From: Flavobacteriaceae bacterium
GTDB taxonomy: Bacteria; Bacteroidota; Bacteroidia; Flavobacteriales; Flavobacteriaceae
Assembly: GCA_028284745.1 (NCBI GenBank)
Contig: JANQRC010000067.1
Location: forward strand, 1 to 64,000
DNA length: 64,000 nucleotides
Direction: 5' to 3'
The translations under genes and the position numbers were made by a program. The notes beneath the pieces are model-generated. The model searched no databases, was not told where the DNA came from, and saw only the letters and a program-made list of their open reading frames with translations. Positions 1-64,000 of this stretch are shown here, piece by piece; the stretch's first letter is position 1; the number at the start of each line of letters is the position of its first letter.

Positions 1-94
1 ACACCTAACACCTAACACCTAACACCTAACACCTAACACCTAACACCTAACACCTAACACCTAACACCTAACACCTAACACCTAACACCTAACA
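1..94. repeat. Heptanucleotide tandem array, 13 perfect CACCTAA units
   Basis: Thirteen uninterrupted copies of CACCTAA (TTAGGTG on the minus strand) fill bases 2-92, with partial units at both ends. The array runs off the window start, so its true length is unknown. It ends about 5 bases beyond the stop codon of the minus-strand rhomboid gene, so it would be the first thing transcribed after that gene. No hairpin is evident within the unit. A perfect array like this is prone to slippage and copy-number change between strains. Confidence 0.97.
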
Positions 95-97
95 AAG

Positions 98-784
98 TTA
101 CTCCTCCTCTAGCCTTCTTAGCTCGCTTTCCGAGATAAAATTACCTTCTTCGTCAAAATGTTGCATGAACGGGTCTTTAGATTCATCGTAATTGTCTGAT
201 TCCCATACATATTTAGGATCAGAAGGAACTGTACTTCTGTATACGATCGCAAATAACAATCCTGTAATGGCGCCAGACAGATGCCCTTCCCACGAAATAC
301 CAGCTTTTATCGGAAATACATACCAGATCATACTGCCATACATGAAGACAACAATGAGTGATAAGGCCACTAGGCGATAATTCTTTGCAAGTATGCCCTT
401 AAAAAAGATAAAGCTTGCCATCACATAAATAAGACCACTAGCACCGATATGATTGCCATTATCTGCGATCAGCCAAGTAAGTAGGCCCGATAGCAACACA
501 CCAAATCCTATGATCTGCCAACTGATCTTGCGATAAAAATAGAACAATGCTGCCGACAAAACCATTAATGGCAAGGTATTGTTCCAGAGATGGGAAACAT
601 CCCCGTGCAAGAACGGACTGGTGAGAACACCCACCAGCCCCTCAACTTCCTGTGGCCTGATGCCATATCGTTTCCAACCCAATCCAAACTCTAGATTCAT
701 CCAATAGGCATACCATATGGCCAAACCAAGTAACATCGGATAGGCGATCACTGCCAATGAAAATTTGAGTTCTGAAGACTTCAC
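98..784 (-). CDS. Rhomboid family intramembrane serine protease
   Basis: The 228-residue product is a polytopic membrane protein with the rhomboid hallmarks. HGDVSHLWNN (60-69) carries the conserved His/Asn of the second helix, GASG (114-117) holds the nucleophile Ser116, and GHLSG provides the catalytic His168. It should cleave transmembrane substrates within the inner membrane; the substrate cannot be deduced. The length fits a minimal six-helix rhomboid with an acidic cytoplasmic tail of about 40 residues. The gene diverges from rarA and ends just before the heptamer array. The family call is firm and the biological role unknown. Confidence 0.93.
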   Translation of the reverse strand: MKSSELKFSLAVIAYPMLLGLAIWYAYWMNLEFGLGWKRYGIRPQEVEGLVGVLTSPFLHGDVSHLWNNTLPLMVLSAALFYFYRKISWQIIGFGVLLSGLLTWLIADNGNHIGASGLIYVMASFIFFKGILAKNYRLVALSLIVVFMYGSMIWYVFPIKAGISWEGHLSGAITGLLFAIVYRSTVPSDPKYVWESDNYDESKDPFMQHFDEEGNFISESELRRLEEE

Positions 785-908
785 CTTCGTTAATTTGAAA
801 ATACATAATCAAATAGTCCTCCAAGCTGATGACTTCTGCTAAACTGTCAGTTTCAATAGTTGCAACTCACTATATCACTTCACTTTAAAAAATCAATACC
901 TTTACAAG

Positions 909-2186
909 ATGAATCAGCCATTAGCCGAACGCATACGGCCAAAGACACTTGATGACTACATTAGTCAAGAGCACCTTGTTGGCCCAAAGGGTGCTTTGAC
1001 GCAACAGATAAGAAAAGGCATCATCCCTTCATTGGTATTCTGGGGGCCACCAGGAACAGGAAAGACCACTTTGGCCAATATCATCGCCAAAGAGTCCCAG
1101 CGGCCCTTCTTTACACTTAGTGCCATAAGTGCAGGTGTAAAGGATGTTCGCGAAGTCATAGACAAAGCAAAAAGAAATGATGGGCTCTTCACGTCAAAAA
1201 ATCCGATTCTTTTCATAGATGAAATACATCGCTTCAGTAAATCACAGCAAGATTCGCTCCTAGGAGCTGTAGAAAAGGGATGGGTCACGCTTATTGGTGC
1301 CACTACAGAGAACCCAAGCTTTGAAGTGATTCCTGCACTATTGTCCCGCTGCCAAGTATACATTCTAAATCCCTTCGGCAAGACCGACCTTGAGAGTTTG
1401 CTGAATCGTGCCATGCAAGAGGATGAATATATCTCTGAGAAACAAATTGACCTCAAGGAAACTGAGGCATTGCTGAGATTGTCTGGTGGAGATGCTAGAA
1501 AATTGCTGAACATCTTCGAATTGGTGGTCAATAGTGAAGAAGGAGAAGTTATAGAGGTCACAGATGAGTTGGTCCTAGGAAAGATTCAAAAGAACACGGT
1601 GCTTTATGACAAAACGGGTGAACAACATTACGATATCATATCGGCATTCATAAAATCTGTTCGCGGCAGCGATCCCAATGCGGCCGTATATTGGCTGGCT
1701 AGAATGATCGAAGGCGGAGAAGATGTGAGTTTCATAGCGAGGAGAATGGTCATCTTAGCTTCCGAAGATATCGGCAATGCCAATCCTACTGCGCTGGTCA
1801 TGGCAAATAGCACCTTCCAAGCGGTGAATACTATCGGTTATCCCGAAGCACGAATCATCTTGAGCCAATGTGCTGTGTATCTAGCCACTTCACCAAAAAG
1901 CAATGCATCGTACATGGCCATAAAAAAGGCCCAGCAGTTGGTGAGGCAAACTGGCGATCTATCTGTGCCCCTGCACATCCGAAACGCTCCTACAAAATTG
2001 ATGAAAGAGCTTGGGTATGGTGAGAATTATCAATATGCCCATGACCATGAAAACAACTTCGTGGCATCAGAGTTTCTTCCCAAAGAGATTGAAGGCACCA
2101 TGTTGTTCGAACCTGGCGACAGTTCAAGAGAGAAAGCCCAGAGAGACTTCTTAAAATCACGCTGGAAAGAAAAATATGGTTATTAG
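909..2186 (+). CDS. rarA: Replication-associated recombination protein A (RarA/MgsA AAA+ ATPase)
   Basis: This 425-residue AAA+ ATPase matches RarA/MgsA (WRNIP1 homologue) over its full length. Walker A is GPPGTGKTT (46-54), Walker B is LFIDEIHR (101-108), sensor 1 is GATTEN, and the C-terminal part has the clamp-loader-like tetramerisation region (LASEDIGNANP, then the PTKLMKELGYG segment). The family acts at stalled replication forks, unwinding and remodelling DNA ends together with SSB. The ATG at 909 gives the usual N-terminus (PLAERIRPKTLDDYIxQEHL). Its 3' end overlaps the convergent gene on the other strand by 4 bases. Confidence 0.97.
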   Translation: MNQPLAERIRPKTLDDYISQEHLVGPKGALTQQIRKGIIPSLVFWGPPGTGKTTLANIIAKESQRPFFTLSAISAGVKDVREVIDKAKRNDGLFTSKNPILFIDEIHRFSKSQQDSLLGAVEKGWVTLIGATTENPSFEVIPALLSRCQVYILNPFGKTDLESLLNRAMQEDEYISEKQIDLKETEALLRLSGGDARKLLNIFELVVNSEEGEVIEVTDELVLGKIQKNTVLYDKTGEQHYDIISAFIKSVRGSDPNAAVYWLARMIEGGEDVSFIARRMVILASEDIGNANPTALVMANSTFQAVNTIGYPEARIILSQCAVYLATSPKSNASYMAIKKAQQLVRQTGDLSVPLHIRNAPTKLMKELGYGENYQYAHDHENNFVASEFLPKEIEGTMLFEPGDSSREKAQRDFLKSRWKEKYGY

Positions 2187-2989
2187 AATTTAATGTCAAC
2201 GACTTGCTTGCGCATTTCACCATCAGTCAATTCTACAATATTCCAAACATTGCCTTCTTTTAGCAGTACAGCACTTTTTCCTTCTATGAGATATACATCT
2301 TCTTTTCCAGAAGGGTACACTTTCATGACCACCTTGGGCGTGGTGTCTACCAACTGATAGCCACCATTTGCGATAGATTGGGCATATAACTGTTGCGATA
2401 TTGCGGTAGGTCGCTTGCTTATCGCTCTTGTAGAAGGTCGCTCTGAAGCTTCTTGAGATGTCGAGGATACTGACTTTGCTTGCTTAACCTTGCTCATTTC
2501 CGCTATGGGTTCTTCTGCCTTTGTCATATCCATTGATGGTGCCTGATCGTTCGTATCAGTAGGCCTATACGAATACTCGATAGCATCTAACTCGTCGAAG
2601 TTCTTACGGATGACCTCATGATACGCTTTCTTATATTCTTTCTCCTTTGTCTTGGCAGCGCTACTCTCAAATACCATTCTGTTCCTACAGTCAAACAATT
2701 GAAGCTTTGAGCTTGTGTTTAAAAATCCACCTAGGTCGATCACTTTCACTTTCAATCCCAAACATGGGTTGTTGATCAAGTCTAAAGGCAATTCTTCTGA
2801 ATCATATAAAACCTCAAATCCTTTTTTCTTGAATAAATACCTCACCAAAGTGCTTGCCTGATATTGGTCGGCACTTCTCTGAAAGTTAAATCTTTCTTGA
2901 ATCACGGCGTACTTATATGAATCGAATTGCTGAGCAAAAATGTTTGTCCCCATTATAAAGAGGACAATAAAAAATATGTTCTTTTTCAT
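2183..2989 (-). CDS. Secreted protein of unknown function
   Basis: The 268-residue product has a clear N-terminal signal peptide (hydrophobic core at about 5-18, then FAQ), so it is exported. No domain is recognised. The first 110 residues look globular. Residues about 130-200 are rich in Ser, Thr, Lys and Glu and probably form a flexible linker. The last 50 residues read like a small beta-rich module (VMKVYPSGKEDVYLIEGKS). Its ATG overlaps the stop of the upstream barrel gene (ATGA), so it is almost certainly translated with it and may be a periplasmic partner of that outer-membrane protein. Function unknown. Confidence 0.8.
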   Translation of the reverse strand: MKKNIFFIVLFIMGTNIFAQQFDSYKYAVIQERFNFQRSADQYQASTLVRYLFKKKGFEVLYDSEELPLDLINNPCLGLKVKVIDLGGFLNTSSKLQLFDCRNRMVFESSAAKTKEKEYKKAYHEVIRKNFDELDAIEYSYRPTDTNDQAPSMDMTKAEEPIAEMSKVKQAKSVSSTSQEASERPSTRAISKRPTAISQQLYAQSIANGGYQLVDTTPKVVMKVYPSGKEDVYLIEGKSAVLLKEGNVWNIVELTDGEMRKQVVDIKF

Positions 2990-4428
2990 TCTGTAAAAGG
3001 ATTGTCTGTAGTAGGGAACACAAAGTTAAAGCCCAATTGCAACGATAATGCCCTTGCTTTAGAAAGGTCTCTGTAGGCAAGCAAATTGTCTCCCATCAAA
3101 TAGACGTTAAAGGTACCAAAGTGCATTGACATGCCCAAGCCTACGTTATAAGCGGTAAACTTGTCTATCGTATAGGTACCTTTTAAGCGTAGAAAGTCGC
3201 TAAGCCTCCTGTAGTAGAACCCCGTCAAGGCAAATTGTGGCAAGCGTGGTCGCTTGATAGCAAAGAGCTGAACCCCGATTGCATTCAGATAATCCCCCTT
3301 CTCGGCAGAGCAATTGCAATCTTTATCCTTCTTCTTTCCAAAGTCATAGCGCATAGAGCCATTAAGCTTCATGGGGCGCCAACTTGTGTATGCCGTACTT
3401 GTTGTATCAGGCGAGAAGCGTTCATCCAGGTCTGCAAGAAGGTCTTGCCAAAAATCATCGTCCTCTTCAGCACCGTCAATGCCTGGAAAGAGCAATTCTA
3501 CCCCTTCAAGTGATTCGGCATCGTTTACCGTATAGTTTTCCACATCCTTGTTATGGCGAATAAATCCAACGTCCTGTATGCTCCCTGTAAAAGACAATTG
3601 TTCGCTATGCTGGTAGGTGAGGCCGACATCAAATCCTAAACCTAAGTTTCCGCCCAAGAGCGCTCTATTCCTAAATTTTGAAAGTACTTGGCGCGAACCA
3701 TCTTCTGTGTCTTCAGATTCTATGTCTCTAAGATCTGCATAGCCAGAAGAATTCACTGTGACATCCGCTATCAATATATGTCTGTAAAAGTTGCGCTCTC
3801 CCGGTTGCGTGTAGAAAAGTGCATCGTTGTTGGTAGATCGCATATCAAAAATGCTTGAATAGACCTTACCTCTAAAACCATAGGTGAGCTTGTCGTTTAG
3901 CTGCTTGTTGAATCCGAAGTGAAAAACCGTCAGCATCTCGCCAGAAAGATCTAGATCGCCAAAATCATATACCCTATTTATATTGGCACCACCGTTGCCC
4001 TCATAGGCCAATTCAGCTGGGTCTTTGGGATGATACACGTGGATGTCTATCTCTTGATACATCCCAAAGGAAAAATATCGTTTGTCTTGAAAGTTCTTTG
4101 GCCGAAAGCCTCCACTAAAAACTTCTAGTTGCTGGTTGGCTGTGTATACATCGTTCCTCGACAAATCAAAGAGCACCTCTCTTACCTTTTCATTAAAACT
4201 TCTACCGTCATCTGCAAAGAGATCATACGCTGACAATCCAGAAACACCTGCATTGATGTGTATGTGGGATAGTAGGGGAACCCCAAAATGGAACTTGTAA
4301 TTCGAGACGTCGGCACCAGGATTTAACATCAATGATTGTGGCAACTCCTTAAAGTCGTATAACAATTGTTTATTCTGACTGTAAGAAGAAGTAACGATGA
4401 TAAAAACAAGAAGCAAAAAGAGTCTCAT
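2986..4428 (-). CDS. DUF5723-type outer-membrane beta-barrel protein
   Basis: The 480-residue protein starts with a signal peptide ending near YSQ. It shows the N-terminal pattern of the DUF5723 family of Bacteroidota (NPG, HFGVPLLS, GLSAYDLF) and alternating amphipathic strands with aromatic ends, as expected of an outer-membrane barrel. A Cys-containing loop (KDCNCS) is visible near residue 370. The start at 4428 is an ATG whose A is the last base of the preceding gene's stop. An in-frame TTG one codon upstream is less likely. It is co-translated with a lipoprotein upstream and a secreted unknown downstream. The molecular function of the family is not known to me. Confidence 0.8.
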   Translation of the reverse strand: MRLFLLLVFIIVTSSYSQNKQLLYDFKELPQSLMLNPGADVSNYKFHFGVPLLSHIHINAGVSGLSAYDLFADDGRSFNEKVREVLFDLSRNDVYTANQQLEVFSGGFRPKNFQDKRYFSFGMYQEIDIHVYHPKDPAELAYEGNGGANINRVYDFGDLDLSGEMLTVFHFGFNKQLNDKLTYGFRGKVYSSIFDMRSTNNDALFYTQPGERNFYRHILIADVTVNSSGYADLRDIESEDTEDGSRQVLSKFRNRALLGGNLGLGFDVGLTYQHSEQLSFTGSIQDVGFIRHNKDVENYTVNDAESLEGVELLFPGIDGAEEDDDFWQDLLADLDERFSPDTTSTAYTSWRPMKLNGSMRYDFGKKKDKDCNCSAEKGDYLNAIGVQLFAIKRPRLPQFALTGFYYRRLSDFLRLKGTYTIDKFTAYNVGLGMSMHFGTFNVYLMGDNLLAYRDLSKARALSLQLGFNFVFPTTDNPFTE

Positions 4429-4982
4429 CAATCTATGCGGAGATAAAGGGTGGCTTTTGAACGAATCTCGATGAGTCCTGAATCACTGAAGGCGCTTTGA
4501 GTAGGCGAAACAACTAATTCGGCAACTATCTGTGTTGATCGTTTTAACAACTCGAGGTCTTCTCCTTGATACGAGGTAACAATCCCTGGTCGATCAGTAT
4601 TTGCTGGCGCATCGAATGAGAATGGTGCAACCGTTGGCTCAAAAGAATCATCGACATAATTGAAGACCACCTCAACATCTTCATCGGTAGAATTTTCAGT
4701 ATCGCGAGTAATATCAATGCGGATCAGGTTATCATTCAAGAATGACTCGTTAAAGAGATCCAAAGCGACAGTATCCCTTATCATGAAAGGAGCCACCATA
4801 CTCTGAGAGGTAGCTTCGGTATTGATCTCTTCTGCGGAAAGCTGATAAAAGATAAAGCTAGACTCGATAACTGGTTCTAAGGAGAGGTCTTCTGCCTGAT
4901 CGAAGTCTAGTTCACTTGTACATCCGATCACGAAGGCAATGGCGATGAAAAAAATGAATAGTTTTTCGGCTAGGGCTTTCAT
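4428..4982 (-). CDS. Putative lipoprotein, function unknown
   Basis: From the ATG at 4982 the product is 184 residues with a lipoprotein signal: a hydrophobic stretch followed by a lipobox ending at Cys21 (FVIGC). The mature part is acidic (SELDFDQAEDL) and looks beta-rich. An in-frame GTG at 4988 would add two residues and is less likely. The stop overlaps the start of the DUF5723 barrel gene by one base. The order lipoprotein, barrel, secreted protein suggests an envelope complex, but that is inference from linkage only. Confidence 0.78.
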   Translation of the reverse strand: MKALAEKLFIFFIAIAFVIGCTSELDFDQAEDLSLEPVIESSFIFYQLSAEEINTEATSQSMVAPFMIRDTVALDLFNESFLNDNLIRIDITRDTENSTDEDVEVVFNYVDDSFEPTVAPFSFDAPANTDRPGIVTSYQGEDLELLKRSTQIVAELVVSPTQSAFSDSGLIEIRSKATLYLRID

Positions 4983-5036
4983 GGTCACTTATGAATGTCT
5001 TAGTAAATTAACGAATTTTCTTCTAAAAAAGTATAG

Positions 5037-5723
5037 CTACAGATACAATTTTAATTCAGAGATATTGTGTATGGTCATTATCCCATCAGCTTTATTCTCA
5101 GAATGAGAATTAAAATGAATGGCCTGCATGCCTACGCCTTGGGCGCCTTGCACATCAGCTTCAAGGTTGTCACCGATCATTAGAGAACAGTTAGGCTGAA
5201 CACCCGCGAGCTTCAATGCTGCATTGAAGATCAGGGGATTGGGCTTTTTTACACCTACGGTCTCAGAATTGATGATATGCTCAAAAAAAGCCAGTATGCC
5301 AGACCTCTCCAGTTTTCTGTGCTGTATCTCATGAAATCCGTTGGTGATGATGTGCATGCGATATCTTGGCTGCAAATATTCAAGTATTTCGACCACTCCC
5401 TCAAAAAGATGGTTATAGTCTATGAGATGCGTAATGTAATCTTCGGACAAGAGGTGGATCATATGGTCCTCAACATCTAGTCTTAAAGAGTCAAACGTAT
5501 CTTTAAGCCTCCCGTAGCGAAGTTTAGATTTTGTGACCCGTTCTTCACGATATAGCTTCCAGTAGGCTTTGTTTATAGGTGCATATTGTTTTATGAAGTC
5601 ATTAGCATCTACTGGCAAACCGTGCTTCTTGAAAATGAGGTCGAACGTCAATGCAGAGTTCTTCTCAAAATCCCACAAGGTATGGTCCAGGTCAAAGAAT
5701 ATGTCAGTGATACTATTTCTCAA
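5037..5723 (-). CDS. yjjG: YjjG-type HAD nucleotidase
   Basis: This 228-residue HAD-superfamily phosphatase carries motif I DLDHT (11-15), with the nucleophile and acid/base aspartates and the WDFEKNS signature typical of YjjG. It also has motif II TNG, a Lys motif (KKPNPLIF) and motif IV GDNLEADVQGA. YjjG enzymes dephosphorylate non-canonical pyrimidine nucleoside monophosphates as house-cleaning. No ATG fits, so translation probably begins at the TTG at 5723, overlapping the upstream stop by 4 bases (TTGA). It lies in the radC-led minus-strand cluster. Confidence 0.88.
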   Translation of the reverse strand: MRNSITDIFFDLDHTLWDFEKNSALTFDLIFKKHGLPVDANDFIKQYAPINKAYWKLYREERVTKSKLRYGRLKDTFDSLRLDVEDHMIHLLSEDYITHLIDYNHLFEGVVEILEYLQPRYRMHIITNGFHEIQHRKLERSGILAFFEHIINSETVGVKKPNPLIFNAALKLAGVQPNCSLMIGDNLEADVQGAQGVGMQAIHFNSHSENKADGIMTIHNISELKLYL

Positions 5724-7021
5724 TTATGATTGAATTGCCTTAGTGTTTCTATATAGAGCTCTCGCCAACCTACCGAACCATCCGCTGTGCCGATGGTCGT
5801 ATTCCTGTAGGCTACTATGAACTGCCCTCCTACTCGCTTAACGACCTTGTGAAGTTCCGACAATTTATCTATCACCTTATCATGACCACCTAGCATTTGC
5901 AACGTAACACTTGTTGCACATGGCGAATATACCTTTACGGGCAATTGCATCTCAGCACCGATGTCATAGAACAGGAAGGGATGGCATGTGCTCGCTCTAA
6001 ATCCTACCGAGTCCGCATAGCCCATGGAATAGTCTTCAGTAAATTCTGCAGCTACCAACTCTCGGTATTTTTCAGGAATTGTCAGATGCCCAAGATGGCA
6101 TCTGTTCTTCTTAACATCCTTGTGGATAAGCTCTTGGAGTCGCTGACGTTCTTCCTGCATCTTTTTTGGGTTGGTCTTGCTGTCGTAAGAACTTAACAAG
6201 GCCACTTGGTCGTAGTCGGCCACATTTTTTATAAGCCTCCTAAACTTGTTTATGTTGAATGAAACAGGGTGGTCATATGCCGAAAAATCAGAAACTAAAA
6301 AGAAAAAGGTCACCTCTATCTCATAGTGCTTATGAAGCACCGTGTATCGAGAGAAGTTGTTGCCAGGGTCAGGTCGGATCCCGATAATTGATGCATAGCG
6401 ATCCCTGACTCTTCTGAAATTGAGATTTGCGAGATCGATCAATGTGCCGGCGATCGTTCGGATGAATCCCTTCTTCTTGTACACAAAAGCCGAAGGCACA
6501 TCGATCAATGGCGTATACTTGTATCTTGGAGCACGCAGTGTTTCCTCTGGAAAACGTTCTAGAAGAACATTCAAGAGCCTATGTACCCATATATCTATTA
6601 CGGGCATTTCAAGAAAACCATTTTCATGCGCAATGCTTTCTTCCACAGGAAAACGACCAAAGGCATCCCCAACAAACGGAAAGTACTCTTCGTACCTGCT
6701 TAACAGAAAAAAGCTGGCGGCAAAGATATCATAGGGCAACGCACTTCTGTCATCGGTGGGGAAAAAGGCGGGAATATCATCCCAACGTTGCACCTTTACC
6801 TCTGTATCTGTGATGCCGTGCTCGAACAGCAACTCATGGCTTCGTATAAAGAACTCATTCCCAAGCTGCTGCTTGGTATACGAAAGCTTTGCTCCCTTGT
6901 GCACTATAAACTCCTCTATCTTTGTGGTAAAGCCTACTTTTCCGCCTAACATCTGCTCAAAGACGTGCTTGAACACATAGGTAGATCGTGAAGTTATCTT
7001 GTGCGTATAGACTAGGACCAT
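5720..7021 (-). CDS. Polysaccharide deacetylase-like protein with altered active-site motif
   Basis: The 433-residue protein resembles the Bacteroidota proteins annotated as polysaccharide deacetylase family (N-terminal DUF7033-like part, C-terminal NodB-like part). The C-terminal DYSMGYADSVGFRAST motif is well preserved. As I recall the family, the metal-binding motif reads D-x-D followed by N/S-A-F; here it is D174-V-P-S-A-F, so the second Asp is a Pro. The usual H-P-S-Y-x-S also reads LLSSYDS, without the His. It may therefore be inactive as a deacetylase or bind its substrate differently. It overlaps radC by one base and is co-translated with yjjG. Confidence 0.72.
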   Translation of the reverse strand: MVLVYTHKITSRSTYVFKHVFEQMLGGKVGFTTKIEEFIVHKGAKLSYTKQQLGNEFFIRSHELLFEHGITDTEVKVQRWDDIPAFFPTDDRSALPYDIFAASFFLLSRYEEYFPFVGDAFGRFPVEESIAHENGFLEMPVIDIWVHRLLNVLLERFPEETLRAPRYKYTPLIDVPSAFVYKKKGFIRTIAGTLIDLANLNFRRVRDRYASIIGIRPDPGNNFSRYTVLHKHYEIEVTFFFLVSDFSAYDHPVSFNINKFRRLIKNVADYDQVALLSSYDSKTNPKKMQEERQRLQELIHKDVKKNRCHLGHLTIPEKYRELVAAEFTEDYSMGYADSVGFRASTCHPFLFYDIGAEMQLPVKVYSPCATSVTLQMLGGHDKVIDKLSELHKVVKRVGGQFIVAYRNTTIGTADGSVGWRELYIETLRQFNHN

Positions 7022-7719
7022 CAGAGCAGATTTTCGTCTGCAAAGCTAAAATAGTCATTTTGTGTTACGATGATATGGTCTAGTACTTTAATATCTAGGC
7101 TTTGTGCGGCAGCCCTCATCTTTTGAGTGAGTTGCTTGTCGGCAGCACTTGGCTTCAAGGTGCCAGAAGGATGATTATGTGCCAGTATCAACCCTACAGC
7201 ATTCAGCTCGATAGCTCGTTTCATCACCAATCGAGTATCCACAATGGTACCAGTGATCCCGCCTTTGCTTAACTGCTGGGTACCGAGTACTTTGTTCGCA
7301 TTGTTCAGGTGCACAACCCAGAATTCTTCATGGGGCAGGTCTCCCAACATGGGTCGCACCAGCTCAAAAGCGGAAGCGCTCGAAGCGATCTTCTTTCGCT
7401 GCAAGGCCGCCTCTGCCCTCCTTCGCCTACCTAGCTCTAACGCAGCTACAATGGTAATGGCTTTGGCCTCGCCTACTCCTTTGAATTTCATCAAGTCTTC
7501 CACAGACAACCGTCCCAGTTCATTCAAACTGTTACTTGCAAAGGCAAGGATACGTTGGCCTAATGCCACTGCACTCTCGTCTCTGCTTCCGCTACCTATC
7601 AGGATCGCGATCAATTCGGCATCGCTCAATGCCATCTTTCCCTTTTGCAATAACTTTTCGCGAGGGCGATCGTCCTCAGACCAGTTTTTTATGGGAAAAT
7701 GTGTGGGTTTTTCTTGCAT
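7021..7719 (-). CDS. radC: RadC family JAB/MPN-domain protein
   Basis: The 232-residue protein has an N-terminal helix-hairpin-helix region (KFKGVGEAKA, about 79-87) and a C-terminal JAB1/MPN metalloprotease-like domain. The zinc motif is complete: H181-x-H183, S191 and D194 (HNHPSGTLKPSAAD). RadC was once linked to DNA repair, but the biochemical role is still uncertain. It is the first gene of a minus-strand series with one- to four-base overlaps (deacetylase-like, yjjG). A TATCTTTA element 5 bases before the ATG resembles a Bacteroidota -7 box. Confidence 0.94.
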   Translation of the reverse strand: MQEKPTHFPIKNWSEDDRPREKLLQKGKMALSDAELIAILIGSGSRDESAVALGQRILAFASNSLNELGRLSVEDLMKFKGVGEAKAITIVAALELGRRRRAEAALQRKKIASSASAFELVRPMLGDLPHEEFWVVHLNNANKVLGTQQLSKGGITGTIVDTRLVMKRAIELNAVGLILAHNHPSGTLKPSAADKQLTQKMRAAAQSLDIKVLDHIIVTQNDYFSFADENLL

Positions 7720-7781
7720 GAGTTAAAGATAGCGAACTTCAGAAATTATATGTAATTTTCGTCTTCAAAGAAAATAGAACG

Positions 7782-8231
7782 ATGAGATCCATATTTAACA
7801 ACGAAGCCTATAGCGAACTAAACGAGCGCCTGGATAAGCTCACGCCCGAAACACTAGCCAAATGGGGCCTTATGAATGTATCACAGATGCTACATCACTC
7901 GCAAAAAGCACTTGAGATCCCTTTGGGAAAATCAGACATGAAACCGCCGAACCCAATCATGAAGTTGATGTTCAGAGCCTTCAAAGGTTCTTTATATAGT
8001 GATAAGCTATGGAAGCCAGGAATACGCACCGCCAAAGAGTTTGTGGTATCTGGGAGAAAGCACTTTGAGCCCGAGATGAAACAATTGCGTGCCCTCATGG
8101 AAGAACTACACAGCAAGAAGAACGAGCCGGCTCTGCCAAAGCATCCTGCCTTTGGCAACCTGACCATGGAACAATGGGGAAAGATGCAGTACAAGCATTT
8201 GGATCATCACTTACGTCAATTTGGAGTGTGA
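7782..8231 (+). CDS. DUF1569 domain protein (DinB-like four-helix fold)
   Basis: The 149-residue cytoplasmic protein matches DUF1569. It has an N-terminal helix with LTPETLAKWG and NVSQMLHHSQ, and a C-terminal LDHHLRQFG. Histidines at the ends of helices (HH near 37, HLDHH near 141) are arranged as in the DinB/YfiT metal-binding four-helix fold. No enzymatic activity is established for the family. It stands alone on the plus strand between radC (divergent) and the PaiB-like gene, with a spacing of about 100 bases to the latter. Confidence 0.85.
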   Translation: MRSIFNNEAYSELNERLDKLTPETLAKWGLMNVSQMLHHSQKALEIPLGKSDMKPPNPIMKLMFRAFKGSLYSDKLWKPGIRTAKEFVVSGRKHFEPEMKQLRALMEELHSKKNEPALPKHPAFGNLTMEQWGKMQYKHLDHHLRQFGV

Positions 8232-8332
8232 TCCATTAAGACGTACGATGTAAGGTTTCCGAACGATCTACTCTATAAAACATCCCGTTATCTAATGGCC
8301 GTAATTCATAACTCGTAATTCGTCACTCAACA

Positions 8333-8923
8333 TTGAAATATCCTCCCAAGCATCATCAGGATCACGATCGGGGCCATATGGTCGAGGTCATGAAGGCTTA
8401 TCCATTGGCCACAGTGATCTCGATAAAAGACAATTCACCGTACATCACGCACTTGCCCTTGGTATATGAGGATGAAAAATTGATCGGCCATATCGATATT
8501 TTTAACCTACAAACACCTTTATTGAAGGATAACAATGAGGTGACCGTGATCTTTTCGGGCCCGCAATGCTATATCTCGCCTACTGTATATGGTACTACAC
8601 AGTTACCTACTTGGAACTACATCAAAGTACATCTAAAAGGCAACGCACAAGCCATTGAGAGCAAGGAGGCCCTAAAGCGATCCTTGATCAAGATGACCGA
8701 ATTTTTAGAAGCTCCCGATCACAAGTACGTGTTAGAGCCTGACAATCCTCGACTGGAACGGAACTTGGACTACATAGAGATGTTCGAGATCAACATCACC
8801 CATTGGGAAGGGAAATTCAAACTCTCGCAAGACAAGCGCAACAGCGACATGCAGGCTGCCCGTGAAGAGTTGATACGATCCAATCAGGAAAGTGTCCGTG
8901 CGTTCTTGGATACCGTGTTCTAA
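8333..8923 (+). CDS. PaiB-family FMN-binding protein
   Basis: The 196-residue protein begins KYPPKHHQDHDRGHMVEVMKAYPLATV and contains HLPLV and GPQCYISPTVY. These are the hallmarks of the PaiB family (FMN-binding negative transcriptional regulator, split-barrel fold). Bacillus PaiB represses sporulation and protease genes, but most homologues probably only bind FMN. The reading frame offers a TTG at 8333 as the start, which reproduces the normal family N-terminus; no upstream ATG fits. There is no partner gene. Confidence 0.88.
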   Translation: MKYPPKHHQDHDRGHMVEVMKAYPLATVISIKDNSPYITHLPLVYEDEKLIGHIDIFNLQTPLLKDNNEVTVIFSGPQCYISPTVYGTTQLPTWNYIKVHLKGNAQAIESKEALKRSLIKMTEFLEAPDHKYVLEPDNPRLERNLDYIEMFEINITHWEGKFKLSQDKRNSDMQAAREELIRSNQESVRAFLDTVF

Positions 8924-9003
8924 CTTGACTTTATAAAAATTCTTATCGAACTCCGTTATCCGACAATATCGCTCGCTGAAACGAATCCATAGCGAAACTC
9001 ACA

Positions 9004-10356
9004 TCAAAACAATACCCTCATCTCTTCAAAATCGAGTCCTCCGTAATTGCCAGAACTCATTAACAGCAGGGCTGTGTCTTTCATCTGTTGGGCAAAAAGA
9101 AAGTCTTTAAACGCCTTAGGGTCTGTATAGATGTTCAAGTCGTTCCGTTGAAAGGCCTCGGCGATCTGGGCTTCGGTCACTTCCTCTAGGCGTTTGATCT
9201 TTACTGCATCTGGTGAGTAGAATACCACAGCCTCATCGGCGGCATTCAAAGTGTCTTGATATTCCTTTAAGAATTCGGCATTCAAACTACTGTAGGTGTG
9301 TAACTCCAAACAGGCCAACAACCGCTTGTTGGGATACTGTTCCTTCAACGCCCTGGTCGTGGCCGCTACTTTGCTGGGGGAATGCGCAAAATCTTTATAC
9401 GCCACACTTGTACTGTTCTCGGCGATCTTCTCCAAACGCTTAGATGCCCCTTTGAAGCTAGCGATCGCCTCGTAGAATTCGTCTTCCTGAATTCCCATAT
9501 GCTGGCAGATCCATTTGGCGCCCGCCAGATTGTTCAGGTTGTGCTTGCCAAACACTTCGATAGGCATGGGACCCTCAGGAGTCTCCAAGAGTGTCTCACC
9601 ACCTTCCACCGTATACTCAGGAGTCCTGTACGGGAGCTTTCGGATCTGATTTTCCGAAGCCTCTACTACACGCTTCACTTCTTCATCTTCTTCATTATAG
9701 CTAATGCTTCCGCCGTCTACAATGCTATCAACGAACACGCAAAACTGTTGGACATAGTTCTCGTAGGTTGGAAACACATTGATATGGTCCCATGCGATGC
9801 CACTCAATAAGGCAATGTTCGGTTTATATAGATGAAACTTGGGTCTCCGGTCTATGGGGGAAGAAAGGTATTCGTCACCTTCCAAAACGATAAAATCATT
9901 GGTCTCTGTAAGATGCACCATGGTCTCAAAACCTTCCAATTGTGCACCGACCATATAATCTACCCTGCGATCGTGATAGTTCATCACATGCAAGATCATT
10001 GAAGTGATGGTGGTCTTACCATGGCTTCCCCCGATCACTACTCGTGTCTTGTCCTTAGACTGCTGGTATAGGAACTCGGGATAGGAATAGATCGTCACAC
10101 CCAATTCTTGGGCTTTCAACAACTCTGGATTGTCGGACTTGGCATGCATGCCCAAGATAACCGCATCAAGACCACTGGTTATCTTTTCTGGGAACCATCC
10201 AAAAGTTTCAGGCAAAAGCCCATACTTCTGTAGTCTAGATCTAGACGGTTCGAAGATCACGTCGTCACTGCCAGTGATATGGTATCCTTTATGATAGAGG
10301 GCCAAAGCAAGGTTGTGCATGGCACTACCGCCAATGGCTATGAAATGTATGTGCAT
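9004..10356 (-). CDS. mpl: Mpl-like Mur ligase (peptidoglycan recycling)
   Basis: The 450-residue enzyme has the three-domain Mur ligase layout: an N-terminal Rossmann domain (HFIAIGGSAMHNLA), the ATP-binding motif GSHGKTT (110-116), and a C-terminal ligase domain with KDFAHSPSK. The IGGSAM N-terminus and the DHINVFPTYENY segment point to UDP-N-acetylmuramate:L-alanyl-gamma-D-glutamyl-meso-diaminopimelate ligase rather than MurC. That enzyme reattaches recycled murein tripeptide to UDP-MurNAc in the cytoplasm. An atypical MurC cannot be fully excluded. The TPR protein gene lies 76 bases upstream on the same strand. Confidence 0.88.
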   Translation of the reverse strand: MHIHFIAIGGSAMHNLALALYHKGYHITGSDDVIFEPSRSRLQKYGLLPETFGWFPEKITSGLDAVILGMHAKSDNPELLKAQELGVTIYSYPEFLYQQSKDKTRVVIGGSHGKTTITSMILHVMNYHDRRVDYMVGAQLEGFETMVHLTETNDFIVLEGDEYLSSPIDRRPKFHLYKPNIALLSGIAWDHINVFPTYENYVQQFCVFVDSIVDGGSISYNEEDEEVKRVVEASENQIRKLPYRTPEYTVEGGETLLETPEGPMPIEVFGKHNLNNLAGAKWICQHMGIQEDEFYEAIASFKGASKRLEKIAENSTSVAYKDFAHSPSKVAATTRALKEQYPNKRLLACLELHTYSSLNAEFLKEYQDTLNAADEAVVFYSPDAVKIKRLEEVTEAQIAEAFQRNDLNIYTDPKAFKDFLFAQQMKDTALLLMSSGNYGGLDFEEMRVLF

Positions 10357-10432
10357 CTATGTAAAGTTGAAGGCTAAAGATACTATGACAATTGGCAATG
10401 AACAATTAATAATGAACAATCGACCTGATCTA

Positions 10433-11395
10433 CTAAAGGGTTTTGATGACTTCCTGTTCCTTCAATGCTTGCTTGAAGTCCTTTCGAACTGCCAACGCCT
10501 TGTCTATCCACTTGGTCGCATTGTCTTTGTCGGCCTTGTAACGATAGATCTGTGCCAGGCGATAATAAGCCCACTCGATGGGCACTCCATCCTTCACACT
10601 GTGATTCTTGATGAAGGTCCGCAGACAAGCTTCCCCCTTGTCTAATTGCACATTGTACTTGGCACACACCTTACCGATCTGATAGTGCATCGCGTTGCGT
10701 TTATGGGCTTTGTGCGCTTCTTCTAGTGTAGAAATTGCCTTGTTTGGCTCTTTGGTAGTTTCCTCATACAAGTCGACAAGCTTGGAATAGCAGGTCACAG
10801 ACCCGCCGACATTCACCGCTAGCTTATAAAATCTTTCGGCTTCATTGGGTTGGTCTGCATACTCGTACACATAGCCTTTGGCGAGGTAGCCATCAACTTT
10901 AGAAAGATCTTCTAGCTCTTGGGCATATTTCAGGGCTTTCTTCTTACTACCGCCTATCATCCAAGGAAGCTGCATATACAACTCCACCAATGCCCAGCGT
11001 GCTTCGATATGTTCAGGGTCGAGCGTTGCAGCAGTATGAAAAGCTTCTTTTATATCATCAACCAGCCCGATTGCCTTTAACTTAGACATTTCCAGAGCCT
11101 TCATGCCTAGTGCACCACCATATTTGTAATGATAATTAGCTGATCTAGGTGAAAGTACTATCAGCTTTTTATACTGTGACACTGCCTTGTCCCATTGTTT
11201 TTGATGGCCTGCTATGTCTCCTAGCTTTTCGATGGCCGCTATGTCCGAGTCATCCCTTGAAATGAGTTCATGCGCTTTGGATTCTGCGGCCGCAAATTTC
11301 CTTGCATCAATAAGATGTTGAATCTCAAGTATCTGAGCACTCTGACCATAGCCAAAAACAGATATGACAACAAAGGGAATGAAGAGTTTTTTCAT
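10433..11395 (-). CDS. Secreted tetratricopeptide-repeat protein
   Basis: From the ATG at 11395 the product is 320 residues, with a signal peptide (MKKLFIPFVVISVFGYGQS) and several TPR motifs across the mature part (AAESKAHELI, KAVSQYKKLIVLSPRSANYHYKYGGA, NEAERFYKLAVN, KAISTLEEAHKAHKRN). It should be a periplasmic scaffold or an assembly factor. An in-frame TTG at 11413 would start earlier, but it falls inside the apparent promoter (TACATTTG at 11418-11411), so the ATG is preferred. The partner is unknown. Confidence 0.85.
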   Translation of the reverse strand: MKKLFIPFVVISVFGYGQSAQILEIQHLIDARKFAAAESKAHELISRDDSDIAAIEKLGDIAGHQKQWDKAVSQYKKLIVLSPRSANYHYKYGGALGMKALEMSKLKAIGLVDDIKEAFHTAATLDPEHIEARWALVELYMQLPWMIGGSKKKALKYAQELEDLSKVDGYLAKGYVYEYADQPNEAERFYKLAVNVGGSVTCYSKLVDLYEETTKEPNKAISTLEEAHKAHKRNAMHYQIGKVCAKYNVQLDKGEACLRTFIKNHSVKDGVPIEWAYYRLAQIYRYKADKDNATKWIDKALAVRKDFKQALKEQEVIKTL

Positions 11396-11410
11396 AGCGT
11401 GAATATGATT

Positions 11411-11443
11411 CAAATGTACTGAAAACGTTCAATTTGCATCAAA
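11411..11443 (-). promoter_or_regulatory. Predicted Bacteroidota-type promoter of the TPR gene
   Basis: On the minus strand TTTG (11443-11440) is followed after 21 bases by TACATTTG (11418-11411), a match to the TTTG...TAnnTTTG sigma-ABfr-type promoter. The ATG at 11395 follows about 15 bases later, which supports that start over the upstream TTG. Confidence 0.55.
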
Positions 11444-11734
11444 TCTTATTCCGAAGATGTGCTTTTATAGGTGATTTAGTTCTCTTTGTCTATAAAACCC
11501 CGTAATAATTACCAATGAACGTTAAAAAATCCAGTTTCATTCAAGATCTGTAGCCCTAGGTCGCCAAAACACCTCCTTTGAACAGCTATATGCCGTCAAG
11601 GCCATTCGATCGTATATACGTATATGGACGATGGCTCTTCCTTCTTAGGTCTTCGCGTATTCATAAATACCATTCACTCATGGGTACTTGGCTTAAAAAT
11701 TGATTGTATCTTTCTTAGAGGAAAATTTCACAAC

Positions 11735-14700
11735 ATGAAAAATGCACTTCCAATATTGACCATCATACTTTTTTCGGCCATGAGTTACGCACAACAACCA
11801 GAAAACTACCACAAACAATGGGAAGAAGTCACCGCCCTTGAAAAAGAAGGGCTGCCGAGATCTGCATTGGAAGTCGTCGATGATATCTTCAAAAAAGCAA
11901 CACGAGAAGAGACCACCTCTCAAATTGTGAAATGCTTGCTCTACAGATCAAAGTACATCATGCCGTTGGAAGAAGAGGCGCAGTTGAAGGTCATCGATCA
12001 ATTCAAGGAACAAATACAAGAACAGCAGTTTCCCACCCGGCACATACTTCAGAACATCTTGGCAAATTCACTATGGCAGTATGTGCAACAAAACCGTTGG
12101 CGCATATACAATCGTACGAATACAGAAGAAAAGGTGGATCCAGATGATTTCAGAACGTGGGATATCGACACCTTCTTTACCGAAATAGACCATCATTTTC
12201 AAGAATCGCTGGCGAATCAGTTGCAGCTTCAATTGGAAGACCTAAAAAAATATGAAGATATCCTTTCAGTCCAGAAGAATTCAAAGAAATACCGCCCTAC
12301 CCTTTTCGACCTGTTGGCGCACAACGCATTGCAGTTCTATAAGACAGATGAAAGCACCCTAACACAACCTGCGTATAAATTCGAGATCGACAATGCTTCC
12401 TACTTATCATCTGCAAAGCAATTCATTACCAAAACGTTTCGTTCAAAGGATACAATATCGCTTCAGCTAAAGGCACTTCATAGCTATCAAGACCTGTTAC
12501 GCTTCCACCTGAAAGACAACAACCCAACTGCCTTGGTCGATGCCAACATCCAGCGATTGCAATATGTAAGAAGCAAAGCCACCAAAAATGTGGATCCATA
12601 TGCTGTGATCAATACCTTGAAAGCAGAAGCAAATAGCCTAACAAATAAAGAAATAGCTGCGCTCTATGATGTTGAACGTGCTAAAATATTGGATGAGTTT
12701 GCCAATCAATTCAACCCCGATAAAGGAGAGAGGCATCGCTGGGAGCGCAAAGAAGCCGCAGTGCTTTGTGAGCGTATCATAGAAAGATCTCCAAACAGTT
12801 TAGCTGCAGAAAAAGCCAAAGTGTTGCTCAATCAGATCCATCAGTCGCAGCTATCGATCACTTCCGAGCGATTCCTGCCTATAGACAAACCAGCTCGCTT
12901 GCTAGTTCAGTACCGAAATCATAAAGCCTTGTATGTATCGGTATACCACATCAACCGAAAGCAACTAGAACGATTTCATAAGCTACATCAACAAAAGGAA
13001 AAGGAAGCCTTCATTAAAGACTTGAAGAAGCAAACCGAATTCGAGCGAACATTGCGGGACGAAAGTGACTTTCAATCGCACACGACCGAAATCGTCTTTC
13101 CTGCCCTGCCCAATGGTCAGTATCTGGTCGTTGCAAAAACAAAAGACAAGGATCATTTGTCGCATACCGTTGTACAAGTCACCAATTTGGGATTGTCTGA
13201 AAAAGAAGATGATGGGTCTAAGATCTTTCAGTTGATAGATCGCAACAACGGAAGACCCAGCAAAGATGCCAACATCACGCTTGAATACCGAAAGGACTAT
13301 AACCGTAATGGGCTAAGAACTGAAAACTATACCACGGATGGTAAGGGTGAATTCAAACTGAATGGCAACAATCGTTACCGAAATATTGTAGTAACCGCAA
13401 AGACCGAAAGTGACCAAGCTACCTTTGGTTCGTATTATCACTATCACTACGACAACGACATTATAGACGAAAAGACAACTGCCAAAGCCTTTCTGTTTAC
13501 CGACCGAAGTATCTACCGCCCTGGGCAAACCGTTCATTTTAAAGGCATCCTGGTGAAGCAACAAAACGGAAGATCGAATGTCTTAGTTGATGAAAACGTT
13601 AGTGTCAAGCTGACCAATGTACATGGCGAAGAGGTCAGCACACTCACTTTATCGACCAACGAATATGGTTCTTTCTCTGGTGAATTCATCCTGCCGCAGA
13701 ACACGCTCACAGGAAACTTCAACATCACAGCAGAAAAGGGCAGCAATATAGCTGCATATAACCTTCAATGGAGCTCGGTCTCTTTCTCGGTGGAAGAATA
13801 CAAGCGTCCCAAATTTGAGACCAAGTTCGAGCCCATCACCGAAACCTATAAGGTCAATGACGAAATCACCGTCAAAGGTACCGCACAAGCCTATGCCGGA
13901 AGCAACATCACCGATGCCAAAGTGGTCTATCGTGTGAAACGCAACGTGCAATACCCACGATGGTTCTATTGGTATCGTCCTTATTTTCATAGCGAACCTC
14001 AAGAGATCACCCAAGGGGAGACTACCACAGATGCTGATGGCAATTACAAGATCTCCTTCAAAGCGCAGCCCGATGCATCGGTTGATAAGGAAAGTTTGCC
14101 GGTGTTCACTTATGAAGTGATCGCCGATGTCACCGACATCAATGGCGAAACGCGCTCTACGACAACCTTCGTAAAGGTAGGATATCACAGTCTGTTGGCC
14201 TCGATGATGCTTCCAGAGCGTTCAAACAAAGATGAAAAGGACCACAAGATCAAGATCACCACAGAAAATCTCAATGGTGAATTTGCTCCTGCCTCAGGAA
14301 GCATCGCCATCTACAAGCTGAGATCACCAGAAGAAGTATTGCGTCCTTCACCTTGGCAGCGCCCCGACTATCAAGACATCCCAGAAGGTGAGTTCAAAAG
14401 ATCGTTCCCTCATGATGTTTACAAAAGTATGGAAGAAGAAAAAGGAGAACGTGTCTTTCAGGCCAGTTTTGATACCGAAAAAAGCAGAGAACTTGCTTTG
14501 GGCACTATTAAAAAATGGGGCTCAGGGAAGTACATTGTCGAACTCACTTCCAAAGACACCTTTGGACAAGAGGTCAAGGATAAGGTCTATACCGTCCTGT
14601 ATAGTGATAAGGACAAGAAAGTGGCCGACAAACAACTGTTCGCCATCACTACCTCTCAAGAAAACTATCAGGTTGGTGACAAGGCCACCATCACCCTAGG

Positions 14701-17700
14701 ATCTGCTGCCAAAGACCTATGGGTAACTGTAGATGTTCGCAAAGGAAACAGAACACTGAAAAGCGATGTACTGCATCTTCAAGACGAAAAGAAGACCATC
14801 GAAGTACCGATCACCAAGGAGGATATTGGTGGCTTTAGCGTGAACTATAGCTATGCAGCTTACAATCATTACCAAAGTGGAAAGGTAGATATCAACGTAC
14901 CCTATCCTTCTTCTGAATTGAAAATAGAGACAATCACCTTCAGGGACAAGCTGAAGCCTGGCGCAGAAGAAACCTGGACCTTCAAGGTCAAAGGTCCCAA
15001 AGGCGGCAAGGTTACTGCCGAGCTATTAGCAAGCATGTATGATGCTTCGCTAGACCAGTTTAGAGGTCACAGTTGGAACTTCGGTCCGCTGTACAAGCCC
15101 AACTACTATTCATACCAAGCACGAAATGCCAATCAAAGCTATGGCACACAGAACTTTCAGCAACGATACTATGGCAAACGCAGCTACGACAACTATCCGC
15201 GTCAACAGTATGACCAATTGAATTGGTTTGGTTTTCACTTTGGAAGTGGGCGTATTCTCGCAAGAGGTCGAAGAGCAATGGCAGAAATGGATATGGAAGC
15301 AGCACCTGTAGCAATGATGAGTAAGGCCGAAGGCGTAGAAGTGAAGACCAATGCCGCCCTAGAGGAAGTTGTCATTACCGGCGCTGGAAATGCACCACAA
15401 CCCGAAGAAGAACAGCAAGAACAAAAGCCTGAAACTTCTTTTGATGAGGTACCGATACGAAAGAACCTTCAGGAGACGGCATTCTTCTTTCCCCAATTGC
15501 ACACCGACAAAGCCGGCAATGTTTCCTTCAGCTTCACTACACCCGAAGCCCTGACCCGTTGGAAACTTCAGCTGTTGGCACATACCAAGACCCTGGAGAG
15601 CACCACGACTACGCTAGAAGCTGTGACTCAAAAAGAACTCATGGTCATTCCAAATCCACCACGTTTCTTCCGCGAAAGCGACACGATCGTTCTTAGCAGT
15701 AAGATCGCCAACCTATCTGAAAAAGCACTTTCGGGCGAAGTCGTGCTTCAACTATTTGACGCGGTAACTGGTAAAGAAGTTACTTCAAAACTCCATATAA
15801 CTTCTTCCCTCTCGGGGGAGATGTCGCAAAGCGAAAAAGGGGGCAGAGACGGAAGGAGTGCTCAACCTTTTCAAATAGATCCCAAAGGCAACACCAACCT
15901 TTCTTGGGAGCTAAAGATCCCGAAAGGTGTACAAGCAATCCAATATAAGGTCATTGCCAAAGCAGCCGATTTTAGTGATGGTGAACGAAATACACTTCCT
16001 GTGCTAAGTAACCGCATGCTGGTCACCGAAACTTTGCCCATGTGGGTGAAGAACGATGAGATAAGGACCTTCAGCCTGGATAAGTTAAAGAACAATTCTT
16101 CTGAAACACTTTCAAATCATAAGCTAACGTTGGAAATGACCTCCAACCCAGCTTGGTATGCGGTTCAAGCGCTTCCATACCTGATGGAATATCCCCATGA
16201 ATGTGCCGAGCAGGTGTTTTCGCGTTACTATGCCAATGCATTGGCGAACCATATCGCAAGATCAAATCCAAGGATACAAGAAGTATTCGACCAATGGAAA
16301 AATTCAGAGGCATTGATCAGCGATCTAGAAAAGAATCAAGAGCTAAAAGCCTTGCTCATCCAAGAAACACCCTGGCTTCGCGATGCACAGTCCGAAGGTC
16401 AACAAAAGAAACGCATTGCGCTCTTGTTCGACCTCAACAAGATGAAGCATGAACTTGATGGCAGCAGACGTAAGCTACAACAAGCGCAACTAGACAATGG
16501 TGCATGGTCATGGTTCAAAGGCGGAAGGCCAAATCGTTGGATCACGCAGCACATCGTTACCAACTATGGCCATTTGGCGAAATTGGGAATAATGACAGAT
16601 CCTGAGATGGATGCCATGATGCAACATGCCATGAAGTATTTGGATGATCAATTCATCAAGGAATACCAAGACATGAAAAAGTATACGAAAGACCTCACCA
16701 AAGATCATCTCAGCTACATGCAGCTACATTACCTCTATATGCGAAGCTTCTATCTCGAAAATGCCCCTAGCAGAAAGGTAAAAGAGATCATGGCGTATTA
16801 CCAAGACCAGGCGCAGCAATATTGGTCAACCCGTAGTTTGTACGCCAAAGGATTGATCGCGCTTTCGCTCTATAGAAGCGATGATACTTCTCCAACCCCA
16901 CAAAAGATCATCAAGTCATTGAAGGAGAACAGCATTACCAATGAAGAACTAGGTATGCACTGGAAGGAGAACGCAGCCAGTTGGTATTGGTATCAGGCAC
17001 CTATCGAGACACAAGCCTTAATGACCGAGACCTTTGCTGAAATTGATAAAGATATCGAGATCATAGACAATTTGAAGATCTGGCTACTGAAGAACAAGCA
17101 GACCAATCAATGGAAGACCACCAAAGCCACTACCGAAGCTATATATGCACTCTTGCTGCAAGGAAGCGATTGGCTGTCTGTGGCCGAGTCGGTCAATGTC
17201 ACCATCGGAAATCAAAAAGTCGATCCTTCCGCCTTGAAAGACGTAAAGGTCGAAGCTGGCACTGGGTACTTCAAAACTTCTTGGAATACCAATGAAATAA
17301 AGCCTAACATGGCCGAGGTGACCCTTACAAAAAAAGGGGAAGGTATTGCTTGGGGCGGACTGTACTGGCAGTATTTTGAGGATCTGGACAAGATCACGTT
17401 TGCCGAAACACCACTTTCATTGAAGCAACAACTCTTCTTGAAGAAGAACACTGACCGTGGAGAGCAACTCACCGCTATAGATCAAAACACGCAATTAACT
17501 GTGGGCGATCTCATCAGGGTCCGGATCGAATTGCGAAGCGACCGTACCATGGAGTTTGTACATATGAAAGATATGCGCGCTTCAGGGCTTGAGCCAGTAG
17601 ATGTACTTTCCACCTACAAATGGCAAGATGGCTTAGGGTATTATCAAAGCACGAAAGATGCTGCCACTAATTTCTTCTTCGATCACCTGCCCAAAGGTGT

Positions 17701-17833
17701 CTACGTGTTCGAATATGACCTACGGCTCAATAATGCAGGGAATTTCAGCAATGGCATCACTACCATCCAAAGCATGTATGCGCCTGAGTTTACAAGCCAT
17801 AGCGAAGGCATACGGATCGAAGTAAAAGAATAA
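11735..17833 (+). CDS. Alpha-2-macroglobulin family protein, 2032 residues
   Basis: From the ATG at 11735 this very large exported protein has a signal peptide (about 1-20, ending SYAQ) and a helical N-terminal region. The macroglobulin core follows (TDRSIYRPGQTVHFKGILV, SVEEYKRPKFE), then the alpha-2-macroglobulin segment with KNLQETAFFFPQL and WKLQLLAHT. A thioester motif is present as Cys1490-Ala-Glu-Gln. The reactive thioester traps proteases that cut the bait region, so the protein probably guards the envelope against proteases. A low-complexity stretch rich in Tyr, Gln, Asn and Arg (about 1115-1150) and a LEEVVITGAG motif at 1209 precede the C-terminal half. The frame stays open for 37 codons upstream, but the signal peptide fixes the start. 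Confidence 0.9.
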   Translation: MKNALPILTIILFSAMSYAQQPENYHKQWEEVTALEKEGLPRSALEVVDDIFKKATREETTSQIVKCLLYRSKYIMPLEEEAQLKVIDQFKEQIQEQQFPTRHILQNILANSLWQYVQQNRWRIYNRTNTEEKVDPDDFRTWDIDTFFTEIDHHFQESLANQLQLQLEDLKKYEDILSVQKNSKKYRPTLFDLLAHNALQFYKTDESTLTQPAYKFEIDNASYLSSAKQFITKTFRSKDTISLQLKALHSYQDLLRFHLKDNNPTALVDANIQRLQYVRSKATKNVDPYAVINTLKAEANSLTNKEIAALYDVERAKILDEFANQFNPDKGERHRWERKEAAVLCERIIERSPNSLAAEKAKVLLNQIHQSQLSITSERFLPIDKPARLLVQYRNHKALYVSVYHINRKQLERFHKLHQQKEKEAFIKDLKKQTEFERTLRDESDFQSHTTEIVFPALPNGQYLVVAKTKDKDHLSHTVVQVTNLGLSEKEDDGSKIFQLIDRNNGRPSKDANITLEYRKDYNRNGLRTENYTTDGKGEFKLNGNNRYRNIVVTAKTESDQATFGSYYHYHYDNDIIDEKTTAKAFLFTDRSIYRPGQTVHFKGILVKQQNGRSNVLVDENVSVKLTNVHGEEVSTLTLSTNEYGSFSGEFILPQNTLTGNFNITAEKGSNIAAYNLQWSSVSFSVEEYKRPKFETKFEPITETYKVNDEITVKGTAQAYAGSNITDAKVVYRVKRNVQYPRWFYWYRPYFHSEPQEITQGETTTDADGNYKISFKAQPDASVDKESLPVFTYEVIADVTDINGETRSTTTFVKVGYHSLLASMMLPERSNKDEKDHKIKITTENLNGEFAPASGSIAIYKLRSPEEVLRPSPWQRPDYQDIPEGEFKRSFPHDVYKSMEEEKGERVFQASFDTEKSRELALGTIKKWGSGKYIVELTSKDTFGQEVKDKVYTVLYSDKDKKVADKQLFAITTSQENYQVGDKATITLGSAAKDLWVTVDVRKGNRTLKSDVLHLQDEKKTIEVPITKEDIGGFSVNYSYAAYNHYQSGKVDINVPYPSSELKIETITFRDKLKPGAEETWTFKVKGPKGGKVTAELLASMYDASLDQFRGHSWNFGPLYKPNYYSYQARNANQSYGTQNFQQRYYGKRSYDNYPRQQYDQLNWFGFHFGSGRILARGRRAMAEMDMEAAPVAMMSKAEGVEVKTNAALEEVVITGAGNAPQPEEEQQEQKPETSFDEVPIRKNLQETAFFFPQLHTDKAGNVSFSFTTPEALTRWKLQLLAHTKTLESTTTTLEAVTQKELMVIPNPPRFFRESDTIVLSSKIANLSEKALSGEVVLQLFDAVTGKEVTSKLHITSSLSGEMSQSEKGGRDGRSAQPFQIDPKGNTNLSWELKIPKGVQAIQYKVIAKAADFSDGERNTLPVLSNRMLVTETLPMWVKNDEIRTFSLDKLKNNSSETLSNHKLTLEMTSNPAWYAVQALPYLMEYPHECAEQVFSRYYANALANHIARSNPRIQEVFDQWKNSEALISDLEKNQELKALLIQETPWLRDAQSEGQQKKRIALLFDLNKMKHELDGSRRKLQQAQLDNGAWSWFKGGRPNRWITQHIVTNYGHLAKLGIMTDPEMDAMMQHAMKYLDDQFIKEYQDMKKYTKDLTKDHLSYMQLHYLYMRSFYLENAPSRKVKEIMAYYQDQAQQYWSTRSLYAKGLIALSLYRSDDTSPTPQKIIKSLKENSITNEELGMHWKENAASWYWYQAPIETQALMTETFAEIDKDIEIIDNLKIWLLKNKQTNQWKTTKATTEAIYALLLQGSDWLSVAESVNVTIGNQKVDPSALKDVKVEAGTGYFKTSWNTNEIKPNMAEVTLTKKGEGIAWGGLYWQYFEDLDKITFAETPLSLKQQLFLKKNTDRGEQLTAIDQNTQLTVGDLIRVRIELRSDRTMEFVHMKDMRASGLEPVDVLSTYKWQDGLGYYQSTKDAATNFFFDHLPKGVYVFEYDLRLNNAGNFSNGITTIQSMYAPEFTSHSEGIRIEVKE

Positions 17834-17880
17834 ACCCCTGTAACCTAAAATCAATAGTTTTTAAATAAGATGAGTGCGGT

Positions 17881-17956
17881 TCATTCTGACAGAGTGAAGC
17901 GACGAGGAATCTCATAGTGCTAAGACCTCTCGGTCGCTATGCGCCTTCGAAATGAC
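17881..17956. repeat. Imperfect inverted repeat, REP-like intergenic element
   Basis: The roughly 76-base element begins TCATTCTGAC and ends TTCGAAATGAC. Its left arm (AGCGACGAGG) pairs imperfectly with its right arm (CCTCTCGGTCGCT), and the outer ends pair as TCATTCTGA with TCGAAATGA. It sits between two convergent genes. I have seen similar GAAATGAC-ended elements interspersed in Bacteroidota intergenic regions, but copy number here cannot be checked from one window. Confidence 0.6.
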
Positions 17957-17975
17957 GATCGCTCTGTGATAAAAG

Positions 17976-18506
17976 TTATCTAGGAGGAAAACCTTCCATG
18001 ACCTTGATGACCACTTCACGTAGTTTGGCCTCACGCTGATCGGGCGATGCGTTCTCGCGATAATTACTTTCGCTTACCGCTTGCCAAAAAAGATCGTTGC
18101 GCTTGGCATCAACGAAGTCGAACACGATCTCTCTAGAAAGTCCTCCACCTACGGGGATACCAACAGAAACACCGCCTCCGACGTTGCGGCCAGTTCCCCC
18201 TACTCCCACGCCAACGGTATTGCGATTCGGCGAACGATAGGATTCACTTTGTATATCAATGTAGAAATCAGGTGTCTCAGAGTAAGTAATCCCTCGTGAT
18301 CGCATGATAGAATCGACCAATTTGATCAAACGTTTCGTATCTAGCTCGCTTAGACCTGTTCGCATGTTTTCAAAGTAGTCATAGGTTTTATAGTAAGTGA
18401 AGTCTGTCTGCGAATCGTAATCGTAATTGACACGAACACTTCCGCAGGAAAACAATAACAAGGCACTCGTAGCAAAGAATAATGTTCTCATACCCATATT
18501 TCTCAT
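17976..18506 (-). CDS. DUF4136 domain lipoprotein
   Basis: The 176-residue product has a lipoprotein signal with the lipobox ending at Cys21 (LLFSC) and then the DUF4136 core: VNYDYDSQTDFTYYKTYDYFE, IMRSRGITYSETPDFYIDI and VFDFVDAKRNDLFWQA. A Gly-rich patch (GVGVGGTGRNVGGGVSVGIPVGGG, about 97-120, described here by composition) interrupts the core, as is common in the family. It is probably an envelope lipoprotein with no known activity. Other Met codons at 4 and 6 are possible starts. Only 19 bases separate it from obgE upstream, so they may be co-transcribed. Confidence 0.86.
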   Translation of the reverse strand: MRNMGMRTLFFATSALLLFSCGSVRVNYDYDSQTDFTYYKTYDYFENMRTGLSELDTKRLIKLVDSIMRSRGITYSETPDFYIDIQSESYRSPNRNTVGVGVGGTGRNVGGGVSVGIPVGGGLSREIVFDFVDAKRNDLFWQAVSESNYRENASPDQREAKLREVVIKVMEGFPPR

Positions 18507-18525
18507 AAAAATAAGGAATCTGGCT

Positions 18526-19521
18526 TTAATTCAGCATTTCCCAGAGGTTGTCCTTGAGCTGTTGAAGTCCTTGTTGTGCGATCGAAGAAATGAAAAGGTA
18601 GGGTGCATCCATGTCTTTGTCCAACTCTACTTTCACCTCTGCCTTCAGCTCATCGTCTAGCATATCAGATTTTGAGATGGCTATCAATCGTTCCTTGTCC
18701 AGCATCTCTGGGTTGTACCTGCGAAGCTCGTTGAGCAGCACATCGTATTCCTTTGAAATATCGGGGCTATCGGCCGGAATTAGAAACAGCAACACAGAAT
18801 TGCGTTCTATGTGTCGTAAAAAGTAGTGCCCAAGGCCTTTACCTTCGGCGGCACCTTCTATAATTCCCGGAATATCGGCTACTACAAAAGTTTGGTAATC
18901 ACGATGCTTTACAATGCCCAGATTGGGTTTCAGGGTAGTGAACTCGTAATCGGCGATCTTGGGTTTAGCGGCCGTGATCACTGAGAGCAAGGTAGATTTT
19001 CCTGCATTCGGAAAGCCAACCAGGCCCACATCGGCCAAGACCTTCAATTCTAAGATGATCTCACGTTCCTCACCTGGTATTCCGGGTTGAGCGTAGCGTG
19101 GCGTTTGATTGGTCGATGACTTGAAGTGCCAATTACCTCTACCACCTTTTCCTCCTTGGGCAATGATATGCTCTTCAGCATCCTCAGTGACCTCGAAGAT
19201 GACCTCGTTGGTCTCCTTATCGCGAACTACAGTGCCCAAGGGCACTTTCATATACACATCCTCGCCATCGGCACCGGTGCTACGTTGCTTGCCACCAGCA
19301 CCTCCGTGCGTAGCTTTGAAATGTCTTTTGAACTTATACTCGAAGAGTGTCCAGAGATTTTTGTCTCCTTTGATGATCACATGGCCTCCTCTACCGCCAT
19401 CGCCACCATCGGGACCTCCCTTGGTCACGAATTTCTCGCGGCGCAGATGTACCGAACCAGCGCCTCCATTTCCCGAAGAAACATAGAGTTTCACATAATC
19501 GACAAAATTCCCTTCGGTCAT
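18526..19521 (-). CDS. obgE: GTPase ObgE/CgtA
   Basis: The 331-residue protein starts with the Gly-rich Obg domain (residues 1-160: [26 protein letters not shown]), followed by the GTPase domain with G1 GFPNAGKST (169-177), G3 DIPG (216-219) and a SKSD-type G4. There is no C-terminal OCT extension. ObgE is an essential GTPase that acts in late 50S ribosome assembly and stress signalling. It follows the hpt-adk fusion by 26 bases on the same strand and probably forms an operon with it. Confidence 0.97.
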
Positions 19522-19547
19522 GGTTTACTATTGATGTGAAAGGCCGA

Positions 19548-20654
19548 CTACAAGGTATCGATAACCTTACTCAGGCGCTTTGTGATCTCGGAGATCTCAC
19601 CTACACCATCCACAGCAAAGAACTTTCCTTGTCCGGTGTAATAGTCTTTTAGTACGGCCGTCTTTTCGTTATACTCAATAAAGCGGTTACGGATCTTATC
19701 TTCGTCTTGGTCGTCACTACGTCCGCTGGTCTTCCCGCGTTCTAGCAGACGTTGTACAAGAACTTCTGTATCGACCTCTAAGGCAATACATCCGTTTACA
19801 GTTTCACCCAATTGGTCTAGCAGTTCATCTAGAGCGGCGGCTTGCGCTTCAGTACGAGGAAAGCCGTCGAAAATGAAACCATTGGCATCGGGATGCTTCA
19901 GCACCTCGTCCTTGAGCATGTCGATGGTCACTTCATCTGGCACAAGGTCGCCAGCATCTATGTATGTCCTGGCTAGCTTACCAAGACCAGTCTCGTTCTT
20001 GATGTTGTAACGAAATACCACTCCCGTTGAGATATGAATAAGGTTGTACTTTTCCTTCAAAAATTCAGCCTGCGTACCTTTACCAGCACCAGGAGGCCCG
20101 AATAAGACCAGATTTCTCATTTCACCTTCTTTGATTTTATAAACTTCGGGCAAGTTTCTGCCCAACTCATTGTAATCTAAACCATAGCCTACAATAAACT
20201 TATCTGGAATCTCCATGCCTACGTAATCGATATTGTAGTCTCCATCATACGCCTCGGATTTATAGAACATCGCCGCAATCTTGAGCTGTTTGATGTTCAA
20301 ATTAGAGAACATACTGATAAGCTCTTCCAGCGTGTTTCCCGTGTCGACGATATCTTCAACAACGATCACACTTTTTCCTTCTACCTGGTCAGAAACATCC
20401 AGCAAGGTCTTCACGATGCCTGTTGAAGATAGCCCGTAATAAGAACTCAACTTCACAAAACTAACTTCACAATTGCCAGGATACTGCTTTATAAGGTCTG
20501 AAGCGAAGATGAAAGCACCATTGAGTACCACCACGAACATAGGTGTCTCGTCTTTGAAATCGCCAGCAATCTGTTGAGCGATATTCTGTGTCGCCTGCTG
20601 GAGCTGCGCTTCAGAAATGTAGGGAACAAAGTACTTGTCGTGTAATTTTATCAC
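19548..20654 (-). CDS. adk: Fused hypoxanthine phosphoribosyltransferase - adenylate kinase
   Basis: One uninterrupted frame encodes two enzymes. Residues about 1-175 form a hypoxanthine phosphoribosyltransferase (KLHDKYFVPYIS, VVLNGAFIFASDL, PRPP loop VVEDIVDTGNTL). From Met179 a complete adenylate kinase follows (GPPGAGKGTQ P-loop, FDGFPRTEAQA, a short LID around GRSDDQDEDKI). It combines purine salvage to IMP/GMP with AMP/ADP/ATP interconversion. The frame is open 32 codons upstream, but a GTG at 20654 gives the normal HPT N-terminus and lies 24 bases after a TATCTTTG promoter element. I believe about 370-residue adenylate kinases of this form occur in other Flavobacteriaceae. It is divergent from purK. 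Confidence 0.9.
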   Translation of the reverse strand: MIKLHDKYFVPYISEAQLQQATQNIAQQIAGDFKDETPMFVVVLNGAFIFASDLIKQYPGNCEVSFVKLSSYYGLSSTGIVKTLLDVSDQVEGKSVIVVEDIVDTGNTLEELISMFSNLNIKQLKIAAMFYKSEAYDGDYNIDYVGMEIPDKFIVGYGLDYNELGRNLPEVYKIKEGEMRNLVLFGPPGAGKGTQAEFLKEKYNLIHISTGVVFRYNIKNETGLGKLARTYIDAGDLVPDEVTIDMLKDEVLKHPDANGFIFDGFPRTEAQAAALDELLDQLGETVNGCIALEVDTEVLVQRLLERGKTSGRSDDQDEDKIRNRFIEYNEKTAVLKDYYTGQGKFFAVDGVGEISEITKRLSKVIDTL

Positions 20655-20677
20655 AAGTTGTATGGCTAATAAGGTTG

Positions 20678-20685
20678 CAAAGATA
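20678..20685 (-). promoter_or_regulatory. Predicted -7 element (TATCTTTG) for hpt-adk
   Basis: The minus strand reads TATCTTTG, a full match to TAnnTTTG, 24 bases before the GTG start. A convincing -33 TTTG was not found. It supports GTG at 20654 as the start, because longer frames would begin upstream of the transcript. Confidence 0.5.
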
Positions 20686-20759
20686 CCATTTTTGCCTTTT
20701 AGGATTGACCGGGCAGGCAGCATTGATGATTTAAATGTATTTTTGTGCAAGTTTCATCT

Positions 20760-21917
20760 ATGGAAAATTACTTCTCTTCGGATTTCAAACTAGGTGTTCT
20801 TGGCGGTGGGCAATTGGGAAAGATGCTGCTGACCGAGACCCGTAAATTAGACATCCATACTGTAGTGCTCGACCCAAATCCCAATGCACCATGCCGTATT
20901 GGCTGTAACGAATTTGTTCAAGGTGACCTGATGGACTATCAGACGGTCTTCAATTTTGGGATGAAAGTAGACCTGCTCACCATCGAGATAGAGAATGTAA
21001 ACGTTGAAGCGCTAGCGGCACTAGAGGAAGCAGGAAAGACCGTTTACCCATCTTCTAAGCAGCTAAGCACTATTCAAAATAAAGCAAAGCAAAAGCTGTT
21101 TTATACAGATAGCGGCATCCCAACAGCGCCTTACACCCGATTTGCATACACCAAAGAGATTGAAACCGCCTTGAAGCACGAAACGATCTCACTACCCTTT
21201 GTTTGGAAAAGCGCTCAATTTGGTTATGACGGACAAGGCGTTAAGATCGTTAGAACCTATGCCGACCTGAATACGCTGCCCAATGTAGAGTGTATCGCTG
21301 AAGAAATGATACCCTTTAAAAACGAATTGGCAGTGATCGTTGCTCGCAATGTGCAAGGCGAAATGGGAACATATCCTGTGGTAGAAATGGAATTTCACCC
21401 AGAAGCCAACCAAGTAGAATATGTGATCTGCCCAGCCAGAATTTCTGAGGAAGTGGCCAAGAAAGCTGAATTTATTGCACTGAAGACCTCTTTGGCCTAT
21501 GATCATGTTGGGTTATTGGCCGTCGAAATGTTTCAGACACGAGACGACGATATCCTAGTGAACGAAGTAGCTCCCAGACCCCATAATAGTGGCCACTACA
21601 GTATTGAAGGTGCTTACACCTCACAATTTGAGCAGCATTTGCGGGCTATCTTAGGAATGCCCTTAGGAGGCACCGATAGCAAAGTAGCCGCTGTGATGGT
21701 GAACCTTGTTGGTGCTGAGGGATATCAAGGAGAGGTTTACTACCAAGGCATGGAAGCACTCTTGAGGCAAACAGGAGTGACGCCACACCTTTATGGAAAA
21801 AGACAAACACGCCCGTTTAGAAAGATGGGACATGTCACGATCATAGATAAAGATATTCATGAAGCGAGAAAAAAAGCCGAATCCATCAAGCGAACCATTC
21901 GCGTAATTTCAAAATAA
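20760..21917 (+). CDS. purK: N5-carboxyaminoimidazole ribonucleotide synthase PurK
   Basis: The 385-residue ATP-grasp enzyme starts at the ATG at 20760, giving the family N-terminus (KLGVLGGGQLGKML). ATP-grasp features follow: LPFVWKSAQFGYDGQGV, EEMIPF, and the metal-binding NEVAPRPHNSGHYSIE. PurK converts AIR, bicarbonate and ATP to N5-CAIR in de novo purine synthesis. An in-frame GTG at 20745 is an alternative but lies on a TATTTTTG promoter-like box (20738-20745). purE follows after 7 bases, so the two form an operon. Confidence 0.97.
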   Translation: MENYFSSDFKLGVLGGGQLGKMLLTETRKLDIHTVVLDPNPNAPCRIGCNEFVQGDLMDYQTVFNFGMKVDLLTIEIENVNVEALAALEEAGKTVYPSSKQLSTIQNKAKQKLFYTDSGIPTAPYTRFAYTKEIETALKHETISLPFVWKSAQFGYDGQGVKIVRTYADLNTLPNVECIAEEMIPFKNELAVIVARNVQGEMGTYPVVEMEFHPEANQVEYVICPARISEEVAKKAEFIALKTSLAYDHVGLLAVEMFQTRDDDILVNEVAPRPHNSGHYSIEGAYTSQFEQHLRAILGMPLGGTDSKVAAVMVNLVGAEGYQGEVYYQGMEALLRQTGVTPHLYGKRQTRPFRKMGHVTIIDKDIHEARKKAESIKRTIRVISK

Positions 21918-21924
21918 AGACACC

Positions 21925-22410
21925 ATGCCAAAAGTAGCCGTTATCATGGGAAGCACCAGCGACCTACCCGTTATGCAAGAAGCCATAGCTGTTTTAAGGG
22001 GTTTTGACATCGAGGTAGAAGTTGATATCGTATCTGCTCACCGTACCCCTGAAAAGATGTTCGATTTTGGGAAAAACGCTCATAAAAAAGGAATCTCTGT
22101 GATCATAGCAGGTGCTGGCGGAGCTGCGCATTTGCCTGGTATGGTTGCTTCATTGTCTCCGTTGCCCGTGATAGGCGTGCCCGTAAAAAGCAGAAATTCG
22201 ATCGACGGATGGGACTCTGTACTCAGCATCTTACAAATGCCTGCCGGAGTACCTGTTGCCACTGTAGCGCTAGATGGTGCAAAAAATGCTGGTATCCTTG
22301 CGGCACAGATCATCGGCAGTGCCGACAATTGTGTGCTAGACAAAGTGCTGGTATACAAAGAAGGTCTTAAGGATAAGATAACAAAAGGCGCTTCGGAGGT
22401 GAAGAAATAA
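21925..22410 (+). CDS. purE: N5-carboxyaminoimidazole ribonucleotide mutase PurE
   Basis: The 161-residue class I PurE has the substrate-binding GSTSDLPVM (9-17), SAHRTPE (37-43) with the catalytic His39, and the GAGGAAHLPGM loop. It rearranges N5-CAIR to CAIR, the step after PurK. It lies 7 bases downstream of purK and is followed by a strong hairpin at 22440-22463. Confidence 0.97.
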   Translation: MPKVAVIMGSTSDLPVMQEAIAVLRGFDIEVEVDIVSAHRTPEKMFDFGKNAHKKGISVIIAGAGGAAHLPGMVASLSPLPVIGVPVKSRNSIDGWDSVLSILQMPAGVPVATVALDGAKNAGILAAQIIGSADNCVLDKVLVYKEGLKDKITKGASEVKK

Positions 22411-22439
22411 CCTTCAAGCTCAATATTTCATAAAGAAGA

Positions 22440-22463
22440 GAGGCCGCACAAATGTGCGGCCTC
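22440..22463 (+). terminator. GC-rich hairpin after purE
   Basis: A perfect stem of 10-11 bp (GAGGCCGCAC with GTGCGGCCTC) with a tiny loop stands 29 bases after the purE stop. No T tract follows on the plus strand; the minus-strand side is pyrimidine-rich (TCTCTTCTTT), so it may act in both directions or as an RNA 3' stabiliser. Confidence 0.65.
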
Positions 22464-22627
22464 ATTGATAACTGCAAAGAAGGTATTACCTAAACGGTAA
22501 TTATTTGCCCCAAACCTAAAAAGCAGTTACACTATAGATGTGACAAATATATCAGGCCTGTACTTAAATTCGTTCAACAGAATACCCAATTCGTTAAACG
22601 CACCACTTTCATCGATGATCTACATGT

Positions 22628-22658
22628 AAAAAAGAAGGTCTCTTTTATCGAGACCTTC
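22628..22658 (-). terminator. Intrinsic terminator of the LamG/T9SS gene
   Basis: On the minus strand GAAGGTCTC, a 7-base loop and GAGACCTTC form a perfect 9-bp stem followed by TTTTTT. It lies about 200 bases beyond the stop of the 22861-25254 gene. The rest of the 22411-22860 gap holds nothing that I recognise. Confidence 0.85.
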
Positions 22659-22860
22659 AGCGCTATTGATCAACAAATACTTTTATTCCAATGATCTTGA
22701 CTTGAGATATTCTATCTCTTCGATCTATAGTGTGATAAGGCTTAAAAGATTTGTCGCCTCAAAGATAAAAAGAGCCTGCGATCATCATTAATTTCAAAAG
22801 AGCAATGGGCAACGTATTCGACAAAAAGTCGAAAATACAGGGTGAACTACACTTTCTTGC

Positions 22861-25254
22861 TTATCGAACAAACTTCTTTGTTCCTATGGCACCACTTTGT
22901 AGTGTGGCTCTTACTATGTATACGCCCTGTGACAGGCTCCCCAAATAAGCTGTGCTAGAAGATGCCACCAAGATCTTCTTTCCTGACATATCGTAGATGG
23001 CCATCTCCTTGACGGAATCGTCATTGTTCAGGTTCAACATCAATTGATCTCCTATAACGCTCACACTAAACTGTGCGTCATTAAATTGTGCCTCATCACC
23101 AACCGATAACACCTCCGAATTCCCAAACCTCAGCTGAAAACGGTCGTTCAATTCTGTAGTGGCGTCGATGTTGAAGGTATAGCCTGACTGACGTAGGTCT
23201 GTATAGGTGCCCAAAAGCATGTCTTCTAATATGATGTCTGCCTCAGGAATCAAATACTCTTGGTCGATAGATAGTGTATGCTCGCCAACATTAAGTGCCT
23301 GAATACCGATCGGGACGATATTCTCTACCGTGAGGTCTGGATTCCTACCTTGAATGCTATATTTATCGGTCCCTATGAAGGAATAGAATTCTAAATTGGC
23401 GCCTTCGTTGTTGAATGCACCGTCAAAGGCAGCATCATGGCCATCTGTGGCACCTTCAAGAAAACCCACTAGAATCGTCGTTGTCCTATTGTTTCCACTG
23501 ATGCGTATCCACGCCCTATCTTCTGTTTCGCTTCTACCCTTGGCGTTTCCTCTGAAAAATTGGTCATTATTGGCTACTACCCTATGCGTATTCTTCAACT
23601 TTATGTTTGCTGCTGAAGAAGTTCTTGCGAAAACTGACTGCGCTGTTGCAATATATTGTGTTGCTCCAGGAGGGTTAGAGCCTGTACCAGCTGTATATTG
23701 AATGAAATCAGACTCGGAATTCACCACACCGACAAAGGTCTGGTTCCAATATTCGATGGTCGAATCCAAAATGTCCTGATTGTCATTATACACAGCGATC
23801 CAATCGATTGCAGAAGGATAGGGGTTGCCCAGTAGATTATAATTATCGTCTGGACCATTACGATACATGAACACATCTATGTCACCATTGTTCACTGTGC
23901 CTTGAAAGGTTCTCGTCTCAACACCTGTAGAATTGTCTGGCCTAACTATGACACCCACACCCGCAGGCATGAAATGGCCATTGCCCACCTGCACCCATCG
24001 GCTTGGGTTAGAAGATGCTTGCCATATGAATGCCTTGTATGCTATGTTCCCAAATGTGGCTTGTAGATCTGAATCCGCTTCAACAACTGGCGAGGACCAG
24101 AACGACGTCAAGTCTTGTTGCGAATAATTTGGGGAATCTCTATGAACGATAAAATCTCCAGCTCCAGCAATTGAAGCATCATCACAGCTGTTGTAAAGAA
24201 AGGATCCGTTGTTCATGACTTCAACAGTACCATCATTGGTCATCCCATAGAAAACATTCAACGTTCCTCCAGCAAGAACTTCAACCGTAGCGCCTGATTC
24301 TATGGTAAGTTGCCCGACACGTCTCTCAGTGGTGATCTGCGGTGGATTGGCAGACGACTGTACGACCACCGTTTGTAGCTTGGTAGCATCTGGAACGTTA
24401 CTGCCAGACCAATTGCTCGCCGTAGTCCAATCGTTGTTCGTACCTCCCACCCAGGTAAAGCTAGTATTGTTACCATTACCACTTGCGGCAGCATCGATAG
24501 TAGAGAATCCATTAGACGTGTATTGCATCTGACCATTTTCCATATAGGCTACAAGGTCGGTACCAGTATCTAGAAATACATCCTTATTGGTGTCGATCTC
24601 TGTCTGGGTACGTGGTGTGTTCCATATTCTGAAAAGGGAAAATTCTCCAGAAAAATTGTAATCATTATCATCGCGCCCTGTAAAAGTATCATTGTAGGTC
24701 TCGGAAGTAAAACCACCCACCGAACCGGTTACCCAGTTTGTTGTATTGGGAAATCTTATTCCACCTCCATTCCTGCCGATACTTACATTACCACTATGCT
24801 GATTGATCTGTACTCCTGCTTGTTGGTCTCGTAACACTCCATCCAGATACCAGAGAAAGTCGAAATTGGTGCCATCATCACTAAGTACCAATGCTATATG
24901 ATACCAAGTATCAGCTACTATTTCTCCTGGCCCAGATCGAAACAGCCTTCTATCAGCGGCAATGTTAGCGTTGTTCCTGTAGCCACCACTGTGTATAAGT
25001 CCGTTTTCAATGTACAAATAGAGCACATTTACTTGAGCACCTTCTTCGTACAGGACCTGGCGTGTATTGATGTCGCTGGTCCTAAACCAGAACTCAATGG
25101 TCCTGTTTCGTGTATTTTGCAGATTGACCGCATCTGTATTGGGTATGGTGATGAAATCATCTGTACCATTGGCCGAAAAACCGGATCCGCACGGTTGTGC
25201 GTATAGGTCAGTTGCATATACCACCAACAAAAAGCTGAGCAGTATTTTTTTCAT
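22861..25254 (-). CDS. LamG-domain cell-surface protein with T9SS sorting domain
   Basis: The 797-residue exported protein has a signal peptide ending LYAQ and an N-terminal laminin-G/concanavalin-like domain (about 27-225: NRTIEFWFRTSD, LYIENGLIHSG, GEFSLFRIWN). Middle beta-rich segments follow, including a WVGGTNNDWTTASNWSG-type repeat. The C-terminal type A T9SS sorting domain ends in AIYDMSGKKIL, LSQGVYIV and GTKKFVR. It should be exported through the type IX system and attached to the surface or released. LamG domains often bind glycans, but the ligand cannot be named. It has its own terminator at 22628-22658. Confidence 0.87.
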   Translation of the reverse strand: MKKILLSFLLVVYATDLYAQPCGSGFSANGTDDFITIPNTDAVNLQNTRNRTIEFWFRTSDINTRQVLYEEGAQVNVLYLYIENGLIHSGGYRNNANIAADRRLFRSGPGEIVADTWYHIALVLSDDGTNFDFLWYLDGVLRDQQAGVQINQHSGNVSIGRNGGGIRFPNTTNWVTGSVGGFTSETYNDTFTGRDDNDYNFSGEFSLFRIWNTPRTQTEIDTNKDVFLDTGTDLVAYMENGQMQYTSNGFSTIDAAASGNGNNTSFTWVGGTNNDWTTASNWSGSNVPDATKLQTVVVQSSANPPQITTERRVGQLTIESGATVEVLAGGTLNVFYGMTNDGTVEVMNNGSFLYNSCDDASIAGAGDFIVHRDSPNYSQQDLTSFWSSPVVEADSDLQATFGNIAYKAFIWQASSNPSRWVQVGNGHFMPAGVGVIVRPDNSTGVETRTFQGTVNNGDIDVFMYRNGPDDNYNLLGNPYPSAIDWIAVYNDNQDILDSTIEYWNQTFVGVVNSESDFIQYTAGTGSNPPGATQYIATAQSVFARTSSAANIKLKNTHRVVANNDQFFRGNAKGRSETEDRAWIRISGNNRTTTILVGFLEGATDGHDAAFDGAFNNEGANLEFYSFIGTDKYSIQGRNPDLTVENIVPIGIQALNVGEHTLSIDQEYLIPEADIILEDMLLGTYTDLRQSGYTFNIDATTELNDRFQLRFGNSEVLSVGDEAQFNDAQFSVSVIGDQLMLNLNNDDSVKEMAIYDMSGKKILVASSSTAYLGSLSQGVYIVRATLQSGAIGTKKFVR

Positions 25255-25367
25255 AGCGATAAGGTTTGGGTTATTACCAAGATATACTAATTTACTTACA
25301 ATGACATCTTAGACGTAAGAACTTCATTAGGTTTGCAATGGCAATCGACTAAATGCGTTTTTTATCG

Positions 25368-25397
25368 TTGAAATGCATAAAATTGGTTGTAAATTTA
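25368..25397 (+). promoter_or_regulatory. Predicted promoter of the M3 peptidase gene
   Basis: TTG (25368-25370) is separated by exactly 19 bases from TAAATTTA (25390-25397), one mismatch from TAnnTTTG. The leader to the ATG at 25458 is about 55 bases. Confidence 0.5.
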
Positions 25398-25457
25398 CAA
25401 AAATTAGATCAACAAGAAACCTCTATAAGCAATTAAGCAATAAGATATTACACATAA

Positions 25458-27491
25458 ATGAGCATACTGAGCACGCCTTTTGGATCTCCTCACAACACGG
25501 CACCTTTTAGCAAAATAAATGTTGATGAATTCCTAACCGCTATACAAACAGAAATTGAAAAGACGAAAGCCGAGATCGATAGCATCGTAGGTGATCCTAC
25601 GCCCGCCACTTTCGAAAATACACTCGTACCGCTGGCCTATTCGGGTGAGCAGTTAGAGAGGGTCACAAGCATATTCTTCAATCTTAACAGTGCCGAGACC
25701 AATGACCAGATTCAGAAACTAGCTCAAGAAATTTCACCAATGCTCAGCGAACTCGCTAATGATATTCGACTCAACGAAGCATTGTTCAGGCGGGTCGAAA
25801 AGGTTTTCCTGGCAAAAGACTCACTCTCGCTAGACCCTGAGCAAGCTACATTACTAGAAAAGCAGTACAAAAGTTTCACCCGCAACGGCGCCAACCTTTC
25901 TAAAGAAAAGAAAGAACGTCTGAGAGAGATCGACAAAGAACTTTCGAAGCTAAGTTTGAAATTTGGCGAGAACGTGCTGGCAGAGACCAACAAGTTCGAA
26001 CTTCATCTCACTAATGAAAAAGACCTTGACGGCCTTCCTGAAAGTGCCAAAGAAGCTGCAAAAGACCTAGCACAAAGCAAAGAGAAGGAAGGGTGGTCGT
26101 TTACATTGAACTACCCTAGCTATATCCCTTTCATGACCTATGCGAACAATCGCGAACTAAGAAAACAAATGGCCCTTGCCTTTGGAAGCAGAGCTTTTCA
26201 TAACGATACGTTAGACAATCAAGAGAATGTGCTCAGCATTGCCAAGCTAAGACACGAACGCGCCAATTTACTAGGGTATAGAACACACGCGCACTTCGTG
26301 TTAGAAGAACGAATGGCGCAAACCCCAGAAAAGGTGGTTGCCTTTTTGGAGAATTTACTCCACAAAGCAAGGCCCGCTGCCGTCGAAGAGTTTCAAGAGC
26401 TACAAGATTTCGCGAGAAAGCTAGACGGTATCGAAAAGTTCCAGCAATGGGATGGCGCCTACTATACCGAGAAGTTGAAACAAGAACGTTTCGACCTTGA
26501 TGATGAAAAGCTGAAACCCTATTTCCAGCTAGAAAATGTAATTCAAGGGGTGTTTACCATCGCCCAGAAACTCTTTGGTCTTCGATTTGTAAAAGTAGAT
26601 ACCATAGATACGTATCACGAAGAGGTCATGACCTATGAAGTATGGGACGAAAATGAGTGTTTCGTGGCGGTCTTCTACGTAGACTTCCATCCCAGGCCTG
26701 GCAAGCGCAATGGGGCTTGGATGACAAGTTACAGACCACAGATGAAGAAGAATGATGTCGATCAAAGGCCACACGTTTCTATTGTCTGCAACTTTACAAG
26801 ACCCACAGCATCCACGCCTTCGCTGCTCACCTTCAACGAAGTAACGACCCTCTTTCACGAGTTTGGGCATGCGCTGCACGGCATGTTGGCCAACACTACC
26901 TACCCTAACCTAAGCGGTACCAGCGTCTTTTGGGACTTTGTAGAGTTGCCCAGTCAGATCATGGAAAACTGGTGCTACGAGAAAGAGGCTTTAGAACTCT
27001 TTGCCAAGCATTACAAAACAGGAGCATCCATCCCGATGGGATATATCGAAAAAATAAGAGCTTCTGCAACCTTCATGGAAGGCATACAAACGATCCGCCA
27101 GGTCAGCTTCGGGCTTCTTGACATGAGTTGGCACGCCAAAGATCCTACAGGGATCAATGATGTGAAAAAGCATGAGACCAAGGCTTTCGAAAGCACACGA
27201 CTTTACCCCGTAACCCCTGGAACATGCATGACCACTGCTTTTTCACATATCTTCCAAGGTGGATATTCGGCTGGGTATTACAGTTACAAATGGGCAGAGG
27301 TGTTAGATGCCGATGCGTTTGAATATTTTAAAGAGGAAGGTATCTTCAACAAAGAAATAGCCCACAGATTCAGCGAACATGTTCTTTCCAAAGGAGGCAC
27401 AGAGGCGCCCATGACGCTCTACAAAAGATTTAGGGGCAAAGAGCCTGATACAGATGCCCTACTGAGACGGGCTGGACTCATTGAGGCTTGA
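25458..27491 (+). CDS. M3 family metallopeptidase (oligopeptidase A / peptidyl-dipeptidase Dcp type)
   Basis: The 677-residue enzyme spans the full M3 fold. It has a long helical N-terminal half and the zinc site HEFGH (467-471) with the downstream Glu region (SQIMENWCYEKEAL). The sequence lacks a signal peptide, so it is probably cytoplasmic. M3 enzymes trim short peptides produced by the major proteases. Whether this one removes C-terminal dipeptides (Dcp) or cuts internally (PrlC/OpdA) cannot be settled from motifs alone. It is monocistronic by spacing. Confidence 0.93.
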   Translation: MSILSTPFGSPHNTAPFSKINVDEFLTAIQTEIEKTKAEIDSIVGDPTPATFENTLVPLAYSGEQLERVTSIFFNLNSAETNDQIQKLAQEISPMLSELANDIRLNEALFRRVEKVFLAKDSLSLDPEQATLLEKQYKSFTRNGANLSKEKKERLREIDKELSKLSLKFGENVLAETNKFELHLTNEKDLDGLPESAKEAAKDLAQSKEKEGWSFTLNYPSYIPFMTYANNRELRKQMALAFGSRAFHNDTLDNQENVLSIAKLRHERANLLGYRTHAHFVLEERMAQTPEKVVAFLENLLHKARPAAVEEFQELQDFARKLDGIEKFQQWDGAYYTEKLKQERFDLDDEKLKPYFQLENVIQGVFTIAQKLFGLRFVKVDTIDTYHEEVMTYEVWDENECFVAVFYVDFHPRPGKRNGAWMTSYRPQMKKNDVDQRPHVSIVCNFTRPTASTPSLLTFNEVTTLFHEFGHALHGMLANTTYPNLSGTSVFWDFVELPSQIMENWCYEKEALELFAKHYKTGASIPMGYIEKIRASATFMEGIQTIRQVSFGLLDMSWHAKDPTGINDVKKHETKAFESTRLYPVTPGTCMTTAFSHIFQGGYSAGYYSYKWAEVLDADAFEYFKEEGIFNKEIAHRFSEHVLSKGGTEAPMTLYKRFRGKEPDTDALLRRAGLIEA

Positions 27492-27534
27492 CACATCGTT
27501 TTCACACTACATGCTCCAAAGAAATTAGAAATTA

Positions 27535-27552
27535 TTTCAATGTTTTTTGAAA
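27535..27552 (+). promoter_or_regulatory. Inverted-repeat operator O1 ahead of the GbsR/MarR gene
   Basis: TTTCAA, 6 bases, TTGAAA forms a perfect 6-bp inverted repeat. The right arm contains the TTG of the -33 element of the promoter at 27543-27576, so a bound regulator would block RNA polymerase. The same repeat, with the same 8 flanking bases on its right side (GTTTTAAA), recurs at 28109-28126. Confidence 0.7.
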
Positions 27553-27576
27553 GTTTTAAATTAATAAGTATCTTTG
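27543..27576 (+). promoter_or_regulatory. Predicted promoter of the GbsR/MarR gene
   Basis: TTTTTTG (27543-27549), a 19-base spacer and TATCTTTG (27569-27576) fit the Bacteroidota consensus exactly. The ATG at 27581 is only 4 bases after the -7 box, so the transcript would be leaderless or nearly so. Confidence 0.72.
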
Positions 27577-27580
27577 AATC

Positions 27581-28084
27581 ATGGAATTCGAAAAGGCAAA
27601 GAATCGATTCATCCAAACTTGGGGAACGCTAGGTTCTTCGTGGGGCATCAATAAGACCATGGCGCAGATCCATGCGTTGTTGATGATCTCAGACGAATCC
27701 CTTTCTATGGAAGACATCATGGAAGAACTATACATCTCAAGAGGCAATGCCAGCATGAATTTGAGAGGGCTTATCGACTGGGGAATCATTTACAAAGAAT
27801 ATAAGCCTGGCGAGCGTAGGGAATACTTTGCTGCCGAAAAAGATATCAATGAATTGGCCAGAAAGATCGCAAGAGAGCGAAGCAAACGGGAGATCAGGCC
27901 AGCCATAGACGTGCTAAGAGAGGTGTCAACGATTGAAGACGATGGCAGCGCCAAGGCAAAGACATTCAAGGAAAAGACTGCCGAACTGTACGATTTTGTC
28001 TCGAGGGCCGACAACATGTTAGAAAAGATCACCGAGCAAAAGGAGAACTGGATAACAAAGACCATACTTAAGCTAATGACATGA
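27581..28084 (+). CDS. GbsR/MarR-family winged-helix transcriptional regulator
   Basis: The 167-residue protein has the GbsR-like pattern: an N-terminal helix (KNRFIQTWGTLGSSWGINKTMAQIHALLMI), the winged helix (SMEDIMEELYISRGNASMNLRGLIDWGIIYKEYKPGERREYF, described in short pieces here) and a C-terminal helical dimerisation part. GbsR-type regulators are small-molecule-responsive repressors; the ligand is unknown. The inverted repeat over its own promoter suggests autoregulation, and the repeat ahead of the next gene suggests that it controls it too. The stop lies 53 bases before the DCC gene. Confidence 0.9.
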   Translation: MEFEKAKNRFIQTWGTLGSSWGINKTMAQIHALLMISDESLSMEDIMEELYISRGNASMNLRGLIDWGIIYKEYKPGERREYFAAEKDINELARKIARERSKREIRPAIDVLREVSTIEDDGSAKAKTFKEKTAELYDFVSRADNMLEKITEQKENWITKTILKLMT

Positions 28085-28108
28085 CATGTATATTTTTTTG
28101 AATAAATG

Positions 28109-28126
28109 TTTCAATATTTTTTGAAA
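28109..28126 (+). promoter_or_regulatory. Inverted-repeat operator O2 ahead of the DCC gene
   Basis: TTTCAA, 6 bases, TTGAAA is repeated from O1 with a single base difference in the centre and the same GTTTTAAA flank. It ends 11 bases before the ATG at 28138, so a bound repressor would sit over the start of the transcript or the leader. Confidence 0.7.
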
Positions 28127-28137
28127 GTTTTAAAATC

Positions 28138-28953
28138 ATGACCATGAAGACACTTCAAGACCACACATTAATTTACGACAAAGACTGTCCGCTCTGCGTT
28201 GGCTACACGAGCGCTTTTATAAATACAGGCATGCTTGACAAAGAAGGCAGGCATCCTTATTCTCAGACCTCAAGTGATCAATTCGGCAGTCTAGATATGG
28301 AAAGGGCGAAGGATGAGATTGCCTTGGTGAATAGAGGAACAGGCACCGTAACCTATGGCATTGACAGCCTTTTAAAAGTTCTAGGCAATGCCTTTCCACC
28401 AATAGAACGCATGGGAAATTGGAGGCCTATTCACCTTTTATCACAAAAGATCTACTCGTTCATTTCATTTAACAGGAAAGTCATAATTCTTAATGCAGCC
28501 AATAAAGGACAAAAGAGTTGCGATCCTAGTTATAATTTTACCTATCGCCTCTTATTTATCATATTATCTGTCGCCATTTCCATCATAGGCTTTGGAAATT
28601 TATTAAAGATAGTAGGGTATGAAACCCCCACAATATCTATGGTTGCATTCTTCATAGGCATTATGGTGTTGCAATTATCATTCTTGACAAAGAAATCCTT
28701 GAAGACCATTGTACACTACACAGGCAACATGATGACCATTTTCCTTATCGGTTCAATACTAGCTCTTGCCTACACATCTCTTCATCATCTGTCAGGGTTT
28801 GTAGTGCGAACTCACAAAACCATGGTCTTTATCATCATCCTCGCAATGTTTGTCGAGCATGCCCGGCGGGTCAACTTGCTAGACCTAAGTCCTTCGCTTA
28901 CAATCAGCTGGCTTTTCTATACGACATTCTTTTTGCCAGAACATATCATTTAA
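28138..28953 (+). CDS. DCC1-like thiol-disulfide oxidoreductase domain fused to a membrane domain
   Basis: The 271-residue protein opens with a DCC/DUF393 module (about 11-125). Its DKDCPLC motif puts a redox-type Cys pair at 17 and 20, followed by the conserved YG-x-D segment near 80. From about residue 135 there are four or five hydrophobic helices, so the redox domain is tethered to the membrane. DCC proteins are thioredoxin-fold-like, with no settled substrate. A second ATG at 28144 is a possible start. It sits between its presumed regulator and a small membrane protein 4 bases downstream. Confidence 0.82.
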   Translation: MTMKTLQDHTLIYDKDCPLCVGYTSAFINTGMLDKEGRHPYSQTSSDQFGSLDMERAKDEIALVNRGTGTVTYGIDSLLKVLGNAFPPIERMGNWRPIHLLSQKIYSFISFNRKVIILNAANKGQKSCDPSYNFTYRLLFIILSVAISIIGFGNLLKIVGYETPTISMVAFFIGIMVLQLSFLTKKSLKTIVHYTGNMMTIFLIGSILALAYTSLHHLSGFVVRTHKTMVFIIILAMFVEHARRVNLLDLSPSLTISWLFYTTFFLPEHII

Positions 28954-28957
28954 TAGC

Positions 28958-29395
28958 ATGAACTCAATACACATTCCCAACTGGCTGATCATTACCGCAG
29001 GCATCGGACAAATATTCACAGCTATGATCTATCCATACATCAGACACCGTGTTTTTGACTGGTACAACGATGTAAAAAAGCTAAAACCCTTGAATCAGGA
29101 GATCGCCAAAACATATGGACGATACATACAAGGCCTGAATTTTGGCTTCGGGCTCATTAGCATACTACTTTACGAGCCTCTAAAACAACGATCAACACTC
29201 GCTCTTGCGCTCACAACCCTCATTGCAGCATATTGGGTCGGCAAGGTCATCACACAATTTGCCTATTACCCGATGTATCAGATCCCGAGGAAACCTATCT
29301 TCAGGGCAGGGAGTTATTTCATGAACTTCCTTTTTGGGCTGTTTGCGGTGACTTTTACGTTGCTGGCCATTCATAACCTGAAAGGAATATGGTAG
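28958..29395 (+). CDS. Small four-helix membrane protein, unknown function
   Basis: The 145-residue protein has four predicted transmembrane helices (about 8-28, 52-72, 80-98, 115-140), separated by short basic loops (RHRVFDWYNDVKKLKP, YQIPRKPIFRAGS). I do not recognise the family. It starts 4 bases after the DCC gene and is almost certainly in the same transcript, under the same inverted-repeat control. A role in a membrane redox or quinone-related process with the DCC protein is only a guess from linkage. Confidence 0.78.
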   Translation: MNSIHIPNWLIITAGIGQIFTAMIYPYIRHRVFDWYNDVKKLKPLNQEIAKTYGRYIQGLNFGFGLISILLYEPLKQRSTLALALTTLIAAYWVGKVITQFAYYPMYQIPRKPIFRAGSYFMNFLFGLFAVTFTLLAIHNLKGIW

Positions 29396-29423
29396 CAAAA
29401 AAGTAGATTCTGTTGTTTTTCGT

Positions 29424-29431
29424 TAAATTTG
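29424..29431 (+). promoter_or_regulatory. Predicted -7 element (TAAATTTG) of the ECF sigma gene
   Basis: TAAATTTG matches TAnnTTTG and lies 24 bases before the ATG at 29456. It overlaps the in-frame TTG at 29429, which argues against that upstream start. No clear -33 element is visible. Confidence 0.5.
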
Positions 29432-29455
29432 ACGACAAAGCACGAAAATTCGACC

Positions 29456-30010
29456 ATGCCAACCCATCAACTAGACCCAAATCTGTGGATAGACAAGTAC
29501 GCCGACTATCTATTCAACTATACGATCGTTCGAGTAAAGGATCGCGAAACTGCAGAAGATCTTGTTCAAGAAACGTTTTTGGCAGGTCTGAAATCGATGG
29601 AAAACTTCAAAGGAGAAGCCTCAGAACGCACCTGGCTCATTTCCATCCTAAAACGAAAGATCATCGACTACTATCGAAAGATCAACTCAAAGAAAGGTCA
29701 GGCAGAAGTGCGCGTCAACTACAGTGGCGATGGCGAGTCTGAAGGTGATTGGTTAGAAGAACGCGTGGCCGATAACTTCGACATGAATGCCGAGGACTCT
29801 ATGCAGAACGAAGAGCTAGGGCTAGCCATTGAAGACTGCATCATGAAACTGCCCGAAAAACAAGCCAAGATCTTCAGAATGAAGACCATCTTGGGCTATG
29901 ACACAGAAACTATTTGTAATGAACTCAACATCACCCCGTCTAACCTCTGGGTAATCATTCATCGAGCCCGTACCGCGTTGATGAGCTGTATGGAAGAAAA
30001 CTGGTATTAG
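29456..30010 (+). CDS. ECF-type RNA polymerase sigma factor
   Basis: From the ATG at 29456 the protein has 184 residues with sigma region 2 (KYADYLFNYTIVRVKDRETAEDLVQETFLAGLKS, ERTWLISILKRKIIDYYRK, quoted in parts) and region 4 (CIMKLPEKQAKIFRMKTILGYDTETICNELNITPSNLWVIIHRAR, quoted in parts). A linker of about 35 residues connects them. It directs RNA polymerase to an unknown regulon. The next gene begins 2 bases after its stop and is a plausible anti-sigma relative. Confidence 0.92.
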   Translation: MPTHQLDPNLWIDKYADYLFNYTIVRVKDRETAEDLVQETFLAGLKSMENFKGEASERTWLISILKRKIIDYYRKINSKKGQAEVRVNYSGDGESEGDWLEERVADNFDMNAEDSMQNEELGLAIEDCIMKLPEKQAKIFRMKTILGYDTETICNELNITPSNLWVIIHRARTALMSCMEENWY

Positions 30011-30012
30011 AA

Positions 30013-30270
30013 ATGGAAGAAAAGAAAAGTTTTTTATTCGTAACCTGTGACGAGGCAAAACAAATATGTGACAAGTCGCAGTATGGCGAAGCCTCACACT
30101 GGGAACGCATCAAACTCAACATCCGCCTGTCTTGGTGCAGGGTTACTCGTGCCTACACCCAGAACAACAAGAAGCTTACCGAGATGATGAAGCAAGCCAA
30201 GCTAGAGACCGTAGAAGACAAGCGCAAGCAAGACATGAAGAAGAAGCTTCAAGAAGAGATGGCTAAATAG
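30013..30270 (+). CDS. Small protein, possible degenerate anti-sigma (zf-HC2-like) partner
   Basis: The 85-residue soluble protein begins with a TCDEAKQI segment and a helix ending LNIRLSWCRVTRAY. This resembles small zinc-finger anti-sigma factors, in which the motif is TCxEA...HLxxCxxCRxY. Here Cys12 and Cys42 remain, but the expected His is Arg38 and the second Cys of the pair is Thr45, so zinc is unlikely to be held in the normal way. The C-terminal third is a charged helix. It starts 2 bases after the ECF sigma gene, a typical sigma/anti-sigma arrangement. It has no membrane segment. Confidence 0.7.
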   Translation: MEEKKSFLFVTCDEAKQICDKSQYGEASHWERIKLNIRLSWCRVTRAYTQNNKKLTEMMKQAKLETVEDKRKQDMKKKLQEEMAK

Positions 30271-31075
30271 CAACCACCAATAGCAGCCAAAGCAACGATA
30301 TCCCCTCTACAAAGAACCCACAATAATACGGACTCTGCTCCTTTTTGGTCATTAGAATGAATCCACCAGTGATAATGGCCAGCACAAGATTTTGAACGAT
30401 CTCTGCACACGGCGTTGTCTCTTTCAAGAAGGTGAGAAAGAAGAAAGAGATCATTAACCCCACTCCCAATATTTTTGTTCGCCGAATACCTATTCGCTGC
30501 GGAATAGTCCCTAGATGTAGGCTATCAAAATTCAGGTCCCTGATCTCAAAAGGCAAAAGGATGGCCATCACATACAATAAACGCTGTACAAAAACTACCC
30601 ATACATCATTGTCAAGATCGACCCGATCGTTTACCAGCGGCAAGACAACCGTAACACCAGCCCAACAAAACACGACAATGTAGGCCTTGATGCCGAACAG
30701 GCTTCTGAGGTTTCTCCCTTGAAACATGAACGGTATGACGTACATAAACGAGATCACCAAAAAAGTGCCTGCCACCAAAATAGTTTCGAAACGAAGTCTG
30801 GTCATCGACAACAGCAGCAATCCAAAGCATGCAAAACTGAAGAACTGAATGAATCGAACATAGCGTGATCGCACGATGAAGAAATATTTTGCAGCACTGC
30901 CATACTTTATAAAGTTGTACGTCACTATGGTACTGAAGAATATGAAACAGGCCACAGAGACGTCATAAGGCAAGTCAAAAGACAGCACTGTGACCATCGT
31001 TAATGCACTCACTGCCAAAGCAACGTGTATACTACTATCTAGATAGAAGTCGAAAAGCAGTCGTAAGAAGCGCAT
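30263..31075 (-). CDS. UbiA-like polytopic membrane protein
   Basis: The 270-residue protein has about eight or nine hydrophobic helices. The overall pattern resembles the UbiA prenyltransferase superfamily. A DLNFD sequence (D180-x3-D184) followed by GTIPQRIGIRRTK fits the second Asp-rich motif and its loop. The first motif appears reduced to TYNFIKYG (around N54) without its aspartates. Activity as a prenyltransferase is therefore doubtful. The gene is convergent with the small anti-sigma-like gene and overlaps it by 8 bases. Confidence 0.6.
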   Translation of the reverse strand: MRFLRLLFDFYLDSSIHVALAVSALTMVTVLSFDLPYDVSVACFIFFSTIVTYNFIKYGSAAKYFFIVRSRYVRFIQFFSFACFGLLLLSMTRLRFETILVAGTFLVISFMYVIPFMFQGRNLRSLFGIKAYIVVFCWAGVTVVLPLVNDRVDLDNDVWVVFVQRLLYVMAILLPFEIRDLNFDSLHLGTIPQRIGIRRTKILGVGLMISFFFLTFLKETTPCAEIVQNLVLAIITGGFILMTKKEQSPYYCGFFVEGISLLWLLLVVAI

Positions 31076-31173
31076 ATCGCAAAAGTAGCCAAACTGTTCA
31101 TAACCCCTTTCTTTCGTTGAAAACTTTAGCTTTCAATAGTAACGAAAACGATATAAATGAAGACGATTATGTG

Positions 31174-31181
31174 TAATTTTG
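31174..31181 (+). promoter_or_regulatory. Predicted -7 element (TAATTTTG) of gcvP
   Basis: TAATTTTG matches TAnnTTTG 28 bases before the gcvP ATG. No good -33 TTTG was found at the expected distance, and no glycine riboswitch was recognised in the 134-base leader region. Confidence 0.4.
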
Positions 31182-31209
31182 CTGGAATTTGAAACCCAAA
31201 CTTAGGTAG

Positions 31210-34059
31210 ATGAAGACAGATTCATTCGCTCTGAGACATATCGGAATCACAGAGAAAGACCTCCCGACAATGTTAGAAAGGATCGGTGTAGAATCATTAG
31301 ACCAATTGATCTACGAGACCATTCCGGATGATATTCGATTAGAAAAAGGACTGGCCCTTGACATAGCCATGAGCGAACACGAATTCTCGAGTCATCTTCA
31401 TGAACTAGGACTCAAGAACAAAGTCTTCAAAACCTACATTGGTCTAGGGTATCATGAGACCATCACACCGGCAGTGATTCAACGAAACATCCTTGAAAAC
31501 CCTGGCTGGTACACTGCCTATACACCCTATCAAGCAGAGATAGCACAAGGCAGACTAGAAGCACTGCTCAACTTCCAGACAATGGTTGCTGAGCTAACAG
31601 GCATGGAATTGGCCAATGCCTCGCTATTAGACGAGAGCACAGCTGCCGCAGAGGCCATGAACCTCTTGTTTGCAGTTCGTTCGCGAGACCAGAAAAAAAA
31701 TGGAACCGTCAAATTCTTTGTTTCCGGAGAAGTACTGCCACAAACCCTTTCGGTCTTGCAAACACGAGCCACCCCGATCGGTGTTGAGCTAGTTGTTGGC
31801 AACCATGATGATTTTGATTTTTCGCGCGACTATTTCGGTGCCTTGTTACAATACCCGGGAAAACATGGCCAGATCTCTGACTACACCGACTTTGCCAATC
31901 GCGCCATCGCCAACGACATCAAAATTGCAGTCGCTGCCGACATCCTTAGTCTGGCACTGCTAGAAGCGCCTGGAAAATGGGGAGCCGATATAGTCGTGGG
32001 CACCACACAGCGTTTTGGCATTCCGCTAGGGTATGGGGGTCCGCATGCGGCCTATTTTGCCACCAAGGAAGCATACAAGCGAAACATCCCCGGCAGGATC
32101 ATTGGCGTCACAAAAGACATAGATGGCAATCGCGCCTTACGTATGGCATTGCAGACACGTGAACAGCACATAAAACGCGATAAGGCCACATCTAATATTT
32201 GTACCGCGCAAGTGCTGTTGGCAGTAATGGCAGGCATGTATAGTGTGTACCACGGCCCTGAAGGGCTAAAATACATTGCAAAAAAAGTGCATAGAAGTGC
32301 CGTTTCTTTGGCACATGCCCTCGAAGACCTGGGCGTTTTTCAGGTGAATGACTCATTCTTTGATACGATCCAGGTGAAGGCAGATAGTAATAAAGTGAAG
32401 CCCATCGCAGAAAAGCACCACATCAATTTCTTCTATAAAGACCAAGAGACCATCTGCATTTCGCTGAACGAAACTACCACTATTTCAGAATTGAATAACA
32501 TCATAGCCGTATTTGCCGAAGTATATAACAAAAAAGCAGAGCCAATACATAAGCTCACTGAAGTTGACAATATCCTAAACGCAGTAGAGCGTACAAGTGA
32601 CTTTTTGACCCATGACGTCTTCAACACCTATCACTCGGAAACAGCCTTGATGCGCTACATCAAAAAATTGGAGCGAAAAGATCTGTCATTGAATCATTCG
32701 ATGATATCGCTAGGTTCTTGCACCATGAAGCTGAACGCTGCCTCACAAATGCTGTCTTTGAGCTCGCCCCAATGGAACAACATACATCCTTTTGTACCTG
32801 CAGAACAGGCCGAAGGTTATCAGATCATGTTGAAGCGTCTGGAAGACCAACTTTCTGAGATCACTGGTTTTGCTGGCACGTCGCTACAACCCAACTCCGG
32901 CGCTCAGGGTGAGTTTTCTGGTTTGATGGTGATCAGGGCGTATCACTTATCGCGTGGAGACCATCATCGCAACATCTGCCTGATCCCTGCTTCGGCACAT
33001 GGCACAAATCCTGCTTCGGCAGTCATGGCGGGCATGAAGGTCGTGGTCACCAAAACAGACGAACAAGGCAATATCGATGTTAACGACCTTTGCAAAAAAG
33101 CAACACTCCACAAGGAAAACCTAGCTGCTTTGATGGTTACCTATCCCTCTACACACGGCGTGTTCGAATCTTCTATTAGAGAGATCACTCAGACCATACA
33201 CGACAATGGTGGACAAGTATATATGGACGGTGCCAATATGAATGCACAAGTGGGACTGACCAATCCCGCGCGCATTGGCGCCGATGTATGTCACCTAAAC
33301 CTCCACAAGACCTTTGCCATTCCACATGGCGGTGGTGGCCCAGGCGTTGGACCTATCTGTGTAGCGAAACACCTTATTCCCTTCTTGCCCACAAACCCCG
33401 TAGTAGAAACAGGGGGCAATGACGCTATCTCTGCCATATCTGCTGCTCCATGGGGCAGCGCTTTGGTGTGTCTTATCTCATATGGGTATATTACCATGTT
33501 GGGTGCAGAAGGACTCACCCGATCTACTGTTCATGCCATTCTCAATGCCAACTATATCAAACAACGTCTTGAAGGACATTATGATGTATTGTATGTTGGT
33601 GAACGTGGTCGCGCTGCACATGAGATGATCATCGATTGCCGCCCTTTTAAACAGCAAGGGATCGAAGTTATTGATATTGCAAAACGTTTGATGGACTATG
33701 GATTTCACGCACCAACTGTCTCCTTTCCTGTAGGCGGCACCATGATGATCGAACCTACTGAGAGTGAAAGTCTGGCAGAGTTGGATCGTTTTTGCGATGC
33801 TATGATAGCCATCCGTCAAGAGATCGCCGAAACCAGCAAAGGCCAAGAGCATAGTGTTCTCAAAAATGCACCGCATACGCAAGCCATGCTTACGGCCGAC
33901 CATTGGCCATTCTCTTACAGTCGCCAAAAGGCAGCTTTTCCGTTAGAATATGTTACGGAAAATAAGTTTTGGCCCAGTGTACGTAGAGTGGATGATGCCT
34001 ACGGCGACCGCAACTTAATGTGTACCTGCACTCCTATTGAAGCGTACATAGAAGCATAG
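31210..34059 (+). CDS. gcvP: Glycine dehydrogenase (decarboxylating), P-protein
   Basis: The 949-residue single-chain P-protein has the N-terminal domain ([12 protein letters not shown]) and the catalytic C-terminal domain, with the PLP lysine K700 in [16 protein letters not shown]. The Gly-rich loop and the GSCTMKLN segment are intact. It decarboxylates glycine and passes the aminomethyl group to the lipoyl H-protein of the glycine cleavage system. gcvT and gcvH are not in this window, so the system is dispersed, as is usual in Flavobacteriia. Length and motifs are normal. Confidence 0.98.
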
Positions 34060-34147
34060 CATATTTGGATAAACATCTATTGGGCCTAAGCGACATATGT
34101 TCGTTTTTTTGAAAAGGTTTCCTCTCATTTTTTAACAACAATAGAAA

Positions 34148-34462
34148 GTGAAGCCCATCAAAGGTAAATTCTCAAAGCAATCCGAGATCTATAAGAAGTT
34201 TAGGCCTACCTACCCTACCAAGCTATATGAGCAAATCCTAAATCATGTTGCACATAGAGAAACAAAGGTCAATTAGCGTAGGCCGCAACTCATGGCCAAA
34301 TATCTGCCATCGTGGTCTAGCGTACGGAACTATCTACAGGACCATAAAGGTGAAGATCCCGTGAAAGGTTTTATTGAACATGTTTCCAAAATATGGCATG
34401 CCGGAACCTCAAAAAAGGTAATCTTCCTTATTTTTTTGTGGCTAAGCAAGTTCAAAACATGA
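34148..34462 (+). pseudogene. Class I SAM-methyltransferase remnant with large internal deletion
   Basis: In one frame, a GTG at 34148 opens a segment with KFSKQSEIYKKFRPTYP, the typical N-terminus of class I SAM-dependent methyltransferases. It hits a TAG at 34274-34276. The same frame resumes with YLPSWSSVRNYLQDHKGEDP and SKKVIFLIFLW, which look like the family C-terminus, and stops at 34462. The roughly 150-residue Rossmann core, including the SAM-binding loop, is missing. The gene is thus a relic formed by an internal deletion plus a nonsense codon. The rest of the 34060-34654 gap shows no gene. Confidence 0.78.
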
Positions 34463-34654
34463 TACTGGACATCGTAATATGGAGCAAATAAATAATTCTC
34501 CAATCTCGATCAAATAATTGATTACAAACATTTTACGTTTTTTACATTCCTTGTATGCCCCCATTATCTCTTTCTGAACATCGGGGAGTTTTTTATTATG
34601 CATGCATACAATTGAGGTTTCGCCATACTTTCGCATACAACAACAGTTCAAATT

Positions 34655-35713
34655 ATGGGCATCAAGATCATTGGCTCCGGAAGTTATATTCCTTCGCAAG
34701 TAGAAAAGAACGAAGATTTTATTCAACATGAATTCTTGAATGAAGATGGCTCTCCCTTTCAACATGAAACCGGCATCATCATTGAGAAGTTCAAAGCCAT
34801 TACAGGCATTGGTGAGCGTCGCTATGCGCAAAAGGAATTAAATGCCTCCGACCTTGCATTCTATGCTGCAGAAAAAGCCATTGCCAATGCCAATATAGAT
34901 CCAGAAACCATCGACTACATTATCGTTGCCAATAACTTTGGCGACGTGAAGCATGGCACTGTGCAAAGTGATTTTTTACCCAGTTTAGCTTCTCGTGTCA
35001 AGCATTTGCTATGCATCAAAAACCCAAGCTGTGTTGCTTACGACCTTATTTTTGGTTGTCCAGGATGGGTCGAAGGCATGATCCAAGCACAGGCATTCAT
35101 CAAAGCAGGCATGGCAAGACGCTGCCTTGTAATAGGCGCAGAGACCTTAAGTCGTGTGGTTGACAAGCATGATCGCGACTCTATGATATTTTCCGACGGC
35201 GCAGGTGCCACCATTATCGAGGCCACCGACAAAAAAGGCGGTATCCTTGCGCATGCCACAGAAACCTATACAACTGAGGAAGTGCATTATCTGCATTTTG
35301 GCAATTCAAACAATCCAGAATCTTGCCAGAACACACGCTACATAAAAATGCAAGGCCGCAAGATCTACGAATTTGCACTTACCCATGTACCTAATGCCAT
35401 GAAAAAATGCCTGGATGCTTCAGGCAAGAGCATAGCGGATGTAAAAAAGATTTTCCTTCACCAGGCCAATGAGAAGATGGACGAGGCCATTACCAAGCGT
35501 TTCTTCAGGCTATACAAAGCTAAGGCCCCTGATGGTGTGATGCCTATGAACATACACAAGCTAGGAAACAGCTCTGTAGCAACCGTTCCCACTTTGCTGG
35601 ACATGGTACGTCACAATCAAATTGAGCGGCAAAAGATCGAAAAGGGAGACGTCATTATCTTTGCCAGTGTTGGTGCAGGCATGAACATCAATGCCATCGT
35701 ATACGAGGTATAA
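34655..35713 (+). CDS. 3-oxoacyl-ACP synthase III family protein (FabH-like)
   Basis: The 352-residue thiolase-fold enzyme keeps the KAS III triad: Cys135 in FGCPGW, His269 in LHQAN and Asn305 in GNSSVAT. The segment before the nucleophile (SCVAYDLIFGC) differs from canonical FabH (DINAAC). It belongs to the longer Bacteroidota KAS III branch, which may condense special acyl primers rather than start ordinary fatty-acid synthesis. The substrate cannot be determined here. No other fatty-acid or polyketide genes are adjacent. The start ATG gives the normal IKIIGSGSYIP N-terminus. Confidence 0.9.
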   Translation: MGIKIIGSGSYIPSQVEKNEDFIQHEFLNEDGSPFQHETGIIIEKFKAITGIGERRYAQKELNASDLAFYAAEKAIANANIDPETIDYIIVANNFGDVKHGTVQSDFLPSLASRVKHLLCIKNPSCVAYDLIFGCPGWVEGMIQAQAFIKAGMARRCLVIGAETLSRVVDKHDRDSMIFSDGAGATIIEATDKKGGILAHATETYTTEEVHYLHFGNSNNPESCQNTRYIKMQGRKIYEFALTHVPNAMKKCLDASGKSIADVKKIFLHQANEKMDEAITKRFFRLYKAKAPDGVMPMNIHKLGNSSVATVPTLLDMVRHNQIERQKIEKGDVIIFASVGAGMNINAIVYEV

Positions 35714-35786
35714 CATTTCTTTATGTTGTTTTTCTAACATTATTCAGTGCGAAAGATCAACTTTTAAAAGTGTTTTTGGTATACTT

Positions 35787-35817
35787 TTTGACATTAAAGC
35801 CATATTTAGTATCTTTA
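35787..35817 (+). promoter_or_regulatory. Predicted promoter of the secreted unknown at 35842
   Basis: TTTG (35787-35790), a 19-base spacer and TATCTTTA (35810-35817) match the Bacteroidota consensus with one mismatch. The ATG follows 24 bases later. Confidence 0.62.
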
Positions 35818-35841
35818 AAATATTAACTAAACTATTTTACC

Positions 35842-36576
35842 ATGAAACGCTGTATGATCCTCTTACTCGCCATGGCTTTTTCTTTGAATTCTCTTGCGCA
35901 AGATACCGCAGAAGAAGCCAGTCTATCTACCTCTAATTCTAACTTCATCCAATCAGTGTCTGGCTTGGTCCAACAAGGTGGTTATGAGAATGAGGTGAGA
36001 GGTTCTTTTTACTTCTATGTCAAGAATGTTCGAAAGCTAGGAGGTTCGGTCTATGTTTTTGATGATTGGGACAATAAGGGAATCGTGGTCGTCGATGAAG
36101 AGCAAAAGTTCTCTATCGACAACATCAATTTCAATGCCTTGTCCAATGAGATCCAGGCTCAGGTCGATGGTGAAAAGGTGTATATCTTCGATTTCAACTT
36201 TGTGGATGAGGTCTATATAAACAACCGCAAATTCAAATCTTACAAGTTCCAAGGAGCTGACAGGGTCCTAGAGGTCATTTACAGTGACGACTCCTTCTCC
36301 ATCCTGAAGGACTACAAGACCAGCATAAAGAAGAATGATCCCGACCCTTTGATGTTCAAAGAACACAAAGACGAGTATATCATCAAAAAAGCACTCTACA
36401 TTGAGCGAAATGGGAACATGCAGAAGTTCAAGTTCTCTAAGAGGAATTTTTTGAATCAGTTTGACAAGGATACAAGAAAAGACATTGAGAAGTACATCAA
36501 AGACAATAAGCTGTCATTCAAGAATCCATATCACATGCGCGACATCGCAAAATATGCTATGAGCATTCAATCATAA
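35842..36576 (+). CDS. Secreted protein of unknown function
   Basis: The 244-residue protein has a signal peptide (MKRCMILLLAMAFSLNSLAQ) and a mature part rich in Asp, Lys and aromatic residues, with repeated short strand-like segments (FYFYVKNVRKLGG, VYVFDDWDNKGIVVVDE, VYIFDFNFVDEVYINNR). The C-terminal third is helical and basic. I do not recognise the family. It has its own promoter and terminator and is monocistronic. It is probably periplasmic or outer-membrane-associated. Confidence 0.8.
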   Translation: MKRCMILLLAMAFSLNSLAQDTAEEASLSTSNSNFIQSVSGLVQQGGYENEVRGSFYFYVKNVRKLGGSVYVFDDWDNKGIVVVDEEQKFSIDNINFNALSNEIQAQVDGEKVYIFDFNFVDEVYINNRKFKSYKFQGADRVLEVIYSDDSFSILKDYKTSIKKNDPDPLMFKEHKDEYIIKKALYIERNGNMQKFKFSKRNFLNQFDKDTRKDIEKYIKDNKLSFKNPYHMRDIAKYAMSIQS

Positions 36577-36604
36577 TGAATCTCTAAACTAGATATTCCT
36601 TAAT

Positions 36605-36635
36605 AAAGCCATTGGAAATGTCCAGTGGCTTTTTT
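36605..36635 (+). terminator. Intrinsic terminator, probably bidirectional
   Basis: AAAGCCATTGG, a 6-base loop and CCAGTGGCTTT form a stem with one G-T pair, followed by a run of T. It serves the plus-strand gene ending at 36576. Its minus strand also ends in a T-rich run, so it can serve the convergent flippase gene too. Confidence 0.85.
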
Positions 36636-36671
36636 CATAGCACATGACCGGCTCAAATGCCCGATGGGTCG

Positions 36672-38153
36672 TTAGAAGAGTTTTCGAGCCCTTAAAATAG
36701 TATTCAACTCAGGGACCCATCTCAATCCTAGAATGATTCCTAGATTCAACAAAAGGCTCAGTCCGACTTTCAAGAACAGGTCCAAAAGGTTGTTCCCAGA
36801 AGAAGGCATCCAAAATATCATGAACGTACTGAGCAACAGCAATGCCGATACCTTCCAATGAGTGGTATCGAAAGGGATCATGCCAAACTTCTTCTTGATA
36901 AACACAAGCTTCACCAGGTTATAGGTGACCATTGAGATCAATGTAGCATAGGCGGCACCTACAAGACCTAATTGAAGTACTTTGATGAACACCCAGTTCA
37001 GCAACACATTCAACACTGCCAGAAAGGCCAACGTATAGAGATTGAATCGATAATGCTTCGAGTACATGATAAGCTGAGTGTTGAAACCTGTAGCCATGTC
37101 TAACACCACACTCAGCCCTAAAATGATTATAACAGGGATCGCCAGCATCAATGTGTCTGCTGAGGGCAGCATTTCGAATAAGTGCTCTATTCCCAGAAAG
37201 ATACAGCAGTACAACACACCTCCTATCACCAATAAGATCTTTGAGGTAAGCCGGTACTTCTCCGACAAGAGCCTACGATCCTTATCATTCAACATTTGTG
37301 CGATCATCGGCGAATAGATCGCGAACATACCTGAAGCAGGCAACAATACAAATCCTGCCAACATGGCGCCAATACTATAGATCCCTGTTTCGCTTTCACC
37401 AACAAGATTGAGTACCATCAACGTATCGATCCGAAATGCTAGCAGCGCACCAAAGGTGGCAAAGAAGCTAAAAAGGCTATATTGAAAAACCTCTTTCGAG
37501 AAATCGTCCTGGAAAATACCTCCAAACTTACTGGTAAGTCTTGCTTTGCTCAACCTAAAACCATACAACATCATCACCGTCGCCATCAGCATATGGGCAA
37601 GTACGAACAAAGTGAAACCTAGTTCATGGCCAATATGCCCAGCGAGCAACAAGATAAATATCGCAGGCAAGAATACTTTAGGCAAAAAACGATCTATCAA
37701 AGAAGGAAAAGCAATACGGCCATAATTGGTGGCCAATTTTCTAAACAGCTCCATAAAAGCCAAAAAACTGCCCATAGCAAAGGAGTACCAGAGGTATTGA
37801 TAGCTAGGAAGATGCTGAAAATGATCCCCGAAGAAAAAACGCAAGCCCAAGAGCACCGATCCAACAATCACAACGTTTGCCATGATCCATGACAGCGAAG
37901 CAGACAAGAATTTAGACACTCCATTCTCTTGCGACCTCAATCTTGGGAAAAAATTTACCAAGGCCGTAGAGGTACCAAAAACAAACAAAGGCGCTAACAA
38001 GAATGCTCCTGCTTCGATGCCACGGATGATCCCGTAGAACTTCTCATCCATCGGATAGATGAACAAGTTAGAGACTACCCCGATAGCTGCGCCCAGATAG
38101 TTCACCAAGCTATACTTGGCAGTCTGTCTGGCAACTAGGTTCTTATCTTGCAT
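36672..38153 (-). CDS. Oligosaccharide flippase family protein (Wzx/MOP superfamily)
   Basis: The 493-residue protein has about 14 hydrophobic helices spread over its length and the typical polysaccharide-transporter N-terminus (QTAKYSLVNYLGAAIGVVSNLFIYP, in part). It probably moves lipid-linked oligosaccharides across the inner membrane for O-antigen, capsule or glycoprotein synthesis. It is divergent from the WbpD/WbpB-like pair (51-base gap), which would make an activated sugar, so both may feed one surface glycan. Substrate specificity cannot be read from sequence. Confidence 0.88.
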   Translation of the reverse strand: MQDKNLVARQTAKYSLVNYLGAAIGVVSNLFIYPMDEKFYGIIRGIEAGAFLLAPLFVFGTSTALVNFFPRLRSQENGVSKFLSASLSWIMANVVIVGSVLLGLRFFFGDHFQHLPSYQYLWYSFAMGSFLAFMELFRKLATNYGRIAFPSLIDRFLPKVFLPAIFILLLAGHIGHELGFTLFVLAHMLMATVMMLYGFRLSKARLTSKFGGIFQDDFSKEVFQYSLFSFFATFGALLAFRIDTLMVLNLVGESETGIYSIGAMLAGFVLLPASGMFAIYSPMIAQMLNDKDRRLLSEKYRLTSKILLVIGGVLYCCIFLGIEHLFEMLPSADTLMLAIPVIIILGLSVVLDMATGFNTQLIMYSKHYRFNLYTLAFLAVLNVLLNWVFIKVLQLGLVGAAYATLISMVTYNLVKLVFIKKKFGMIPFDTTHWKVSALLLLSTFMIFWMPSSGNNLLDLFLKVGLSLLLNLGIILGLRWVPELNTILRARKLF

Positions 38154-38204
38154 CGCTTTGATCGAATTCCACTATAAAAATAGAAGAATGTTTACATTTG
38201 TGGA

Positions 38205-38786
38205 ATGACCGAAGATACTTCCTTTTTTCAACATGAGACTGCCATTGTTTCACCACAAGCACAAATTGGTGCTGACACCAAGATCTGGCATTTCTGTCAC
38301 GTGATGAAGGATAGTGTGATCGGCAAACGCTGTATGCTAGGGCAGAATGTGATGGTCGCCTCAAAAGTTTCCCTAGGAAACAACGTAAGAGTACAAAACA
38401 ATGTTTCGATCTATACGGGTGTGATCTGTGAGGACGACGTATTCCTTGGTCCATCGATGGTATTCACAAACGTCATCAATCCGCGAAGTCATGTAGACCG
38501 CAAGCAAGAGCTCAAACAAACCCTCGTAAAAAAAGGTGCAACCATAGGTGCCAATGCTACGGTGATCTGCGGTAATACCATTGGCGCTTATGCCATGATA
38601 GGCGCAGGTGCCGTCATCACAAAAGATGTAAAGGATCATGCACTAGTGGTCGGCAACCCTGCCAGGCAAATTGGTTGGGTAAGCGAATATGGTGAGCGGC
38701 TACATTTTTCTGAGGAAGGAAAGGCCATCTGCCTGGTCACTAACGAAACGTACACACTAGAAGATAACCATGTAAAAAAAGTATAG
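38205..38786 (+). CDS. WbpD/WlbB-like UDP-sugar N-acetyltransferase (left-handed beta-helix)
   Basis: The 193-residue protein consists of hexapeptide repeats (IGADTKIWHFCHV, IGKRCMLGQNVMV, LGNNVRVQNNVSIY, IGANATVICGNTIGAYAMIGAGAVITKDV, in parts) and ends with GNPARQIGWVSEYGERL. It is closest to WbpD/WlbB, which acetylates the 3-amino group of UDP-2-acetamido-3-amino-2,3-dideoxyglucuronate from acetyl-CoA. The gene abuts the WbpB-like dehydrogenase (1 base apart), which supports this call. The other enzymes (WbpA, WbpE, WbpI) are not in the window. Confidence 0.85.
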   Translation: MTEDTSFFQHETAIVSPQAQIGADTKIWHFCHVMKDSVIGKRCMLGQNVMVASKVSLGNNVRVQNNVSIYTGVICEDDVFLGPSMVFTNVINPRSHVDRKQELKQTLVKKGATIGANATVICGNTIGAYAMIGAGAVITKDVKDHALVVGNPARQIGWVSEYGERLHFSEEGKAICLVTNETYTLEDNHVKKV

Positions 38787-38787
38787 G

Positions 38788-39753
38788 TTGAAGAATTTTG
38801 CCATCATCGGAACTGCGGGCTATATCGCGCCACGACACATGGACGCCATCAAGCGAACCGAAAACCAACTATTGGTTGCCTTAGATAAGACTGATAGCGT
38901 CGGAGTGATCGATTCTTATTTCCCTAACGCAAGTTTCTTCACAGAATTCGAGCGTTTTGACCGCCATATCGAGAAGCTAAAGCATGAACACAACAAGCCC
39001 CTGGACTATGTGTCTATTTGCACGCCCAACTATCTTCACGATGCGCATATACGGTTTGCACTTAGACGCAACGCACATGCTATCTGCGAAAAACCCCTGG
39101 TCATCAACCCCTGGAATTTAGATGCCTTAGAAAAGATCCAAGCCGAGTCGCAAGGAACCATCTATACCATTCTACAACTTCGACTACACCCAACCATCAT
39201 TGCCTTAAAGCAGAAGATCGAGCAAGAACCTGATAAGATCCATGATGTAGACCTTACCTATATCACCTCACGTGGCAAGTGGTATTATGCCTCATGGAAA
39301 GGACAATTGGACAAATCTGGTGGCATTTGCACAAACATTGGCATTCACTTCTTTGACATGCTCACGTGGGTCTTTGGTGATGTGGCCAGCCAAAAAGTAC
39401 ATGTGAACAATCACGATACGGCCTCAGGCCTGCTGCAGCTAAAAAAAGCAAACGTACGTTGGTTCTTGTCGATCAACGAACAAAACCTTCCGAAAGAAAT
39501 ACAGGAGAAAGAGCAACGCACATATCGCGCTATTCACATCGATGGAGAAGAATTAGAGTTCAGCCGAGGGTTTACAGAACTTCATCTGCACTCTTACCAG
39601 AAGATACTTGCTGATGATGGTTTTGGGTTAAACGATGCTCGAAAAGCTGTAGAGATCACTTATGCGATCAGAAATGAGCAACTATCACCTCTTGTTGGCG
39701 AATATCATCCTCTTGCAAAGAATCCGCAGACAAAACATCCGTTTGGATACTAA
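38788..39753 (+). CDS. WbpB/WlbA-like UDP-GlcNAcA 3-dehydrogenase (Gfo/Idh/MocA family)
   Basis: The 321-residue NAD-dependent dehydrogenase begins KNFAIIGTAGYIAPRHM and carries DSYFPNASFFTEFERFDRH, EKPL (101-104) and QLRLHP. These are diagnostic of WbpB/WlbA, which oxidises UDP-GlcNAcA at C3 during synthesis of 2,3-diacetamido-uronic acids. Translation apparently begins at the TTG at 38788, just after the stop of the acetyltransferase gene; no ATG is available. The start is coupled. Product use in a surface polysaccharide is inferred from the neighbouring flippase. Confidence 0.87.
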   Translation: MKNFAIIGTAGYIAPRHMDAIKRTENQLLVALDKTDSVGVIDSYFPNASFFTEFERFDRHIEKLKHEHNKPLDYVSICTPNYLHDAHIRFALRRNAHAICEKPLVINPWNLDALEKIQAESQGTIYTILQLRLHPTIIALKQKIEQEPDKIHDVDLTYITSRGKWYYASWKGQLDKSGGICTNIGIHFFDMLTWVFGDVASQKVHVNNHDTASGLLQLKKANVRWFLSINEQNLPKEIQEKEQRTYRAIHIDGEELEFSRGFTELHLHSYQKILADDGFGLNDARKAVEITYAIRNEQLSPLVGEYHPLAKNPQTKHPFGY

Positions 39754-39788
39754 AAACACCCGCCTGTCTCCTCTTCTAGGAAAGAGCC

Positions 39789-41423
39789 TCAGTCGATCAC
39801 TTCGTGCAGCACAGTTCCCGTAGCGCCATTGGGGAAGGCATTGCCGAGCAATACTGAAATCGTAGGCGCCGCATCGATGATGCGCGTCTTCTTTACAGTA
39901 CTGCCTTTGTTGATACCTTTTCCGAAGAAGATCAATGGAACATGGGTATCGTAGTTCATTCCGCTACCGTGTGTAGAGCCCGTCTTTGGATAGCTGATCG
40001 TTGCAGGATCAGGAACTATGATGATATCTCCCGAACGTCTCTGGTTGAAACCATTCTTCAACAACAGCGCGATACCATCATTGTAGGCCTCCTTATGCAA
40101 TTGCTCAGCCGTAAATACCTTGTCTATTTGTGGTTGTGTGATCAACCAAGCTGCCATGGCCTCTACAACATCTCCGTGATCGAAGTCTGCTAACTCCCTA
40201 ATGGCGCCATGATTCAAAAACAACTGATTGTTTGAAGCGTTGGCGATCAGGTCGGTTCTTCCAAAGGTACCTTGCATAAATTCGGCCGCTGCTTTCTTGG
40301 CAGCATCACTATCCAGGTAACCGGCAGGAATCTTTACGGACCGTAAGAATGAAGGCACATGTACTGCAGCGTGATCAGCCGTTAAGAACAATGTATACTC
40401 GCCGCTGCCCACTTGCATGTCAAGATGTTCAAGCAGGCGCTCCAGATCTTTATCCAACCGAATGTAAGTGTCCTGTATCTCTTTAGAGTTCACCCCAAAT
40501 TGGTGCCCTACATAGTCTGTAGAACTATAGCTTATTGCCAAAACATCCGTGATATCGTCTTTTCCGAGGTGTTCACCTTCAATGGCCGCGATGGCGAAGT
40601 CAGTTGTTAAGCTGTTTCCGTAAGGCGTGGCCTTCAAGATGTCATAATTGCCGTTTTCCTTACTTAATTTCTTCAACCTATGGGGAAAGACTGCTTTTTC
40701 TTCACCTCGAAAGGTTCCCTCGAAATCATTTTCATCAGGGCCACTTTCTGTGTAGGAGGCGATACTTTTGTAGGTGTCCCAGGTCTTCAAGTACTTGTTG
40801 ACGGTCTTTGATGCGTTGAAGCTCTTTACCCACTCTGGTAGCGTATCCATATAATAAGAGCTGCTGATCCACTTGCCATCTTTCTTTCCTTCGAACCAAT
40901 AGGCCGCATTGGCAGAATGACCCGCTGGCAGTATGGCACCACGATCTTTTACGGCTATCCCGATACTCTTTCCCCTAAACTGCGTGGCCAAGCGATTCTG
41001 ATCTCCCAAGGTCGTGGTCTTCATACGATGAGGTGACATCTTGCCAGCGCCACTCTCAGACCCTACGGTCTCATAACGATCATCCGAAGCGCAATAGACC
41101 ATGACTCCAATTTCCTTGTCGTACCAATGGTTAGCGATCACACCATGCGTACTAGGTGTCGTGCCCGTATATACTGAGGTATGCCCTGGACCTGTATAGG
41201 TTGGCACATAGTTGAAGTGGTTGTTCTTACAGTTGAAACCTTCACCCACCAAACGCTTGAACCCACCTTCATCATAGTGGTCCCAGAAGCGAGTGATATA
41301 GTCGTAGCGCATCTGGTCTACCACAATACCAACCACTAGTTTCGGCTTGGTGAAAGGTGCTTCTTTTTTTTGTGAATAGCATAGGGACGAAGCAAATACA
41401 AAAAGTATTACTAGTTTTTTCAT
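39789..41423 (-). CDS. pafA: PafA-like alkaline phosphatase family protein
   Basis: From the ATG at 41423 the protein has 544 residues with a signal peptide ending CYSQ. The mature part begins PKLVVGIVVDQMRYDYITRFW and contains NYVPTYTGPGHTS, SSTDYVGHQFG and TADHAAVH. These match the PafA alkaline phosphatase family of Flavobacteriia, in which a Thr (by my alignment the second Thr of TYT) is the nucleophile and two zinc ions are bound. It would release phosphate from phosphomonoesters in the periplasm. An ATG at 41435 also exists, but it is only about 7 bases past a TATTTTTG promoter box (41450-41443). Confidence 0.9.
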   Translation of the reverse strand: MKKLVILFVFASSLCYSQKKEAPFTKPKLVVGIVVDQMRYDYITRFWDHYDEGGFKRLVGEGFNCKNNHFNYVPTYTGPGHTSVYTGTTPSTHGVIANHWYDKEIGVMVYCASDDRYETVGSESGAGKMSPHRMKTTTLGDQNRLATQFRGKSIGIAVKDRGAILPAGHSANAAYWFEGKKDGKWISSSYYMDTLPEWVKSFNASKTVNKYLKTWDTYKSIASYTESGPDENDFEGTFRGEEKAVFPHRLKKLSKENGNYDILKATPYGNSLTTDFAIAAIEGEHLGKDDITDVLAISYSSTDYVGHQFGVNSKEIQDTYIRLDKDLERLLEHLDMQVGSGEYTLFLTADHAAVHVPSFLRSVKIPAGYLDSDAAKKAAAEFMQGTFGRTDLIANASNNQLFLNHGAIRELADFDHGDVVEAMAAWLITQPQIDKVFTAEQLHKEAYNDGIALLLKNGFNQRRSGDIIIVPDPATISYPKTGSTHGSGMNYDTHVPLIFFGKGINKGSTVKKTRIIDAAPTISVLLGNAFPNGATGTVLHEVID

Positions 41424-41442
41424 TGTCGAGATCATTGTCGTC

Positions 41443-41450
41443 CAAAAATA
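41443..41450 (-). promoter_or_regulatory. Predicted -7 element (TATTTTTG) of the pafA-like gene
   Basis: The minus strand reads TATTTTTG, an exact TAnnTTTG match. Transcription would start near 41437, which favours the downstream ATG at 41423. I saw no phosphate-box-like repeat. Confidence 0.45.
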
Positions 41451-41534
41451 CGGGTTTTCGCGTTCTACATAACAACCAAGAAGTTAAATCGCTTGAAGAA
41501 TTCTTTTTTTATCTTCGCTCTGTAATTCTATTTG

Positions 41535-42272
41535 ATGCAATACCTACGACAGATCGGTGCTTATTTCTTGATGCTTGGCAATATCTTCCGGAAGACAACG
41601 AAGTGGAGCGCTCTCAGAAAATTGATATTCAAAGAAATAGATGACCTTATTATTGGGTCGTTGGGCATTGTATGTTTCATCTCGTTCTTTGTCGGAGGCG
41701 TTATCTCCATACAGACCGCATTGAATATCGACAATCCCCTGATCCCAAAGTACCTGGTAGGGTTTGCTACACGACAATCGGTGATCCTGGAGTTTGCGCC
41801 AACACTTATCTCCATCATCATGGCCGGAAAGGTAGGGTCGTTCATCACATCGAGTATTGGCACCATGCGTGTTACCGAGCAGATCGATGCGTTAGAAGTA
41901 ATGGGCATCAACCCGTTGAACTATCTGGTGCTACCAAAGATCATCGCGATGATGTTATATCCATTCATCATCATCATCTCTATGTTCCTAGGCATCCTAG
42001 GCGGATGGATGGCTTCTATCTATGGTGGTTTTTCGAGCAGTGCTGACTTTGTTGAAGGACTTCAGATAGATTTTATCCCATTTCATATGACGTATGCCTT
42101 CATAAAGACGGTCGTCTTTGCCTTTGTATTAGCGACGGTACCTTCTTTCCATGGATATTATATGAAAGGCGGCGCCCTAGAAGTAGGCAAAGCTAGTACC
42201 ACGGCCTTTGTGTGGACCAGTGTGGTCATCATTGTACTTAACTATATCATAACTCAACTCTTGCTCGCATGA
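41535..42272 (+). CDS. mlaE: MlaE-type ABC transporter permease
   Basis: The 245-residue permease has about five membrane helices and the MlaE family core (GGVISIQTALNI, APTLISIIMAGKVGSFITSSIGTMRVTEQIDALEVMGINP, in parts). This core includes the EQIDALEVMGI coupling segment. It is the inner-membrane channel of a phospholipid transport system that keeps the outer membrane asymmetric. The ATG at 41535 is preferred over a TTG one codon earlier. Its stop overlaps the mlaF start (ATGA). An MlaD partner is not next to it. Confidence 0.94.
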   Translation: MQYLRQIGAYFLMLGNIFRKTTKWSALRKLIFKEIDDLIIGSLGIVCFISFFVGGVISIQTALNIDNPLIPKYLVGFATRQSVILEFAPTLISIIMAGKVGSFITSSIGTMRVTEQIDALEVMGINPLNYLVLPKIIAMMLYPFIIIISMFLGILGGWMASIYGGFSSSADFVEGLQIDFIPFHMTYAFIKTVVFAFVLATVPSFHGYYMKGGALEVGKASTTAFVWTSVVIIVLNYIITQLLLA

Positions 42273-43036
42273 TCCAAGTTGAAAACATTCATAAGACATT
42301 TGGCGAAAATCATGTGTTGAAGGGCATTACCACTTCTTTTGAACAAAGTAAGACCAATCTGGTCATCGGGCAGAGTGGTTCGGGGAAAACTGTCTTCCTA
42401 AAATGCATGCTTGGACTCTTCACCCCCGAAGAAGGAGAGATCTATTATAGCGGACAAGCATATTCAGAGATGGACCGCGACCAGCGCATCGACCTTCGCC
42501 GTGACATGGGCATGGTATTTCAAGGAAGTGCGCTCTTTGATTCGATGACAGTAGAAGAAAATGTAACCTTCCCGATGGAGATGTTCTCCAAAAAATCGAA
42601 AGAAGAAATGCGCGATCGTGCCAATGTGGCATTAGAGCGCGTAAACTTGGTGAATGCCAACGACCGTTATCCGTCTGAGATATCCGGCGGCATGCAGAAG
42701 CGTGTAGCGATCGCGCGTGCTATTGTTATGAATCCCAAGTACTTGTTCTGTGATGAGCCAAACTCTGGACTAGACCCAAGGACTGCGATACTGATCGACA
42801 ACTTGATCCAAGAGATCACCGACGAGTTCAACATCACTACGGTGATCAATACGCACGACATGAACTCGGTGATGGAAATTGGCGAGAAGATCGTCTTTCT
42901 AAAGGACGGTTATTTGACTTGGGAAGGCACCAACAAGGAAATCTTCAAGACTGACAACGAGGCCGTGACCAATTTCGTGTATTCCTCTGAACTCTTCAAA
43001 AAAGTACGAAAGATGTATTTGGAAGATAGTCATTAG
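42269..43036 (+). CDS. mlaF: MlaF-type ABC transporter ATP-binding protein
   Basis: The 255-residue ATPase has Walker A GQSGSGKT (34-41), the signature ISGGMQKR (138-145) and Walker B YLFCDEP (158-164), with the switch His in NTHD. It energises the adjacent MlaE permease for lipid transport. It starts within the mlaE stop codon (4-base overlap). Length and motifs are complete. Confidence 0.95.
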   Translation: MIQVENIHKTFGENHVLKGITTSFEQSKTNLVIGQSGSGKTVFLKCMLGLFTPEEGEIYYSGQAYSEMDRDQRIDLRRDMGMVFQGSALFDSMTVEENVTFPMEMFSKKSKEEMRDRANVALERVNLVNANDRYPSEISGGMQKRVAIARAIVMNPKYLFCDEPNSGLDPRTAILIDNLIQEITDEFNITTVINTHDMNSVMEIGEKIVFLKDGYLTWEGTNKEIFKTDNEAVTNFVYSSELFKKVRKMYLEDSH

Positions 43037-43142
43037 TCAGCCGATGGTCGAAAGGAAGTCCTTTTTCATAAAGATAAATAAGGTCTCCCAGCAACTTTAG
43101 CGCTAAACACTCCTCGACCTATTGATCTTGTTACATCTGGAA

Positions 43143-44618
43143 CTATTCTTCAGACCGAATCTCAAACTTCTTGTCTCCCAACTTCAACTTCAACCAAGCT
43201 TCTAGCTTCTGTTTTTGAGAAGCAAGTGCATCTTCTGCTACCGAGTCTTTCCACTTGGTCGTGAAACGAGCAATGGTATCTATCTTCTCAAAATTAGAGC
43301 GAATGATATTGGCATATGACAACTGGGCCAGATGTTCGTAGTTGATCTTAGCCTCATCGCTGATCTCTTGAAAAGGAACAGAAGCCTCTTCAAACCTAGA
43401 CAGTTGTGCCACGCGCTCTTCTAGGAAAGATATCTTATGGGTCTGATTCATCAGGTCTAACGAATCGCGATAGCGAAGCTCTTTCATGTATTTCATCTCG
43501 TCCAGACCACTGTTTCTTGACTGATTCAGCAGGATCTGCGTGTTGTCTAGGGCCGAATAGTCCTTCAACCTGCTGCGCAGCACATTCAGTGTAGACTCTG
43601 GAATACGGTCGTCGCCAAAAGAGGTCAACTCAATAGTAGAAAGGTTTTGCCCTGAGTTATATTTGAAGGTCGCATACCTTTGGATATAGGCCGAATTGGG
43701 AAGTCCTTCTAACTCATTATTGATAAAGCGCTTGGCATCACCCTTAAATCTGCTTTCATTGAGAACGCTTACAAAGGTGAACACTGCGGGCACCATGGCC
43801 AGTATGGCAAAGAAGGAAGCGATACGGGCAATGCGTTTCCGTTTGGCAGAGTTCGCATAACGGATCATCGGAAAACGCAAGAATTTCAACACCAAAAAGG
43901 TTGCCAATGCGATAAAGATGGTATTGATGGTGAAGAGGTACATGGCTCCGGCAGCGAAATTCAATCCAATTGCTTCGCCCAATGCGGCCTTGGCCAATCC
44001 ATAGCCCACTGTACACAATGGTGGCATCAGTGCCGTAGCAATAGCAACACCGAAGATCACGCTAGCGATGGTCCCTTTTTTGGTACGTGCGATGATCAAG
44101 GCAAGGCCGCCGAAAAAGGCGATCAACACATCTCGGATATCGGGTCGGGTCCTGGCCAGAAGTTCAGAGGAATCTTCACGAAGCGGAAACAACCAAAAGA
44201 ACAAGAAGGCAGTTAGCACACTCAGCACGACCATCACGGCAAAGTTGATCAGCGAACGGCGTAACGTATCGATATCGTTGATGGCGATCGACATACCGAC
44301 ACCTAGAATCGGGCCCATTAACGGAGAAATAAGCATCGCCCCGATGACCACTGCGGTAGAGTTTGCGTTTAACCCGACCGAAGCCACGAAGATCGAGCAG
44401 ATCAGGATCCATGAAGTTGCCCCCTTAAAGGGAATATCGTTCTTTATGGCCTCGATCGTCGTATCGCGATCGGTATCTTTGCGAAAGCCGAAGAGGTTTA
44501 CCAAAAAACTCTTCACATTATGCCAAAGACTTTTGGCATCTTGTTTTACTGCCTCTTTGACGACTTGTGTCTCTTCTACTTGCTCTTCCTTAAAATCGAA
44601 TTTGCTCTCTTGTGTCAT
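43143..44618 (-). CDS. DUF389 family membrane protein
   Basis: From the ATG at 44618 the product is 491 residues. The N-terminal half contains the DUF389 membrane core (GATSWILICSIFVASVGLNANSTAVVIGAMLISPLMGPILGVG, in parts; also FATALMPP-like IATALMPPLCTVGYG). The C-terminal half is a long soluble region with coiled-coil character. The family has no known function. An in-frame TTG at 44627 would overlap manC, but the ATG, 5 bases after the manC stop, is more natural. It is probably co-transcribed with manC. Confidence 0.88.
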   Translation of the reverse strand: MTQESKFDFKEEQVEETQVVKEAVKQDAKSLWHNVKSFLVNLFGFRKDTDRDTTIEAIKNDIPFKGATSWILICSIFVASVGLNANSTAVVIGAMLISPLMGPILGVGMSIAINDIDTLRRSLINFAVMVVLSVLTAFLFFWLFPLREDSSELLARTRPDIRDVLIAFFGGLALIIARTKKGTIASVIFGVAIATALMPPLCTVGYGLAKAALGEAIGLNFAAGAMYLFTINTIFIALATFLVLKFLRFPMIRYANSAKRKRIARIASFFAILAMVPAVFTFVSVLNESRFKGDAKRFINNELEGLPNSAYIQRYATFKYNSGQNLSTIELTSFGDDRIPESTLNVLRSRLKDYSALDNTQILLNQSRNSGLDEMKYMKELRYRDSLDLMNQTHKISFLEERVAQLSRFEEASVPFQEISDEAKINYEHLAQLSYANIIRSNFEKIDTIARFTTKWKDSVAEDALASQKQKLEAWLKLKLGDKKFEIRSEE

Positions 44619-44623
44619 TTTGA

Positions 44624-45703
44624 TCAACCGTATTGATTACCAAACTTCTCTTTTACTGAATTCAGTACTTTTTTTATATCCTGTTCCTTCTGCTTCGGGT
44701 AGATCAGCAACACTTCATCTTTGTCTACGATGACATAATCCTTCAATCCATCTACCACAACGACCTTATCTCCTCTGGTACGGATCATGTTGCCACTAGC
44801 GTCTTCAGAAAGCACGCGGGCATTTACGACCGCGTTGTTGTCAGCATCTTTGTCTAGCTTATCGTATAATGAACCCCACGTGCCCAGATCATTCCAATCG
44901 AATGTGGCGGGAAGTACGTGAATTTCCTCCGAATGCTCCATGATCGCATAATCTACCGAGATATTTTCGGCTTTCGGATAGTTTTCTCGTATGAAAGCTT
45001 CCTCTGAGACAGTATTATATACATCTTCACCTGCTTTGAACAGTTGGAAGAGTCTAGGTCGAAATGTTTTAAAAGCGTCGACGATCGTCTTGGCACTCCA
45101 TACAAAGATGCCTGCATTCCAAAGATAATTTCCTTCAGAAAGGAATTGCTGAGCCGTCTCATGATCAGGTTTCTCAGTAAATCGAAGTACCTTCTTCATC
45201 GCATCACTTCCCTCTCTTTGATATTGAATGTACCCATAGCCGGTGTTGGGAAACGTAGGTTGGACACCCAATGTCATCAGTTTTGTCGAATCTTGACAAG
45301 CGGTGAAAGCCGTCTCCATGTCTTGTACAAAAGCCGCTTCATCCTCGATCCAATGATCGCTGGGCGCCACCACCATGACCGCATTGGGATTTTCCTTTTG
45401 GACCTTCAGAGATGCGTACAGAATGCAAGGTGCTGTGTTGCGCATGGCCGGCTCTAACACTACTTGACGCTGTGTTACTTGCGGCAATTGCGCCAACACC
45501 AAGTCGTTGTATCGTTCGTTGGTCAAGATGAATATATTTTCAGCAGGAATTAATTTGTTTAGTCTGCTAAAGGTCTTTTGAATAAGCGTTTCGCCTGCTC
45601 CTAGCATGTCGTGAAACTGCTTGGGAAAACTAGTGGTGCTCACCGGCCAAAACCGTGAACCAATGCCGCCTGCCATCAATATGGCATAAAAGTCTTTGTT
45701 CAT
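44624..45703 (-). CDS. manC: Mannose-1-phosphate guanylyltransferase
   Basis: The 359-residue nucleotidyltransferase has the signature AILMAGGIGSRFWPVS (residues about 8-22), the FTEKP motif and GNYLWNAGIFVW, which identify the GDP-mannose pyrophosphorylase family. It lacks the C-terminal phosphomannose isomerase domain of bifunctional ManC enzymes. It makes GDP-mannose from GTP and mannose 1-phosphate for surface glycans and GDP-fucose. It lies directly upstream of DUF389. The flippase and sugar genes nearby suggest a broader glycan context. Confidence 0.94.
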   Translation of the reverse strand: MNKDFYAILMAGGIGSRFWPVSTTSFPKQFHDMLGAGETLIQKTFSRLNKLIPAENIFILTNERYNDLVLAQLPQVTQRQVVLEPAMRNTAPCILYASLKVQKENPNAVMVVAPSDHWIEDEAAFVQDMETAFTACQDSTKLMTLGVQPTFPNTGYGYIQYQREGSDAMKKVLRFTEKPDHETAQQFLSEGNYLWNAGIFVWSAKTIVDAFKTFRPRLFQLFKAGEDVYNTVSEEAFIRENYPKAENISVDYAIMEHSEEIHVLPATFDWNDLGTWGSLYDKLDKDADNNAVVNARVLSEDASGNMIRTRGDKVVVVDGLKDYVIVDKDEVLLIYPKQKEQDIKKVLNSVKEKFGNQYG

Positions 45704-45915
45704 ATACTTGGTTTAAAGCTGAAAGTCGAAAGCACAAAGCCTAAAATTGAATGGGCGTAGCTTTCTTTCAAACCTTCGCTTGTCATTCGAAAACTTCATT
45801 TTCTTCATTCATTTTGCGCCTTATTACTCCCAACTCCACATTCACAGATGCTTCGATACCACGCTTTGCGCCGCGCAGCATCCACTTCTTCACACTCTTC
45901 ATTCGTAATTCAAAA

Positions 45916-46512
45916 TCATGCTATCATTTCAACTTCAGCATTAGGTTGAAACAGGTACACGCGACCAGTATGCACCTCAACACATTCGTAGCGCTTCACA
46001 CGCTTGCTGCCACGCCTGAATATCTTCCCATTGTCAATTCGAAATGTACTACCCAAAGGCAATTCAAAGATATAGGTTTTATCGTTCTGTGGGTCGAACT
46101 GTTTTAGGGCAATGGCCAGTTGTGCATCCGTATCGCTCGAGGCCTTGGGGCTTTTAAAATGGTGTGCCAGCAATGGCAACAACTTTTGCGGAAAGATCTC
46201 TGGGCGCAAGAACGGCAACATCAGATGCTGAAAGGTACGCTTCCACTCGACACCATGTGGCCTTATCTGTCTGCCATATTGCTCAAAAGCCACGAGGTGA
46301 GCAATTTCGTGTACCAAGGTGATCAAGAAACGATATTTATTCAGTGAAGCGTTTACCGTGATCCCGTGCGAACCATCGGGCCGTTTGCGATAATCACCAT
46401 GTCGCGTGCGACGATGGTCCACGATCTTTAGATGTACCTGATGCTGTTGTATCATCTGAAAAGCAGCTTCAACAGCATGCTCAGGCAAATATTTGGACAA
46501 GGTATCTTGCAC
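45916..46512 (-). CDS. SprT-like zinc metalloprotease-fold protein
   Basis: The 198-residue protein contains the zinc motif H68-E-I-A-H72 in LVHEIAHLVAFEQYG and the downstream conserved WKRTFQ and C-terminal RRGSKRVKRYECVEV segments of Bacteroidota SprT-like proteins. By fold it resembles Spartan, which degrades DNA-crosslinked proteins; its bacterial role is uncertain. The GTG at 46512 is the likely start because a TAG stop lies two codons upstream and the family N-terminus (TLSKYLPEHAVE) begins there. Confidence 0.87.
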   Translation of the reverse strand: MQDTLSKYLPEHAVEAAFQMIQQHQVHLKIVDHRRTRHGDYRKRPDGSHGITVNASLNKYRFLITLVHEIAHLVAFEQYGRQIRPHGVEWKRTFQHLMLPFLRPEIFPQKLLPLLAHHFKSPKASSDTDAQLAIALKQFDPQNDKTYIFELPLGSTFRIDNGKIFRRGSKRVKRYECVEVHTGRVYLFQPNAEVEMIA

Positions 46513-46902
46513 AGGCTAAAAATACGGGAAAGTGTGGCAATGGTATGTACATATCTTCACTATTTTGAAACTTCACATTTTTTTCTGCAGCAAATTCTTG
46601 TTTTGCTTCTGGGGTCGCAATAGGAAGGCCTTTCAAGTAAATACGGTATATGCCACTTTGTTTCTTACCTTTATCGGGAACTCTTCTTGGTGAAATGCAT
46701 GATGTCCTGTAAGGAAGAAATGCATCGTTACGCTTCTAAAACGGCAATGTAATGGATAAGAATGCAACAATACGAATTACAGGTTGTGATGCATTTAGGA
46801 AGAACCGAGATCTAAAAGAACGTATTGGGAGTATGAAAATTATGTATCTTGATGAATGGGGCGGAAAACTTTGCGACAAGTTACATTTGAAAAACCAACC
46901 AA
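46513..46902. other. Gene-free interval between sprT-like and DUF7010 genes
   Basis: No gene is supported in these 390 bases. On the minus strand some open stretches exist (for example about 46515-46660), but they lack a start, match no family I know, and switch frame. A TACATTTG box at 46882-46889 is a possible -7 element for the DUF7010 gene. Confidence 0.5.
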
Positions 46903-47451
46903 ATGAAAGAAGCCAAGAGAACACTTGAGGAACAAAGAATTGAGTTCGCCAATGGAAAATTTCTTGCAACACCATTAGCCGGATCGATCGTTTGGACTAC
47001 AGTTGGATCTGTCGGAATTCTTTTCTCTGACCTCATAGCGGTATGGTCTATTTTTATCGGAACAGGAAGTATTGTGTACTTGGGCCTCTTTCTGTCCAAA
47101 TTCACCGGTGAAAATTTCCTGGATAGAAGTAAGCCTAAAAACGAATTTGATACGCTCTTTCTTTTTACCGTCGGACAGGCCATTCTCGTATACTCGATCG
47201 CGATACCTTTTTTCCTCGTTGACCATTCTTCACTTCCAATGACTGTTGGAATCCTTACTGGATTGATGTGGTTGCCATTCTCTTGGATAATAAAACATTG
47301 GGTCGGAATTTTTCACGCACTGACCAGAACAATTCTAGTACTGGCTCTTTGGTACCTCTTGCCTGAGTACAGATTCATTGCAATTCCTTTTGGAATCGTT
47401 CTGATCTATATAGTTACGATGATGATTCTAAAAAATAGAAAGAATGGCTGA
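46903..47451 (+). CDS. DUF7010-like membrane protein
   Basis: The 182-residue protein has a basic N-terminus (KEAKRTLEEQRIEFANGKFLATPLAGSIVW, in part) followed by about five hydrophobic helices. The pattern fits the DUF7010 family of small integral membrane proteins of unknown function found in many bacteria. It is solitary, with unrelated genes on both sides, and may be an acquired accessory gene. Family call is moderately sure; function unknown. Confidence 0.72.
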   Translation: MKEAKRTLEEQRIEFANGKFLATPLAGSIVWTTVGSVGILFSDLIAVWSIFIGTGSIVYLGLFLSKFTGENFLDRSKPKNEFDTLFLFTVGQAILVYSIAIPFFLVDHSSLPMTVGILTGLMWLPFSWIIKHWVGIFHALTRTILVLALWYLLPEYRFIAIPFGIVLIYIVTMMILKNRKNG

Positions 47452-47589
47452 GATAAAAACGCGTTACAACAACGGCTATGATCCAGCGTCTCTGGTGGTC
47501 GACCAAAAGAAATTTCTCACTCGGCAATAGGAGATCGAGCCAGGAAGAAGCAAGGTTTCGACTGAAGCAAAGTACGAGTTCTTTTGTGC

Positions 47590-47622
47590 TTGATCATCAC
47601 TCCCAGAGTTTTTATATATTTG
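47590..47622 (+). promoter_or_regulatory. Predicted promoter of the interrupted T9SS gene
   Basis: TTG (47590-47592), a 22-base spacer and TATATTTG (47615-47622), an exact -7 match, lie 23 bases before the ATG at 47646. The broken gene may therefore still be transcribed. Confidence 0.5.
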
Positions 47623-47645
47623 AGTGAACTAGAAAAAACCTAATT

Positions 47646-48452
47646 ATGAGAAAAACTACTTTTTACTTCCTGTTGATCACATTATTTTTTTCGTTATCAG
47701 TGTTTTCCCAATCCATAACCTTTGACTGGACCGGAGGCACTGCTACCAGTAATGGCAATTTTAATGATTACACTGAGGTAATCTAGATAAACGATTTGAA
47801 ACAGCTGAAAGCTGAAGGGACAGCTCCCTTATGGTTTGAAGATATTTCGGATTTTTCATCACGAAGCGGGTTTGCTGGGCCGGTAATATCGCCCCAGAGT
47901 CCAGCCACTAATGTCATTACGATAACTTTTGACACAGACAATGATGGTACTTTTGGAGATCCGTTCAACTTAAGCTCCTTACTGGTAGCTGAAAATGGTT
48001 CTGCAAATGGTGCCCAGTTTACGATCAGGCCTGATGGAAATAATGCTTTGGCCGAGGTTTTTACAGACAATACTGCTGCCGCACAAGCCTTTATACCATC
48101 AAACGCCACTAACTTTAGTAATATTACATCTTTGGAAATTGTAAAGACAAGCGGATCAGATTTTTTCTTTATTGATGATCTTGTCGTTTCAGTTCCTGTT
48201 CTAGGCTTGGAGGATGTGTCGAGGGAAAGATCAATAGAAACATACCCTAACCCGGTCGATGATGTATTGCATATAAAAACCAATGACTTGGAGGTTTACG
48301 GTGTGGCGTTATATGATATGTTGGGAAAATCAATTGAAAGCATAGAACAACAAAATAAGATTGTTGATTTTTTTGGGCTAGATAAGGGATTATACTTTTT
48401 AGAGGTAAGAACAGAACAAGGGACAGCTGTACAGAGAATAGTTAAGAAATAG
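47646..48452 (+). pseudogene. T9SS-sorted secreted protein interrupted by an in-frame TAG
   Basis: An ATG at 47646 opens a signal peptide (RKTTFYFLLITLFFSLSVFSQ) and a mature start SITFDWTGGTATSNGNFNDY, but codon 47 is TAG (47784-47786). The same frame continues to 48452 and encodes a beta-rich segment (TITFDTDNDGTFGDPFNL) and a complete T9SS type A sorting domain (ETYPNPVDDVLHI, DMLGK, GLYFLEV). The full length would be 268 codons. The transition at the TAG reads abruptly, so an internal deletion may accompany the nonsense codon. Without readthrough, the sorting domain would have no signal peptide. Confidence 0.78.
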
Positions 48453-48784
48453 GTCAAGGATAAAAAGTTCAGTACTCATCCCATCATATTTGAAAAGCCT
48501 TTCTATACCAGAAAGGCTTTTTCTTTAATAGCTGTCTTTAATGCTGTTGTCGTGCCTGTAAAAGTTAGAACAAATTGAAAGAAAAAGAGCGACCGGGAGG
48601 AAAACAACACAATTTAAAACTGGCCCATTCGCTAAAAAGGCGCATCGACGTTGCATCTCTTGCAAGGCAAAAGGATGAGCCTGTCCTGGGCGAAGTCGAA
48701 GGGCTGCCATCTCTCATGCGAAAGCCCATAAAAATAGAATGTTACGAAGATGCTCTTGCATGTATGAATTCCAAAAAAAGGTCT
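48453..48784. other. Intergenic interval with a REP-like segment
   Basis: Besides the terminator at 48493-48523, this interval has a segment at about 48678-48706 (CCTGTCCTGGGCGAAGTCGA core) that resembles a repeat found scattered in many bacterial genomes. An open frame at 48575-48790 passes through it, but it lacks a recognisable domain and is probably not a gene. Confidence 0.45.
48493..48523 (+). terminator. Intrinsic terminator after the T9SS pseudogene
   Basis: AAAAGCCTTTCT, a 5-base loop and AGAAAGGCTTTT form a perfect 12-bp stem that ends in T-rich sequence on both strands. It can terminate the plus-strand gene and also the minus-strand galactose operon ending at 48785. Confidence 0.85.
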
Positions 48785-49822
48785 TCATAGTCGGTTCAAT
48801 GAGGTCCTTAGGTCCTGCTCCCATTTCCAGGCCGAGGATATCATATCTTTCAGCCCGTACCGGGCTTCCCAGCCCAATTCATCTCTGGCAAGGTCTGTGG
48901 CCGCATACAAAACTGCCACATCCCCATCACGCCGTTCTGCCATGCTATAATTTAGGTTTATTCCCGTAACGGATTCAAAGGTGTCAATGACATCCAATAC
49001 TGTGTAACCAATCCCCGTTCCTAAATTAAATACCTCAAAATTGGACTTGTTCTTATCATTCAACAGTCTATTTACAGCAATGACATGAGCTTCTGCAAGG
49101 TCTACCACATGTATGTAGTCCCTTATCGGAGTACCATCTTTAGTGGGATAATCATTGCCGAAAACCTTGAGTTCATCTAAGACGCCCGCAGCACACTGTG
49201 TGACATAAGGAAGCAGATTGTTGGGAACTCCACTTGGGAACTCTCCGATCAAGCCGGATCCATGAGCCCCAATAGGGTTGAAATAACGTAATGAAATCGC
49301 TGAGAAACCACTATTCACTTTCGTGAGATCCTCTAAAATCTCTTCTGCGACCTTTTTTGTGTTTCCATATGGCGAAAAAGGCCGTTTGGTTTCATTCTTT
49401 TCTGTGATGGGCAACGAATCCGGTTCACCGTAAACCGTAGCTGAAGATGAAAAGATGATGTTCTTAATATTGTTATCGATCTGACCTTGAAGCGTATTCA
49501 GCAAAGAAAACATATTATTTCTATAATACATTATGGGTTCTTTGACCGATTCGCCTACTGCTTTATAGGCTGCAAAATTTATGATAGCATCAGTATTGCT
49601 ATGTTTTCTATAGGCTTCTTTGGCTTGTGATTCATCGGCCAGGTCAATTTTCTCGAATGTTGGCCTTATGCCCGTAATTTCTCGTATTCTATCTAGGATG
49701 AGTTCTTTTGAGTTTGATAGGTTGTCAAACACCACAACTTCGTATCCATCCTCTATCAATGAGACCACGGTATGCGACCCAATGTACCCGCATCCGCCAG
49801 TGACAATTATTTTTCCTTTCAT
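48785..49822 (-). CDS. galE: UDP-glucose 4-epimerase
   Basis: The 345-residue extended SDR enzyme has the NAD-binding GGCGYIG (9-15), the Ser of SSSATVYG and the catalytic Tyr152/Lys156 pair (SPYGNTKK). It interconverts UDP-galactose and UDP-glucose and completes the Leloir pathway begun by GalK and GalT. It is the last gene of the minus-strand galactose operon, 7 bases after the FGE gene. Confidence 0.96.
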   Translation of the reverse strand: MKGKIIVTGGCGYIGSHTVVSLIEDGYEVVVFDNLSNSKELILDRIREITGIRPTFEKIDLADESQAKEAYRKHSNTDAIINFAAYKAVGESVKEPIMYYRNNMFSLLNTLQGQIDNNIKNIIFSSSATVYGEPDSLPITEKNETKRPFSPYGNTKKVAEEILEDLTKVNSGFSAISLRYFNPIGAHGSGLIGEFPSGVPNNLLPYVTQCAAGVLDELKVFGNDYPTKDGTPIRDYIHVVDLAEAHVIAVNRLLNDKNKSNFEVFNLGTGIGYTVLDVIDTFESVTGINLNYSMAERRDGDVAVLYAATDLARDELGWEARYGLKDMISSAWKWEQDLRTSLNRL

Positions 49823-49829
49823 GATCTTT

Positions 49830-50957
49830 TTAATTCTTTTGCTTTTTGTCTTTTCGCATATTGACCGTAGTCACGGTTCTAAAGCCGAGATGTTCCAAGG
49901 AGGAATCAGGTGTAGTGGCCATTCTCGAAGAGATTCTGTAGCTGGCGCAATATGATGCATGGCATAGAAAAGAACCTCCTTTGATAATTTTTTCTTTAGC
50001 ATTTGGGGTTGACGGGTTGAAGGCCGTCTTAGGGCCTTTGGGATTTTTTGCAGGGCCTTTCTCTTTTAAATTCTGATAGTAGTCTGTGCTATACCAATCA
50101 CTTGTCCATTCCCATACATTGCCTGCCATATCATACAATCCAAATGCATTCGGAGCGTAAGATCTTACAGGGGCACTACGCTCAAAACCGTCTTCCAGTG
50201 TGTTTCTTACGGGAAATTCCCCTTCCCACGTATTGGCAAAGTTCTTAAGGTCACTCGCCTCATTTCCCCAAAAGAATACATTGTCATTTTGATTTCCTCT
50301 GGCTGCATACTCCCATTCGGCCTCGGTCGGCAGCCTTCTGCCTGCCCATTTGCAATAGGCAAGAGCATCTTCATATGCAACTTGTACGACGGGGTGGTTT
50401 TCCAAGCCCAGTATCGTACTATCAGGGCCTTTGGGATGCTTCCAGTTTGCTCCAGCCGTCCAATTCCACCATTGCGAATAATCCTGCAGGCCAAGAGGAG
50501 TACTATGGCATTTCATAAAGGTCATACTACCAGGCTTCAATACAGAATCATGCGGCTTTGGGATCCCTTCAGGCAATTGTTCTTTTAGTTCCTCCCAATC
50601 GACCTTGCGTTCCGCAACGGTCACATATCCAGTCTCTTCAACAAACTTTGAAAATTGGGCATTGGTCACTTCGTGCACATCCATATAAAAACCATCTACT
50701 TCTACTTCGTGGGCTGGTTTTTCGTGGTCTAGGGCATGCGTGTCAATGGCTAAAGCGCCTTGAGAAAATCTGCCTCCTGGAATCCATACCATGCCATCAA
50801 TATCCTCTCGGGCTGCTTGATCACCGCTGCTTTGCTCGGGGTCGTCCTTGGATCCTCTATACTTCTCATGGTCATTGCAATTTGAGGCAGCAAATGATAC
50901 AAATAAAAGGATCGATACTATTCTAAAATCCTGGGCTTTCGGCTGGAATGAGATCAT
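49830..50957 (-). CDS. Formylglycine-generating enzyme family lipoprotein (sulfatase-maturing)
   Basis: From the ATG at 50957 the 375-residue protein has a putative lipoprotein signal (lipobox FAASNC) and then the FGE/SUMF1 fold: WIPGGRFSQG, EVTNAQFSKFVEETGY, RLPTEAEWEYAARG and GNVWEWTSDWY. The two active-site cysteines of copper-dependent FGEs are present as Cys332 and Cys337 (GGSFLCHASYC), followed by NTPDSS-like TTPDSSLEHLGFR. It should convert the active-site Cys of sulfatases to formylglycine outside the cytoplasm. The ATG overlaps the preceding stop (ATGA). A matching sulfatase lies at 56844-58289. Confidence 0.9.
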   Translation of the reverse strand: MISFQPKAQDFRIVSILLFVSFAASNCNDHEKYRGSKDDPEQSSGDQAAREDIDGMVWIPGGRFSQGALAIDTHALDHEKPAHEVEVDGFYMDVHEVTNAQFSKFVEETGYVTVAERKVDWEELKEQLPEGIPKPHDSVLKPGSMTFMKCHSTPLGLQDYSQWWNWTAGANWKHPKGPDSTILGLENHPVVQVAYEDALAYCKWAGRRLPTEAEWEYAARGNQNDNVFFWGNEASDLKNFANTWEGEFPVRNTLEDGFERSAPVRSYAPNAFGLYDMAGNVWEWTSDWYSTDYYQNLKEKGPAKNPKGPKTAFNPSTPNAKEKIIKGGSFLCHASYCASYRISSRMATTPDSSLEHLGFRTVTTVNMRKDKKQKN

Positions 50958-51871
50958 AATTGAACATTGCAAATTTGAACACCCTCCTTCAAGGACATGA
51001 GCTGGTCATCATATGTGGGTATGAATTCTTGTGCTATATACCCCTTAAACCCAGTACCAGCAATTGCTTGTACAATTGCCTTATAGTTAAGTTCTTGAGA
51101 GTCATTGATCTCATTCCTGCCAGGCACTCCGCCGGTATGGTAATGAGCAAAATATGGGTGGTATTCTTTGATTGTTGAAATGATGTCACCTTCCATGATC
51201 TGCATATGGTATATATCGTAAAGTAGCTTGAAGTTGGGCGACCCTATCTTATCGACCAAAGAGACCCCCCATTGCGTATTGTCACATTGGTATCCACGGT
51301 GGTCTAGCTTGCTGTTAAGAAGTTCCATTACGAGGGTAACCCCAGCCTTCTCGGCATGCTTCACCAACCCTTTTAGGCCATTCGCACAATTTTCCAGTCC
51401 CACTTGGTCAGTCATTCCATCTCTGTTGCCAGAAAACACGATCACCTTGTCTATCCCAAAGTCAGCTGCCTTCATGATCAGAGCTTCATAGTTGGAGATC
51501 AGACCATTGTGGTTCTTGGTATTGTTGAAGCCATTTTCAATACTGACAAACGTGTCTGTAGCCAATGAGCACTCCAAGTTGTGTTTTATAACGACTTCCC
51601 ATTCTTCGGGTTTGAGAAGGTCAATTCCTTTAATGCCTATTTGCCGGACCTTTTCAGAGAATTCTTCCAGCGGGATGTTTTGATAGCACCATCTGCAGAC
51701 GGCATGGTCTATAGCATTCTTCAATGGGCCAATGTTCATCATTTCGAGATCCTTGTCCTTCAATACAGTATTGCCCATTGTCATTCCCCCAACGACTAGG
51801 TGCCCTCCCGCTGAGGCCATTCTTTTTATGGCTCTTCGGCGACTTATTTTGTTCTTATCTCTTTCGGTCAT
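50954..51871 (-). CDS. TIM-barrel sugar isomerase family protein (hydroxypyruvate isomerase-like)
   Basis: The 305-residue protein has a twin-Arg-like N-terminus (SRRRAIKRMASAGG), then an AP-endonuclease-2-type TIM barrel with VTLVMELLNSKLDHRGYQC, NFKLLYDIYHMQIMEGD and YIAQEFIPTYD. These segments contain the Glu, Asp, His and Glu metal ligands of the hydroxypyruvate isomerase (Hyi/OtnI) group. The putative Tat signal suggests action outside the cytoplasm. Its stop overlaps the next gene and its ATG overlaps the galT stop, so it is an integral part of the galactose operon. The true substrate is unknown. Confidence 0.82.
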   Translation of the reverse strand: MTERDKNKISRRRAIKRMASAGGHLVVGGMTMGNTVLKDKDLEMMNIGPLKNAIDHAVCRWCYQNIPLEEFSEKVRQIGIKGIDLLKPEEWEVVIKHNLECSLATDTFVSIENGFNNTKNHNGLISNYEALIMKAADFGIDKVIVFSGNRDGMTDQVGLENCANGLKGLVKHAEKAGVTLVMELLNSKLDHRGYQCDNTQWGVSLVDKIGSPNFKLLYDIYHMQIMEGDIISTIKEYHPYFAHYHTGGVPGRNEINDSQELNYKAIVQAIAGTGFKGYIAQEFIPTYDDQLMSLKEGVQICNVQL

Positions 51872-52887
51872 GGCGAAACAAATGATTTGATTAGCTTGGT
51901 TGCCTGCTCAGCAGTGATATCTCTTTGGGGCGAGCCAAACATCTCATAGCCCACCATGAACTTCTTAACTGTCGCACTACGCAGAAGAGGAGGATAAAAG
52001 CTCATATGAAAATGCCAATGGGAGTTATCTTTTCCGTTGGTGGGCGCTTGATGTATTCCAGCTGAATAGGGGAATGAGGTTTGGAATATTTTATCGTAGG
52101 TCTTTGTTATGACCGAGATAGCCTCGGCAAGACCATATTCCTGAAAGGTATCCAACTTCGCAATGTGGGGGATGTGTGCTTTAGGGGCTATCATGGTCTC
52201 AAATGGCCAAATGGCCCAAAAAGGAACTAGCACCACAAAGTGCTTGTTCTCAAATACGGTCCGCTCTTTCAACGAAAGTTCTTGTTGCAGATAATCGCCC
52301 AGCAAGGATGAGCTATTGATGCTATGATATTCTTTTTGCGTGTTATCCTTTTTCCGGACTTCGTTCGGTAATGAAGACTGGCTCCATATTTGACCGTGGG
52401 GGTGTGGATTGCTACAACCCATTACCGCGCCTTTGTTTTCAAATATTTGAACATAATTTATGAAGTCATAGGCACCCAAAGTAGTATATTCATGTTTCCA
52501 TGCCTGGACCACCTTGCAAATTTCTTCGAGTGCCATGTCTGCCAGGCTTTTCGAATGGTCTGGGCTAAAGCAGATTACTCTACAGATGCCTTTCTCACCT
52601 TCGGCCTTCAAAAGACCTGAGCTCTCGTTAAAAGTGGGTGACGTATCTTGCAACGCGGCAAAATCATTATTGAAAATGAACACATCGTTGTAGTCTGGGT
52701 TCACCTCACCATTGGCTCTTGTATTACCGGCACATAAGTAGCAATTGGGGTCATGAGTGGGCCGTTTTTTGTTTGAAACGGTCTCATTCTGCCCTTGCCA
52801 AGGTCTTTTGGTTCTGTGAGGTGATACCAAAACCCATTCTCCAGTTAGGATATTGTATCGCTTATGAGAGTGATCCTGTAAGTTCAT
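51868..52887 (-). CDS. galT: UDP-glucose-hexose-1-phosphate uridylyltransferase
   Basis: The 339-residue GalT carries the catalytic HPH motif at 162-164 (SNPHPHGQIW, with the second His as nucleophile), a zinc CxxC pair (CYLC, 49-52) and the C-terminal HWHFHMSFYPPLLRS. It exchanges UMP between UDP-glucose and galactose 1-phosphate. It overlaps galK by 4 bases and the isomerase gene by 4 bases. Confidence 0.96.
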   Translation of the reverse strand: MNLQDHSHKRYNILTGEWVLVSPHRTKRPWQGQNETVSNKKRPTHDPNCYLCAGNTRANGEVNPDYNDVFIFNNDFAALQDTSPTFNESSGLLKAEGEKGICRVICFSPDHSKSLADMALEEICKVVQAWKHEYTTLGAYDFINYVQIFENKGAVMGCSNPHPHGQIWSQSSLPNEVRKKDNTQKEYHSINSSSLLGDYLQQELSLKERTVFENKHFVVLVPFWAIWPFETMIAPKAHIPHIAKLDTFQEYGLAEAISVITKTYDKIFQTSFPYSAGIHQAPTNGKDNSHWHFHMSFYPPLLRSATVKKFMVGYEMFGSPQRDITAEQATKLIKSFVSP

Positions 52888-54050
52888 TGTCGGTCGATTG
52901 CATATGTTCCTTTTGATAGATCAATTTTCAGTGGGCTACAATCATAGCCAAACTTTCTATGATATTTTCTTTTCGTATCCTTTAGAAACCCATCGGCATG
53001 ATCCGAGTCAATGATGTTTATAGTGCAGCCACCGAAGCCACCACCCATCATTCGAGCACCTATTACATGCTTAGATGCAATTGCTGACTCAACTAAAAAA
53101 TCTAGTTCATCGCAACTGATCGCGTACTGCCTAGACAGGCCATCGTGAGTTTCAAAAAGTAAGTTTCCGAGAACTTTGATGTCGTTTTTTCGAATCGCTT
53201 CTGCCGCATCTTTTGTGCGTTCAATTTCTTCAACGACAAACAATACTTTTTGATAATCCTCTTCGGTGAGCTTATCATCTCTTAACCTTTTAAGCTCTTC
53301 TTCAGAGACATCCCGCAATGCTTTCTTGCCCAGTAGTTTCGACACATTCTCACATAGCGCCCTGCGTTTATTATAAGTGCTGTCTGAAAGCTTATGCTGG
53401 ACATTCGTGTTTATCAGTATCAATTCATAGTTAGACAAATCGATACGGAAGTTTTTTGATTCTAAAGTTCTACAGTCTAGCAGTAGAAAATGGTTTTCTT
53501 TGCCAAACATACTTGCGTATTGGTCCATGATGCCACATTGAACCCCTACATAGAGGTGTTCGGCGTTTTGCGAGATTTGGATCATCTGCTTTCTCGACAA
53601 TCCCAACTCGAAGACCTCATTGAGCCCGAAGACAATCCCGTTCTCTAATGCCGCTGAGGAAGACAGGCCTGCACCGGCCGGAATATTCCCTCCAAACACA
53701 ATATTGAAAGGTGAGATCTCACAACTTATCTTTTTAAGCTCGGCAACAATTCCGATAAGGTAATTCCGCCATCCGCCATCTTTTAGGGGGTTCAATTCTG
53801 ATAATCCAAATTCGAAGGTTTCCTCATAGTCATAGGCTACCGCATTGCATTTTTTTTGATCCGAATCCTCTGCCTTTTGGATGGCCACCACAATACCTTT
53901 ATCTATCGCTGCTGGAAACACAAAGCCATCATTATAGTCAACGTGTTCGCCAATCAGGTTAATTCTTCCCGGAGAAAAAACAAGCCTGGGCTTTGCTCCG
54001 AACTCAACTTGAAAACTTTTTTCTATCTTATTGATCAATGCTTTGTCCAT
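52884..54050 (-). CDS. galK: Galactokinase
   Basis: The 388-residue GHMP kinase has the galactokinase signature GRINLIGEHVDYNDG (28-42), the ATP loop GAGLSSSAAL (126-135), the catalytic Asp region (CGIMDQYAS) and the C-terminal MMGGGFGGCTI. It phosphorylates galactose at C1. Only 3 bases separate it from the symporter gene upstream. Confidence 0.97.
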   Translation of the reverse strand: MDKALINKIEKSFQVEFGAKPRLVFSPGRINLIGEHVDYNDGFVFPAAIDKGIVVAIQKAEDSDQKKCNAVAYDYEETFEFGLSELNPLKDGGWRNYLIGIVAELKKISCEISPFNIVFGGNIPAGAGLSSSAALENGIVFGLNEVFELGLSRKQMIQISQNAEHLYVGVQCGIMDQYASMFGKENHFLLLDCRTLESKNFRIDLSNYELILINTNVQHKLSDSTYNKRRALCENVSKLLGKKALRDVSEEELKRLRDDKLTEEDYQKVLFVVEEIERTKDAAEAIRKNDIKVLGNLLFETHDGLSRQYAISCDELDFLVESAIASKHVIGARMMGGGFGGCTINIIDSDHADGFLKDTKRKYHRKFGYDCSPLKIDLSKGTYAIDRQ

Positions 54051-54053
54051 AGA

Positions 54054-55634
54054 TCATGAGAAGTAGTAATAGATACCAATAACGATCAAGCAAATCACTG
54101 CACCCGCAGGAATAACGTACTTCCAGGGGATTACATCAACAGCCTCGGACCTATATTGCTCATACGCCGCATCTCTTGGTCTCAATTTTCCTATGATGAA
54201 CATTAGAACTGCATTGAAGACAAAAAGAATGGCCATTACATGCAGGTAATGAGGGAATGTGTCTGGGATCACGAACTCGTCTAACAGAATATAGGCAAGA
54301 TAAAGAAATACGCCCGAGGCCATTGCAACCTTGGCCGCTAAAGCAGGCACGTATTTAGTAAAATACCCCACGACAATGATTGTAAGAATTGGAATGCTGT
54401 AACATCCGTTTACTTTTTGCAGGTATCCAAATAGACCATCGGGTGCATTGGCGATCAATGGTGCGATCAACATGGAGAGAATCGCTAGTACGACACCAAA
54501 GCGCTTTCCGGCTTTTACGGTTTCTAATTCGGTGGCATCCTTTTTAAAATGCGACTTGTAGATGTCTATGCCAAAGAGTGTCACCGAGCTATTTAGAGCT
54601 GAATTGAACGAACTTAGTATGGCACCGAATAGTACTGCGGCAAAAAAGCCGACCAACGAAGCAGGCAATACCTTGGTGATCAACGTGGGATATGCCTCAT
54701 CGGGGTTTTGCAAGCTGTCTCCAAACATGTGAAAGGCGATGATGCCTGGCAACACCACAATTAGAGGCCCTAATATCTTTATAAAGGCTGCTAAGAGCAA
54801 TCCTTTCTGGCCTTCTTTTAGATTTTTAGCCCCCAAAGCTCTTTGTATAATGGCCTGGTTTGTTCCCCAGTAGAAAAGATTTACTAAAAGCATTCCTGTA
54901 AAAATGGTGCCAAAAGGTACAGAGGAATCGGCACCGCCCATAGAGTCGAATTTTTCGGGATGGCTACCTACCAACGTTGATAGTCCTTCAAGAACATTGC
55001 CATCACCTACTGCCAATAAGCCAAAAAATGGTATAAGAAGCCCACCGATGAGCAAGCCTATCGCATTGACCGTGTCCGAAACCGCCACAGCTTTCAAACC
55101 GCCAAAGATAGCGTAGGTCGACCCTACGATACCTATCCCAAATACGGTGACCCAAAGGGCTGTGGTATCGCTTACCCCGAGTAGTCGAGGCACATCGAAC
55201 ATGTTCTTGATCGCCAGTGCACCAGAATAAAGCACAATGGGCAACAACACTACAACATACCCACTCAAGAAAAGGACAGAAGTGAGCGTTTTGGTAAACT
55301 TATCGTAGCGTCTTTCCAAAAATTGAGGAATTGTAGTGATGCCACCTGTTAAATATCTTGGCAGTAAATACAAAGCGGTAACCACCATGGCTATTGCTGC
55401 TATGGTTTCCCACGCCATTACCAATATCCCCTCTTTAAAGGAAGCCCCGTTGAGACCAACGATCTGTTCGGTAGATAAATTGGTAAGCAGCAAGGAGCCT
55501 GCGACCACAACGCCTGTAAGGCTACGCCCACCTAGAAAATAACCATCTGAAGTTGATTCGCCAGTATTCTTACTCTTGAAATATGACACGATTGCTACCA
55601 GGGCCGTAAAACTTATAAAGGCTATTATTTGCAT
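54054..55634 (-). CDS. Sodium:solute symporter family protein, probably galactose transporter
   Basis: From the ATG at 55634 the protein has 526 residues and about 14 transmembrane helices of the SSS/SGLT family (NTGESTSDGYFLGGRSLTG, LLLTNLSTEQIVGLNG, GGLKAVAVSDTVNA). The operon (galK, galT, galE) makes galactose the most likely substrate, driven by Na+. The frame is open 17 codons upstream of this ATG, without membrane or family similarity, so the ATG is preferred. It lies 87 bases downstream of the regulator gene. Confidence 0.9.
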   Translation of the reverse strand: MQIIAFISFTALVAIVSYFKSKNTGESTSDGYFLGGRSLTGVVVAGSLLLTNLSTEQIVGLNGASFKEGILVMAWETIAAIAMVVTALYLLPRYLTGGITTIPQFLERRYDKFTKTLTSVLFLSGYVVVLLPIVLYSGALAIKNMFDVPRLLGVSDTTALWVTVFGIGIVGSTYAIFGGLKAVAVSDTVNAIGLLIGGLLIPFFGLLAVGDGNVLEGLSTLVGSHPEKFDSMGGADSSVPFGTIFTGMLLVNLFYWGTNQAIIQRALGAKNLKEGQKGLLLAAFIKILGPLIVVLPGIIAFHMFGDSLQNPDEAYPTLITKVLPASLVGFFAAVLFGAILSSFNSALNSSVTLFGIDIYKSHFKKDATELETVKAGKRFGVVLAILSMLIAPLIANAPDGLFGYLQKVNGCYSIPILTIIVVGYFTKYVPALAAKVAMASGVFLYLAYILLDEFVIPDTFPHYLHVMAILFVFNAVLMFIIGKLRPRDAAYEQYRSEAVDVIPWKYVIPAGAVICLIVIGIYYYFS

Positions 55635-55721
55635 GGTATCATATTTTGAGTTGGAGGTATATTTTGCTGTGAATCGTGTGAGCACTTGTCGCTGACATCA
55701 TCGAGGTGTGTTCTCATTGTC

Positions 55722-56432
55722 CTAAAGTTCAAAGTCATATCCTTTGGCCGTAAACTCATCAAATTTTTCTTTATTGAATTTGTAGTAGTAAGCTCCCTTT
55801 TTAGAAGAAGATTTGTCTTTCTCGCCTGTTTTGGTCAATATATCATACGATAAAAGCTTTTTTCTAAAGTTTCTGTCGTCTATTTTTCTTTGATAGATGC
55901 TTTCGTACAGTACCTGTATCTGAGGTAATGTGAATTTTTCAGGCAATAGGTTGAAGCCAACGGGCCTCCTCCTGATCTTTATCTTTAAACGTTCAATAGC
56001 TTGTTGGACCATCTTATTGTGATCCAAGATAAGATCTGGGATCTCACTCAGCCCAAACCAATGGGCATCATACTCTTCAACAGATCCCGTATTCATTTGA
56101 TCAAGTCGTATCAGGCTGTAGAAGGCCACTGAGATCACCCTCCCCCCAGGATCCCTGCCTATGTCGCTATAGGTCTTGAACTCTTCGAGGAAAACACCTT
56201 GCAGACCCGTCGATTCATATAGAACCACCTTAGCAGATTCTTCAAGGCTCATGTCCTTTTTGATGAAGGAGCCGACAAGCGACCATTCTCCTTTCAGTGG
56301 TTCAACTTTCCTCCTGAAAAGCAAGAGTTTAATCTCATTGGAGTCAAAGCCGAAAACAACGCAGTCCACAGCCACCAGTATCTTGCTCTGGCCTGTATAG
56401 ACTTTTGACATATCTAGTTCTGCAATGCTCAT
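55722..56432 (-). CDS. Nudix-fold transcriptional regulator (NrtR/AraR-like)
   Basis: The 236-residue protein combines a Nudix-like N-terminal domain (residues about 15-150) with a C-terminal winged-helix domain (TLPQIQVLYESIYQRKIDDRNFRKKLLSYDIL, in part). The catalytic Nudix box is degraded: the REUxEE segment reads VVLYES, so it cannot hydrolyse substrates normally and the fold probably senses a sugar or its metabolite. Relatives regulate NAD synthesis (NrtR) and arabinose use (AraR in Bacteroides). It heads the galactose operon. A palindrome at 56695-56723 overlaps the promoter upstream. Confidence 0.9.
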   Translation of the reverse strand: MSIAELDMSKVYTGQSKILVAVDCVVFGFDSNEIKLLLFRRKVEPLKGEWSLVGSFIKKDMSLEESAKVVLYESTGLQGVFLEEFKTYSDIGRDPGGRVISVAFYSLIRLDQMNTGSVEEYDAHWFGLSEIPDLILDHNKMVQQAIERLKIKIRRRPVGFNLLPEKFTLPQIQVLYESIYQRKIDDRNFRKKLLSYDILTKTGEKDKSSSKKGAYYYKFNKEKFDEFTAKGYDFEL

Positions 56433-56435
56433 GGG

Positions 56436-56669
56436 TCAATTTGCTTTCGGTCGGATGATGCTACCCATTTCCAGTTGTAACTTACTTACAATAGAATCAG
56501 AAGCATTGACTCCTTCAGTGCCATAACTAATCGAATCACCATACCCAAGGTCGTCAACATATAGTATCACCATGTTAGGCCATTGGCTTGATGGTTCCTT
56601 TGTGTTGGCCGTAGGATGGTATCGATAACGCAACCATGCCAAAGCACAAGCTCCTATAAAACCGATCAT
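56436..56669 (-). pseudogene. Truncated sulfatase remnant
   Basis: A 77-codon frame begins with a short hydrophobic region and contains PNMVILYVDDLGYGDSISYG followed by TEGV, the N-terminal metal-binding signature of S1 sulfatases. It then breaks off. The remaining 25 residues (DSIVSKLQLEMGSII) might be the original C-terminus, which would make it an internal deletion. The Cys-x-Pro-Ser-Arg active site is absent. It stops 3 bases before the ATG of the Nudix regulator and follows the predicted promoter, so it is likely translated as a leader ORF of that gene. Confidence 0.75.
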
Positions 56670-56689
56670 GGGTTATTGATAGCATGCAA

Positions 56690-56697
56690 CAAATATA
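56690..56697 (-). promoter_or_regulatory. Predicted -7 element (TATATTTG) ahead of the galactose operon
   Basis: The minus strand reads TATATTTG, an exact match, about 20 bases before the ATG of the sulfatase remnant. It overlaps the end of the palindrome at 56695-56723 by three bases, so a bound protein would block the promoter. Confidence 0.6.
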
Positions 56698-56723
56698 ATA
56701 AATGTAAAATTTACATTTATTAT
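56695..56723. promoter_or_regulatory. 29-base perfect palindrome, probable operator of the galactose regulator
   Basis: Arms of 14 bases (ATAATAAATGTAAA and its exact complement) flank one central base. It covers the spacer between the -33 and -7 regions of the minus-strand promoter. The half-site TAATAAATGTA occurs again in the sulfatase promoter region at 58327. The nearest regulator is the Nudix-fold protein at 55722-56432. Confidence 0.75.
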
Positions 56724-56843
56724 GATTCCCGCATTTTTTTGTCATTTTATGGTTTTCTTCTACGATCAACAGGGATTAGCCATCATTCATCTAAAAACTA
56801 GCGCAGCTAGCACACAGAATACAAATAACCCATTCTTATAGTT

Positions 56844-58289
56844 TTAATGCTTTGCTTTTCCCCAAAGCAATTCCCTTTCCCGGTCATGGTCTGGATTCTC
56901 AATAGGGTCTTGGGCGCCCACTTCTTTCTTCCAGCTATTTAATAGCGCTAGAAGCTGGTTTGCCTTTTCTGGATGTTCAGAAACAAGGTTGTGACGTTCA
57001 CCTATGTCTTCTTTAAGGTTATACAGTTGTAGCGTATCCCTTTCGTATGCATCAATGAGCTTCCAATTCCCTTTCCTTACAGCACTATATGGAATTGCCC
57101 CTTGGATATGATAATGCGGATAGTGCCAAAAGATGGCATCTCTTTCGGGTTTCCTGCCAGACAATAAGAACGGAGAAAGATTTTCTCCATCGATGTTACG
57201 TTGTCCCGTGCCCGTGCCTCCCAACAATCCCATGATGGTTGGGTAGATGTCTGGTGAAGTGGCCATTGCATCAGTAGATACACCGCCATTTATTTCTTTA
57301 GGCCAACTTATTATTAGCGGCACTCTAACACCACCCTCATAAATATTGCCTTTGCCTTCACGAAGCGGAAAGTTTGACGTTACCCTTGGCTTTTTAGATT
57401 CGTCTCCTCTATTGCCTATCAATCCGCCATTATCACTCGAAAAGATTATGATAGTGTTCTCATAGATGCCTGCTTTTTTTAAGGCACCGACAACTGCGCC
57501 AAAAGCATCGTCCGTATGCTCTACCATAGCAGCATAGGTTGGGTTGGATTGTAGGGCATCTTTGTCAACTATGCTTTTGTATTTTTCTATCTTCTCTGTT
57601 TTGGCCTCTAGCGGGGTATGGACATTGTAGAGCCAAAAATTTAAAAAGAAAGGAGTGTCTCTATTGTTAGCAATAAAATTTACGGCTTCTTGGGATAGGC
57701 GCTCAGTAAGATATTCTCCTGTGGGCCCATCTGCTAATCGAGGATTGTTGTATGGCGAGAAGTAGCCTCCTTTTTTATTCACCTTATTCGGTGCGCCTTT
57801 TCTCCATCCCGCGATGTTCACATCAAACCCATGGTGTTCAGGCCAATATTGTTCTTCCTCCCCTAGATGCCATTTACCAATATGAACTGTCTTGTAGCCT
57901 TTGCTCTTTAAGGCTTCTGCCAGTGTGGTATCACTATCTTGAATATGTTGAGTCCAATCAGGTGCCTTGTATTTTGAATAGGGCTTGCTGTAGCCTTCGA
58001 TCCAATCGGTAGTGTTTATGGTAGCAGGGTATTTGCCTGTCATGATACTAGCACGAGAAGGGGAGCAAACCGTGCATGCGGCATAGGCATCTGTAAATCT
58101 CACACCCTCTTCGGCCAATTGGTCTATGTGAGGTGTTTGATAAAATTCACTGCCATAACACGAGAGGTCCGTCCACCCCAGGTCATCAACCAGGAAAAGT
58201 ATGACGTTTGCCTTTTTTTGACCTTCTTCCTTAGTACCAGACTTGCAGTTGACCAACAATAGAAAACATAACGGGAGATAATACCTCAT
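56844..58289 (-). CDS. FGE-dependent S1 family sulfatase, lipoprotein
   Basis: The 481-residue protein has a lipobox ending at Cys15 (LLVNC), the metal-binding LVDDLGWTDLSCYGS and the active-site motif C75-S-P-S-R79 followed by ASIMTGKYP. Cys75 would be converted to formylglycine. Further features are HIGKWHLG and SSDNGG. It should remove sulfate esters from a carbohydrate at the cell envelope. The substrate class cannot be fixed from sequence, but the galactose operon next to it suggests a sulfated galactan. The FGE at 49830-50957 can activate it. Confidence 0.92.
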   Translation of the reverse strand: MRYYLPLCFLLLVNCKSGTKEEGQKKANVILFLVDDLGWTDLSCYGSEFYQTPHIDQLAEEGVRFTDAYAACTVCSPSRASIMTGKYPATINTTDWIEGYSKPYSKYKAPDWTQHIQDSDTTLAEALKSKGYKTVHIGKWHLGEEEQYWPEHHGFDVNIAGWRKGAPNKVNKKGGYFSPYNNPRLADGPTGEYLTERLSQEAVNFIANNRDTPFFLNFWLYNVHTPLEAKTEKIEKYKSIVDKDALQSNPTYAAMVEHTDDAFGAVVGALKKAGIYENTIIIFSSDNGGLIGNRGDESKKPRVTSNFPLREGKGNIYEGGVRVPLIISWPKEINGGVSTDAMATSPDIYPTIMGLLGGTGTGQRNIDGENLSPFLLSGRKPERDAIFWHYPHYHIQGAIPYSAVRKGNWKLIDAYERDTLQLYNLKEDIGERHNLVSEHPEKANQLLALLNSWKKEVGAQDPIENPDHDRERELLWGKAKH

Positions 58290-58326
58290 GATCTTAAAAG
58301 TAAAATGTTTCTGACCAAGGTAAAAA

Positions 58327-58344
58327 TAATAAATGTATTTATTA
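58327..58344. promoter_or_regulatory. Palindromic site ahead of the sulfatase gene
   Basis: TAATAAA-TGTA-TTTATTA has 7-base complementary arms and contains TAATAAATGTA, the half-site of the larger palindrome at 56695-56723. It is 38 bases upstream of the sulfatase ATG and may bind the same regulator. Confidence 0.55.
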
Positions 58345-58678
58345 CACTTATAAAGTGTCTTCTTACTTTAAAAGAATAACCTTGAATACTTTACAAGACG
58401 AACATTGAAACATTTTGCATTGCTTTATGAAAAATGTTTAAGGCTTTCCTTGAGCCGCATGATTTGTATTGGCAGGCTTGTTTGTCGTTCTGCAACCTAC
58501 TTTTCATGGATGTGCTAGCACACTTTGGACATTATACCTTTCCCATGCCCTAATTTGAAACACTGCTTAAGGGAACTTGCCCTGACTAAAAACACATAAA
58601 ACTCCAGCAAATATCATAAAGCTGTTTTTTTTTGACCAAAATTCCAGTAGCTTTGAAAACAACCATGCACACTGTATA
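58345..58678. other. Divergent intergenic region between sulfatase and GH3 genes
   Basis: No gene is seen here. TAGCTTTG at 58648-58655 fits a -7 box 23 bases before the GH3 ATG; a TTTG lies only 13 bases upstream of it, which is shorter than usual. I found no third copy of the palindrome half-site on the GH3 side. Confidence 0.45.
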
Positions 58679-60859
58679 ATGAAAACCTTAGCAGCAACAA
58701 TTATTATGGTAATGATATCAACCAACCATACCAGCGCGCAAGACCCAGCTACCGGAAAAGAAGGGATGATCGACAGCATCCTAAAAGAGATGACCCTTGA
58801 AGAAAAAGTGGCCATGTGCCATGCACAATCCAAGTTTAGTAGTCCTGGGGTGCCCCGATTGGGAGTCCCCGAACTTTGGATGTCCGACGGCCCACACGGA
58901 GTAAGAGGCGAGATTAACTGGGACGATTGGGGCTATGCTGGTTGGACCAACGATTCCATCACCGCTTTTCCTGCGTTGACCTGCTTGGCGGCCTCTTTCA
59001 ATCCAAAGCTTGCCGAAGCATACGGTTTTGCCATTGGTGAAGAAGCGAGATATCGTAAGAAAGACGTGTTACTGGGTCCAGGCGTCAACATATATCGCAC
59101 TCCCTTAAATGGCCGCAATTTTGAATACATGGGCGAAGACCCACATTTGGCCTCTGTGATGTCTGTACCTTACATTCACGGAGTACAAAAAAATGGAGTG
59201 GCCGCCTGCCTGAAGCACTATGTGCTGAACAATCAAGAGAAATGGCGAGACCATATCAATGTTGAAGTCAGCGATCGAGCGCTTTACGAAATCTACCTCC
59301 CTGCCTTTAAAGCAGGGGTCGAAGAAGGAAAGGTCTGGTCTGTGATGGGAGCCTACAACCAATTCCGAGGGCAGTTTTGCTGTCATAACGAACTGCTACT
59401 GAACAAGGTCTTGAAGAAAGACTGGAACTTTGATGGCGCTGTGGTCACCGATTGGGGAGGTGCCCATGACACCAAGGAAGCAGCACTGCATGGCCTAGAT
59501 ATTGAAATGGGCACAGGCACCGACGGTCTGACCTCGACCGCTAAGAACGCTTATGACAATTATTATCTGGCAAAACCCTTTCTGGCATTATTGAAAAAAG
59601 GCGAAGTCGACAAAGCGGTTCTAGATGACAAAGTGCGTCGTATCCTTCGTTTGATGTTCCGCACCAATATGAACTCAGACCGTGCCATTGGAAAGATGAA
59701 CAACCAAGAGCATTTGGATGTTGCGCGAAAAGTAGCAGGAGAAGGCATTGTGTTGTTGAAGAATGATGACGCCTTCTTTCCGCTAGACCCGAACAAAGCA
59801 ATGACCATTGCCGTGATCGGAGAGAATGCCACCCGAGCCATGACCATCGGTGGCGGCTCGTCAGAATTGAAGGCAAAACATGAGATCTCACCTTTGGAAG
59901 GCATCCAAAAACGATTCAGCAAGGCAAAAGTGTTCCATGCCATGGGGTATGCTTCGGGCCCACCGGCATACGGAAAGGTAATTCCTCCCAAGCTCGACAC
60001 CGATTCGCTACGCACCGAAGCCATTGCCGTAGCGGCCAAAGCAGATGTGGTGCTCTACTTTGGTGGCCTTAACAAAAACCACGGTCAAGATTGTGAGGGC
60101 GGTGATCGTGACAATATGAAACTTCCGTTTGGGCAGGACCAATTGTTGGACGAACTCATCAAAGTGAACAATAACATAGGCGTGGTACTGATCAGCGGTA
60201 ACGCAGTGGCCATGCCATGGGTCTCAGAAGTAGAGGCCATCATGCAAGCTTGGTACTTGGGCAGCGAAGCAGGACATGCCATTGCTGATGTGATCAGTGG
60301 TGATGTGAATCCCTCTGGAAAATTGCCTTTCACCTTCCCTGTGAAATTGACGGACAATGCGGCACACCATTATGGCGAACTTTCTTATCCCGGAGATGGC
60401 ACCGACCAATATTACAAAGAGGATATCTTAGTGGGCTACCGTTGGCATGACACCAAGAAGATAAAGCCGCTGTTTGCCTTTGGGCATGGACTGTCCTATT
60501 CTTCGTTCGCACTTTCCGATGTTACTGCTGACAAGCCCTCTTACACTGCCGATGACATGATCAACATATCTTGCAGAGTGACCAACACAGGTCAGATAGC
60601 TGGTGCCGAAGTGGTACAAGTCTATGTGGGCAAACCCCAATCTAAGGTAGCCCGTGCCATAAAGGAATTGAAGGCCTTTAATAAGGTAACCCTACAAAAA
60701 GGGGAAGCCACTACCACAACGCTCTCTATAAAAGCAAGCAATCTTTCCTTTTATGATGAGGCCATCAACGGATGGCAGTTAGAAAAAGGAGATTATACGA
60801 TACATGTGGGTACTGCAAGCGACCAGATCGTAGAGGAGTTGCAGATTACCATAAAATGA
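58679..60859 (+). CDS. Glycoside hydrolase family 3 protein (beta-glycosidase)
   Basis: The 726-residue exported enzyme has a signal peptide ending near SAQ, then the GH3 TIM-barrel domain (MSDGPHGVRGE, LLGPGVNIYRTPLNGRNFEYMGEDPHL, in parts). The nucleophile is Asp258 in VVTDWGGAHD. The alpha/beta sandwich domain follows (GEGIVLLKNDDAFFPL, GGDRDNMKLP) and then a C-terminal fibronectin III-like domain (YRWHDTKKIKPLFAFGHGLSYSSF, in part). Such enzymes remove terminal beta-linked sugars, usually glucose or xylose. Location beside the sulfatase suggests a role in the same glycan breakdown, but specificity is not determined. Confidence 0.94.
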   Translation: MKTLAATIIMVMISTNHTSAQDPATGKEGMIDSILKEMTLEEKVAMCHAQSKFSSPGVPRLGVPELWMSDGPHGVRGEINWDDWGYAGWTNDSITAFPALTCLAASFNPKLAEAYGFAIGEEARYRKKDVLLGPGVNIYRTPLNGRNFEYMGEDPHLASVMSVPYIHGVQKNGVAACLKHYVLNNQEKWRDHINVEVSDRALYEIYLPAFKAGVEEGKVWSVMGAYNQFRGQFCCHNELLLNKVLKKDWNFDGAVVTDWGGAHDTKEAALHGLDIEMGTGTDGLTSTAKNAYDNYYLAKPFLALLKKGEVDKAVLDDKVRRILRLMFRTNMNSDRAIGKMNNQEHLDVARKVAGEGIVLLKNDDAFFPLDPNKAMTIAVIGENATRAMTIGGGSSELKAKHEISPLEGIQKRFSKAKVFHAMGYASGPPAYGKVIPPKLDTDSLRTEAIAVAAKADVVLYFGGLNKNHGQDCEGGDRDNMKLPFGQDQLLDELIKVNNNIGVVLISGNAVAMPWVSEVEAIMQAWYLGSEAGHAIADVISGDVNPSGKLPFTFPVKLTDNAAHHYGELSYPGDGTDQYYKEDILVGYRWHDTKKIKPLFAFGHGLSYSSFALSDVTADKPSYTADDMINISCRVTNTGQIAGAEVVQVYVGKPQSKVARAIKELKAFNKVTLQKGEATTTTLSIKASNLSFYDEAINGWQLEKGDYTIHVGTASDQIVEELQITIK

Positions 60860-60861
60860 CT

Positions 60862-61542
60862 TTATGGCGTACTACTGCTAACTTGCAATATCTTTCCGTT
60901 GTAGAATTGGTGGCCGGTCAAGGCAAAGTTCTTGATATAGCCTGCCATTTGCAGTGCTGTCAATGGTGCTTGATATCCTGGAAAGGCCTCTTCTAGCATC
61001 TCTGTCTGTACAGCGCCCAAGGCCAACACATTGAATGATGGGCCTATCTCCTTATACTCTTCAGCCAATAGTTCGGTAAGCGTGATCAATGCCCCTTTGC
61101 TCGAAGAATACGCCGCAAGTCCTGGAAACTTCAAGCTACCCTGGATACCGCCCATGCTACTCACATTCACCACATGACTTTCCTTATTCATGAAAGGTAT
61201 CAGTGTGCGTGTCAATTCGGCGACGCCAAATACATTCACCTCGTATGACTTCTGAAAATCGGCAACGGTGAGTTCTGCAAAGGGCTTGCTCACCAAGTAA
61301 CCTGCATTATTGATCAGCATATCGACCGATTTCCATTGTGAAGCGACAAAGTCTTTTACTTCTTGCATACTGTCTTCCTCAGCAATATCAAATGAAAGAC
61401 TATGCACATTTGGCATTTGCAGGTCTTCACATGGCTTTGAATTACGGGACAGCGCCAATACTTGATGGCCCGCTTCAGCAAAAAGTCTTACCATCTCTAT
61501 CCCGATGCCACGACTCGTTCCTGTAATGACGATGTTTTTCAT
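60862..61542 (-). CDS. SDR family oxidoreductase
   Basis: The 226-residue classical short-chain dehydrogenase has the cofactor motif TGTSRGIG (7-14), NNAG (78-81), the catalytic Ser in NVSSMGG and Tyr145/Lys149 (YSSSK). It is soluble and probably uses NADP(H), given the SRN after the second strand. The substrate is unknown. It is convergent with the GH3 gene (2-base gap) and lies 5 bases downstream of the M28 peptidase gene, so the latter two form an operon. Confidence 0.92.
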   Translation of the reverse strand: MKNIVITGTSRGIGIEMVRLFAEAGHQVLALSRNSKPCEDLQMPNVHSLSFDIAEEDSMQEVKDFVASQWKSVDMLINNAGYLVSKPFAELTVADFQKSYEVNVFGVAELTRTLIPFMNKESHVVNVSSMGGIQGSLKFPGLAAYSSSKGALITLTELLAEEYKEIGPSFNVLALGAVQTEMLEEAFPGYQAPLTALQMAGYIKNFALTGHQFYNGKILQVSSSTP

Positions 61543-61547
61543 CTGTC

Positions 61548-62558
61548 TTATTTGTTATATCTGATTTCTTTGGTAGGTGCATTCACCATTCGTTCTAGCA
61601 CAGAGATCATCTCATTGACCACTGTTGCCATATGCGTGAAGTCCATCTTATCCACCTCATCATCCACATGGTGATAATATGGATAATTGTTAAAATCGAA
61701 AGAACAAATAGTTTGTGAAGGCACTCTGAATTCTCTATGGAAAGGATAGTTGTCTGACCGCTGGAACACGTAATTCCGCGCTGCTGTTGATGAATATCCG
61801 ATCAGTTTCTTTCCTGCATATTCATTCAGCTTATCTGCCATGTTTGATCTCTTATAGCCTGACAGATATACGATGTGGTCTCGCCCTTTCATCGGCACAC
61901 CGATCATCTCGAAGTTGACCATGGCATATAAGTTGAAATCTTGCTCCATAAGCTTTCTGGCTAAGTGCTTCGATCCCAAAAGACCAAGCTCTTCTGCAGA
62001 AAAAAGCACGAACATCATGCTTCTTCTGTTCCGTTTTTCTTTACCAAAATACCTTGCTAGCTCTAACACTGCTGTGGTACCTGAGGCATTGTCATTAGCT
62101 CCATTGGCAATGGCATCACCTCTTACCCGACCTCCAATGCCTATATGATCGTAATGCGCCCCTATAATGACGAACTCATCTTTTAGCGTAGCATCATTAC
62201 CTTCTAAATAACCAACTACATTGTATGCTTTTCTTTTGTTTGAAAGAGAGTCTCTATAGCTTGAAAAATACGGTACGATGCCATTCTTATCGAAGAGTGT
62301 TTCTATGTATGTAGCCGCCTTGGCGATTCCCTCCGAGCCTGTATCTCTTCCTTTCAACGCATCCGAGGCCAAAAAGTACATATGCCTGGCCACAGCAGTG
62401 GAGTCAGTAAACCTTATCTCTACAGGTGGATAGGTTGCCGTAGCTGAATGACCTCCATTGGTATCTGATACGGATGCATTGCCCATTACAGGTCCCTGTT
62501 TTGCCACACAAGAAAAAAGCAAGCATGGTAGCAATGAAAGGAAAAAGAGTCTTTTCAT
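61548..62558 (-). CDS. M28 family zinc aminopeptidase, lipoprotein
   Basis: The 336-residue protein has a lipobox ending at Cys17 (LLFSC) and the M28 core. Metal ligands appear in IIGAHYDHIG (His, Asp), NGANDNASGT (Asp), SAEELGLLGS (Glu-Glu) and MVNFEMIG (near the following Asp/Glu), with YYHHVDDEVD near the C-terminus. It trims N-terminal residues from peptides at the envelope. It is co-transcribed with the SDR gene downstream. Confidence 0.92.
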   Translation of the reverse strand: MKRLFFLSLLPCLLFSCVAKQGPVMGNASVSDTNGGHSATATYPPVEIRFTDSTAVARHMYFLASDALKGRDTGSEGIAKAATYIETLFDKNGIVPYFSSYRDSLSNKRKAYNVVGYLEGNDATLKDEFVIIGAHYDHIGIGGRVRGDAIANGANDNASGTTAVLELARYFGKEKRNRRSMMFVLFSAEELGLLGSKHLARKLMEQDFNLYAMVNFEMIGVPMKGRDHIVYLSGYKRSNMADKLNEYAGKKLIGYSSTAARNYVFQRSDNYPFHREFRVPSQTICSFDFNNYPYYHHVDDEVDKMDFTHMATVVNEMISVLERMVNAPTKEIRYNK

Positions 62559-62583
62559 TAGAGCACATTGTTTCAGCTAAGAT

Positions 62584-62609
62584 AAAAAAATCCCGCCCGA
62601 AGGCAGGAT
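62584..62609 (-). terminator. Intrinsic terminator of the pyruvate dehydrogenase E2 gene
   Basis: On the minus strand ATCCTGCC, a TTCG tetraloop and GGCGGGAT form an 8-bp stem with one G-T pair, followed by seven T. It lies about 50 bases beyond the stop of the E2 gene. Confidence 0.88.
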
Positions 62610-62622
62610 TCCTTTATCATGG

Positions 62623-62642
62623 ATTCCTGCCTTCGCAGGAAT
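62623..62642. repeat. REP-like hairpin
   Basis: ATTCCTGC, a 4-base loop and GCAGGAAT form a perfect 8-bp stem followed by GACA. It resembles the ATTCCTGCGAAGGCAGGAAT elements widespread in bacteria. It sits 13 bases from the similar terminator hairpin, and the two share the CCTGCCTTCG core. Confidence 0.6.
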
Positions 62643-62657
62643 GACAATCCAAACTCC

Positions 62658-64000
62658 TTAAGCCAGCATGGTCACTGGATCTTCCAAATAAGCCTTTAGT
62701 GTCTGCAAGAACTGTGCTCCTGTGGCTCCATCTACAGTTCTGTGGTCACAGGCCAACGTTACTTTCATGGTACTGCCCACAACGATCTCGCCATCACGAA
62801 CCACTGGTTTCTGTACGATGGTCCCAACAGAAAGGATAGCAGAGTTGGGTTGGTTGATGATCGACGTAAATTCTACAATACCAAACATCCCAAGGTTAGA
62901 GACCGTAAAGGTGCTTCCTGACATTTCAGCAGGAGAGATCTTCTTATTCCTTGCCTTTCCTGCCAGATCCTTTACTTGAGCTCCGATCTGTGTTAAACTC
63001 ATCTGATCGGTGAATCGAAGTACAGGAACGACCAATCCATCTTCGACAGCAACAGCCACGCCCACATGGATGTGGTGGTTGTATGTCGTGGTCGCATCAT
63101 TCCATGTGGTGTTCACTTGTGGATGCTTCTTTAATGCCATGGCACATGCTTTCACTACCATATCATTGAACGACACTTTGGTATCTGGCAATGCATTGAT
63201 CTGCTTGCGTGAAGCCATCGCATTGTCCATGTCTACTTCAATGGTCAGATAATAGTGCGGCGCAGTGAACTTAGACGCTGCCAAACGCTTGGCAATGGTC
63301 TTCCGCATCTGCGAATTCTTTACTTCTTCGCTGCTCTCTTCCCCAGCAGGAACAAAAGGCGCTACATAACCGGAGGAAGCTGCAGGGGCTTTCTCTGGTG
63401 CAGGTGCCTCTACCTTAGCTGCAGGGGTAGCAGATGGCGTGAAGCTTTCTATATCTTTTTTAACGATACGTCCATTCTCGCCAGTTCCTTTTACCTGTGA
63501 AAGGTCAATACCCTTCTCTGCGGCCATCTTTTTGGCCAGGGGAGAAGCAAATATCCTTCCACCATCTGTATTGGTGGTTTGAACTTCTGCAGCCACAGCT
63601 TCTGCTTTCGGGGCCTCACTTGGAACTGCCACATCGACAGTTTTACCTCCTCTTCCTCCCACACCGTTACCAGCAACAGCTAGCACTGCAGCAACGTCTG
63701 TACCATCAGGGCCTATAACTGCAAGAATACTGTCTACAGGGGCTGATTCGCCTTCTTGGATACCGATATGCAACAATTTGCCAGCGTAGAAGGACTCAAA
63801 TTCCATAGTAGCCTTGTCAGTCTCGATCTCGGCAAGGATATCGCCTTCTTCAACGGTATCACCTACTTTTTTGATCCAAGAAGCAACTGTACCCTCTTCC
63901 ATGGTATCACTCAAACGAGGCATGGTTACCACTTCTACGCCTTCTGGCACTTCGGCCATGCCTGGCGTGACATCCTCTGCTGTTGGTGCTTCTTCTTTAG
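62658..64000 (-). CDS. Pyruvate dehydrogenase E2 component (dihydrolipoamide acetyltransferase), 5' end outside window
   Basis: The frame is open from 62658 to the window edge, so the N-terminus is missing. Visible in order are: an Ala/Pro linker (APTAEDVTPG), a lipoyl domain with the lipoylated Lys in ETDKA, a second linker, the E1/E3-binding domain (FASPLAKKMAAEKGIDL, GRIVKKD), an Ala/Pro linker and the acetyltransferase core ending in DHRTVDGATG with the catalytic His. The linker upstream of the visible lipoyl domain suggests at least one more lipoyl domain outside the window. It transfers the acetyl group to CoA in the pyruvate dehydrogenase complex. An internal Met at 63959 is not the true start. 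Confidence 0.93.
   Translation of the reverse strand, partial: KEEAPTAEDVTPGMAEVPEGVEVVTMPRLSDTMEEGTVASWIKKVGDTVEEGDILAEIETDKATMEFESFYAGKLLHIGIQEGESAPVDSILAVIGPDGTDVAAVLAVAGNGVGGRGGKTVDVAVPSEAPKAEAVAAEVQTTNTDGGRIFASPLAKKMAAEKGIDLSQVKGTGENGRIVKKDIESFTPSATPAAKVEAPAPEKAPAASSGYVAPFVPAGEESSEEVKNSQMRKTIAKRLAASKFTAPHYYLTIEVDMDNAMASRKQINALPDTKVSFNDMVVKACAMALKKHPQVNTTWNDATTTYNHHIHVGVAVAVEDGLVVPVLRFTDQMSLTQIGAQVKDLAGKARNKKISPAEMSGSTFTVSNLGMFGIVEFTSIINQPNSAILSVGTIVQKPVVRDGEIVVGSTMKVTLACDHRTVDGATGAQFLQTLKAYLEDPVTMLA

Follow-up and report, generated by a model that had tools for sequence, protein, structure and literature searches.

A Candidate Galactose-Responsive Relative of AraR Linked to Galactose and Sulfatase Genes in a Flavobacteriaceae Bacterium

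Organization of the Galactose Operon and the Sulfatase Gene

The window analyzed here is a 64,000-nucleotide stretch of DNA from a Flavobacteriaceae bacterium, and its minus strand carries an operon running from 56690 to 48785 that comprises, in this order, a sulfatase remnant and the genes for a regulator, a sodium:solute symporter (SSS), GalK, GalT, a TIM-barrel protein, a formylglycine-generating enzyme (FGE), and GalE (Table 1). An initial sequence-only reading had described the operon as headed by the regulator and its promoter as covered by a 29-base perfect palindrome. The palindrome was found as described, overlapping the -7 box, and it does precede the operon, but a 77-codon sulfatase remnant lies between it and the regulator gene. 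Symporters 65–71% identical to the window SSS adjoin the regulator at four other loci (L067, L072, L076, and L077), and homologues of the TIM-barrel protein have an operator of their own at these four loci and at L037.

The best relative of the window sulfatase in the PDB is 9fo1, an S1_16 kappa-carrageenan sulfatase from Bryobacteraceae, which is an exo enzyme that desulfates galactose 4-sulfate located at non-reducing ends (PMC11760155). The window sulfatase, judged by this relationship, probably strips sulfate from galactose. The genome encodes three full sulfatases, one of which carries an operator. The operon FGE contains the catalytic motif CHxxYC (GGSFLCHASYC), and it is the sole protein among the PF03781 matches of the genome in which this motif was recognized.

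Table 1. Coordinates of genes and regulatory elements in the window
Feature	Position	Strand	Basis
UDP-glucose 4-epimerase GalE	48785-49822	-	Pfam Epimerase 5.1e-47, GDP_Man_Dehyd 5.5e-48; name from family and operon context
Formylglycine-generating enzyme (FGE)	49830-50972	-	Pfam 4.2e-81; human FGE 1y1e, E 1.8e-78
Xylose-isomerase-like TIM-barrel protein	50954-51871	-	Pfam AP_endonuc_2 1e-22
Galactose-1-phosphate uridylyltransferase GalT	51868-52887	-	Pfam 2.1e-67
Galactokinase GalK	52884-54050	-	Pfam GalKase_gal_bdg 2.7e-22
Sodium:solute symporter (SSS), probable galactose permease	54054-55634	-	Pfam SSF 2e-50
NrtR/AraR-family regulator, galactose-type	55722-56432	-	Pfam, BtAraR match, AF2 model
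Sulfatase 5' remnant, 77-codon ORF	56436-56669	-	Best match sulfatase L032:7427, E 7.7e-8
-7 promoter element TATATTTG	56690-56697	-	Fits TAnnTTTG; overlaps operator 1
Operator 1	56695-56723	.	Perfect 29-bp palindrome, 14-bp arms, centre 56709
Sulfatase, Cys-type CSPSR active-site motif	56844-58289	-	Pfam Sulfatase 1.3e-60; 9fo1, E 1.7e-136
Operator 2	58326-58354	.	Imperfect palindrome, TGT-N7-ACA (AraR register), centre 58340

Family and Fold of the Regulator

In Pfam, the regulator matched NrtR_WHD (PF21906) above the cut-off (1.2e-25), AraR_C (3.4e-11), and NUDIX (1.8e-7), and the genome encodes no other NrtR_WHD protein. Both features of the NrtR family were present, namely an impaired Nudix-fold N-terminus and an NrtR winged-helix C-terminus. 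As the sequence-only reading had noticed, the Nudix box is degenerate, with VVLYES filling the REUxEE positions at residues 69–74. The closest characterized protein was AraR of Bacteroides thetaiotaomicron (BtAraR; 5bs6, E 1.8e-64), and the AF2 model of the regulator (pLDDT 88.8) gave 5deq as its top fold match (Z 26.1), with a structural identity to BtAraR of 45%.

Operator Sites and Promoter Geometry

Operator 1, ATAATAAATGTAAA-A-TTTACATTTATTAT, is much longer than any other perfect palindrome of the window, the runner-up having arms of 9 bp, close to chance expectation. The window holds just two copies of the half-site TAATAAATGTA, at 56696 and 58327, and its complement is confined to operator 1. 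The earlier claim that this half-site recurs in a shorter palindrome before the sulfatase gene was correct as to the recurrence at 58327, but the true register there is TGT-N7-ACA, centred at 58340, which is the register of the operator in the AraR crystal complex (PMC4666351). We discarded the short repeat AATAAAT-GT-ATTTATT as a candidate for operator 2, as this region scored 0.6 bits out of the AraR register versus 32.2 bits in register.

A weight matrix built from 16 sites of other genomes, with the window excluded, scored operator 1 at 43.1 bits, operator 2 at 32.2 bits, and the next best place in the window at 2.8 bits; the training sites had been preselected by their TGT-N7-ACA core, so that the core is not independent in these scores, while the AATAA/TTATT flanking arms and the gene positions are. 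The maximum over 60 random Markov windows was 12.3 bits. The genome-wide scan that had been proposed for the sites was carried out with a 25-bp consensus over the whole 2.8-Mb genome, and operators 1 and 2 were the sole matches within three mismatches, with one match for the reversed control pattern. A looser pattern with two mismatches gave 74 matches versus 78 in its reversed control, which is the chance level, and we therefore claim no further regulon members from it. One place matching the looser pattern with a single mismatch (C8:17511) falls within an apparent cas9 coding sequence; around 17.5 kb (L133), this contig carries look-alikes of cas9, cas1, and cas2 of a type II CRISPR-Cas system, as judged by eye. 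Elsewhere in the window, an intergenic inverted repeat at 62590–62650 resembles CTGCCTTCGCAGGAATGACA and is probably a dispersed repeat.

The sequence TAnnTTTG is the -7 promoter consensus of Bacteroidota. In ten promoters, that of the window and nine from other genomes, it begins exactly 12 bp past the operator centre and overlaps the operator. Downstream of operator 2, the -7 box TATTTTTA departs from TAnnTTTG, and no perfect match was found there. As operator 1 overlaps the promoter, a bound dimer would occlude it, so that the regulator likely works as AraR does, by repression that a sugar lifts. A GH3 gene on the plus strand (58679), the start of which is 339 bp away from operator 2, was left out of the proposed regulon.

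Phylogeny and Gene Linkage of the Regulator Clade

In a maximum-likelihood tree of 102 regulator homologues, the window regulator fell in a 39-member clade (98/89), apart from the AraR proteins linked to araBDA. The comparison with AraR and NrtR that had been called for thus placed it separately from both, and the sugar genes found near regulators of this clade, hereafter the galactose clade, were galK and galT. Sites near orthologous regulators, on which the sequence-only reading had staked its proposal, were also present: an operator in the AraR register precedes the regulator or a sugar gene at 29 of the 39 loci, and under the strict rule none was found at the other ten, including Arenibacter loci without galK nearby. 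In these relatives, palindromes in the AraR register adjoin the starts of the regulator gene, galK, and galT, and operators also precede genes for GH2, GH53 galactanase, SusC, SSS, TIM-barrel, and sulfatase proteins. Three Arenibacter members of the clade (L055, L056, and L058) and L034 had neither galK or galT nearby nor a detected operator; the neighbours of the L034 regulator include a possible sugar kinase, a nucleotidyltransferase, and an SSS transporter.

Operator-bearing sulfatase genes were found at three loci of different genera, the window, L032, and L078. In Gramella jeungdoensis (L078), an operator and a sulfatase come after the regulator, and an FGE-type protein nearby is 57% identical to the window FGE. 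In genome G038 (L032), the regulator comes after five sulfatases, the last of which has an operator ahead of it. This last arrangement bears on the remnant in the window, because the best match of the remnant, L032:7427, is flanked by an operator and the regulator; operator–sulfatase–regulator may thus be the older order, decayed in the window.

Six Chitinophaga regulators (L085, L087, L090, L095, L098, and L103) formed a sister group to the galactose clade, with K179 and an intermediate pocket of V, G, and F at the positions described below. No gal or ara marker genes were found near these loci, and a reading of L085 and L087 revealed no obvious sugar genes. At three loci from Parabacteroides and a Tannerellaceae MAG (L066, L073, and L080), AraR-type regulators and araDA(B) are found no more than 10 kb away from galK, so that galactose and arabinose genes are connected there in a different manner. 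Two genomes, G358 and G382, each carry two regulator copies, and the copies fetched from them (L161 and L162, respectively) have the galactose-type pocket.

Residues of the Sugar Pocket

The residues of BtAraR that hydrogen-bond the sugar, R34, R86, and H131, are kept in the window regulator as R41, R93, and H138, and these three, like Y5 and F49, vary in neither the galactose clade nor the AraR clade. Three other pocket positions differ: F36, G48, and F129 of AraR are replaced by V43, S55, and L136. Position 36 is V or I in 38 of 39 members of the galactose clade versus F in 40 of 49 of the AraR clade, position 48 is other than Gly in 37/39 versus Gly in 49/49, and position 129 is L or I in 38/39 versus F in 44/49, counts that largely represent one clade-level event. 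The pocket signature agreed in held-out loci fetched later. D-Galactopyranose is L-arabinopyranose with an additional C6. In AraR, F36 lines C4 and C5 of the sugar (PMC4666351), so that V or I at this position plausibly makes room for the C6 of galactose.

Residue 179 and Recognition of the Operator

Six DNA-contacting residues, K179, R180, N181, K184, K204, and R205, are reported to be conserved in all AraR orthologues, and K179 contacts the first G of GTGT in the AraR–DNA complex (PMC4666351). The window regulator keeps R180, N181, K184, and K204, has K in place of R205, and has D in place of K179 (D186). K179 is replaced in 38 of the 39 galactose-clade members, whose half-sites are mostly ATGT or ACGT. 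The half-site base at -7 was G in 36 of 58 cases with K179 versus 7 of 66 without it (Fisher 1.3e-9, for related sequences and uncorrected for kinship). L065, which retains K179 within the galactose clade, has a GTGT/ACAC site. L071, with S179 and a GCGT site, is an exception, and in several sites of the AraR clade one or both of the -7 positions are A. Among held-out loci, the base mostly agreed overall: three of four VSL-type regulators had an upstream site in which both -7 positions are A, and the sites upstream of FGFK-type regulators mostly had at least one G there.

Proposed Regulation and Competing Explanations

Gene content, the residues of the pocket, and the geometry of the promoter are the grounds on which we infer both galactose sensing and the sign of regulation. 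These data make it quite probable that the regulator is a D-galactose-inducible repressor that coordinates desulfation, uptake, and the Leloir pathway, and they support the proposal of the sequence-only reading that a galactose-sensing regulator couples desulfation to galactose use. The regulator would be a homodimeric repressor of the NrtR/AraR type that binds D-galactose in its catalytically dead Nudix domain. When galactose is absent, it would occupy the TGT-N7-ACA palindromes and block its own operon, through operator 1 over the -7 box, and the sulfatase gene 1.6 kb away, through operator 2 in the sulfatase promoter region. When galactose binds, the winged-helix domains would rotate as they do in AraR and free both promoters, and the uptake system, the Leloir pathway, a presumably exported sulfatase of the galactose-4-sulfate type, and its activating FGE would rise together. 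Since the operator recurs only once more in the genome, before a sulfatase gene, both steps of sulfated-galactan consumption appear to be under a single switch.

For the subclade as a whole, a broader scheme appears reasonably likely. In this AraR-like group of Bacteroidota, the effector would have switched from L-arabinose to D-galactose through three pocket residues, with smaller residues at 36 and 129, Ser at 48, and R34, R86, and H131 retained. Base recognition would have changed together with it through residue 179, from GTGT towards ATGT with the loss of K179, and some lineages would have extended the regulon to sulfatases and FGE, so that one regulator couples desulfation to galactose use.

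The effector might instead be galactose 1-phosphate, galactose 6-phosphate, or UDP-galactose, with the rest of the model unchanged. NrtR relatives bind ADP-ribose (PMC4666351), and the F36 side chain of AraR fills the space of the alpha-phosphate, part of which V or I would reopen. However, the ADP-ribose phosphate contacts of Shewanella oneidensis NrtR, Lys76, Arg98, and Asn43, correspond to S74, G96, and V43 in the window regulator. Across the galactose clade, the residues with which NrtR contacts phosphate and base are missing: Lys76 is replaced by S, I, F, or L and Arg98 by Gly (position 89, 39/39), while Tyr5, which occupies the space of Arg98 in AraR, is kept in 39/39. The Gly at position 89 and the missing phosphate contacts argue for a free-sugar effector, and we regard a phosphorylated or nucleotide-linked one as unlikely.

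It is rather improbable that the gal operon is regulated as proposed while operator 2 is non-functional and the sulfatase is under other control. The inner arms of operator 2 match at only 9 of 12 positions, the site is degenerate, with AG at the -7 positions, and the perfect TAnnTTTG is missing downstream; yet its score stands far above the next best place in the window, it is unique in the genome besides operator 1, and the sulfatases of L032 and L078 carry the same operator.

We consider it very unlikely that the regulator is an ordinary L-arabinose-sensing AraR lying beside gal genes by chance. The 45% structural identity to BtAraR, the retention of every hydrogen-bonding sugar contact, the 65% identity of the window symporter to the ara-operon symporter of L042, and the occurrence of galK near AraR-type regulators in Parabacteroides would fit such a protein. 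Against it stand the separate supported clade with its different pocket signature, the linkage to galKT, GH53, and GH2 genes, and the absence of AraA from the genome, although the identical query detected AraA in three relatives. Use of the palindrome by another DNA-binding protein, such as a Crp-like regulator, is highly improbable: Bacteroides ara and xyl promoters do also carry a Crp-like palindrome, wwwTATGTTnTAnAACATAwww (PMC3878776), but the sites here are in the exact TGT-N7-ACA register of the AraR–DNA crystal complex, and their -7 base tracks residue 179 of the linked regulator, including that of L065. The AraR, NrtR, and Crp-type readings were all ranked below the galactose-inducible repressor.

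Relation to Known Systems

The regulator is a relative of AraR that has apparently been re-tuned to galactose. It shares with AraR of B. thetaiotaomicron (BT0354; 5BS6, 5DD4, 5DDG, and 5DEQ; PMC4666351) the fold, the domains, the dead Nudix box, R34/R86/H131, the DNA contacts R180/N181, the TGT-N7-ACA register, and an autoregulated sugar operon with glycan-degradation targets. It differs in its linkage to galactose rather than arabinose genes, its separate clade, the replacements F36V, G48S, F129L, and K179D, its ATGT half-sites, and a regulon with a sulfatase and FGE. What is new here is the probable effector and the operator variant, the regulator family being already known; in the literature searched, we found no galactose-responsive regulator of the NrtR family. 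If the model is correct, it would provide an experimentally accessible switch of both effector and operator specificity within one solved family, set by three pocket positions and one DNA-contact position in proteins whose sister has crystal structures. The galactose branch of sulfated-galactan use in Bacteroidota would gain a regulator as well, and galactan loci, sulfatases included, could be annotated with the help of a readable motif.

Regulated galactan desulfation is also described for one marine member of the Bacteroidota, in the carrageenan regulon of Zobellia galactanivorans (PMC5698469). The carrageenan cluster there has an AraC-family activator, CgrA, and no regulator of the galactose (Leloir) branch was found in the part of that source consulted. 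NrtR of S. oneidensis (3GZ5, 3GZ6, and 3GZ8) resembles the window regulator in its fold (Z 22) and degenerate Nudix box but responds to ADP-ribose and controls NAD genes, whereas the window regulator lacks the phosphate contacts and is linked to a gal operon. XylR (BT0791), of the NrtR family, is likewise a sugar regulator of Bacteroidota beside catabolic genes (PMC3878776); its genes are for xylose, and it was reported to branch apart from AraR with 33% identity (PMC4666351). In our tree, L047, which lies beside possible xylose genes, branches outside the group formed by the AraR and galactose clades.
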